Assembly: GCF_000710465.2 (NCBI RefSeq)
Contig: NZ_JAIZ01000274.1
Span: forward strand, 1 to 35,366
Direction of reading: 5' to 3'
DNA length: 35,366 bases
DNA from: Kitasatospora sp. MBT63
Lineage (GTDB): Bacteria > Actinomycetota > Actinomycetes > Streptomycetales > Streptomycetaceae
Shown here one piece after another: positions 1 to 35,366 of this stretch. The translations under genes were made by a program, and so were the position numbers. Within the stretch, counting starts at the first letter, position 1, and each line of letters opens with the position of its first letter. The notes beneath the pieces were generated by a model that saw nothing but the letters and a program-made list of their open reading frames with translations, was not told the origin of the DNA and searched no databases.

Positions 1-768
1 GAGGTGGCGGCCGAGCGTGACCTGGTGGTCGAAGAGGCCGTGACCGGGTTCTGCGGGGCCGTGGTGCGGTGCGAGAAGACCGCCGAGGGGGTGACCGTCA
101 CCCTGGAGGACCGCTTCGGCAGGCACCGGGTGTTCCCGCTGACCCCGCGCGGGTTCCTGCTGGAGGGCCGGGTGGTGACCCTGGTGCGGCCGGCGGCCGC
201 GGCGCCCGCGCGCGGTCCGGCCGTGACGGCCTCCGGGTCGCTGGCGGTGCCCGGCGCGCGGGCCCGGGTGGCACGGGAGTCGCGGATCTACGTCGAGGGG
301 CGGCACGACGCCGAGCTGGTGGAGCGGGTCTGGGGCGACGACCTGCGGATCGAGGGCGTGGTGGTGGAGTACCTGGAGGGGATCGACGACCTGCCGGCGA
401 TCGTCGACGCCTTCGGGCCCGGCCCGGGGCGCCGGCTCGGGGTGCTGGTCGACCACCTGCTGCCGGGCACCAAGGAGCACCGGATCGCCGCCAGGGTGAC
501 CGGCGACCGGGTACTGGTGGTCGGCCACCCGTACATCGACGTCTGGGAGGCCGTGAAGCCCTCCTCGGTGGGCATCGCGGCCTGGCCGCGGGTGCCGCGC
601 GGGGAGTCCTGGAAGGAGGGCGTCTGCCGCCGCCTGGGCTGGCCGGCCGACACCCCGGCCGCCTGGAAGCGGATCCTGGGCTCGGTGCGCAGCTACCGCG
701 ATCTGGACCCGGCGCTGCTGGGCCGGGTCGAGGAGCTGATCGACTTCGTGACCCTCGCGGAGGACTGA
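1..768 (+). CDS. DUF3097 family protein (5' end outside window)
   Basis: The frame is open from the first base and reads through a GTG at position 4, so the true start lies upstream and about 20-30 N-terminal residues are probably missing. The 250 visible residues match the actinobacterial DUF3097 family as I recall it: an N-terminal beta-rich part (VVEEAVTGFCGAVVRCE, then LEDRFGRHRVFPL) and a C-terminal Toprim-like part with YVEGRHDAELVERVWGDD and LGVLVDHLLPG. Those acidic motifs (E, then DxD-like LVDH) suggest a divalent-metal-binding nucleotidyl or phosphoryl-transfer fold, but no reaction is established for the family. It ends 14 bases before the convergent hemW stop. Family assignment is fairly sure; function is unknown. 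Confidence 0.85.
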   Translation, partial: EVAAERDLVVEEAVTGFCGAVVRCEKTAEGVTVTLEDRFGRHRVFPLTPRGFLLEGRVVTLVRPAAAAPARGPAVTASGSLAVPGARARVARESRIYVEGRHDAELVERVWGDDLRIEGVVVEYLEGIDDLPAIVDAFGPGPGRRLGVLVDHLLPGTKEHRIAARVTGDRVLVVGHPYIDVWEAVKPSSVGIAAWPRVPRGESWKEGVCRRLGWPADTPAAWKRILGSVRSYRDLDPALLGRVEELIDFVTLAED

Positions 769-782
769 GCCGCGGGCCCGGT

Positions 783-2012
783 TCAGTCCACCAGGTCGCG
801 CACCACGCCGTCGGCCAGCAGCCGGCCGCGCAGGGTGAGGGCGGCCCGGCCGTCGGCGAACGCCGCCGGGTCGAGCAGGCCGTCGGCGAGCGCCCGTTCG
901 GCGGCCCGCAGGCCGTCCGCGGTGAGCAGGGTGAGCGGGCAGCCGTCGACCAGGCGCAGCTCGAGCAGGATCCGCTCGACCCGGCGGTCCTCGCCCGCCA
1001 GCAGTTCCCGGCCGAGCGCCGGGGTGCGCCCCTCGGCGAGCGCCTGGGCGTACGCGGCGGGGTGCTTGGCGTTCCACCAGCGCACTCCGCCGACGTGGCT
1101 GTGCGCGCCGGGGCCGGCGCCCCACCAGTCGCCGCCGGTCCAGTACAGCTCGTTGTGCTTGCAGCGGCCGGCCTCGGTGGTGGCCCAGTTGGAGACCTCG
1201 TACCAGCCGAAGCCCGCCGCGGCGAGCGCCTCCTCGGCGATCAGGTAGCGGTCGGCGTGCACGTCGTCGTCGATCATCGGGAGTTCGCCGCGCTTGACCC
1301 GGGCGGCCAGCTTGGTGCCGTCCTCGACGATCAGCGAGTAGGCGGAGACGTGGTCGGGTCCGGCGCCGATGGCGGCGTCCAGGGAGGCCCGCCAGTCGTC
1401 GTCGGACTCGCCGGGGGTGCCGTAGATCAGGTCCAGGTTGACGTGGTCGAAGCCGGCCGCCCTGGCCTCCTGGACGCAGGCCTCGGGCCGCCCCGGGGTG
1501 TGGTGGCGGTCGAGCAGCTGCAGTACGTGCGGGCGGGCGCTCTGCATGCCGAAGGAGATCCGGTTGAAGCCTCCCTCGCGCAGTTCGGCGAGGTAGCCGG
1601 GGTCGACCGACTCGGGGTTGGCCTCGGTGGTCACCTCGGCGTCCGGGGCCAGCCCGAACTCGTCCCTGATCGCGCCCAGCATGGCCACCAGGTCGCGGGC
1701 GGGGAGCAGGGTGGGGGTGCCGCCGCCCAGGAAGACGGTGCGCACCGGCAGCTCGGTGTCGCCGAGCACCCGGCGGGCCAGGCGCACCTCGGCCACCAGG
1801 TTGTCGGCGTAGGTCTCCTGCGAGGCGACCGTGCCGGCCGAGCGCAGCTCGGTGGCGGTGTAGGTGTTGAAGTCGCAGTAGCCGCAGCGGGTGGCGCAGT
1901 ACGGCACGTGCACGTAGAAACCGAACGGGCGCTCGCCCAGCCCGGCCAGGGCGTGGGCGGGCAGGGAACCGTCGGACGGCACGGGAACGCCGTCGGGGAG
2001 TGCGGAGGGCAT
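783..2012 (-). CDS. hemW: Radical SAM heme chaperone HemW
   Basis: This 409-residue protein belongs to the HemN/HemW radical SAM family. The iron-sulfur site is visible near residue 40 as YCATRCGYCDFN, a CX3CX2C motif in which the fourth HemN cysteine is replaced by Phe, the pattern of HemW rather than of true oxygen-independent coproporphyrinogen oxidase. The SAM-binding GGGTPT motif follows (FLGGGTPTLL), and a C-terminal HemN_C domain is present. HemW binds heme and delivers it to respiratory enzymes. I chose the ATG at 2012 (MPSALPDGVPVPSDG), which resembles streptomycete homologues; a GTG at 2030 would add six residues but lies inside a strong hairpin. The gene follows the acyl-CoA ligase on the same strand after 78 bases. 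Confidence 0.93.
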   Translation of the reverse strand: MPSALPDGVPVPSDGSLPAHALAGLGERPFGFYVHVPYCATRCGYCDFNTYTATELRSAGTVASQETYADNLVAEVRLARRVLGDTELPVRTVFLGGGTPTLLPARDLVAMLGAIRDEFGLAPDAEVTTEANPESVDPGYLAELREGGFNRISFGMQSARPHVLQLLDRHHTPGRPEACVQEARAAGFDHVNLDLIYGTPGESDDDWRASLDAAIGAGPDHVSAYSLIVEDGTKLAARVKRGELPMIDDDVHADRYLIAEEALAAAGFGWYEVSNWATTEAGRCKHNELYWTGGDWWGAGPGAHSHVGGVRWWNAKHPAAYAQALAEGRTPALGRELLAGEDRRVERILLELRLVDGCPLTLLTADGLRAAERALADGLLDPAAFADGRAALTLRGRLLADGVVRDLVD

Positions 2013-2021
2013 TGACCCATT

Positions 2022-2053
2022 GTCCCGCACGGCCCGGGTGGACCGTGCGGGAC
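2022..2053 (-). terminator. Hairpin between the acyl-CoA ligase gene and hemW
   Basis: A perfect 11-bp inverted repeat (GTCCCGCACGG at 2022-2032, CCGTGCGGGAC at 2043-2053) with a 10-nt loop lies between the ligase stop and the hemW start. It could terminate the ligase transcript, or act as a 5' structure for hemW. It lacks a T-run, as is usual for actinomycete hairpins. Confidence 0.5.
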
Positions 2054-2084
2054 AGGTGGTGCGGGCGGGACAGGTGGTGCGGGC
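2049..2084. repeat. Perfect 18-bp tandem duplication
   Basis: GGGACAGGTGGTGCGGGC occurs twice without a gap (2049-2066 and 2067-2084). The first copy overlaps the right arm of the 2022-2053 hairpin, so the duplication offers an alternative partial pairing partner for that arm. It ends seven bases before the ligase stop codon. Confidence 0.9.
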
Positions 2085-2090
2085 GCGGGG

Positions 2091-3989
2091 TCAGGCCTCG
2101 ACGGTGCCGGCGTACATCCCGGAGACGGCGTCGGCGTAGGTCTTCTCCACCACCGGGCGCTTGATCTTCAGGCTCGGGGTCAGCTCACCGTGCTCGACGT
2201 CCAGGTCACGCGGCAGCAGCGTGAACTTCTTGATCGTCTGCCAGCGCTGGAGCTCGCCGTTGAGCCGCTGCACGAAGCCCTCGATCAGGGTGTGCACCTG
2301 CGGGTCGGCCGCCACCTCGGCGTACGACTTGCCGGCCAGGCCGTGCTCGGCCGCCCACGGCATGATCACCGCCTCGTCCAGGCCGATCAGCGCGGTGCAG
2401 AAGTTGCGGCCGTTGCCGATCACCAGGACGTTGCTGACGAACGGGCAGATCGCCTTGAACTTGCCCTCGACCTCGCTGGGCGCCACGTACTTGCCGCCGG
2501 AGGTCTTGAACATGTCCTTCTTGCGGTCGGTGATCCGCAGGAAGCCGTCCGCGGCGAGCTCGCCGATGTCGCCGGTGTGGAACCAGCCGTCCGGCTCCAG
2601 CACCTCCGCGGTCTGCTCGGGCAGGTTGTGGTAGCCGCGCATCACGCCGGGGCCGCGCAGCAGGATCTCGCCGTCCTCGGCGATCCGCACCTCGGTGCCG
2701 GGCAGCGGGGTGCCGACCGTGCCGACCCGGACGTCCTCGGCGCGGTTGACGGTCGAACCGGCCGAGGTCTCGGTCAGCCCGTAGCCCTCCAGCACCGGCA
2801 CGCCGGCGCCGGCGAAGAAGTAGCCGATCTCGGGGGCGAGCGCCGCGCTGCCGGAGACCGAGCCGCGCAGCTGTCCGCCGAACGCCGCCCGGATCTTGGT
2901 GTACACCAGCTTGTCCGCGAGGGCGTGCTGCAGCCGCAGCCCGAGCGGCGCGCTGTCGCGGCCGGTGGCGATCCGGTTGGCCTGGGTGGTGCGGGCGTAC
3001 TCGCGGGCCACCCCGGCGGCCCACAGGAAGATCTTGTACTTGGCGCCGCCCTCGGCCCTGGCCTTGCCCGCTATTCCGTTGTAGACCTTCTCGAAGATCC
3101 GGGGCGCGGAGGCCATCAGGGTCGGCCTGATCACCGGCAGGTTGTGGATGATCCGGTCCACCCGGCCGTCCACCGCCATCACGTGGCCGGTGGCGATCTG
3201 GCCCGAGATCAGGGTCTTGCCGAACACGTGGGACAGCGGCAGCCACATGAACTGGACGTCCTCGGCGCGCAGCAGCCCGCTCTCCTGCTGGGCCACGCCC
3301 TCGTACGCCCAGCAGTCGTGCACCAGGCGCACGCCCTTGGGGCGGCCGGTGGTGCCGGAGGTGTAGATCAGGGTGGCGAGCTGCTCCTTGTCGATCGCGT
3401 CGACGGCCTTGTCCACCGCGTCCGGGTGCTCGGCCAGGTACGCGGCGCCGCGCTCCTCGAGCTCGGCCAGCGTGATCACGTTCAGGCCGGCCGCCTCGAC
3501 CGGGCCGGCCGGGGCGTCGAACAGGACGACGTGGTCGAGCTCGGGGAGGTTGTCCCGCTCGGCGACCACCTTGGCGAGCTGGGCCTCGTTCTCGGCGAAC
3601 ACCGCGCGGCAGCCGGCGTTGGCGAGGATGAAGGCCGACTCGTCGGCGTTGGTGCTGGGGTAGACCGTGGTGGTCGCGGCGCCGGCGCACATGTTGCCGA
3701 GGTCCGCGATGATCCACTCGATCCTGGTGGCGGACGCGATGGCGACCCGGTCCTCCGCGCCGATGCCCAGCGCGAGCAGACCGGCCGCGACCGACCTGAC
3801 CCGTACCGCGGCCTGCGCCCAGGTGAGCGAGCGCCACTGCTCGGCGCCGGGGGCGCCGTCGGCCGCGTGCTCGTCCACCGGTGCGGGGTACCGGTACGCC
3901 TCATGGTCGGGAGTGGCCTCTACCCTGCTGAGGAAGAGGTGTGCCACGGAGGGCGGACGCCGCTCGATCATGGACTGCACACTGCTCAA
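2091..3989 (-). CDS. Long-chain fatty acid--CoA ligase (AMP-forming, FadD type)
   Basis: A 632-residue member of the ANL adenylating superfamily that activates long-chain fatty acids to acyl-CoA through an acyl-AMP. The phosphate-binding loop TSGTTGRPKG is at about residues 210-220, the adenine motif GYGLTETSAG at about 400, the hinge motif GWFHTGDIG with ITDRKKDMFKTSGGKYV at about 470-500, and the C-terminal catalytic Lys region SLKIKRP near the end. Length and motifs fit the bacterial FAA1/FadD15-like class. The start is TTG: it has GGAGG six bases upstream and yields MSSVQSMIERRPPSVA, resembling streptomycete homologues that begin MSDTQTLIENRPPSVA. The gene reads towards hemW and is divergent from the ABC exporter operon. 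Confidence 0.92.
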   Translation of the reverse strand: MSSVQSMIERRPPSVAHLFLSRVEATPDHEAYRYPAPVDEHAADGAPGAEQWRSLTWAQAAVRVRSVAAGLLALGIGAEDRVAIASATRIEWIIADLGNMCAGAATTTVYPSTNADESAFILANAGCRAVFAENEAQLAKVVAERDNLPELDHVVLFDAPAGPVEAAGLNVITLAELEERGAAYLAEHPDAVDKAVDAIDKEQLATLIYTSGTTGRPKGVRLVHDCWAYEGVAQQESGLLRAEDVQFMWLPLSHVFGKTLISGQIATGHVMAVDGRVDRIIHNLPVIRPTLMASAPRIFEKVYNGIAGKARAEGGAKYKIFLWAAGVAREYARTTQANRIATGRDSAPLGLRLQHALADKLVYTKIRAAFGGQLRGSVSGSAALAPEIGYFFAGAGVPVLEGYGLTETSAGSTVNRAEDVRVGTVGTPLPGTEVRIAEDGEILLRGPGVMRGYHNLPEQTAEVLEPDGWFHTGDIGELAADGFLRITDRKKDMFKTSGGKYVAPSEVEGKFKAICPFVSNVLVIGNGRNFCTALIGLDEAVIMPWAAEHGLAGKSYAEVAADPQVHTLIEGFVQRLNGELQRWQTIKKFTLLPRDLDVEHGELTPSLKIKRPVVEKTYADAVSGMYAGTVEA

Positions 3990-4060
3990 CGGGGACCTCC
4001 GGGGGGCGGGTGGCCAAGGTGATGGAGACGGCGGATGTGGGGGCAGCCGTATCGGCCGAC

Positions 4061-4089
4061 TTATTAACCAGCGAGTAACAAGACGGCAA
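4061..4089 (-). promoter_or_regulatory. Candidate promoter and operator of the acyl-CoA ligase gene
   Basis: On the minus strand TTGCCG (4084-4089) and TAATAA (4061-4066) are separated by exactly 17 bases, a good -35/-10 pair about 65 bases upstream of the TTG start. An AT-rich, partly palindromic 18-mer (plus strand TTATTAACCAGCGAGTAA, 4061-4078) covers the -10 and spacer, a likely repressor site. TetR-type acyl-CoA-responsive repressors bind elements of this kind, but no regulator is encoded nearby. Confidence 0.5.
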
Positions 4090-4105
4090 TCAGCAGCCTA
4101 GGGGG

Positions 4106-4122
4106 TACGGAGCCGTTCCGTA
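4106..4122. promoter_or_regulatory. 17-bp palindrome in the ligase/ABC divergent region
   Basis: TACGGA (4106-4111) and TCCGTA (4117-4122) flank five bases. A second small repeat, GGGGGT at 4124-4129 and ACCCCC at 4143-4148, follows. Either could be an operator in this 282-bp divergent intergenic region; no regulator can be assigned. Confidence 0.35.
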
Positions 4123-4233
4123 AGGGGGTCACGGAGGGTGGCACCCCCGCGGACCGGCAGTGCAAAGGACTGTACAAGCCCGCAGGTTCGGCAGCGAAGA
4201 GGCCGGACCCGAGCGGTACGGATTGAGAAAACG

Positions 4234-4250
4234 GGGATGCGCGGCATCCC
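4234..4250 (+). promoter_or_regulatory. Hairpin 21 bases upstream of the ABC exporter start
   Basis: GGGATGC (4234-4240) and GCATCCC (4244-4250) form a perfect 7-bp stem with a 3-nt loop close to the GTG start at 4272. It may be a 5' UTR structure or an operator. The ribosome binding site of the first ABC gene is weak. Confidence 0.4.
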
Positions 4251-4271
4251 GGCGACGACGAGAGTGTCACG

Positions 4272-6005
4272 GTGCTCATCAGACTTCTCCGGGCCCACCT
4301 GAGGCCCTACTCCCGACCCATCCTCCTACTCGTGCTCCTCCAACTGATCTCCACCATCGGCATGCTGTACCTGCCCACGCTCAACGCCGACATCATCGAC
4401 AACGGCGTGATCAAGGGCGACACCGGCTACATCCTGCAGGTCGGCGGCGTCATGATCGGCGTCTCGCTGGCCCAGGCGGTCTGCTCGATCGCCGCGGTGT
4501 ACTACGCGGCGCGGACCGCGATGGCGGTCGGCCGGGACATCCGGGCCTCGGTCTTCGACCGGGTGCAGAGCTTCTCCGCCCGCGAGCTCGGCCGGTTCGG
4601 CGCGCCGTCGCTGATCACCCGCACCACCAACGACGTCCAGCAGGTCCAGATGGTGACCCTGCTGGCGTTCACCCTGATGGTGGCCGCGCCGATCATGTGC
4701 GTCGGCGGCATCGTGATGGCGCTCAACCAGGACGTGCCGCTGTCCGGCCTGCTGCTGGCCGTGGTGCCGGCGCTCGGCGCGGTCGTGCTGCTGCTGATCC
4801 GGCGGCTGCGGCCGCAGTTCCGCGGCATGCAGGGACGGATCGACACCGTCAACCGGATCCTGCGCGAGCAGATCACCGGCATCCGGGTGATCCGGGCCTT
4901 CGTCAAGGACGGGCACGAGAAGCAGCGCTTCGACACCGCCAGCGAGGACCTGGCCGGGTACTCGCTGCGGGTGGGCCGGCTGCTGGCGCTGATGTTCCCC
5001 ACCGTGATGGGCGTGGTCAACGTCTCCAGCATCGCCGTGCTCTGGTTCGGCGCGCACCGGATCGCCAGCGGCGGCATGCAGATCGGCGCGCTCACCGCGT
5101 TCCTGTCCTACCTGATGCAGATCCTGATGAGCGTCATGATGGCCACCTTCATGTTCATGATGGTGCCGCGCGCCGAGGTCTGCGCCGAGCGGATCGAGGA
5201 GGTGCTGGACACCGACTCCAGCGTCGTCCCGCCCGCCTCCCCGGTCACCGAACTGCGCGCCCGCGGCCTGCTGGAGCTGCGCGGGGTCGACTTCCGCTAC
5301 CCGGGTGCCGAGGCCCCCGTGCTGCGCGGCATCGACCTCACCGCCCGGCCCGGCCGGACCACCGCCGTGATCGGCTCGACCGGCAGCGGCAAGTCCACCC
5401 TGATCGGTCTCGTCCCCCGGCTGTTCGACGCCACCGGCGGCGAGGTCCTGGTCAACGGCGTCGACGTGCGCGAGATCGCGCCCGACCGGCTGGCCGACGT
5501 GATCGGCCTGGTCCCGCAGAAGCCCTACCTGTTCTCCGGCACCATCGCCTCCAACCTGCGCTACGGCCGCCCCGACGCCACCGACGACGAACTCTGGCAG
5601 GCCCTGGAGACCGCCCAGGCCAGGGACTTCGTCGAACTCCTCCCCGAAGGCCTGGACGCCCCGGTCTCCCAGGGCGGCTCCAACGTCTCCGGCGGCCAGC
5701 GCCAGCGGCTCGCCATCGCCCGGGCCCTGGTCAGCAAGCCGGAGATCTACCTCTTCGACGACTCCTTCTCGGCGCTCGACTACGCCACCGACGCCCGGCT
5801 GCGCGCCGCGCTCGCCGAGGAGACCGCGGACGCCGCCGTGGTGATCGTCGCCCAGCGGGTCTCCACCATCCGCGACGCCGACCTGATCGTCGTCCTGGAC
5901 GAGGGCGCGGTGGTGGGCAGCGGCACCCACCAGGAGCTCATGGCGGACAACCCGACGTACCGGGAGATCGTGCTCTCCCAGCTCACCGAGCAGGAGGCGG
6001 CGTGA
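4272..6005 (+). CDS. ABC exporter half-transporter, degenerate-site subunit
   Basis: A 577-residue type IV ABC exporter half: six membrane helices in residues 1-300, then a nucleotide-binding domain. Walker A is GSTGSGKST at about residue 367, the Q-loop VPQKPYLF follows, the signature is NVSGGQRQR at about 470, and Walker B is IYLFDDSFSALD at about 495. Two catalytic positions are altered: the Walker B glutamate is Asp and the H-switch histidine is Gln (VAQRVSTI). This is the pattern of the subunit carrying the degenerate ATP site in heterodimeric exporters such as TM287/288 and LmrCD. Its stop overlaps the next gene by four bases (GTGA), so the two are translationally coupled. Substrate unknown; drugs or lipids are typical for the family. 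Confidence 0.93.
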   Translation: MLIRLLRAHLRPYSRPILLLVLLQLISTIGMLYLPTLNADIIDNGVIKGDTGYILQVGGVMIGVSLAQAVCSIAAVYYAARTAMAVGRDIRASVFDRVQSFSARELGRFGAPSLITRTTNDVQQVQMVTLLAFTLMVAAPIMCVGGIVMALNQDVPLSGLLLAVVPALGAVVLLLIRRLRPQFRGMQGRIDTVNRILREQITGIRVIRAFVKDGHEKQRFDTASEDLAGYSLRVGRLLALMFPTVMGVVNVSSIAVLWFGAHRIASGGMQIGALTAFLSYLMQILMSVMMATFMFMMVPRAEVCAERIEEVLDTDSSVVPPASPVTELRARGLLELRGVDFRYPGAEAPVLRGIDLTARPGRTTAVIGSTGSGKSTLIGLVPRLFDATGGEVLVNGVDVREIAPDRLADVIGLVPQKPYLFSGTIASNLRYGRPDATDDELWQALETAQARDFVELLPEGLDAPVSQGGSNVSGGQRQRLAIARALVSKPEIYLFDDSFSALDYATDARLRAALAEETADAAVVIVAQRVSTIRDADLIVVLDEGAVVGSGTHQELMADNPTYREIVLSQLTEQEAA

Positions 6006-8011
6006 CCACCGCGAAGCAGGCCCCGGGCGGGGCCCCGGGCGCCGAGGCCCCGAAGCCGGGCGGCTCCCAGGAGGCCGCCGCGCGGCGCGGGCCGGCCGGA
6101 CCGGGCCGGTTCATGGGCGCCCAGGGCGCGGAGAAGTCGCTGGACTTCAAGAACTCCGGCAAGCGGCTGCTCGGCCGGCTGCGGCCCGAACGCAACCTGA
6201 TCACCGGGGTACTGGCGCTCGGCACCCTGAGCATCGGCGCCGCCGTGGTCGGGCCGAAGATCCTCGGCCACGCCACCGACCTGATCGTCGCCGGGGTGGT
6301 CGGCGGGCAGTACGCGCCCGGCACCACGAAGGCGCAGGCCGTGGAGCTGGCCCAGCAGAGGGGCGGCGACAAGCTGGCCCACCTGGTCGGCTCGGTGGAC
6401 TTCACCCCCGGCCAGGGCATGGACTTCGGCGCGATCGGTACCGTGCTGCTCTGGGTGCTCGGCATCTACCTGGCCGCGACCGTCTTCGGCATCTTCCAGG
6501 GCCGGCTGGCCGCGCTGGCGATCAACCGGGCGGTGTACCGGCTGCGCAAGGACGTCGAGGAGAAGATCTCCCGGCTGCCGCTCAGCTACTTCGACCGGCA
6601 GCCGCGCGGCGAGGTGCTCAGCCGGGTCACCAACGACATCGACAACATCGGCCAGTCCATGCAGCAGACCATGGGCCAGGTGGTGAACTCGCTGCTGACC
6701 ATCGTCGGTGTGCTGGCGATGATGTTCTGGATCTCCTGGCTGCTGGCGCTGATCGCGCTGGTCTCGGTGCCGCTGTCGGTGGTGGTCGCCACCCGGGTCG
6801 GCAAGCGGGCCCAGCCGCAGTTCGTCGCCCAGTGGCGCACCACCGGCAAGCTGAACGCGCACATCGAGGAGATGTACACCGGCCACACGGTGGTCAAGGT
6901 CTTCGGCCGCCAGCAGGAGGCCGCGGAGATCTTCCGCACCGAGAACGAGGCGCTCTACGAGTCCGCCTTCAAGGCCCAGTTCATCTCCGGGATCATCCAG
7001 CCCGCGATGATGCTGATCGGCAACCTCAACTACGTGCTGGTGGCGGTGGTCGGCGGGCTGCGGGTGGCCAGCGGCGCGCTGTCCATCGGCGACGTGCAGG
7101 CCTTCATCCAGTACTCCCGGCAGTTCAGCCAGCCGCTCACCCAGGTCGCCTCGATGGCCAACCTGGTGCAGTCCGGGGTTGCCTCCGCCGAGCGGGTCTT
7201 CGAGCTGCTCGACGCACCCGAGCAGACCCCCGAGCCCGCCGTGCCGCAGCGCCCGGCGGCGCTGCACGGCCGGGTCTCCTTCGAGGACGTGTCGTTCCGC
7301 TACGACACCGACAAGCCGCTGATCGAGAGCCTGTCGCTGAAGGTCGAGCCCGGCCACACGGTGGCCATCGTCGGCCCGACCGGCGCCGGCAAGACCACCC
7401 TGGTCAACCTGCTGATGCGGTTCTACGAGGTGAGCGGCGGCCGGATCACCCTGGACGGCGTGGACATCGGCGCGATGGCCCGCGAGGAGCTGCGCTCCGG
7501 CATCGGCATGGTGCTCCAGGACACCTGGCTGTTCGGCGGCTCGATCGCCGACAACATCGCGTACGGCGCCGAGGGCGCCACCCGCGAGCAGGTGATCGAG
7601 GCGGCCAGGGCGGCCCACGTGGACCGCTTCGTGCGGACCCTGCCGGACGGCTACGACACGGTCATCGACGACGAGGGCACCGGTGTCAGCGCGGGCGAGA
7701 AGCAGCTGATCACCATCGCCCGGGCGTTCCTCGCCCAGCCCAGCATCCTGGTCCTGGACGAGGCCACCAGCTCGGTCGACACTCGTACCGAGGTGCTCAT
7801 CCAGCGGGCGATGGCCCGGCTGCGCACCGGCCGGACCAGCTTCGTGATCGCCCACCGGCTCTCCACCATCCGGGACGCCGACGTGATCCTGGTGATGGAG
7901 AACGGGTCGATCGTCGAGCAGGGCTCGCACGAGGAGCTGATCGACGCCCAGGGCGCGTACCACCGGCTCTACCAGGCGCAGTTCGCTCAGGCGGTGGCCG
8001 AGGTCGACTGA
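6002..8011 (+). CDS. ABC exporter half-transporter, partner with consensus Walker B
   Basis: A 669-residue partner of the preceding half-transporter. A flexible Gly/Ala/Pro-rich cytoplasmic extension of about 50 residues comes first, then six membrane helices with an unusually long, charged extracellular insert of about 50 residues after the first helix, then the ATPase domain. Walker A is GPTGAGKTT (about residue 458), Walker B ILVLDEATSSVD with the catalytic Glu (about 582) and the H-switch IAHRLSTI is intact. The signature is changed to GVSAGEKQL from LSGGQ. In the dimer that altered signature faces the degenerate Walker site of the first subunit, so all defects fall in one ATP site. Start GTG overlaps the upstream stop. 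A terminator hairpin follows at 8025-8059. Confidence 0.93.
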   Translation: MTTAKQAPGGAPGAEAPKPGGSQEAAARRGPAGPGRFMGAQGAEKSLDFKNSGKRLLGRLRPERNLITGVLALGTLSIGAAVVGPKILGHATDLIVAGVVGGQYAPGTTKAQAVELAQQRGGDKLAHLVGSVDFTPGQGMDFGAIGTVLLWVLGIYLAATVFGIFQGRLAALAINRAVYRLRKDVEEKISRLPLSYFDRQPRGEVLSRVTNDIDNIGQSMQQTMGQVVNSLLTIVGVLAMMFWISWLLALIALVSVPLSVVVATRVGKRAQPQFVAQWRTTGKLNAHIEEMYTGHTVVKVFGRQQEAAEIFRTENEALYESAFKAQFISGIIQPAMMLIGNLNYVLVAVVGGLRVASGALSIGDVQAFIQYSRQFSQPLTQVASMANLVQSGVASAERVFELLDAPEQTPEPAVPQRPAALHGRVSFEDVSFRYDTDKPLIESLSLKVEPGHTVAIVGPTGAGKTTLVNLLMRFYEVSGGRITLDGVDIGAMAREELRSGIGMVLQDTWLFGGSIADNIAYGAEGATREQVIEAARAAHVDRFVRTLPDGYDTVIDDEGTGVSAGEKQLITIARAFLAQPSILVLDEATSSVDTRTEVLIQRAMARLRTGRTSFVIAHRLSTIRDADVILVMENGSIVEQGSHEELIDAQGAYHRLYQAQFAQAVAEVD

Positions 8012-8916
8012 GACCGCGGTGCGACCGGGGGGAGGCCGGCGGTGTCGGCCTCCCCCCGGCTCGTCCGGGCCCGGGGCTGGCCGAGCACGGTCGAGCCCAG
8101 CGCGATGCCCATCCCGAGCAGTTGGACCACCGTCAGGGCCTGACCGAGCGCGGCCCACCCGAGCACCGCGGCCGAGACCGGGCTGAGCAGCCCGAGCAGG
8201 GCGACCGAGGCTGCGGGCAGCCGGCCCACGCCGGCGAACCAGATCCAGTACGCGAGCGCGGTGTTGGCGATGGCCAGGTAGGCGTACCCGGCGAGGTTGA
8301 CCGCGGTGAGCGCCGGCGGGGCGCCCTCCACCAGCAGCGCGACCGGGAGCAGCAGCAGCCCGCCGGCGGCCAGTTGCCAGCCCGTCATGGCCAGCGGGCC
8401 GACGCCCTCCGGCCGCCCCCAGCGCTTGGTCAGCACGGTGCCGGTGGCCATGCAGGCGGCGCCGGCCAGGCCGGCCAGGATGCCGAGGGCGTCCAGCCGG
8501 GCGGTGGCCCTGAGCACCACCAGGGCCACCCCGACCACCCCCGCCAGGCCCGCCAGCAGGGACCGGCGGCCGACCCGCTCGCCGAGCAGCGGGACGGCGA
8601 GGCCGGCGGCCAGCAGCGGCTGCACGGCGCCGAGCACCGCGGCCACGCCGCCGGGCAGCCGGTAGGCCGCGATGAACAGCAGCGCGAAGAAGATCCCGAT
8701 GTTGAGCGCCCCGAGCACGGCGGCCCGCCACCACCAGTGGCCGCGGGGCAGGACCCGGGTGGCCGCCAGCAGCGCCAGCCCGGCGGGCAGCGCCCGCAGG
8801 GTGGCGGCCAGCAGCGGGCGGTCGGGCGGCAGGAACTCGGCGGTGACGGCGTAGGTGGAGCCCCAGGCGAGCGGGGCCAGCGCGGTGAGCAGCAGGGTGC
8901 GCGAGGAAGAAAGCAT
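7987..8916 (-). CDS. EamA/DMT-family exporter (RhaT-like permease)
   Basis: A 309-residue protein with ten predicted membrane helices arranged as two EamA repeats, each of about 140 residues; the first begins ALAPLAWGSTYAVTAEFLPP, the typical family opening with WGS followed by an aromatic and aliphatic stretch. Members export amino acids or other small metabolites; the substrate here cannot be read. The last 25 residues are polar and their codons run through the terminator hairpin of the ABC operon and overlap the end of the second ABC gene by 25 bases, tail to tail. It is divergent from a MarR regulator, which probably controls it through the repeated operator between them. The ATG at 8916 lies within eight bases of that operator array. 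Confidence 0.9.
   Translation of the reverse strand: MLSSSRTLLLTALAPLAWGSTYAVTAEFLPPDRPLLAATLRALPAGLALLAATRVLPRGHWWWRAAVLGALNIGIFFALLFIAAYRLPGGVAAVLGAVQPLLAAGLAVPLLGERVGRRSLLAGLAGVVGVALVVLRATARLDALGILAGLAGAACMATGTVLTKRWGRPEGVGPLAMTGWQLAAGGLLLLPVALLVEGAPPALTAVNLAGYAYLAIANTALAYWIWFAGVGRLPAASVALLGLLSPVSAAVLGWAALGQALTVVQLLGMGIALGSTVLGQPRARTSRGEADTAGLPPVAPRSQSTSATA
8025..8059. terminator. Terminator hairpin of the ABC exporter operon, inside the EamA coding end
   Basis: A perfect 14-bp stem (CCGGGGGGAGGCCG at 8025-8038, CGGCCTCCCCCCGG at 8046-8059) with a 7-nt loop begins 14 bases after the ABC stop. It is coding sequence for the C-terminal tail of the convergent EamA gene. Confidence 0.75.
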
Positions 8917-8924
8917 GAAAGTAA

Positions 8925-8984
8925 CTTAGCACTAAGCCAATCAGTTGCAAGCCGCTTTGCGCTAAGCAGCTTGCCGCAAAGGCT
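8925..8984. promoter_or_regulatory. Four iterated 15-bp elements, likely MarR operator array
   Basis: Four degenerate copies of a 15-bp unit follow one another in exact phase: 8925 CTTAGCACTAAGCCA, 8940 ATCAGTTGCAAGCCG, 8955 CTTTGCGCTAAGCAG, 8970 CTTGCCGCAAAGGCT. Copies 1, 3 and 4 contain a 12-bp near-palindrome of form CTT(A/T/G)GC..(A)AAG, the size and shape of MarR-family operators. The array fills the 86-bp gap between the divergent EamA and MarR genes and abuts the MarR -10 box. Confidence 0.7.
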
Positions 8985-8990
8985 CTGTGC

Positions 8991-8996
8991 CAGACT
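8991..8996 (+). promoter_or_regulatory. Candidate leaderless -10 box of the marR-type gene
   Basis: CAGACT ends six bases before the ATG at 9003, placing the transcript start on the start codon. The string GTGCCAGACTGGCCG around it is repeated exactly in front of the WYL regulator at 25385-25399. Confidence 0.45.
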
Positions 8997-9002
8997 GGCC
9001 GC

Positions 9003-9551
9003 ATGGACCGCACCACCACCGACCCCGCACAGCCGGACCCGGCCGACCCGGCCGACCCGGCCGACCCGGTCGACGCCATCGCCGCCCAGTGGCGCCGCGA
9101 ACGCCCCGACCTCACCCCGCAGACCGAGGCGATGGCCGCGTTCGGCCGGATCTACCGGATCGCCAGGGCCATGGGCGAGCGCGCGGAACAGGCCTACGCC
9201 CCGTACGGGATCGGCCGCGGCGAGTTCGACGTGCTCGCGACCCTGCGGCGGGCCGGCGATCCGTACACCCTCTCGCCGCGCGAGCTGACCGCCACCCTGA
9301 TGCTCACCACCGGCGGCATGACCGGCCGCCTCGACAAGCTGGAACGGGCCGGCCTGCTCACCCGCTCCCCCGACCCGAACGACCGGCGCGGCCTCAAGGT
9401 CACCCTCACCCCGGCCGGACTGGACACCGTCGACGGCGCCGCGGCCGCCGGGATGACCGTCCAGCAGCACGTCATGGCCTCCCTCGGCGAACGGGACGCC
9501 GAGCAGCTGAACCGGCTGCTGCGCACCCTGATGGCGGCGGCCGAGGGCTGA
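9003..9551 (+). CDS. MarR family transcriptional regulator
   Basis: A 182-residue winged-helix regulator. Residues 1-30 are a low-complexity Asp/Pro/Ala leader made by four copies of a 9-bp repeat; the MarR domain runs from about residue 35 (AMAAFGRIYRIARAMGERAEQA) through the recognition helix region (LSPRELTATLMLTTGGMTGRLDKLE) and the wing (LLTRSPDPNDRRGLKVTLTPAG). The DPNDRRG wing motif is the hallmark of MarR proteins that release DNA on binding phenolic or other small ligands. It is divergent from the EamA exporter with an iterated operator between, so autoregulation and repression of the exporter are likely. The following sigma factor gene is 31 bases downstream and may be partly co-transcribed. 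Confidence 0.93.
   Translation: MDRTTTDPAQPDPADPADPADPVDAIAAQWRRERPDLTPQTEAMAAFGRIYRIARAMGERAEQAYAPYGIGRGEFDVLATLRRAGDPYTLSPRELTATLMLTTGGMTGRLDKLERAGLLTRSPDPNDRRGLKVTLTPAGLDTVDGAAAAGMTVQQHVMASLGERDAEQLNRLLRTLMAAAEG
9036..9071 (+). repeat. 9-bp coding repeat in the MarR N-terminus
   Basis: GACCCGGCC is repeated three times exactly and once with one change (9036-9071), encoding Asp-Pro-Ala repeats. Copy number probably varies between strains. Confidence 0.85.
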
Positions 9552-9570
9552 CCGGCCGGCCCCACCGCGC

Positions 9571-9576
9571 TACCGT
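9571..9576 (+). promoter_or_regulatory. Candidate leaderless -10 box of the sigma factor gene
   Basis: TACCGT lies six bases before the GTG start at 9583, consistent with a leaderless transcript separate from the marR-type message. Confidence 0.4.
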
Positions 9577-9582
9577 GGGCGG

Positions 9583-10551
9583 GTGAGTGACGAGGGATCG
9601 GCCACGGCCGCCGCAGCCACCGGAGCGGACGCGCCCACCACGGCGGACACCGCCGAGGGCGCCGTCCAGGACGCGTTCGAGGACCCGTCCGAGGACGCGT
9701 TCGAGGCCAACCGCCGGTACCTCGGCGCCGTCGCCTACCGGCTGCTCGGCTCGCTGACCGACGCCGAGGACGTCCTCCAGGAGGCCTGGCTGCGCTGGCG
9801 GGCCGCCGACCGGAGCCGGGCCGCCGACCCGCGCGCCTACCTCAGCACGGTGGTCACCCGGCTCTGCTACGACCAGCTCGGCTCCGCCCGCGCCCGCCGG
9901 GAGGCCTACTACGGCGAGTGGCTGCCGGAACCGCTGGTCGACGACGAGGACTCACCCGCCCGCCGGGCCGAGCTCGGCGAGTCGGTGTCGCTGGCGATGC
10001 TGGCCGTGATGGAGCAGCTCACCCCCGCCGAACGCACCGCCTTCGTACTGCACGACGTCTTCGCGGTGGACTTCACCAAGATCGCCGCCTCCCTCGACCG
10101 GACCCCCGACGCCACCCGGCAGCTCGCCTCCCGGGCCCGCCGCCGGGTCCGCGACGGCAGCCGGCGCGGCCGGATCGACCCGGCCGAACACCGGCAGGCC
10201 GTGCACGCCTTCGCCGCCGCGACCACCGGCGGCGACCTCCAGGGCCTGCTCGCCGTGCTCGACCCCGACGTGGTCTGGCACTCCGACGGCGGCGGCATCG
10301 TCAGCGCCGGCGCCCGGCCGGTGTACGGCGCCGACAAGGTCGCCCGCTTGGTGCTCGGCCTGCTCCGCCGGGTCTTCGCCCCCGGCTCGACCGCCTCCTT
10401 CGGCTTCGCCCAGGTCAACGGCGAACCGGGGATGGTGTTCTACGAGGCGCCCGGCCGGGTCGGCGGCGTCATCGCGTTCACCGTCCGCGACGGCCGGATC
10501 ACCGACGCGTACGTCGTGGTCAACCCGGAGAAGCTCACCCACCTGGCCTGA
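9583..10551 (+). CDS. ECF41-type (SigJ-like) RNA polymerase sigma factor
   Basis: A 322-residue extracytoplasmic-function sigma factor. After an acidic 40-residue leader, sigma region 2 (ANRRYLGAVAYRLLGSLTDAEDVLQEAWLRW) is followed by a linker with WLPEPLV, then region 4 (LTPAERTAFVLHDVF...IAASLDRTPDATRQLASRARRRV) and a C-terminal SnoaL-like domain. The linker WLPEP, the DGGG motif of the C-terminal domain (here DGGGI where the family usually has DGGGK) and NPEKL near the end are the ECF41 group signatures. In this group the fused SnoaL-like domain replaces a separate anti-sigma factor, and the target is usually the adjacent oxidoreductase, decarboxylase or epimerase gene. Here it is the FAD oxidoreductase downstream, which carries a matching promoter. 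Confidence 0.93.
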   Translation: MSDEGSATAAAATGADAPTTADTAEGAVQDAFEDPSEDAFEANRRYLGAVAYRLLGSLTDAEDVLQEAWLRWRAADRSRAADPRAYLSTVVTRLCYDQLGSARARREAYYGEWLPEPLVDDEDSPARRAELGESVSLAMLAVMEQLTPAERTAFVLHDVFAVDFTKIAASLDRTPDATRQLASRARRRVRDGSRRGRIDPAEHRQAVHAFAAATTGGDLQGLLAVLDPDVVWHSDGGGIVSAGARPVYGADKVARLVLGLLRRVFAPGSTASFGFAQVNGEPGMVFYEAPGRVGGVIAFTVRDGRITDAYVVVNPEKLTHLA

Positions 10552-10564
10552 CCGGCGGCGCCCG

Positions 10565-10588
10565 GTGTGACGCGGGTCACTGTCACAC
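10565..10588. promoter_or_regulatory. Inverted repeat overlapping the ECF41 -35 element
   Basis: GTGTGAC (10565-10571) and GTCACAC (10582-10588) are perfect 7-bp arms separated by ten bases. The right arm includes most of the TGTCACA -35 box, so a protein bound here would compete with or aid the sigma factor; it could also terminate the sigma factor message. Confidence 0.45.
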
Positions 10589-10607
10589 CCGGACCGGCTG
10601 CGTCGTC
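10581..10607 (+). promoter_or_regulatory. ECF41-dependent promoter of the FAD oxidoreductase gene
   Basis: TGTCACA (10581-10587), 16 bases, then CGTC (10604-10607) matches the ECF41 promoter pattern described for this sigma group (TGTCACA at -35, CGTC at -10, about 16-bp spacer, from memory). It lies about 48 bases upstream of the ATG, directly after the ECF41 gene. Confidence 0.72.
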
Positions 10608-10654
10608 CCCTTCCCGAACGCGCGGACCACCGCGCACCGAAGGAGGAGGACACC

Positions 10655-11725
10655 ATGACCGGGCAGCAGCACATCGTGGTGATCGGCGCCGGCTACGCCG
10701 GGCTCAGCGCGGCCACCCGGGCGGGCCGCCGCCACCGGGTCACCCTGGTCGCCCCCGAGACCCGCTTCCGGCACCGGGTGCGCCAGCACGAGCAGGCCGC
10801 CGGGCGCCCCGAGCACCGGCCCGACATCGCACGGGTGATCCGCGGCCGGCAGGTGACCCACGTCCCCGCCCGGGTCACCGAACTGGACCTCACCGCCCGC
10901 AAGGTCTTCCTGGACAACGGCGAGGCCCTGTCCTACGACACCCTGGTGTACGCGCTCGGCAGCCGCACCGACCGGCAGGGCGTCCCCGGCGTCGCCGAGC
11001 ACGCGCTCACCGCCGAACGGGCCGTCGAGATCCGCCGCCGGATCGCCGAGGCACCCACGCCCGGCACCGTCGCCGTGGTCGGCGGCGGCGCCACCGGCAT
11101 CGAACTCGCCGCCGAACTGGCCGAGGCGCACCCCGCCTGGCAGGTCAGGATCGTCGCCGCCGGCCAGGTCGGCGGCTGGTTCTCCGCCAAGGGCCGGGCG
11201 CACGTCCTGCGGGTCCTCGGCCGGCTCGGCGTCCAGGTGCACGAGCACTCCCCCGTCACCGCCGTCACCGCGCACGGGCTGCGCACCGACACCGGGACCC
11301 TCGACGCCGACCTGGTCGCCTGGGCCGCCTCGATGGAACCGCACCCGCTGGCGGCCACCGCCGGACTCGCGGTCACCCCGGACGGCCGGGCCAGGGTCGA
11401 CGAGTACCTGCGCTCGGTCTCGCACCCCGAGGTGTACGTGATCGGCGACGCCGCCGAGGTCACCGTCCCCGGCACCGGCACCCTCCGGATGGGCTGCGCC
11501 ACCGCCCAGCCGATGGGCCTCTACCTGGGCAAGCGGCTGGCCGGCCGGACCTCGGCGCCGTTCGCCTTCCGGTACGGCCTGCAGTGCCTCAGCCTCGGAC
11601 GGCGCGAGGCCCTGGTCCAGCTGATCCACCGGGACGACTCGATGCGGCCCACCGCCGTCCGCGGCACCCTCGCCCGGCTGACCAAGGCGGCCATCGTCAA
11701 CGGCGTGGTACTGGCGCTGCGCTGA
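10655..11725 (+). CDS. NADH dehydrogenase-like FAD/NAD(P) oxidoreductase
   Basis: A 356-residue flavoprotein of the pyridine nucleotide-disulfide oxidoreductase/NDH-2 fold. The FAD-binding dinucleotide motif VVIGAGYAGLSAAT is at residues 7-20, the NAD(P)-binding motif VAVVGGGATGIELAAELAE at about 140-160, and the second FAD motif VYVIGDAAEV near 265. No CXXC redox pair is seen, which fits an NDH-2-like or ferredoxin-reductase-like quinone/electron-acceptor reductase rather than a thiol reductase. There is no extra C-terminal membrane helix. A strong Shine-Dalgarno (AAGGAGGAGGA) precedes the ATG. It stands behind a consensus ECF41 promoter and is the probable regulon of the adjacent sigma factor; the electron acceptor is unknown. 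Confidence 0.9.
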   Translation: MTGQQHIVVIGAGYAGLSAATRAGRRHRVTLVAPETRFRHRVRQHEQAAGRPEHRPDIARVIRGRQVTHVPARVTELDLTARKVFLDNGEALSYDTLVYALGSRTDRQGVPGVAEHALTAERAVEIRRRIAEAPTPGTVAVVGGGATGIELAAELAEAHPAWQVRIVAAGQVGGWFSAKGRAHVLRVLGRLGVQVHEHSPVTAVTAHGLRTDTGTLDADLVAWAASMEPHPLAATAGLAVTPDGRARVDEYLRSVSHPEVYVIGDAAEVTVPGTGTLRMGCATAQPMGLYLGKRLAGRTSAPFAFRYGLQCLSLGRREALVQLIHRDDSMRPTAVRGTLARLTKAAIVNGVVLALR

Positions 11726-11780
11726 CCGGCGGACGCCCCTGCGGCGCACGGGGATCTTCCCCGACCGTGCACCGCACTGA

Positions 11781-11786
11781 CACAAT
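11781..11786 (+). promoter_or_regulatory. Candidate leaderless -10 box before the 11794 gene
   Basis: CACAAT ends seven bases upstream of the GTG start at 11794, with no Shine-Dalgarno sequence. Confidence 0.4.
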
Positions 11787-11793
11787 CCAGCCC

Positions 11794-12402
11794 GTGACGA
11801 TCAACGAAGATGTCAATGAAAAGGTCGGCGAAGAGGTCTACGAGTCCCGCTTCGGCTGGAGCGCCCGCACCGTCGGCGTGCTCCTGACGTGCCTGCTGTT
11901 CGTGACCGTCCTGCTGCTGGCCGACGTCTTCGGCACCGGCCCGCTCGGCGCCGTCCTGCGGATCTGCGGGCTGCTCCTGTTCGGCGGCGGCGCCCTGGTG
12001 ATGGCCTACATCTGCGGCAGCCGCAAGGTCGCCCTGCGGGTGGACGCCGACGGGATCCTGCTCGGCGGAACCCCGCTGCGCTACGCGGCCACCACCACGC
12101 TGGTGCCCTGGTCCGAGGTCCGCGGGCTGCGGCTGTGGCTCCAGCCGCTGCCGTACGGGAGCAGCATGCCGTACGTCGGGGTGCACCGGGTGCCCGGCGC
12201 GGCCCGGCTGCCCGGGACACCGACCGGCCCGCTGGGCCGGTCGGCGGTCGAGGACCTGACCGGCGTCGACGCCGAACTGGTCTCCGCCAGCCGGGCCGTG
12301 AACGGCTGGCCGCTGGACACCGACGCCCTGCTGGCCACCGTCGGCCGGTACGCCCCCGGCGCGGTGATCACCGTCGCACCGGGCTTCCCCAGCCGGCGCT
12401 GA
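11794..12402 (+). CDS. Two-helix membrane protein with a PH-like domain, function unknown
   Basis: A 202-residue protein beginning MTINEDVNEKVGEEVYESRFGW (GTG start). Two hydrophobic helices (about residues 28-48 and 52-72) form a hairpin with both ends cytoplasmic, followed by a soluble domain of about 130 residues (KVALRVDADGILLGGTPLRYAATTTLVPWSEVRGLRLW). The pattern of strands with a VPWSEVRGL segment resembles bacterial PH-like (bPH) domains of small actinomycete membrane proteins. I do not recognise a specific family and infer no enzyme activity. It may be leaderless, and it is convergent with lepA across a strong hairpin. It lies 68 bases after the FAD oxidoreductase, so read-through from the ECF41 promoter is possible. 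Confidence 0.75.
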   Translation: MTINEDVNEKVGEEVYESRFGWSARTVGVLLTCLLFVTVLLLADVFGTGPLGAVLRICGLLLFGGGALVMAYICGSRKVALRVDADGILLGGTPLRYAATTTLVPWSEVRGLRLWLQPLPYGSSMPYVGVHRVPGAARLPGTPTGPLGRSAVEDLTGVDAELVSASRAVNGWPLDTDALLATVGRYAPGAVITVAPGFPSRR

Positions 12403-12436
12403 GCGGTCCCGGGCGCCGGCCCCGGCCGGTGGACGG

Positions 12437-12475
12437 CGCAGGCCGCCGCCCGTCGGTCACGGGTGGCGGCCTGCG
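12437..12475. terminator. Bidirectional terminator between the PH-like gene and lepA
   Basis: Arms 12437-12452 (CGCAGGCCGCCGCCCG) and 12460-12475 pair at 15 of 16 positions with a 7-nt loop, placed between two convergent genes. Confidence 0.8.
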
Positions 12476-12499
12476 TCGGGGCCGGTCGGGGCCCTGGTG

Positions 12500-14368
12500 C
12501 TACTTCTTCTCCTTCGGGGCGTCCGCGTCGGTGGACAGCGCGGCGATGAAGGCCTCCTGCGGGACCTCCACGCGGCCGACCATCTTCATCCGCTTCTTGC
12601 CCTCCTTCTGCTTCTCCAGCAGCTTGCGCTTACGCGAGATGTCACCGCCGTAGCACTTGGCGAGGACGTCCTTGCGGATCGCGCGGACCGTCTCACGGGC
12701 GATCACCCGGGAGCCGATGGCCGCCTGGATCGGCACCTCGAACTGCTGGCGCGGGATCAGCTTCTGGAGCTTTCCGGCCATCATCACGCCGTAGTTGTAG
12801 GCCTTGTCCTTGTGCACGATCGCGGAGAACGCGTCCACCGCGTCGCCGTGCAGCAGGATGTCGACCTTCACCAGGCTGGCGCTCTGCTCGCCGATCGGCT
12901 CGTAGTCGAAGGAGCCGTAGCCGCGGGTCTTGGACTTCAGCTGGTCGAAGAAGTCGAAGACGATCTCCGCGAGCGGCAGCGTGTAGCGCAGCTCCACCCG
13001 GTCCTCGGAGAGGTAGTCCATGCCCTGCAGGTTGCCGCGGCGGGCCTGGCAGAGCTCCATGATGGCGCCGACGAACTCGTTCGGGGCCAGGATGGTGCCG
13101 CGCACGACCGGCTCGTACACCTCGGCGATCTTGCCGGTCGGGAACTCGCTCGGGTTGGTGACGGTGTGCTCGGAGCCGTCCTCCATCACCACCCGGTAGA
13201 TCACGTTCGGGGCGGTGGAGATCAGGTCGAGGTTGAACTCGCGCTCCAGCCGCTCCCGGATGATCTCCAGGTGCAGCAGGCCGAGGAAGCCGCAGCGGTA
13301 GCCGAAGCCGAGCGCGACCGAGGTCTCCGGCTCGTAGACCAGCGCGGCGTCGTTCAGGCGCAGCTTGTCGAGGGCGTCGCGCAGCAGCGGGTAGTCGCTG
13401 CCGTCCAGCGGGTACAGGCCGGAGAACACCATCGGGCGCGGGTCCTTGTAGCCGCCCAGCGCCTCGGTCGCACCCTTGTGCATCGAGGTGATGGTGTCAC
13501 CGACCTTGGACTGCCGGACGTCCTTCACACCGGTGATGATGTAGCCGACCTCGCCGACCCCGAGGCCGTCGGCGACCTTGGGCTCCGGCGAGATGACGCC
13601 GATCTCCAGCAGCTCGTGGGTGGCGCCGGTGGACATCATCGCGATCCGCTCACGCTTGGTGAGCTGGCCGTCGACCACACGCACGTAGGTGACCACGCCG
13701 CGGTAGGAGTCGTAGACCGAGTCGAAGATCATCGCGCGGGCCGGGGCGTCCTTGACGCCGACCGGGGCCGGGATCCGGTCGACCACGTGGTCGAGCAGGT
13801 CCTCGACGCCGAGACCGGTCTTGGCGCTGACCTTGAGCACGTCCTCGGGGTCGCAGCCGATGATGTGCGCCAGCTCGGCGGCGTACTTCTCGGGCTGGGC
13901 GGCCGGCAGGTCGATCTTGTTGAGGACCGGGATGATCGTGAGGTCGTTCTCCAGCGCCAGGTACAGGTTGGCGAGGGTCTGCGCCTCGATGCCCTGGGCC
14001 GCGTCGACCACCAGGATGGTGCCCTCGCAGGCCGCGAGGGAGCGGGACACCTCGTACGTGAAGTCCACGTGGCCGGGGGTGTCGATCATGTTCAGGATGT
14101 GCGTGGTGCCGGCGTTCTCGCCGGCCCGGGGGGCCCACGGAAGGCGGACCGCCTGCGACTTGATGGTGATACCGCGCTCACGCTCGATGTCCATCCGGTC
14201 GAGGTACTGGGCGCGCATCTGCCGGGGGTCGACCACACCGGTGATCTGCAGCATCCGGTCGGCGAGCGTGGACTTGCCGTGGTCGATGTGGGCGATGATG
14301 CAGAAGTTGCGGATCACCGCCGGGTCGGTCCGGCTGGGCTCTGGCACGTTGCTGGGGGTCGCGGGCAC
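12500..14368 (-). CDS. lepA: Elongation factor 4 (LepA)
   Basis: A 622-residue translational GTPase that acts on the ribosome, promoting back-translocation or initiation/assembly fidelity. G1 is AHIDHGKST (about residue 24), the switch segment [12 protein letters not shown] follows, G3 is DTPGHVDF, G4 NKIDLP; EF-G-like domains II, III and V follow, and the LepA-specific C-terminal domain ends with [17 protein letters not shown] and [12 protein letters not shown]. The frame stays open far upstream through low-complexity DNA; I chose the GTG at 14368 ([21 protein letters not shown]), because streptomycete LepA starts this way. The short tail after the [14 protein letters not shown] segment ends in DADAPKEKK. 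It is divergent from the small monooxygenase-fold gene and not in an operon here. Confidence 0.97.
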
Positions 14369-14682
14369 CTTGGTCCGATTCTCCGTTGGTCCGGGGGCCG
14401 GGGTCTGCGGGCCGTCTCGGACCGTCTTCCCGGCGACCGGACGGTCTCGTCCGATCGATATGGTTCCGCCCATCTTCCCACGAGCCCGGGGGGCGGCGCC
14501 GGTCAGCTCGTCCCGGCCCCTCCGGCGAGGCCGCGGCACGGCCCTCCGGGGCGGGGGCGTGGCCCTCCGGGGGCACGGGCGCAGCCCTCCGGGGGGACGG
14601 GCCTGGGCGCAGGCCCGGGCGTGGGCCTGGGCGTCGGCGTCGGCGTGGGCGTGGGCGTGGGCGTGGGGCAGGATGGCTGGGC
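14369..14682. other. Low-complexity divergent intergenic region, lepA / 14683 gene
   Basis: These 314 bases hold no convincing gene. Three direct copies of GCCCTCCGGGG (14541, 14562, 14584) are followed by repeats of GGGC(G/C)T units ending in a G-quadruplex motif at 14647-14668. The lepA promoter presumably lies near 14445-14480, where the only AT-rich stretch (GATCGATATGG) occurs, but no clear -35/-10 pair is seen. Confidence 0.6.
14647..14668 (+). repeat. G-quadruplex motif made of GGGCGT repeats
   Basis: Three GGGCGT units followed by GGGG give four G-runs with 3-nt CGT loops, a canonical G3+N1-7 motif. It ends 14 bases before the ATG at 14683, on its coding strand, so it would form in the mRNA or the non-template DNA strand. 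Confidence 0.65.
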
Positions 14683-14988
14683 ATGATCCTCGAAAGCGCA
14701 CTGCTGGACGTCCGGCCCGGCCGGGAGGACGAGTTCCTCGCCGCCTTCGCCCTGGCCCGGCCGCTGATCTCGGTGCAGCCCGGCTTCCGCTCGCTGGAGC
14801 TGCGGCGCTGCCTGGATCAGGGGCGCGGCTCCCGGTTCCTGCTCCAGGTCGGCTGGGAGACCCTGGAGGACCACACCGAGGGCTTCCGGCGCTCCGCGGA
14901 GTACGCGACGTGGCGGGAGCTGCTGCACCACTTCTACGAGCCGTTCCCCGAGGTCGAGCACTACGGCGAACCGCTGCCGCACGGCTAG
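14683..14988 (+). CDS. Antibiotic biosynthesis monooxygenase (ABM) domain protein
   Basis: A 101-residue protein of the dimeric alpha/beta-barrel ABM fold: [30 protein letters not shown] opens strand 1 and helix 1, then [48 protein letters not shown] and a C-terminal [13 protein letters not shown]. The W-TLEDH-GFR-S-Y-WR segment is typical of the family. Members include cofactor-free monooxygenases and heme-degrading enzymes, but many housekeeping actinomycete copies have no known substrate. No heme-ligand pattern can be asserted. The gene stands alone between lepA (divergent) and rpsT. The start codon is an ATG with a poor ribosome site, immediately after the G-quadruplex repeat. Confidence 0.85.
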
Positions 14989-15019
14989 GGCCGGCCCGGC
15001 GGGACTGCGGCCCGCCGGT

Positions 15020-15049
15020 TTGGGGGCGGGTCGGGGCCCCTGGTAACGT
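15020..15049 (+). promoter_or_regulatory. Candidate rpsT promoter
   Basis: TTGGGG (15020-15025), 18 bases, TAACGT (15044-15049). Transcription would start near 15056, giving a leader of about 110 bases that contains the hairpin at 15112-15129. Confidence 0.4.
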
Positions 15050-15111
15050 GGGGCGCTGCACCTGGCCTCGGCATGCCCTCTCAGCAGACCGGGGCCGCCG
15101 AAGGTGCGAAA

Positions 15112-15129
15112 CCCCGGCCACGGCCGGGG
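15112..15129 (+). promoter_or_regulatory. Hairpin in the rpsT leader
   Basis: CCCCGGCC (15112-15119) and GGCCGGGG (15122-15129) form a very stable palindrome about 40 bases upstream of the rpsT start; it may influence translation or mRNA stability of S20. Confidence 0.45.
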
Positions 15130-15168
15130 ACCCGGAAACCGTCGTTCCAACCAGACTGAGGCTCCTTC

Positions 15169-15432
15169 GTGGCGAACATCAAGTCCCAGATCAAGCGCAA
15201 CAAGACCAACGAGAAGGCGCGCCTGCGCAACAAGGCCGTCAAGTCCTCGCTGAAGACCGCCCTGCGCAAGGCCCGCGAGGCCGCTGCCGCCGGTGAGACC
15301 GAGAAGGCCACCGAGCTGGCGCGCGCTGCCTCCCGTGCCCTCGACAAGGCCGTGAGCAAGGGCGTCATCCACAAGAACCAGGCCGCCAACAAGAAGTCGG
15401 CGATCACCAAGCGCGTCAACACCGCCGCCTGA
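15169..15432 (+). CDS. rpsT: 30S ribosomal protein S20
   Basis: An 87-residue basic protein that binds 16S rRNA in the bottom of the 30S body. The sequence [31 protein letters not shown] and the end [14 protein letters not shown] are the standard actinobacterial S20, three helices of full length. The start is GTG, and GAGG lies about seven bases upstream. A leader of roughly 110 bases is likely. It is monocistronic: the next 437 bases contain two large hairpins and no gene. Confidence 0.98.
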
Positions 15433-15567
15433 TTCTCGCTCCTGTGAGCACCACCGGGCCCGGCCCGGACCGGACGGCGTGATCCGCGGCCCTCTACCCG
15501 CTCCGCGCCGACCGAACCTCGACGGCCCCTCCGGCCCTCTATCCGGAAGCCCGAGGCGCACGACTCC

Positions 15568-15683
15568 GTACCGCACGCGGCCTGCGTTCGCCACGCGGGT
15601 GCGGTACACGACAGCTGGACAGCAGTAGACCGACAGGCGCTGCGACCGAACCCCATTCCCCGGGTGGTCGCGGCGCCTGTCGG
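15568..15683. ncRNA. Two adjacent long stem-loops, possible small RNA or compound terminator
   Basis: Hairpin 1: GTACCGCAC (15568-15576) with GTGCGGTAC (15599-15607), perfect 9-bp arms and a nested GGC/GCC. Hairpin 2: arms of 18 bases (15630-15647 and 15666-15683) matching at 17, the exception being a G-U pair in RNA if read on the plus strand, plus an inner ACCC/GGGT extension. The hairpins are 22 bases apart. No T-run follows either. Strand and function are not determined. Confidence 0.4.
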
Positions 15684-15695
15684 CGTTCCGGGAAA

Positions 15696-15728
15696 GATCC
15701 GGGAGCGATCCGGGAGCGATCCGGGCGG
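15696..15728. repeat. 11-bp tandem repeat, three copies
   Basis: GATCCGGGAGC twice (15696-15706, 15707-15717), then GATCCGGGCGG (15718-15728), one copy per helical turn, running into a GGCGCGCC palindrome at 15727. The spacing suits cooperative protein binding on one DNA face. Confidence 0.7.
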
Positions 15729-15869
15729 CGCGCCCAGGGAGGGGGCCACGGCGGGCGACGGTGCCCCTGGTGGTCGGCCGGTCGCACGGTGATGCGGGGT
15801 GTACGGGCACCGGTATGGTTCGGTTCGACCGCCCGACCGCAGTACCGGACAGGCCAGCTGGGGGCCCCG

Positions 15870-16772
15870 ATGTCGACTCCACCACCACCCAACGTGCCTT
15901 CCTCCCCCTACGGCCAGGCACCGGGGCACCAGCCCGGCGGCCCGCAACTCGGACGCCAGGGCGGTCCGCTGCCCGGTACGACACTGCCGGGTGGCCGGCC
16001 GGCGGCACCTGGGTACGGGCCGGGCGGGACAGTGCCGGGGACCTCCGGCCCGGGAGCGACCTCCGGTCCGGGCGGTCCGGTCCCCGGCGGCGGAAACGGT
16101 GGCGGCGGTAACGGTGGCGGCGGTAACGGTGGCGGGCGGCGCGGGGTGCTGTGGGGTGTGGGCGGCGCGGTGCTGGCCTCGGCCGTCTGGGCGGCCGCCG
16201 TCCTGCTCGTACCGGGCATCGTCACGGACGGCGCCGGCAACTCCCCCGGCGTGGCCGGGTACCAGGTGGCCGACGACCTCTGCGACACCGTCAAGCTGGC
16301 CAAGTTCAGCCAGCTGTACCCCTCGCAGACCGGCACGCCGTACCACTACACCACCCGGCACACGGCGCTCGACGACATGTACTGCAGCCAGTACCGGAAG
16401 AGACTCAGCAGCGACAGCGACTACTTCTCGATCTACCTGGACGTGCAGTTCCACAAGAAGGTCGACCCCCGGCTCGAGTTCGAGGCGCAGCGCTCCGGAC
16501 TCCAGCAGCGCAAGTACGAGATCAGCCCGGTTCCGGGCCTCGGCGACGACGCGTACATCGGTTTCCTGGACGACACCTCCGGCTCGGACAAGACCTGGCA
16601 CTACCTCACCCAGGTCCTGTACGTGCGGCAGGCCGGGATGACCTACTACGCGAGCTGGTCCGGGTCGTACCAGGAGGGCAAGGCCGCGAGCGTGCCGGAC
16701 CGTGAGGAGATCCGGCAGGCGCTGCTGATCGACAGCCGGGACGCGCTGAAGGCGCTCGGCGGCAGGCTCTGA
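15870..16772 (+). CDS. Membrane-anchored protein with disordered N-terminus and secreted domain
   Basis: A 300-residue protein of unknown function. Residues 1-90 are Pro/Gly-rich and cytoplasmic (MSTPPPPNVPSSPYGQAPG..., ending in GGGNG repeats and RRG), then one membrane helix (VLWGVGGAVLASAVWAAAVLLVPGIV, about residues 95-120), then an extracellular domain of about 175 residues. Two cysteines (ADDLCDTVK and DDMYCSQY) could form a disulfide outside the cell. Streptomycetes encode many proteins of this design. The frame is open to 15789, but the ATG at 15870 gives the typical MSTPPPP start. Its end is 84 bases from the convergent holA stop. Confidence 0.82.
   Translation: MSTPPPPNVPSSPYGQAPGHQPGGPQLGRQGGPLPGTTLPGGRPAAPGYGPGGTVPGTSGPGATSGPGGPVPGGGNGGGGNGGGGNGGGRRGVLWGVGGAVLASAVWAAAVLLVPGIVTDGAGNSPGVAGYQVADDLCDTVKLAKFSQLYPSQTGTPYHYTTRHTALDDMYCSQYRKRLSSDSDYFSIYLDVQFHKKVDPRLEFEAQRSGLQQRKYEISPVPGLGDDAYIGFLDDTSGSDKTWHYLTQVLYVRQAGMTYYASWSGSYQEGKAASVPDREEIRQALLIDSRDALKALGGRL
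16086..16130 (+). repeat. 15-bp coding minisatellite
   Basis: GGCGGCGG(A/T)AACGGT occurs three times in tandem (16086, 16101, 16116), encoding GGGNG. It lies in the disordered linker just before the membrane helix. Confidence 0.85.
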
Positions 16773-16856
16773 CCGTGGGGTCGTGAGCCGGTCGCCGGGG
16801 CGGCGGTGGGCCGGTCGCCGGGCGCACCGGGACCGGGACCAGTAGGGGGACCGGGC

Positions 16857-17852
16857 TCAGTAGGGGCGTGCGCTCATCCGGGAGGCGCGGGCGACCGCGA
16901 CCACGGCGCGTTCCAGGGCGTAGGCCGGGTCGTCCGAGCCGCCCTTGACGGCGGCGTCGGCCTGGGCGATCGCGGTCAGCGCCGCCGCGACGCCGTCGCC
17001 CGTCCAGCCGCGCATCTGCTGGCGCACCCGGTCGACCTTCCAGGGCGGCATGCCGAGCTCGCGGGCCAGGTCGGCGGGACGCATGTTCCGCCCGACCGTG
17101 GCCAGCCGGCCGATGCTGCGGACCCCGGCGGCCAGCGCATAGGTGATACCGGTCGGGGGCTGGCCGACCGCGAGCGCCCAGCGCAGGCGTTCCAGCGCCT
17201 CCGCCGCCCGGCCGGTGACCGCCAGGTCGGCCACCTCGAAGCCGGTCGCCTCGGCCCGGCCGCTGTAGTACTTGGCCACCGCCGTCTCGTCGATGGTGCC
17301 CTCGACGTCGGCCGTCAGCTGGCTGCAGGCCGCGGCCAACTCCCGCAGGTCACTGCCGAGCGCGTCGAGCAGCGCCTGCCCGGCCTCCGGGGTGGCCGAG
17401 CGGCCGAGCTGCCGGAACTCGTTGCGGACGAAGGCCAGCCGCTCGCCCGCCTTGGTCAGCTTGGCGCAGGCCACCTCGCGGGCTCCGGCCTTCCTCGCCG
17501 CGTCCATCAGGCCCTTGCCCTTGGCGCCGCCGGCGTGCACCAGCACCATGATCACTTCTTCGACCGGGGAGTCGAGGTACGCCTTGACCTCCTTGACCGA
17601 GTCGGCCGCGAGATCCTGCGCGGCCCGGACCACGATCACCTTGCGCTCGGCGAACAGCGAGGGCGTGGTCAGCTCAGCGAGGCTGCCGGGCTGCAGCGCA
17701 CCGGGGGCGAGATCACGGACGTCGGTGTCCGGGTCGGCGGCGCGAGCGGCTGCCACCACCTCGGCGACCGCACGGTCCAGCAGCAGCTCCTCCTGGCCGA
17801 CCGCGAGGGTCAGCGGGGCGAGCAGATCGTCGGGTGCACTCTTCCTGGCCAT
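16857..17852 (-). CDS. holA: DNA polymerase III subunit delta
   Basis: A 331-residue clamp-loader wrench subunit, which opens the beta clamp. The N-terminal domain (LLAPLTLAVGQEELLLDRAV...SLAELTTPSLFAERKVIVVRAAQDL) carries the FAERKVIVVR beta-interaction region; the middle includes VLVHAGGAKGKGLMDAARKAG, the HolA-typical stretch, and the C-terminal collar helices end at RASRMSARPY. There is no functional Walker A motif, as expected for delta. The frame is open for another 2.5 kb upstream, but MARKSAPDDLLAP at 17852 is the family start. It is divergent from a small acidic protein gene; the comEC-comEA genes lie further upstream, as in other streptomycetes. Confidence 0.95.
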   Translation of the reverse strand: MARKSAPDDLLAPLTLAVGQEELLLDRAVAEVVAAARAADPDTDVRDLAPGALQPGSLAELTTPSLFAERKVIVVRAAQDLAADSVKEVKAYLDSPVEEVIMVLVHAGGAKGKGLMDAARKAGAREVACAKLTKAGERLAFVRNEFRQLGRSATPEAGQALLDALGSDLRELAAACSQLTADVEGTIDETAVAKYYSGRAEATGFEVADLAVTGRAAEALERLRWALAVGQPPTGITYALAAGVRSIGRLATVGRNMRPADLARELGMPPWKVDRVRQQMRGWTGDGVAAALTAIAQADAAVKGGSDDPAYALERAVVAVARASRMSARPY

Positions 17853-18030
17853 CGCGTACCAGCATCGCACGCGGCGCCGACAGCTCCGCGACACGTCGGC
17901 CGGGACTGCGGCGGGCGCGGTGGTGGGCGGTGTGGTGGGTAACACCCGCGGGGACCCTGCCGAGACCTGTGCCGAGACCCCTGCCGGGACCATGTGGAGG
18001 CCTCTGCCCGGGGCGGGCGCACCGGGGTTG

Positions 18031-18036
18031 GACAAT
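18031..18036 (+). promoter_or_regulatory. Candidate leaderless -10 box of the 18043 gene
   Basis: GACAAT ends six bases upstream of the ATG at 18043; no Shine-Dalgarno sequence is present. Confidence 0.45.
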
Positions 18037-18042
18037 GGTGCG

Positions 18043-18306
18043 ATGACCGCGAACCACACCCGCCAGCTGCTCGTCCTGCCCGACCGCGACGCCGCGGAGG
18101 AGGCCGCCGACCGGCTGACCGAGCAACTGCCGGGGCTCGCCCGGCCCGAGCTGGTGCGGGACGCGCTGGCCGGGGAGGACGACGCCGAGGACGCCCAGTG
18201 GCTGGTAGTGCTGGAGGCGCCCGAGGAAGGCGGCTGGACGGCGGAACAGCTCGCCGATCTGGACGACACCGCTGCGGAGTTCGAGGGGTGGCGGGAGGAG
18301 GACTGA
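18043..18306 (+). CDS. Small acidic protein of unknown function
   Basis: An 87-residue acidic protein: MTANHTRQLLVLPDRDAAEEAADRLTEQLPG, then two Asp/Glu-rich segments (AGEDDAEDAQWLVVLEAP and DLDDTAAEFEGWREED). Predicted mixed alpha/beta, no signal peptide or membrane helix. The alternating strand-helix pattern (LLVLP, then WLVVLEAPE) resembles RraB-like or ACT-like folds, but I cannot assign a family. Codon bias is fully that of a streptomycete gene and the start is a clean ATG behind a -10 box, so the gene is real. It is divergent from holA and separated by 161 bases from the following regulator gene. Confidence 0.75.
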   Translation: MTANHTRQLLVLPDRDAAEEAADRLTEQLPGLARPELVRDALAGEDDAEDAQWLVVLEAPEEGGWTAEQLADLDDTAAEFEGWREED

Positions 18307-18420
18307 CCGGCCCGGCCGGATGCCGCGTGGGGCGGCCTGCCGGGTAGCCGGGCCGGGCAGCCGGGCCGGTGCCGCGGGGGCGGTGTGGGCGGCGCCGCAC
18401 CCTTGGCCGGTTGCGCTCCG

Positions 18421-18447
18421 TGACTGGTATCGGCGATCCCTGACTGG
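18421..18447 (+). promoter_or_regulatory. Direct repeat 20 bp apart before the 18468 regulator
   Basis: TGACTGG occurs at 18421-18427 and 18441-18447, exactly two helical turns apart, 21 bases upstream of the regulator start. It may be an operator for autoregulation. Confidence 0.35.
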
Positions 18448-18467
18448 CCGTCGGATGAACAGGCAGG

Positions 18468-19421
18468 ATGGCGGGCATGGAGATGAACCGCCGTGAGCTC
18501 GCTGACTTCCTGCGCCGATCCAGGGAGCGCCTGCGCCCGCAGGACGTCGGCCTGCCGGAGGGCCCGCGCCGCCGGACCCCGGGGCTGAGGCGCGAGGAGG
18601 TGGTCCATCTCGCGGGGATGTCCGCCGACTACTACATCCGGCTCGAACAGGCCCGCGGCCCGCAGCCGTCCGACCAGATGCTCGGCGCGCTGGCCCGCGC
18701 CCTGCGGCTGACCGAGGACGAACGTGACCACCTCTTCCTGCTCGCCGGGCACCGTCCGCCGACCGGACGGCTCTGCGGGGAGCACATCGAGCCCGGGCTG
18801 CTGTACCTGCTCGACCAGCTGACCGAGACCCCGGCGCAGATCGTCAGCGACCTCGGCGACCTGCTGGCGCAGAACGCCATCGCGACGGCCCTGTTCGGCG
18901 GGGTGTGCCCGCTGGACCCGGACAACCGCAACGTGGCATGGCGGTGGTTCACCGACCCCGCCGCCCGTACCGCCTACCCGGCCGCGGAGCACGACCACTG
19001 GAGCCGGGTGCACGTCGCCGACCTGCGGGCGGCCGTCGCCCGCCGGGCGGGCGACGCGGCGTCGGCCGCGCTGGTGAAGCGGCTGCGGGCGGCCAGTACG
19101 GAGTTCTCCGCGCTGTGGGAGCTGCACGAGGTCGCCGTCCGGCGGTCCAGCCGGATGCGGGTGGTGCACCCGGTGATCGGCCCGGTGGACCTGGACTGCC
19201 AGACCCTGCTGACACCGACCGAGGACCAGCGCCTGCTGATCTTCACCCCGCCGCCCGGTACCTCGGACGCCACCCACCTGCAACTGCTGCGCGTGGTGGG
19301 CACCGAACGCTTCGACGCCCCCGGCAGCCCCGGCGGACCGGTCGGACCTGTCGGACCTGTCAGCACTGGTGGTTCCGCTGGCTCCGGCTCCGGGGGCAGC
19401 GCACGGCCACGGCGGGGCTGA
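18468..19421 (+). CDS. XRE-family regulator with MmyB-like ligand-binding domain
   Basis: A 317-residue regulator. The N-terminal helix-turn-helix (residues about 6-75) has the subfamily signature LRPQDVGLPEGPRRRTPGLRREEV followed by LAGMSADYYIRLEQARGPQPS; the C-terminal MmyB-like domain (about 105-280, PAQIVSDLGDLLAQNAIATALFG onwards) is predicted to bind a fatty acid or related ligand. The last 40 residues are a Gly/Pro/Ser-rich tail. Three in-frame ATGs (18468, 18477, 18483) make the start uncertain; the ribosome site AGGCAGG fits 18477 best. Such regulators usually control a divergent short-chain dehydrogenase or transporter, but here there is none. A paralogue lies at 31499. Confidence 0.9.
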   Translation: MAGMEMNRRELADFLRRSRERLRPQDVGLPEGPRRRTPGLRREEVVHLAGMSADYYIRLEQARGPQPSDQMLGALARALRLTEDERDHLFLLAGHRPPTGRLCGEHIEPGLLYLLDQLTETPAQIVSDLGDLLAQNAIATALFGGVCPLDPDNRNVAWRWFTDPAARTAYPAAEHDHWSRVHVADLRAAVARRAGDAASAALVKRLRAASTEFSALWELHEVAVRRSSRMRVVHPVIGPVDLDCQTLLTPTEDQRLLIFTPPPGTSDATHLQLLRVVGTERFDAPGSPGGPVGPVGPVSTGGSAGSGSGGSARPRRG

Positions 19422-19468
19422 CGGCGTCCGCGCCGAGCGCTCCCCCACCGGGCACACCCGCATCGCCG

Positions 19469-22306
19469 TCACTGCCGGGGCGGGTGCGGGTGGACGGCCG
19501 TCGCCAGGCTGCCGCCGGTACCGACGACCGCGATATCGCCGGACCGGTCGGTCCGCAGCACGGTCGCGCCCTGCGCCCGCAGCCGGTCGACGGTGTACGC
19601 GGACGGATGGCCGTACGGGTTGCCGGCCCCGCAGCTGATCAGCGCGAGTCTCGGACGCAGGGCCGCGGCCAGTGCCCAGTCCTGGTTGGCCGAGCCGTGG
19701 TGGGCCACCTTGAGCACGTGCACCGGCCCGAGGGGCGGACCGCGCAGCAACAGTTCGGCCTGGGCCGGTGGTTCGAGGTCGCCGAGGAGCGCGACGCGCA
19801 GTGCGTCGGCGGCCGGGCCGACCGTCGCAAGGACGGCGATGCTGGCGTTGTTGGCCCCCGGGAAGAGCGGGCCGGGTACACCGTCGGGCCAGAGCACCTC
19901 CCAGGACAGCTGCGGGCCCGCGGTTCGACGCTCGCCACGTCGGGCACGCAGCAGTGGTGCCCCCGCTCCGGCGGACCAGCGGGCGACCCGGCCCTGCTCG
20001 CCCTGCGGGGTATCGAGGGTGGTGGTCTGCACGGCGCCCACCCGACGGCCGCGCAGCACGCCGGGCAGGCCCTCGACGTGGTCCGCGTGGAAGTGGCTGA
20101 GGATCAGGATCGGGATGCGGGTGATGCCGAGCTCGCGCAGGCAGGTGTCGGCCGCCTTGGGGTCCGGGCCGGTGTCGACGACGACTGCGGTGTCCGCGGC
20201 GACCGGCAGGACGGTCATGTCCCCCTGTCCGACGTCGCAGAGCACCAGCCGCCAATCCGGCGGCGGCCAGCCGGTGGCGAGCCTGCTGAGAACCGGCGGG
20301 CGCAGCAGCGCGATCGGCAACAGCAGCGCGCAGACGACCGCCGGTAGCCAGCGGAGCATGGGGCTTCGATGCCCTGGCTGCGCCGGCCACGGCCGACGTC
20401 GGTGCCGGGACCAGAGCCGGAGCCGGAGCCGGGCCCGGCGCCGGGGTTCGGGCCGGCGATCCGAACAGAAGTGGTCCGGACGGAGGTGGTCCAGACGGAG
20501 GCGATCCGGACGGAGCTGGCCCGGACGGAGCTGGCCCGGACGGCGGCCGGCGGACCCCGGTAGCAGGGCCGGTGCGGCCCAGACGAGTGCCAGGACCGTC
20601 CCCGCCAGCAGAGCGGCGCCGGGCAGGCCCGCGGGCCAGGCCAGTTCGGCGCCCGGTAGGTCCGCGCCGTGGCGGGCGACGAGGAGCAGCCAGCCGGTGG
20701 GCACCGCCGCCAGGTCCGCGAGCAGGGCGGCCGCACGGTGGGAGACCGGATCAACGACGAGCGCGGCGAAGCCGAGGAGTGTCGCGGGTGCGACCGCGGC
20801 TTCCGCGAGCAGGTTGCAGGGGATGGCGATCAGGCTGACCCGCGGCGCCAGCAGAATGGTGACGGGTGCACAGAGTGCCTGCGCGGCGGCCGTCGCGGCG
20901 GCCGCGGCGGCGAGGTGGTGCGGCCAGCGGCGGGCGAGCAGCGCCGCCGTCCACCGCGGCCCGAGGGTGAGCAGGCCGCTCGTGGCGAGGACGGACAGCA
21001 GGAAGCCGAACGAGCGGGCCAGCAGCGGATCCCAGAGGAGCAGGACCAGGACGGCCCCGGCCAGCGCGGGCAGCGCCTGGCGCGGGCGGCCGCAGGCGAG
21101 CGCGAGCAGGCCCACGAGGCCGGTGGCGGCGGCGCGCAGCACGCTCGGCTCCGGTCGGCAGACCGTGACGAAGGCGAGCGTCAGCGCGGTGCCCAGCAGG
21201 GCGGTGGTGCGCAGCGGGATTCCGAGCCGCCGGGCCAGCCCGCCCCGCTCGGTGGTGCCGGACCGCCCGGGGACGCCGAGCAGAACCGCCAGCACGATGG
21301 CGAGGTTGCCGCCGCTGACGGCCGTGAGGTGCCCGAGGTCGGTGGCCCGGAAGGCGTCCGCGAGGTCGTCCGGGATGTGTGAGGTGTCGCCGACGACCAG
21401 TCCGGGGAGCAGACCGCCGACGTCGGGCGGCAGCTGGGCGCAGGCCGCTCGCAGGCCGTCCCGCAGCTGGGCGGCGACCCGTTGTGGGAGGGCCGGCGGC
21501 GCGAGCAGCCGTGGCGGGCCGTGGGCGAGCAGGAGTGCGGCGGTGTCGTACCGGCCGGGGCCGGCGGGCAGCACCCGTACGTCGGCGCTGAGCCGGGTGG
21601 ACGGGACCAGCCGTTGCCAGGCGGCGGCGTCCTGGACCCGGACCATCAGCGTGACCGGGGTACGGGTGGTGACCGTGCGGGGTTGCCCGGGCCCGTCCTG
21701 GCGGACCTGGTCGACGACGGCCGCCACGGTGAGCACGGAGCTGGCCGCCGCCGTACCGCGGGACGGGGAGTTGTGGGAGCGCGGGTCCCCGGCCACGGTC
21801 AGCTCCACCGTCACGTCGGGCGGCACCGGGGGAAGGTCGGACGGGCCGGAGGCGTCAGGGACGGAGGACGCGGGCACGGGGACGGCGGGTGGGTCGGCGA
21901 GCGCGGGGAGTGGGCCGCGGTGCAGGTCGGCGGTGTGCAGCACGGTGGTCGTGGTGGCCGCGGCGCCGGTGAGCAGGGTGGCGGCGAGCAGCAGACGTAC
22001 CGGTTGACGCCGACGACGGGACGGAAGGGCCAGCAGGACGAGGGCCAGCGCCGCGCCCAGGGCTGCGGCGAGCAGCAGGAGCGGGTGGCGGCGCGGATCG
22101 CTGTCGAGCACGGCCGCTGTGACGGCCCAGGCCGAGACGGCCGGGAGGAGCAGCCGGAGATCGGCGGCGGGAAGGGGCCGGGTGGCGGTGGGCAGGGCGG
22201 TGCGGAGGGCGGCAGTGGGAGGGGTGATGGCGGGCAGGGTGATGGCGGGCACCTCGCTGCGGTCCGAGGCGGTTGGTGAGGGGGGTGGACCGATGGCTGA
22301 CGGCAC
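19469..22306 (-). CDS. comEC: ComEC/Rec2 family competence channel protein
   Basis: A 945-residue membrane protein homologous to the DNA-uptake channel ComEC. The N-terminal part has several membrane helices and an OB-fold-like extracellular domain (about residues 50-270), then the Competence domain (LPGLVVGDTSHIPDDLADAFRATDLGHLTAVSGGN, from about 300) with about seven helices, and a C-terminal metallo-beta-lactamase domain (from about 685) with SHFHADH at about 736 and LKVAHHGSANQDW near 870. The HxHxDH metal motif is intact, so nuclease activity is plausible. A pentapeptide-repeat linker separates the channel from the nuclease part. GTG start, four bases after the comEA stop, so the two are co-translated. 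Natural transformation is not established for streptomycetes. Confidence 0.95.
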   Translation of the reverse strand: MPSAIGPPPSPTASDRSEVPAITLPAITPPTAALRTALPTATRPLPAADLRLLLPAVSAWAVTAAVLDSDPRRHPLLLLAAALGAALALVLLALPSRRRRQPVRLLLAATLLTGAAATTTTVLHTADLHRGPLPALADPPAVPVPASSVPDASGPSDLPPVPPDVTVELTVAGDPRSHNSPSRGTAAASSVLTVAAVVDQVRQDGPGQPRTVTTRTPVTLMVRVQDAAAWQRLVPSTRLSADVRVLPAGPGRYDTAALLLAHGPPRLLAPPALPQRVAAQLRDGLRAACAQLPPDVGGLLPGLVVGDTSHIPDDLADAFRATDLGHLTAVSGGNLAIVLAVLLGVPGRSGTTERGGLARRLGIPLRTTALLGTALTLAFVTVCRPEPSVLRAAATGLVGLLALACGRPRQALPALAGAVLVLLLWDPLLARSFGFLLSVLATSGLLTLGPRWTAALLARRWPHHLAAAAAATAAAQALCAPVTILLAPRVSLIAIPCNLLAEAAVAPATLLGFAALVVDPVSHRAAALLADLAAVPTGWLLLVARHGADLPGAELAWPAGLPGAALLAGTVLALVWAAPALLPGSAGRRPGQLRPGQLRPDRLRLDHLRPDHFCSDRRPEPRRRARLRLRLWSRHRRRPWPAQPGHRSPMLRWLPAVVCALLLPIALLRPPVLSRLATGWPPPDWRLVLCDVGQGDMTVLPVAADTAVVVDTGPDPKAADTCLRELGITRIPILILSHFHADHVEGLPGVLRGRRVGAVQTTTLDTPQGEQGRVARWSAGAGAPLLRARRGERRTAGPQLSWEVLWPDGVPGPLFPGANNASIAVLATVGPAADALRVALLGDLEPPAQAELLLRGPPLGPVHVLKVAHHGSANQDWALAAALRPRLALISCGAGNPYGHPSAYTVDRLRAQGATVLRTDRSGDIAVVGTGGSLATAVHPHPPRQ
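20456..20545. repeat. Six 15-bp repeats inside comEC
   Basis: Six tandem units of 15 bp, from GCGATCCGAACAGAA (20456) through GTGGTCCGGACGGAG (20471) to CTGGCCCGGACGGCG (20531). In the comEC frame they encode a pentapeptide series of the LRPGQ/LRPDR/LRPDH type, lengthening an Arg/Pro-rich linker. Confidence 0.88.
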
Positions 22307-22310
22307 GCCG

Positions 22311-23315
22311 TCAGAGGGCGAGCAGGGCTTTGAGCTCCTCGTACTTCCGGGCGCCGATCCCGCTGACCTGGCGGAGCTGGTCGATGGAGCGGAAGGACCC
22401 GTGCTCCAGCCGGAACTGGACGATGCGCTGCGCCAGCGTCGGGCCGACCCCGGGCAAGGTGTCGAGTTGCTCGACAGTGGCGCGGTTGAGGCTCAGCGGA
22501 CCGGCTCGGGCTGCCGGGCCGGTCGCGGCGCTCTGGACGGCCGGGGCGCCGACCAGGATCTGCTCGCCGTCCGTCAGCATCCGGGCCAGGTTGAGGCTCT
22601 GGGTGTCGGTGTCCGGCAGCGGACCGCCGGCGGCTGCCAACGCGTCGGCGACCCTGGCACCGGCCGGAAGCCGGCGCAGGCCGGGGTGGGCGACCCGGCC
22701 CGCCACGTCGACCACGACGCCGATCCCGGGGCCCGTGGCGGCGGTGGCGGTGGCGGTACCCCCACCAGGGCCCAGGTCCTCGGCGGGCGCCGCCCCGGCG
22801 CGGGTGGCGGGCGGCGGTCCGGCTCCCGCGGGCCGCTCCGGTCCCTCGGCGACCGTGCTCGTGGGCACGGTCACCGGCTGCGGGCGGCCCAGCCAGAAGT
22901 GCTGGACGGCGTACCCGACGGCGAGCAGCAGGAGGACCGTCAGCCCGATGACCGCCCGCCGGTCGAGCGTGACCCCGGGAGGCAGCGGCGGCAGCGGCGG
23001 CAGCAACCGGCGCGGGCCGGGCGGGGACCCCGGGGGCTGGTACGGACGCGGACGCTCCGGCCGGGGATCCGGGACCGCGTCCGCCAACTCCTGGGAACCC
23101 GCACCCACGCCCTCGTCGTCGTCCGCAGCGGGTGGTGACGCCTTGCTCCGCCACGGCGCCCCTGGTCTCCCCGGTGCTGGCGCGGACGTCAGGACGGACG
23201 GGTGGGGCGGGTGGTACTCCGCGTCCTGTGCTGCGGCGAACAGGTTGGCCATCCGGTGGCGGACGGTCTCGGTGGTCTGGCGGCGACGGGCTGCACCCGG
23301 GGTCATGGTCCTCAT
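22311..23315 (-). CDS. comEA: ComEA family DNA-binding protein
   Basis: A 334-residue membrane-anchored DNA receptor. A long disordered, Pro-rich cytoplasmic N-terminus (about 115 residues) precedes one membrane helix (AVIGLTVLLLLAVGYAVQHFW), a Gly/Ala/Pro linker, an SLBB domain (GIGVVVDVAGRVAHPGLRRLPAG, about 196-260) and tandem helix-hairpin-helix motifs (LSLNRATVEQLDTLPGVGPTLAQRIVQFR and LRQVSGIGARKYEEL) at the C-terminus. The HhH pair binds double-stranded DNA without sequence preference. The ATG at 23315 may be leaderless; an ATG at 23306 is an alternative. It forms an operon with comEC (gap of four bases). Two DnaA-box-like sequences lie in the upstream region. Confidence 0.94.
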   Translation of the reverse strand: MRTMTPGAARRRQTTETVRHRMANLFAAAQDAEYHPPHPSVLTSAPAPGRPGAPWRSKASPPAADDDEGVGAGSQELADAVPDPRPERPRPYQPPGSPPGPRRLLPPLPPLPPGVTLDRRAVIGLTVLLLLAVGYAVQHFWLGRPQPVTVPTSTVAEGPERPAGAGPPPATRAGAAPAEDLGPGGGTATATAATGPGIGVVVDVAGRVAHPGLRRLPAGARVADALAAAGGPLPDTDTQSLNLARMLTDGEQILVGAPAVQSAATGPAARAGPLSLNRATVEQLDTLPGVGPTLAQRIVQFRLEHGSFRSIDQLRQVSGIGARKYEELKALLAL

Positions 23316-23322
23316 GCCCAGG

Positions 23323-23328
23323 ACGGTA
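23323..23328 (-). promoter_or_regulatory. Candidate leaderless -10 box of comEA
   Basis: TACCGT on the minus strand ends seven bases upstream of the ATG at 23315. Confidence 0.4.
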
Positions 23329-23367
23329 GACCCGCCGCCGGCACCTCACGGAGAACACCGAATTCCC

Positions 23368-23393
23368 TGTGGAAAACCCGGGGTTGTGGATAA
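23368..23393. promoter_or_regulatory. Two DnaA-box-like sequences upstream of comEA
   Basis: TTGTGGATAA (23384-23393) is the exact reverse complement of TTATCCACAA, a perfect DnaA box; TGTGGAAAA (23368-23376) is a one-mismatch box in the same orientation 16 bases away. They lie 50-80 bases upstream of comEA, in one of the few AT-richer places of the window. Confidence 0.6.
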
Positions 23394-23455
23394 CTCAGGT
23401 ACCTCGGACGAGTGAGTTTGAGGCCCGGCAGGCCACGGCTCCCGGTGCCGGGGGC

Positions 23456-24301
23456 TCAGCGCGGCGAGACCACGACCGCCAGCAGTCCCGGCCCGACATG
23501 CGCGCCGATCACCGCACCCACCTCCGCCACCTGGAGGTCGCGCAGCCCGGGCACCCGCTCGCGCAGCCGCTCCGCCAACGGTTCGGCCCGGTCCTCGGCC
23601 GCGAGATGGTGGACCGCGATGTCCACCTCCCGCTCCCCCGCCTCGGCCACGGCGATCTCCTCCAGCCGGGCGATCGCGCGGGAAGCGGTCCGGACCTTCT
23701 CCAGCGGCTCGATCCGCCCGCCGGACAGGTGCAGCAACGGCTTGACGGCCAGCGCGGAACCCACCAGCGCCCGGGCCGCGCCGATCCGACCGCCCCGGCG
23801 CAGGTACTCCAGGGTGTCCACGTAGAAGAAGCCCCGGGTCAGCTCGGCCCGCCGCCCGGCCTCCGCGGCGGCCTCGTCGGCGTCCGCGCCCGCCTCGGCG
23901 GCCTCGGCGGCAGCCAGGACACAGTGTCCGAGGGCCATGCCCACCAGGCGGCTGTCGACCACCCGGACGGGGATGCCCACCTCGGCGGCGGCCAGCCGGG
24001 CGGCCTCGAAGGTGCCGGACAGCTCGGAGGAGATGTGCACCGAGACGATGCCGCTCGCTCCTGCCTCGGCGGCGGCCCGGTAGGCCGCGGCAAAGGTCTC
24101 GGGACCGGGCCGCGAGGTGGTGACCCGCTGCTTGCCGCGCAGCGCCTCGGCGACGTCCTTCGGCGAGATCTCGACACCTTCGGCCAGTACCTCGTCACCC
24201 ACGACCACACTGAGCGGGACGATCTCGATCCCGTGCCGGTCCACCGCGTCCTGCGGCAGGTAGGCGGTGGAATCGGTGACAAGAGCGAGGTGGCCGGGCA
24301 T
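23456..24301 (-). CDS. DegV family fatty-acid-binding protein
   Basis: A 281-residue DegV/FakB-type protein. The N-terminus LALVTDSTAYLP carries the D-S-T lipid head-group motif; TTSRPGPETFAAAYRAA and SVHISSELSGTFEAARLA are the second and third family motifs, and FFYVDTLEYLRRGGRIG with VKPLLHLSGG completes the fold. Members bind one long-chain fatty acid and, in bacteria with FakA kinase, present it for phosphorylation. No fakA homologue (DAK/Dak2 domain) is in this window. I chose the ATG at 24301 (MPGHLALVTDS); the frame extends 24 residues upstream but with non-family sequence. A TAACCT box seven bases upstream suggests a leaderless message. Confidence 0.93.
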   Translation of the reverse strand: MPGHLALVTDSTAYLPQDAVDRHGIEIVPLSVVVGDEVLAEGVEISPKDVAEALRGKQRVTTSRPGPETFAAAYRAAAEAGASGIVSVHISSELSGTFEAARLAAAEVGIPVRVVDSRLVGMALGHCVLAAAEAAEAGADADEAAAEAGRRAELTRGFFYVDTLEYLRRGGRIGAARALVGSALAVKPLLHLSGGRIEPLEKVRTASRAIARLEEIAVAEAGEREVDIAVHHLAAEDRAEPLAERLRERVPGLRDLQVAEVGAVIGAHVGPGLLAVVVSPR

Positions 24302-24308
24302 GAGCCGG

Positions 24309-24314
24309 AGGTTA
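24309..24314 (-). promoter_or_regulatory. Candidate leaderless -10 box of the degV-type gene
   Basis: TAACCT on the minus strand ends seven bases upstream of the ATG at 24301. Confidence 0.4.
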
Positions 24315-24403
24315 CTCCCCGTTGGTCGCGGAGGACAGCGCGGCCGTCCCCCGCGGGCCGGGGCCCGCACCACGCACCACCCGCAGCACCCACCCCACCC
24401 GCG

Positions 24404-25180
24404 CTACCCGGCGGACGAACCGCCGGCGTTCGGCTTGCGCAGGCGGTCGGCCAGCCGGGCCAGCGGCTCGGCGAGACCGAGGACCTCCTCGGCGCTCGGC
24501 CGGCGCCCGGCGGCAAGCCCCTTCCGTCCGTCCGCCCCGGCCCCACCGCCATCACCGGCACGAACACGAGCATCGCCATCACCGGCACCCGCACCCGCAC
24601 CCGCACCCGCGTCACCGGCCCCGCCCCCGGTGTCCCAGTGCCGCAGCGCGCCCGCCTCGTTGGCGCACTCGTCGGTCAGCCGGCTCAGCTCGTCGTCGGC
24701 GAAGCGTCGCATCCGGTCCTGGGCCGCCCAGCGCAGCGACTCCGCGGAGTGCGTGATGCGCCCGGCCCGCTCGCGGAGTTCGGCCAGCTTGGCGGTGACC
24801 CGGGCGGCGTCCGGTTCGCGTTCCAGCATCCGCATCTCGGCGTCGAGTTCGGCGGCGTGCGCGTCGAGCCGGGTGAGCAGCTGCATGGCTTCGCCGAGCT
24901 GGCCGTCCTGCGGCAGGCCGCCCGCGAGCACCTGCCGGGTGCTGTCCAGTGCGGTGCGCAACGACAGCCGGACGGCGGCGAGTTGGCCGTGCGGGCCCGG
25001 CTTGGTGAAGGTCTTCGCCTTCAGCGTGACGTTCTCCACGGCACGGCGGGCGTTCGCCTCGTGGCGTTCCAGCTTCACGGCCGCGGCCTTGGCCGCCTTC
25101 ACCGTCCCGATCACCGCGGCCGCCACCACCGCGGCGCCGAGCAGCAGGACCATCACGACCACGATTCCGAGCGCGTCCAT
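24404..25180 (-). CDS. Single-pass membrane protein with a helical cytoplasmic domain
   Basis: A 258-residue protein of unknown function. An N-terminal membrane helix (MDALGIVVVMVLLLGAAVVAAAVIG, residues 1-28) is followed by a long, charged, alpha-helical domain (VKLERHEANARRAVENVTLKAKTF ... LLTRLDAHAAELDAEMRMLEREPDAARVTAKLAELRERAGRI) with coiled-coil character, then a Gly/Ala/Asp-rich flexible stretch and a final amphipathic segment (SAEEVLGLAEPLARLADRLRKP). The design suggests a membrane-tethered scaffold. The ATG at 25180 has an excellent Shine-Dalgarno sequence (GGAGGAAGG). Homologues occupy this position next to degV in streptomycetes, as far as I recall. The flexible part is built from CGCACC hexamer repeats around 24590-24610 that may vary in length. 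Confidence 0.78.
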   Translation of the reverse strand: MDALGIVVVMVLLLGAAVVAAAVIGTVKAAKAAAVKLERHEANARRAVENVTLKAKTFTKPGPHGQLAAVRLSLRTALDSTRQVLAGGLPQDGQLGEAMQLLTRLDAHAAELDAEMRMLEREPDAARVTAKLAELRERAGRITHSAESLRWAAQDRMRRFADDELSRLTDECANEAGALRHWDTGGGAGDAGAGAGAGAGDGDARVRAGDGGGAGADGRKGLAAGRRPSAEEVLGLAEPLARLADRLRKPNAGGSSAG

Positions 25181-25387
25181 GGCGAGCCCACCTTCCTCCA
25201 CCGCTGCCACCGGGCCCGGCCGCCCGTGCGGTCCGCCGTGCTCTGCCGAGACCTCCACCGTAGCGGTCCGGCAGCAGGGCGAGGGCGGTGGAAGCCCTCG
25301 GCCGCCGCAGAATCAGGGAAGGCTCAGGGCTGCCGGGGGCGGGTCTCGGGGTCGCCACCGAGGACAGCATCCGTCCGCGATCGGTGC

Positions 25388-25393
25388 CAGACT
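25388..25393 (+). promoter_or_regulatory. Candidate leaderless -10 box of the WYL regulator
   Basis: CAGACT ends seven bases upstream of the ATG at 25401, embedded in the same 15-mer GTGCCAGACTGGCCG seen before the MarR gene at 9003. Confidence 0.45.
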
Positions 25394-25400
25394 GGCCGGC

Positions 25401-26408
25401 ATGCTGGAGACCTCGGCCCGACTGCTACGGCTGCTCTCACTCCTCCAGGTCCGCCGGGACTGGCCCGGTGCGGACCTCGCGGACCGCCTCGGTGTGGACG
25501 TCCGCACCGTCCGCCGGGACGTCGACAAGCTGCGCAGCCTCGGCTACCCGGTGGACTCCACGCCCGGCGTGGCCGGCGGCTACCGGCTCGGCGCCGGTGC
25601 GCAGATGCCGCCGCTGCTGCTGGACGACGAGGAGGCGGTGGCGGTGGCCGTCGGCCTGCGTACGGCGGCGGGCGGCACCGTGTCGGGGATCGAGGAGTCG
25701 TCGGTGCGGGCGCTGGCCAAGCTCCAGCAGGTGATGCCGTCGCGGCTGCGGCACCGGGTCGACGCGCTCGCCGCCACCACGGTGGCGCTGGCCTCGAACG
25801 GTCCGGCCGTGGACGCCGTCGTCCTGACCGGTATCGCCGCCGCCTGCCGGGCGCACGAACGGCTGCGCCTCGACTACCGCTCGCACGACGGCAGCGAGAG
25901 CCGGCGCGATGTCGAACCGCACCGGCTGGTGCACACCGGCACCCGCTGGTACCTGGTCGCCTGGGACACCGGGCGCGCCGACTGGCGCAACTTCCGGGTC
26001 GACCGGATCACGCTCCGGCCGCCCGCCGGGCCGAGGTTCGCCCCTCGACGGCCGCCCGACGAGGACGTCCGCTCGTTCGCGTCCTGGGAGATCGCCGTCG
26101 GCCAGTACCGCTATCAGGCCCGGGTCACCGTCCGGGCGCCCGCCCACGTCCTGGCGGAGCGGATCCCGCCGACCTCCGGCCTGGTGGAGCCGCTGGACGA
26201 GCACAGCTGCACCCTGCGGGCGGGTTCCAACTCCCTCGACGGGCTGGCCGTCCACCTCGCGGTCCTCGGGTTCGGCTTCACCGTGCACGAGCCGCCGGAG
26301 CTGGTCGAGCACGTCCGTACGCTGGCCGACCGCCTCGCCGCGGCCGCACCCGCGGCCCCGGCACCGGCCACGCCCCCGCCCCCGCACGCGCCCGCGGAGG
26401 AGCCGTGA
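25401..26408 (+). CDS. HTH_11/WYL-domain transcriptional regulator
   Basis: A 335-residue regulator of the DeoR-like YafY class. Residues 1-60 form a winged helix (LLRLLSLLQVRRDWPGADLADRLGVDVRTVRRDVDKLR, then GYPVDSTPGVAGGYRLGAG), the middle holds the WYL domain (about residues 140-215, with HTGTRWYLVAWDTGRADWRNFRVDRI containing the WYL-type RWYLVAWD motif), and a WCX-like C-terminal domain follows (ASWEIAVGQYRYQARVTVRAPAHV). WYL domains sense nucleic acids or small ligands. The final 30 residues are Ala/Pro-rich. It is divergent from the membrane protein gene and likely leaderless. In streptomycetes such genes often neighbour glyoxalase- or oxidoreductase-type targets; here none is adjacent. 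Confidence 0.92.
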   Translation: MLETSARLLRLLSLLQVRRDWPGADLADRLGVDVRTVRRDVDKLRSLGYPVDSTPGVAGGYRLGAGAQMPPLLLDDEEAVAVAVGLRTAAGGTVSGIEESSVRALAKLQQVMPSRLRHRVDALAATTVALASNGPAVDAVVLTGIAAACRAHERLRLDYRSHDGSESRRDVEPHRLVHTGTRWYLVAWDTGRADWRNFRVDRITLRPPAGPRFAPRRPPDEDVRSFASWEIAVGQYRYQARVTVRAPAHVLAERIPPTSGLVEPLDEHSCTLRAGSNSLDGLAVHLAVLGFGFTVHEPPELVEHVRTLADRLAAAAPAAPAPATPPPPHAPAEEP

Positions 26409-26435
26409 GTCAGGAGTGAGTCAGCCGCGCACGGA

Positions 26436-26475
26436 CGGACCGGCCGCCGCTCCCCGAGGAGCGGCGGCCGGTCCG
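26436..26475. terminator. Bidirectional terminator between the WYL regulator and leuS
   Basis: A perfect 18-bp stem (26436-26453 with 26458-26475) and a CCGA loop separate the two convergent genes. Confidence 0.88.
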
Positions 26476-26489
26476 GTTCCCACGACGCG

Positions 26490-29372
<2,883 letters not shown>

Positions 29373-29452
29373 GGTCCTTCGGGCTCCATCGTCATCGTTA
29401 AGCGAACCGGGCAGCGTCCCCGGGCAGGCCACCGGGCCTCGAGCCGGGCCTG

Positions 29453-29480
29453 AAAACAAAAATGCCCCTCGCAGGAGGGG
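29453..29480 (-). terminator. leuS: Intrinsic attenuator terminator upstream of leuS
   Basis: On the minus strand CCCCTC, loop CTGC, GAGGGG (29465-29480) is followed by CATTTTTGTTTT (down to 29453). A T-run of this length is very conspicuous in such GC-rich DNA. It lies about 80 bases before the leuS start and after the leader peptide, the position of an attenuator. Confidence 0.85.
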
Positions 29481-29487
29481 TCGCCAC

Positions 29488-29519
29488 GCCGACTCCGGCC
29501 CCCGCCCGGGGGCGTCGGC
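29488..29519 (-). promoter_or_regulatory. leuS: Leader hairpin between leader peptide and attenuator
   Basis: GCCGAC (29488-29493) pairs with GTCGGC (29514-29519) around an inner CCCCC/GGGGG stem (29499-29503, 29508-29512, loop of four). It is the likely pause or anti-antiterminator stem: its G-run could alternatively pair with the CCCC of the terminator. Confidence 0.6.
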
Positions 29520-29528
29520 CGGTCCTGG

Positions 29529-29567
29529 TCAGCGCGGCCGGCTAAGGAGCAGGCGCACGGTTCGCAT
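29529..29567 (-). CDS. leuS leader peptide with three consecutive Leu codons
   Basis: A 12-codon open frame, MRTVRLLLSRPR, encodes Leu-Leu-Leu with CTG, CTC and CTT, three different codons read by different tRNA-Leu species. CTT is rare in such GC-rich genomes. It is too short for normal gene finders and ends 10 bases before the first leader hairpin and about 50 bases before the attenuator terminator. With low charged tRNA-Leu, a ribosome would stall on the Leu codons and let an antiterminator form, raising leuS transcription. The ATG has no Shine-Dalgarno but sits six bases after a TACCCT box, so translation from a leaderless 5' end is expected. Confidence 0.82.
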   Translation of the reverse strand: MRTVRLLLSRPR

Positions 29568-29573
29568 GGGGTC

Positions 29574-29579
29574 AGGGTA
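29574..29579 (-). promoter_or_regulatory. leuS: -10 box of the leuS leader transcript
   Basis: TACCCT on the minus strand ends six bases before the leader-peptide ATG at 29567, placing the transcript start at that ATG. No convincing -35 box is seen. Confidence 0.55.
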
Positions 29580-29599
29580 CCGCAAGGCCGGCCGCCCGC

Positions 29600-29618
29600 C
29601 GGGCCGATGTCCGGCCCG
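29600..29618 (-). terminator. Hairpin after the TPR regulator gene
   Basis: CGGGCCG (29600-29606) and CGGCCCG (29612-29618) form a 7-bp stem with a 5-nt loop between the TPR gene stop and the leuS leader promoter; it probably ends the TPR transcript. Confidence 0.5.
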
Positions 29619-29672
29619 TGGAGGCCCGGCCGCCCGCGCCCGCTCCGCTCCGGGCGCCCCGCGGCGCCGCTG

Positions 29673-30962
29673 CTACCCGGCGCGCACCGCCGCGTCGAAC
29701 TCCCGCAGCGCCCGCGCCACCCGCCCGGACTGCATGCCGGCCGCCAGCAGCCGGGCCTCGTCCGCGATCCGGTCGGCCTCCTCCTGCTCCCCGGTGCGCC
29801 GGTAGGAGTCGGCCAGCCGGACCATCAGCAGCGCCCTGGCCCGGGCCCGCTCCGGCGAGAGCGCGTCGACGGCCGAGGTGAGCAGCCGGCGGGCCGGCTC
29901 GTGCTCGCCCAGGAACAGGTAGCCCTCCCCCACCATGCCCTCCAGGTCTGCCTGTTCCTGGACGTGGTCCGGTTCGCCGTCGAGGACCTGGAACGCCCGC
30001 TCGGCGACCGCCTCCGCGCTGATCTGCTCGCCCTTCTTGCCGTGCGCCCGGGCGATCCGGCCGAGCTGCAGGGCCCGCTCACGGGGGGTCAGCACCTCGT
30101 CGGCGGCGCGCAGCGCGGTGGAGAGCATGGCGACCGGGTCCAGTCCGCGCCCGCCGGAGTTGTAGGTGGCCTGCACAGCGAGGCAGCCGACCACGCTGAC
30201 CCCGAGCCGCGGGTCCCCGGAGACGTGCGCGGCGCGCAGCGCCGCCACGAAGGCCCGCTGGGCGGCGGCGTCGTTGCCCATGTCGTAGCTGGCCCAGCCG
30301 ACCAGCCGGGCCAGCCGCCCGGCCGCACCGTACAGCTCCCGGCCGAGGCCCTCGCCGTAGCGGCCGAGCTCCAGCAGCTTGCCGACCATCGCCAGCTCGG
30401 CCCGGGCCGGGCCGAGGATCAGGCCGCCGCCGTAGGCGCGCTCCAGGCGCTGCTTGCTGTCGTACGAGAGCCGCAGGTCGGCAAGCTGCTCGGGGGCGAT
30501 CCGCAGGGCGCCCTCGCCGCCGGTCACCTCGGGCGGCGGGGAGGCCCAGTGCCGGGCCGCCTGCTCCAGCTCGTCGCCGCGGAACAGGTCGGTGAGCCGG
30601 ACCGGCGCCGCGTCGGCGCCCGCCTCGCGCAGCGCGGTCTGCGCGGTGTCCGCCGTCCACGGGTCGGTCAGCAGCCGGGGCGAGAGCACCTTGGCGCCGC
30701 GGCTGCCGCCCATCTGGCCCCAGAGCTGCTCGTAGGTGACGGCGATGCCGACGGTGCGGCTGAGCACCTCGCAGACGGTCTGGTCGTGCGGGGAGCGCGG
30801 CACCATGCCCCGGTCCCGCCACTTGTACGGTGCGGTGGAGCTGATCGCGAGGCCGGGCGGCAGCATGGCGCTCACCTCGCGGGCGAGCCGCTCGGGGCTC
30901 CAGCCCAGCTGGTGGAGTATCCGGGCCAGCTCTTCGTTCCGTTTGCGCGCCAGGTCGGCCAT
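29673..30962 (-). CDS. TPR-containing regulator (NsdA-like architecture)
   Basis: A 429-residue protein. The N-terminus (ADLARKRNEELARILHQLGWSPERLAREVSAMLPPG, residues 1-40) resembles a helix-turn-helix of XRE-type regulators, followed by APYKWRDRGMVPRSPHDQTVCEVLSR, a segment typical of streptomycete regulators with an unusual DNA-binding head. The remaining 300 residues are repeated helix pairs of TPR type (for example RELYGAAGRLARLVGWASYDMGNDAAAQRAFVAALRAAHVSGD and GEGYLFLGEHEPARRLLTSAVDAL). This architecture is shared by streptomycete pleiotropic regulators such as NsdA, so a role in development or secondary metabolism is possible but is inference only. ATG start at 30962. It lies upstream of leuS on the same strand and downstream of a tRNA-Ala gene. 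Confidence 0.82.
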   Translation of the reverse strand: MADLARKRNEELARILHQLGWSPERLAREVSAMLPPGLAISSTAPYKWRDRGMVPRSPHDQTVCEVLSRTVGIAVTYEQLWGQMGGSRGAKVLSPRLLTDPWTADTAQTALREAGADAAPVRLTDLFRGDELEQAARHWASPPPEVTGGEGALRIAPEQLADLRLSYDSKQRLERAYGGGLILGPARAELAMVGKLLELGRYGEGLGRELYGAAGRLARLVGWASYDMGNDAAAQRAFVAALRAAHVSGDPRLGVSVVGCLAVQATYNSGGRGLDPVAMLSTALRAADEVLTPRERALQLGRIARAHGKKGEQISAEAVAERAFQVLDGEPDHVQEQADLEGMVGEGYLFLGEHEPARRLLTSAVDALSPERARARALLMVRLADSYRRTGEQEEADRIADEARLLAAGMQSGRVARALREFDAAVRAG

Positions 30963-31076
30963 GGCACGACCGTATCCGGCGCACCGCGCGCGCCGGTAGG
31001 GCCCCCACCACGCCCTGCCGGAGCCCGGTGGACGCCGAACGGCGGTCTGACGGGCCGGCCGGCTGACGGAACGCCA

Positions 31077-31108
31077 GAAGGGCCGCCTCCCGCAGGAGAC
31101 GGCCCTTC
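31077..31108 (-). terminator. Terminator of the first tRNA-Ala gene
   Basis: Arms 31077-31090 and 31095-31108 pair at 13 of 14 positions around a CGCA loop, eight bases after the tRNA 3' end on the minus strand. Confidence 0.82.
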
Positions 31109-31116
31109 CGGAACTG

Positions 31117-31189
31117 TGGAGCTATGGAGAATCGAACTCCAGACCTCCTGCATGCCATGCAGGCGCTCTACCAACTGAGCTATAGCCCC
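31117..31189 (-). tRNA. tRNA-Ala (GGC), copy 1
   Basis: A complete 73-base cloverleaf. On the minus strand the acceptor arms GGGGCTA and TAGCTCC pair with one G-T wobble, the D-arm is GCTC AGTTGGTA GAGC, the anticodon arm CCTGC ATGGCAT GCAGG has anticodon GGC, and the T-arm is TGGAG TTCGAAT CTCCA. The discriminator is A and no CCA is encoded. It reads GCC and, by wobble, GCT codons; GCC is the commonest alanine codon in this organism. Transcribed alone and followed by a hairpin terminator at 31077-31108. ACAATA at 31232-31237 (TATTGT on the minus strand) may be its -10 box. Confidence 0.98.
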
Positions 31190-31498
31190 TCGTTACCGCT
31201 GTCCCCGGCGTTTCCCCCGGCGACATCGCCAACAATACACGGTCCCGGGGGTGCCTCCCTAATCGCTTTCCGACCCTCCCGCACCCCTCTGATCAGCACC
31301 CCGAGGGCCCGCCCCCGCCGCGGCGAGCGCACGCGACGGTGCCGCCGGGGACGGCGGGGGCACGGGGGGCACCGGGGCGGGACTGAAGGTCCGTCAGGGA
31401 ACACGCCCGCGGGGCTGCCGTGACCGGTGGTGAAGGCCTGCCGGCCGGGCTGCCGCAAGCGCCTCTCGCACCGCACCGCGGCGGGAGAGCATGGGTGG
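31190..31498. other. Gene-free region between tRNA-Ala copy 1 and the 31499 regulator
   Basis: These 309 bases hold no supported gene. The tRNA promoter must be at the left (a TATTGT -10 on the minus strand at 31232-31237). A run of G-tracts at 31347-31377 forms a second G-quadruplex motif on the plus strand. Confidence 0.6.
31347..31377 (+). repeat. G-quadruplex motif upstream of the 31499 regulator
   Basis: Four runs of four to six G (31347-31350, 31356-31360, 31364-31369, 31374-31377) with loops of five, three and four bases. It lies about 120 bases before the start codon. Confidence 0.6.
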
Positions 31499-32440
31499 AT
31501 GACGACGACGTCGGACCACCTCACCGCCGGTACCCGGCCGCCGCCGCGCCGGGAGCAGCGGCGGGACGAGCTCGCCACCTTCCTCAGGGCCCGCCGGGCG
31601 CGGATCCAGCCCGAGGACGTCGGCCTGCCGGCCGGGCAGCGCCGCCGGACCCCGGGGCTGCGCCGGGAGGAGCTGGCGCAGCTCGCGGGGGTGGGGATCA
31701 CCTGGTACACGCGGCTGGAACAGGGCAGGCCGGTCGACGCCGCCGAACGGGCGCTGGACGCGGTGGCCCGGACGCTGCGGCTGGACCGGGTCGAGCGCGA
31801 GCACCTGTTCCGGCTGGCCGGGGTGGAGCCCGCCGGACCGGCCGGACCGCGGCGACCGGCGCCGGACCCGGCGGTGGAGCTCATCCTCGCCCAGCTGGAC
31901 CCGCTGCCCGCGGCGGTCGGCAACAGCCGCCACGACCTGCTGCTCACCAACCGCTCGTACGACCTGCTGTTCCCCCGCACGGTCGCGCCCGCCACCCCGG
32001 ACGGCCGCCGCAACAGCATCTGGTGCGCGTTCACCACGCCCGCGTGCTGCACACCGTTCGTGCGGCCGGACGAGGAGCTGTCCCGCATGGTGGCGGCCCT
32101 GCGCGCCGCGTACGGGCGGCACGTCGGCGAGCCGGCCTGGGAGGGCTTCCTCGGGGCGCTGGCGGGCGTCAGCGCCCGGTTCCGCACCCTGTGGGAGCGC
32201 CGGGACGCCGCGCCGCCGTACGACGGGCCGACGGTCCTGCGGCACCCCGGGATCGGCGAGGTGCGGCTGCGGGCGGCCCGGCTCGGGGCGCCCGCCGGGC
32301 CGGAGGGCCGGCTGACCGTCTACACCCCGTGGACGCCCGGCGACCGGGCGCTGCTGGAACGGCTGCACCTGCGCCCGCCGGCGGCACCGGCCCCGCACGC
32401 GCACGGACCCGAGCACGGCCTGGCGCCCGACGCGGGGTGA
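31499..32440 (+). CDS. XRE-family regulator with MmyB-like domain, between tRNA-Ala genes
   Basis: A 313-residue paralogue of the 18468 regulator. The helix-turn-helix region (ATFLRARRARIQPEDVGLPAGQ then RRRTPGLRREELAQLAGVGITWYTRLEQGRPVDAAERALDAVARTLRLD) carries the same VGLP-GxRRRTPGLRREE signature, and the C-terminal MmyB-like domain runs from about residue 120 (LAQLDPLPAAVGNSRHDLLLTNRSYDLLF). The DNA-contact loop differs (GVGITWYTRLEQGR versus GMSADYYIRLEQAR). The ATG at 31499 (MTTTSDHLTAG) is preferred over an upstream GTG at 31427. It stands between tRNA-Ala copy 1 and the tandem copies, opposite to them in direction, and is terminated by the hairpin at 32466-32500. Its target is unknown; no divergent dehydrogenase gene is present. 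Confidence 0.9.
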   Translation: MTTTSDHLTAGTRPPPRREQRRDELATFLRARRARIQPEDVGLPAGQRRRTPGLRREELAQLAGVGITWYTRLEQGRPVDAAERALDAVARTLRLDRVEREHLFRLAGVEPAGPAGPRRPAPDPAVELILAQLDPLPAAVGNSRHDLLLTNRSYDLLFPRTVAPATPDGRRNSIWCAFTTPACCTPFVRPDEELSRMVAALRAAYGRHVGEPAWEGFLGALAGVSARFRTLWERRDAAPPYDGPTVLRHPGIGEVRLRAARLGAPAGPEGRLTVYTPWTPGDRALLERLHLRPPAAPAPHAHGPEHGLAPDAG

Positions 32441-32465
32441 GCACGGGAGCGCCGGCCGGGTACGA

Positions 32466-32500
32466 CGAAGGCCGCCACCCGGATCGGGTGGCGGCCTTCG
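32466..32500. terminator. Bidirectional terminator, 31499 regulator and tRNA-Ala pair
   Basis: A perfect 16-bp stem (CGAAGGCCGCCACCCG, 32466-32481, with 32485-32500) and a GAT loop lie 25 bases after the regulator stop and nine bases after the 3' end of tRNA-Ala copy 2, serving both directions. Confidence 0.9.
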
Positions 32501-32509
32501 GCTCCGCTG

Positions 32510-32582
32510 TGGAGCTATGGAGAATCGAACTCCAGACCTCCTGCATGCCATGCAGGCGCTCTACCAACTGAGCTATAGCCCC
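32510..32582 (-). tRNA. tRNA-Ala (GGC), copy 2
   Basis: Identical over all 73 bases to copy 1, with anticodon GGC. It is the distal member of a tandem pair, 36 bases from copy 3, and is followed by the 32466-32500 terminator. Confidence 0.98.
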
Positions 32583-32618
32583 GCGACGTGTGCGCCCTTG
32601 CGGACCACCGGTGCGGAG

Positions 32619-32691
32619 TGGAGCTATGGAGAATCGAACTCCAGACCTCCTGCATGCCATGCAGGCGCTCTACCAACTGAGCTATAGCCCC
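32619..32691 (-). tRNA. tRNA-Ala (GGC), copy 3
   Basis: Identical to copies 1 and 2. It is the promoter-proximal member of the tandem pair, co-transcribed with copy 2; the 36-base spacer between them is not similar to the flank of copy 1. Confidence 0.98.
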
Positions 32692-32750
32692 GCGTTCCCG
32701 CGATTCCCGCTTCCCTTTCGGTCTGCGTTCCTCGCCTGCGAACGAGGAAG

Positions 32751-32780
32751 ACTCTAGCTGGTCAGAGTCGGAACTGCGAA
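32751..32780 (-). promoter_or_regulatory. Candidate promoter of the tandem tRNA-Ala genes
   Basis: On the minus strand TTCGCA (32775-32780), 18 bases, TAGAGT (32751-32756). The start would be near 32743, about 50 bases before the copy 3 tRNA; a small CCTCG/CGAGG hairpin lies in the leader. Confidence 0.4.
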
Positions 32781-32798
32781 ATCGCCCCTGGTTCACCC

Positions 32799-33446
32799 TC
32801 AGGTCTCGTCGCCGATGACCGGTTGCGGGAGGGTGCCCGCGTTGTGCTCCAGCAGCCGCCAGCCGCGTGCGCCCTGTCCGAGCACCGACCAGCAGCAGTT
32901 GGAGAGGCCGCCGAAGCGCTCCCAGTGCACCGGGTCGAGGTCGAGCAGCCGCCCGAGCATGGTGCGGATGGTGCCGCCGTGGCTGACCACCACCAGCGTC
33001 CCGTCCTGCGGCAGCTTCTCGACCGCGGCCAGCACCACCGGCACCGCGCGGTCGGCGACCTCGGTGGCCAGCTCGCCGCCCCCGCGGCGGACCGGCTCCC
33101 CCTGCGCCCAGGCCTCGAACTGCTCCGGGTAGCGGGCCCGGATCTCGGCGTTGGTCAGCCCCTGCCACTCGCCCGCGTAGGTCTCCCGCAGGCCCTCGTG
33201 GTGGTCCACCCCGAGCCCGGTGACCTGGGCCAGCTCGGCGGCGGTGTGCCGGGCGCGCTGGAGGTCGGAGGAGATCAGCAGGTCGGGCTGGAGGCCCGCC
33301 AGCAGCCGGGCGGACCGCCGGGCCTGCTCGACGCCCTGCTCGGTCAGCGGGATGTCGGTGCTGCCCTGGAACCGGGACTCCAGGTTCCAGGACGTCTGGC
33401 CGTGCCGCCAGAAGACGATGCGCGGCCCCCGCGCGGCGCGGCTCAG
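32799..33446 (-). CDS. Histidine phosphatase family protein, CTG start
   Basis: A 215-residue phosphoglycerate-mutase-fold phosphatase. The catalytic RHG motif is in IVFWRHGQTSWNLESRFQGSTDIPLTEQG near residue 15; the second catalytic His is in VVVSHGGTIRTML. The family includes glucosyl-3-phosphoglycerate and other phosphatases acting on small metabolites. No ATG, GTG or TTG in the frame lies at a sensible N-terminus. The only candidate is CTG at 33446, whose CTGA overlaps the rsfS stop by four bases, exactly like ATGA/GTGA couplings, with GAGGACGAGAG before it; it yields an N-terminus of normal length (about 12 residues before RHG). Translation from rsfS by coupling is therefore likely. A sequencing error is the alternative. 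Confidence 0.88.
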   Translation of the reverse strand: MSRAARGPRIVFWRHGQTSWNLESRFQGSTDIPLTEQGVEQARRSARLLAGLQPDLLISSDLQRARHTAAELAQVTGLGVDHHEGLRETYAGEWQGLTNAEIRARYPEQFEAWAQGEPVRRGGGELATEVADRAVPVVLAAVEKLPQDGTLVVVSHGGTIRTMLGRLLDLDPVHWERFGGLSNCCWSVLGQGARGWRLLEHNAGTLPQPVIGDET

Positions 33447-33913
33447 CTCTCGTCCTCGGGGCCGGCGGACACGGCGTTGCCCGCGGCGTCGGTGACGGCG
33501 TCCTCGGGCCGGTTGCGGGTGGCCACCGCGTCGGCCGGCAGCGGCACCTCGGGGCAGTCCTTCCACAGTCGGTCGAGGGAGTAGAACGAGCGCTCCTCGG
33601 AGTGCTGGACGTGCACCACGATGTCCAGGTAGTCCAGCAGGATCCAGCGGCCCTCGCGCTCGCCCTCGCGGCGTACGGGCTTGATGTCGAGCTGCTCGCG
33701 CAGCTGGTCCTCGATCTCCTCGGCGATCGAGCGGACCTGGCGGTCGTTGGCCGCCGACGCGATCAGGAACGCATCGGTGATCGACAGCACCTCGCTCACG
33801 TCGAAGGCGATGATGTCGTGCGCCAGCTTGTCCGCGGCCGCCTGGGCGGCGACGTTGAGGAGCTGCTGGCTGTGGTCTGTGACGGTCACGGTGTACTTCC
33901 CGCTCGATGGCAT
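33443..33913 (-). CDS. rsfS: Ribosomal silencing factor RsfS
   Basis: A 156-residue protein that binds ribosomal protein uL14 and blocks subunit joining when nutrients are short. The family core is complete: AAQAAADKLAHDIIAFDVSEVLSITDAFLIASAANDRQV, then RWILLDYLDIVVHVQHSEERSFYSLDRLWKDCP. A C-terminal extension of about 35 residues is disordered and acidic. The ATG at 33913 has GGAAGG five bases upstream; the GTG at 33889 (MTVTDHSQQLL) is an equally possible start that resembles other streptomycete RsfS. It overlaps the phosphatase gene by four bases downstream. A strong hairpin (33942-33974) separates it from the LytR_C gene upstream. Confidence 0.95.
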   Translation of the reverse strand: MPSSGKYTVTVTDHSQQLLNVAAQAAADKLAHDIIAFDVSEVLSITDAFLIASAANDRQVRSIAEEIEDQLREQLDIKPVRREGEREGRWILLDYLDIVVHVQHSEERSFYSLDRLWKDCPEVPLPADAVATRNRPEDAVTDAAGNAVSAGPEDES

Positions 33914-33941
33914 TAACGCCTTCCAGGATCTCACGAACGGG

Positions 33942-33974
33942 CCGGGGCCCGGATCGCACGGATCCGGGCCCCGG
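33942..33974 (-). terminator. Hairpin between the LytR_C gene and rsfS
   Basis: CCGGGGCCCGGATC (33942-33955) and GATCCGGGCCCCGG (33961-33974) form a perfect 14-bp stem with a 5-nt loop, 25 bases after the LytR_C gene stop. It should terminate or attenuate transcription into rsfS. Confidence 0.8.
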
Positions 33975-33999
33975 TCGGGCACCTCGACGGCGGCTGCCG

Positions 34000-35366
34000 C
34001 TACGCCTTGGGCGCCTGGTAGTCCTTGCCGAGGACCACCACCAGGTCCGCGTTCTGCGGGTCGGTGACCTTCTTCACCACGGTCTCCGGCAGGCCGAGCG
34101 CACCCGCCAGGGCCTTGGCGTCCGAGGCCTTCGCGTCGTCGGTGTAGCGGATCTCGCTGGCCGCCTGGGCGGCGGCCTTCGCGGTGCTGGGCACCAGCTC
34201 CAGGCCGGCGTTGGTCACCTGGACACCGGCGGCGGTGGCGTTCTGGTCGTTGCCCGAGGCGTTCACCACCGACACCCGCGAGGTGCCGCCGGTGCTGGTC
34301 ACGGCCCCGGCCTTCACCGTCCCGCCGAGGATCTCCTTCACCTGCTGGCCGGCCGTCGCCTCGTCCAGGGTGCCGTCCGGCTTCGTCTTCAGGGTGCTGC
34401 CGGACAGGTGTCCGGCCTTGGCCTGCCCGGCCAGCAGCGCCAGCACCCCGCCGAGCTTCTTCTCCGGCAGGGACGGGTCCAGCACCGCGTTCATCCGGTG
34501 CACGTCGTCGGTGGACTCCGCCAGGTCGGTGGGCATGGTGCGCAGCACCGCCTCCATCACCTTGCCGAAGCGGGCGAGCTGGGCGTCCCGGCCCTCGGTC
34601 GGCGCCTGGTAGGTGGCGTACGCCACCGAGGCCTTCCCGCTCAGCATCACGCCCTTGCCGGCGGGCGCCAGCACCCTGCCGTCCGGCTTGTTGCCGTCGC
34701 GCACCTCGACGTCGGTGTCCACCGCCACCCCGCCCAGCTGGGCGACCAGCAGCTCCAGGTACGGGGTGTCCAGCCGCCAGGTGCCGGCCACCGGGGCGCC
34801 GAGCACCGTGCTCAGGCCCTCCCGGGTGGCGGAGGCGCCGATGGCGTCCAGGGACTGGCCGACCGTGGTGACACCGGTGTCGCCGGTGCCGGGCAGCTTG
34901 AGGGTGTCCGGCAGCATCAGCACCGAACCCTTGTGACCGGCCGCGTCGTTCACCAGCAGCGCGGTGGAGACCTTCCCCTGCAGGTCGCGCAGGTGCACCA
35001 CGGTGACCTGCCGGTCGCCCGCGACCGCGGCCGCGTCGCTCCCGCCGAACCGGCCGTCCCACCACAGGTAGCCGAAAACGCCGCCGGCCAGCACCGCGAG
35101 CACCACCAGCACGCCGACCAGCCGGTTGCGCAGCCGGCGGCGCCGCTCGGCCCGGACCTCGCTGCGCGACTCGGCGAACTTCAGCCAGTCGATGACGTCC
35201 TCGGACTCCTCCGCCTGCTCGTCCACGAAGGTGAACTCGCCGGTGGCGTAGTTGTCCTTGCTGTCCTTGCCGTCCTGGGGCGGCCGCGCGTTCCGGCGTC
35301 CGCCGACCTGCTCGGACGGCTGCTCGGGCGCGGCCGGGGCGGCGGGCGCCGCCGGGCGCGGCCGCG
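34000..35366 (-). CDS. LCP-like/LytR_C domain membrane protein (5' end outside window)
   Basis: The visible part has about 455 residues and remains in frame to the window edge beyond the GTG at 35226, so the gene starts outside. A disordered cytoplasmic segment (QDGKDSKDNYATGEFTFVDEQ...) and RAERRRRLRNRLVGVLVVLAVLAGGVFGYLWW (membrane helix) precede an extracellular LCP-like region (VTVVHLRDLQGKVSTALLVNDAAGHKGSVLMLPDTLKLP) and a C-terminal LytR_C domain (SRVSVVNASGNDQNATAAGVQVTNAGLELV...ADLVVVLGKDY). LCP proteins attach glycopolymers to the cell wall. Here the RSD and IPRD arginines of active LCP enzymes are absent (STALLVND, LPDT), so the catalytic core looks inactive. A ligand- or wall-binding role is more likely. 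It lies upstream of rsfS, as in other streptomycetes. Confidence 0.9.
   Translation of the reverse strand, partial: RPRPAAPAAPAAPEQPSEQVGGRRNARPPQDGKDSKDNYATGEFTFVDEQAEESEDVIDWLKFAESRSEVRAERRRRLRNRLVGVLVVLAVLAGGVFGYLWWDGRFGGSDAAAVAGDRQVTVVHLRDLQGKVSTALLVNDAAGHKGSVLMLPDTLKLPGTGDTGVTTVGQSLDAIGASATREGLSTVLGAPVAGTWRLDTPYLELLVAQLGGVAVDTDVEVRDGNKPDGRVLAPAGKGVMLSGKASVAYATYQAPTEGRDAQLARFGKVMEAVLRTMPTDLAESTDDVHRMNAVLDPSLPEKKLGGVLALLAGQAKAGHLSGSTLKTKPDGTLDEATAGQQVKEILGGTVKAGAVTSTGGTSRVSVVNASGNDQNATAAGVQVTNAGLELVPSTAKAAAQAASEIRYTDDAKASDAKALAGALGLPETVVKKVTDPQNADLVVVLGKDYQAPKA

What the first reader, a model, noticed from the sequence alone, without database searches (positions are those of the whole stretch)
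29453..29579. Complete leucine attenuator in front of leuS, including a leaderless LLL leader peptide
All parts of a classic ribosome-mediated attenuator are readable on the minus strand: TACCCT box, a leaderless ATG, a 12-codon peptide MRTVRLLLSRPR with adjacent CTG-CTC-CTT codons, a pause hairpin (29488-29519) and a terminator (29453-29480) ending in CATTTTTGTTTT, all about 80 bases before leuS. Using three different Leu codons reports on several tRNA-Leu species at once. A leader-peptide attenuator for a synthetase gene, with a leaderless leader, is unlike the T-box usually expected for aminoacyl-tRNA synthetases. Leader attenuation of Leu genes in actinobacteria has been predicted by comparative work, so the system class is not new, but this instance is strong.
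Basis: partly seen in the sequence, partly recalled or inferred. Interest (0 to 1): 0.85.

Follow-up and report, generated by a model that had tools for sequence, protein, structure and literature searches.

The report
Leucine-sensing leader switch before leuS
In front of the leucyl-tRNA synthetase gene of a Kitasatospora-type bacterium lies a 12-codon leader with three leucine codons, a hairpin over its stop codon and a terminator, a switch already described in Streptomyces that is predicted to make more synthetase when charged leucine tRNA runs short and that likely works by parking the waiting ribosome against the terminator.

Summary
This window holds the ortholog. What I add: (1) all 130 Streptomycetaceae leuS upstream regions examined (123 distinct) carry the element, 127 with LLL, and so do 21 of 40 from other families. 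It starts 5 nt after the last Leu codon, almost always CTT, and ends 0-2 nt before the terminator; its loop varies from 8 to 102 nt. (3) No conserved helix takes up the terminator's arm; a trpL control did show one. I favour a bridge: a ribosome waiting at CUU lets P1 fold, lies about 7 nt from the terminator and blocks it. ilvB and cimA leaders share the geometry. (4) leuS avoids the codons of the isoacceptor reading the leader's CTT: here 71 of 71 Leu codons are CTG; CTC+CTT is 13/1430 in 34 distinct loci of this type, against 413/1014 in rpoB. Nothing was tested by experiment.

The parts
29574..29579 (-). -10 box TACCCT, predicted promoter of the leaderless transcript
   Evidence: Sequence; TAnnnT ends 6 nt before the start codon in 124 of 127 leaders and 7 nt in 3. 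No sigma-70 consensus promoter was found by the scan.
29529..29567 (-). Leader ORF MRTVRLLLSRPR*, probably starting at the first base of the transcript
   Evidence: ortholog MRAVRLLLSEPR* in S. lividans is leaderless (PMC8079986, passages); 127 of 130 family leaders have LLL, 130 of 130 have the element.
29544..29552 (-). Leu codons CTG CTC CTT; the third (29546-29544) is the likely sensor
   Evidence: Codon 8 is CTT in 123 of 123 twelve-codon leaders; CTT in 146 and CTC in 3 of 149 leaders with full geometry.
29529..29538 (-). P1 5' arm GCCGCGCTGA (last base of codon 10 to the stop codon)
   Evidence: P1 pairs kept in 99.0% of cells, compensatory changes in 2 of 9 pairs of 32 aligned leaders; 5 nt after the CTT codon.
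29483..29492 (-). P1 3' arm TCGGCGTGGC
   Evidence: Pairs with the 5' arm; ends 2 nt before the terminator here, 0-2 nt in 149 leaders.
29495..29522 (-). Inner hairpin CCGGCC/GGCCGG inside the P1 loop; variable, too little room for it in short loops
   Evidence: P1 loop length ranges from 8 to 102 nt.
29453..29480 (-). Intrinsic terminator CCCCTC-CTGC-GAGGGG with tail CATTTTTGTTTT
   Evidence: helix conserved, compensatory changes in 2 of 5 pairs.
26490..29372 (-). leuS, leucyl-tRNA synthetase; all 71 Leu codons are CTG
   Evidence: TIGR00396; codon count.

Best explanation
This is a leucine-leader attenuator of leuS: a 12-codon ORF, probably translated from the first base of the transcript, is followed by a hairpin (P1) over its stop codon and, 2 nt further, by a terminator, and a ribosome waiting for leucyl-tRNA at the CUU codon is predicted to let RNA polymerase pass into leuS. 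Steps. [quoted passage not shown] (2) Inferred: when leucyl-tRNA (GAG) is short the ribosome waits with CUU in its A site, which leaves P1 free to fold at its entrance. (3) Inferred, the new part: folded P1 loops out the RNA between, so the waiting ribosome lies about 7 nt from the terminator and prevents its hairpin; leuS is transcribed. (4) Inferred: with enough leucyl-tRNA the ribosome reaches the stop codon, melts P1, stands 48 nt from the terminator (18-76 nt in relatives), and the terminator forms. (5) Inferred: the switch senses an isoacceptor that leuS itself hardly needs, so leuS can still be translated when that tRNA is uncharged.
For: Conservation: 130 of 130 family regions (123 distinct), 21 of 40 regions from other families. 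Of 68 listed model hits outside the family in genomes searched for both, 52 lie on the same strand just before the matched part of leuS (31-190 nt); of the 53 with E<1e-6, 51 do. Geometry: full architecture in 149 of 170 regions, P1 loop 8-102 nt, linker 0 (93), 1 (9) or 2 nt (47) (its pattern required the 6 nt between Leu codon and CCG). Stop to terminator 18-76 nt in the 146 leaders where one search found the layout, none below 15. Leaders whose ORF stops early at TAG (L139, L163; L362) keep the P1 strand as RNA though it is no longer translated. The same geometry occurs in 8 of 8 ilvB leaders of the genus and in 8 of 8 fetched cimA leaders, with other helix sequences. Published: a stop codon moved from 28 to 5 bp before a terminator cut termination from ~90% to <10%, and at least 10-15 free nt between A site and hairpin are suggested as needed (PMC4824070, section read). 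Codon partition. Covariation.
Against: No expression data. At equilibrium the terminator is predicted in every ribosome state, though that test also fails to show the known switch of trpL. PMC1262725 reports that mutating the regulatory codons of the S. coelicolor ilvB leader had no effect, and that leader type has the same geometry here. About half of the class sample lacks the element (19 of 40 regions; 154 of 296 genomes without a model hit). Leu-codon avoidance in leuS also occurs where no leader was found (L146, L147, L162, L167) and is only weak in six leader-bearing loci (L145, L151, L153, L163, L168, L169). That a stalled ribosome folds P1 and blocks the terminator is shown by none of my calls.
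Confidence: 0.6

Rival explanations
1. Classical attenuator: a stalled ribosome lets an antiterminator form that takes up the 5' arm of the terminator.
For: Called classical by PMC1262725 (text read in part, figures not held). Leader, Leu codons and terminator are all present.
Against: With the transcript cut before the 3' arm, the terminator's 5' arm is paired on average 0.02-0.19 in 111 leaders when 24-33 nt are covered (Leu stall; 0.27 at 36 nt, 16 of 111 above 0.5), against 0.50-0.62 for the E. coli trpL control at its Trp-stall positions. In the leuS leaders the value is higher when 50 nt are covered (stop codon): mean 0.39, 36 of 111 above 0.5, the wrong direction. No conserved helix conflicts with the terminator.
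Confidence: 0.15
2. Fast attenuator with boundary exchange, as proposed for C. glutamicum ilvBNC: the hairpin before the terminator shares its last bases with the terminator base, and the two trade them.
For: Very similar layout, leaderless leader, CUU control codon; the antiterminator (36-79) and terminator (77-113) of C. glutamicum overlap by 3 nt (PMC11857589, passages and two sections).
Against: In leuS leaders the terminator stem cannot be extended contiguously into the P1 arm in 144 of the 145 cases examined; in the window a 2-nt linker separates them.
Confidence: 0.12
3. The leader and terminator set a basal read-through level and do not sense leucine; P1 is a polymerase pause or processing hairpin.
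For: S. coelicolor ilvB codon mutations without effect (reported in PMC1262725). P1 would place the polymerase in the terminator loop, where a T-G step is mostly kept (the pause consensus is recalled).
Against: It does not explain the Leu run, the near-invariant CTT at a fixed distance from P1, or that 51 of 53 strong model hits sit before leuS.
Confidence: 0.13

Closest known systems
leuL2-leuS of Streptomyces lividans TK24 (PMC8079986; leuS attenuators of S. avermitilis and S. coelicolor, PMC1262725)
   Same: Orthologous gene, near-identical peptide (MRAVRLLLSEPR*), leaderless transcript, hairpin and U run.
   Different: Kitasatospora-type sequence; P1, its fixed spacing, the lack of a competing antiterminator and the codon partition are added here and would apply to leuL2 as well.
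C. glutamicum ilvBNC 'fast' attenuator (PMC11857589)
   Same: Leaderless leader, CUU control codon, hairpin directly before the terminator.
   Different: There the two hairpins overlap by 3 nt; here they abut with 0-2 nt between. Different gene and amino acids.
E. coli trp attenuator
   Same: Leader peptide with cognate codons, ribosome position decides termination.
   Different: trp has an antiterminator that takes up the terminator's 5' arm (seen); none found here.
LEU element of actinobacterial leuA (PMC1262725)
   Same: Leu-rich leader upstream of a leucine gene.
   Different: Described there as a pseudoknot with a stem between the Leu run and the ribosome-binding site; not compared here.

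Membership tests
leuL2-leuS attenuators of Streptomyces | Short ORF with three Leu codons just upstream of leuS | tested here: met
leuL2-leuS attenuators of Streptomyces | Leaderless transcript | tested here: inconclusive
   TAnnnT 6 nt before the start codon in 124 of 127; a mapped transcript start is known to me only from S. lividans (PMC8079986).
leuL2-leuS attenuators of Streptomyces | Hairpin and U run before leuS | tested here: met
Classical ribosome-mediated attenuator | Leader codons for the amino acid of the regulated gene | tested here: met
Classical ribosome-mediated attenuator | Antiterminator that excludes the terminator | tested here: not met
   (with trpL control); by prediction only.
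Classical ribosome-mediated attenuator | Read-through rises when the cognate charged tRNA is short | not testable with these tools
   Needs an experiment.
Fast attenuator (C. glutamicum ilvBNC) | Terminator and preceding hairpin share boundary bases | tested here: not met
   144 of 145 leaders without overlap.
T-box | Match to the T-box covariance model | tested here: not met
   Only three tRNAs reach a gathering score in the window.
LEU element (leuA) | Pseudoknot with the Leu run paired to the ribosome-binding site | not tested
   -

The most novel reading that the evidence does not exclude
A strap attenuator: P1 does not compete with the terminator but folds away the RNA between a starved ribosome and the terminator, so that the ribosome itself blocks termination. 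The same layout in the leuS, ilvB and cimA leaders would make it a general actinobacterial design for branched-chain amino acid genes. It is coupled to a codon partition in which the leader senses tRNA-Leu(GAG) while leuS and leuA hardly use its codons.
Probability: 0.35. Interest if true: 0.75.

Novelty: new member of a known kind. Interest (0 to 1): 0.52.

Why it matters
Most synthetase genes of Firmicutes are under T-boxes (so PMC1262725); about half of the sampled Actinomycetes genomes appear to carry this leader instead, mostly before leuS. If the strap works, terminators can be governed by where a ribosome is parked rather than by rival hairpins, and simple insertions can test it. The codon partition (sensor codon in the leader, almost banned from leuS and leuA) would be a natural case of the selective-charging theory of Elf and Ehrenberg (PMC1183508, passages read) outside E. 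coli.

Tried and rejected
Equilibrium folding with the 5' end covered shows the terminator at 0.93-0.99 (means) in every state; the trpL control stays at 0.96-0.98, so that test was dropped as blind and replaced.

A conserved antiterminator: none found. Boundary exchange: 144 of 145 without overlap. T-box or other Rfam regulator: none at gathering scores. A sigma-70 consensus promoter: none found; only the TAnnnT box is consistent.

Codon avoidance as a mark of all branched-chain genes: rejected, ilvB has 86/326 CTC+CTT and cimA 71/281. As a mark of high expression: not supported, rpoB has 413/1014. As strictly tied to the leader: not so, see the exceptions; its p value (0.003 for the ratio leuS to neighbours, 19 with leader and 18 without) ignores kinship, and 3 of 40 loci were dropped for fewer than 30 background codons. 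In one search frames were extended to the next stop, so its valS count (231/762) holds some bases outside the gene; the valS figure I use is 155/633 from 12 distinct loci, after removing three genes that one search counted twice and one uncertain paralog (L197). In one search five loci of the genus type were repeats; the deduplicated figure is 13/1430 instead of 14/1642. What I first called a second leuA group is citramalate synthase.

First scan for ilvB leaders found none because it required a TAnnnT box; one search found them in 8 of 8 loci. One of the 20 stretches (L361, E 0.004) is a chance match beside a tRNA.

In alignment A1 the window row was cut 4 nt short and is shifted by a base in the terminator's 3' arm; this can only lower the pair counts.

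Full report
Observation. On the minus strand the window reads TACCCT (29579-29574), 6 nt, then ATG CGA ACC GTG CGC CTG CTC CTT AGC CGG CCG CGC TGA (29567-29529), then a terminator CCCCTC-CTGC-GAGGGG (29480-29465) with tail CATTTTTGTTTT to 29453, and leuS from ATG 29372. The terminator is the only one found in 29300-29800 (shuffles: mean 0.0, sd 0.2). The protein is LeuS. The leader alone does not fold unusually well (z -1.16), so I turned to relatives.

Already in print. PMC1262725 (abstract and parts 1-2 of 3 of the text read, figures not held) predicted classical attenuators upstream of leuS in S. avermitilis and S. coelicolor. PMC8079986 (passages read) lists leuL2, MRAVRLLLSEPR*, upstream of leuS in S. 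lividans, leaderless by 5'-end RNA-seq and followed by a hairpin and U run. The window's MRTVRLLLSRPR* is its ortholog. The best named LeuS match is Kitasatospora mediocidica (90% identity over the N-terminal 157 residues).

Conservation. I examined 130 leuS upstream regions of the family: 30 loci (the best-scoring ones of 150 genomes searched, the window's own locus included), 80 named loci and 20 chosen from other genera; 123 are distinct over 200 nt. 127 have LLL; the other three (L120, L127, L131) have the same element with two Leu codons in place. TAnnnT ends 6 nt before the start codon in 124 of 127 and 7 nt in 3. The third Leu codon is CTT in 123 of 123 twelve-codon leaders. Of 40 regions that I chose from other families, 19 have a leader with LLL, two more (L134, L153) have two or one Leu codons, and in 19 I found none (L143 keeps a remnant). 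A covariance model of 32 sequences hits 142 of 296 genomes of the class at E<=0.01. Of 68 listed hits outside the family in genomes also searched for leuS, 52 lie just before the matched part of leuS on the same strand; of the 53 with E<1e-6, 51 do.

Structure. Two helices are conserved: P1, GCCGCGCUGA (29538-29529) with UCGGCGUGGC (29492-29483), and the terminator. On 32 diverse sequences 98.9% of cells are paired, 4 of 14 pairs have compensatory changes, and sliding the partners drops pairing to 40-60%. P1 covers the last codons and the stop. Where the ORF stops early at TAG (L139, L163; L362) the P1 strand is kept outside the ORF, so RNA pairing, not the peptide end, is conserved.

Geometry. 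In 149 of 170 regions (129 of 130 family, 20 of 40 others) the full layout is found: Leu codon (CTT 146, CTC 3), 5 nt, P1, loop of 8 to 102 nt, then 0 (93), 1 (9) or 2 nt (47), then the terminator. The script's pattern fixed the 6 nt between the Leu codon and CCG, so the 5-nt spacing is partly built in; but, which did not use the Leu codon, found only four regions that one search does not place: L130 (bulged P1) and L139 (other terminator), both with the same spacing, the remnant L143, and L167, a chance match. The distance from stop codon to terminator is 18-76 nt in the 146 leaders placed, 48 nt in the window, never under 15.

Mechanism. With the transcript cut before the terminator's 3' arm, the trpL control shows its 5' arm taken up when the ribosome stands at the Trp codons (0.50-0.62) and free beyond (0.01-0.06). 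The 111 distinct leuS leaders show means of 0.02-0.19 with 24-33 nt covered, 0.27 with 36 nt, and 0.39 with 50 nt, i.e. at the stop (36 of 111 above 0.5). So no antiterminator of the trp kind is predicted, and the terminator cannot reach into P1 in 144 of 145 cases, unlike the 3-nt overlap reported for C. glutamicum ilvBNC (PMC11857589, sections 12 and 14 read). What the layout does offer is position: with P1 folded, a ribosome at CUU lies 5-7 nt from the terminator whatever the loop length; with P1 melted by a ribosome at the stop it lies at least 18 nt away. PMC4824070 (abstract, sections 10 and 15 read) reports that a stop codon 5 bp before a terminator cut termination from about 90% to below 10%, and suggests that at least 10-15 free nt are needed. 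I infer that the waiting ribosome, brought near by P1, blocks the terminator. That 5 nt between A-site codon and hairpin suits the ribosome entrance is recalled from frameshifting work. None of this was measured.

Other leaders. Upstream of ilvB in the same genus (8 of 8 loci above the TIGR00118 cut-off) MRTRILVLGGRVG* shows CTT, 4 nt, P1 of 10-12 bp, 0 nt, terminator. In family f19 weak model hits away from leuS lead to cimA: the 8 fetched ones (one, L348, scanned: TIGR00977) have MNNGLLIIGRRAG* and kin, with ATC, 4-5 nt, P1, 0 nt, terminator. Against the model, PMC1262725 reports that codon changes in the S. coelicolor ilvB leader had no effect.

Codon partition. leuS in the window uses CTG for 71 of 71 Leu codons, while 13 other window ORFs use CTC or CTT in 173 of 546. 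Over the parts of leuS held (median about 655 codons), 34 distinct loci of the genus type have 13 of 1430 and 71 other loci 68 of 3150. Controls in up to 11 genomes of the genus: rpoB 413/1014, ileS 374/1104, metG 49/155 (3 loci), valS 155/633 (12 loci), ilvB 86/326, cimA 71/281 (5 loci), leuA 15/410 (9 loci) (one locus of each group and of valS named). CTC and CTT are read by tRNA-Leu(GAG) and CTG by CAG (decoding rules recalled); among the 16 of 67 tRNA matches that I fetched, GAG and CAG have two genes each, CAA three, TAG one. So the leader's fixed codon belongs to an isoacceptor that leuS and leuA avoid while ilvB and cimA do not, as the selective-charging theory would favour (PMC1183508, passages read). 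In the class sample leuS has a median of 2.7% with a leader (n 19) and 24.8% without (n 18), neighbours 44% and 39%, with exceptions on both sides and no correction for kinship. Paper searches for the codon partition and for a stalled ribosome next to a terminator in a leader listed nothing matching (two returned no paper, 84 only titles and abstract starts); only open-licence papers are held.

Verdict. Most likely a true attenuator of leuS, already known in the sister genus; the strap mechanism and the codon partition are the parts worth testing.

Noticed in passing
L346-L353 (family f19): Leaders with Leu/Ile codons (MNNGLLIIGRRAG* and kin) in front of citramalate synthase cimA, with the same hairpin-terminator layout.
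   Followed up: partly
L366-L373, upstream of ilvB: ilvB leader MRTRILVLGGRVG* of the genus has the same layout, last control codon CTT, 0 nt between hairpin and terminator.
   Followed up: partly
window 26490-29372; L250-L257, L259: leuS and leuA nearly lack CTC and CTT codons, unlike rpoB, ileS, valS, metG, ilvB and cimA.
   Followed up: partly
L153 with L295: The leader in front of this leuS reads VASQQQRLIGPR*: a Gln run and one Leu codon, the CTT kept.
   Followed up: no
L145, L168, L169 (family f30): Leaders whose last Leu codons are CTC, with a longer terminator stem and only weak leuS codon avoidance.
   Followed up: no
L288, L289, L304, L309: leuS avoids CTC and CTT although no leader was found upstream.
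   Followed up: no
L362, L363, L365: The same kind of leader stands before a more divergent LeuS (40-43% identical to the query at the N terminus).
   Followed up: no
window 31117-31189, 32510-32582, 32619-32691 (minus): Three tRNA genes with equal scores near leuS.
   Followed up: no
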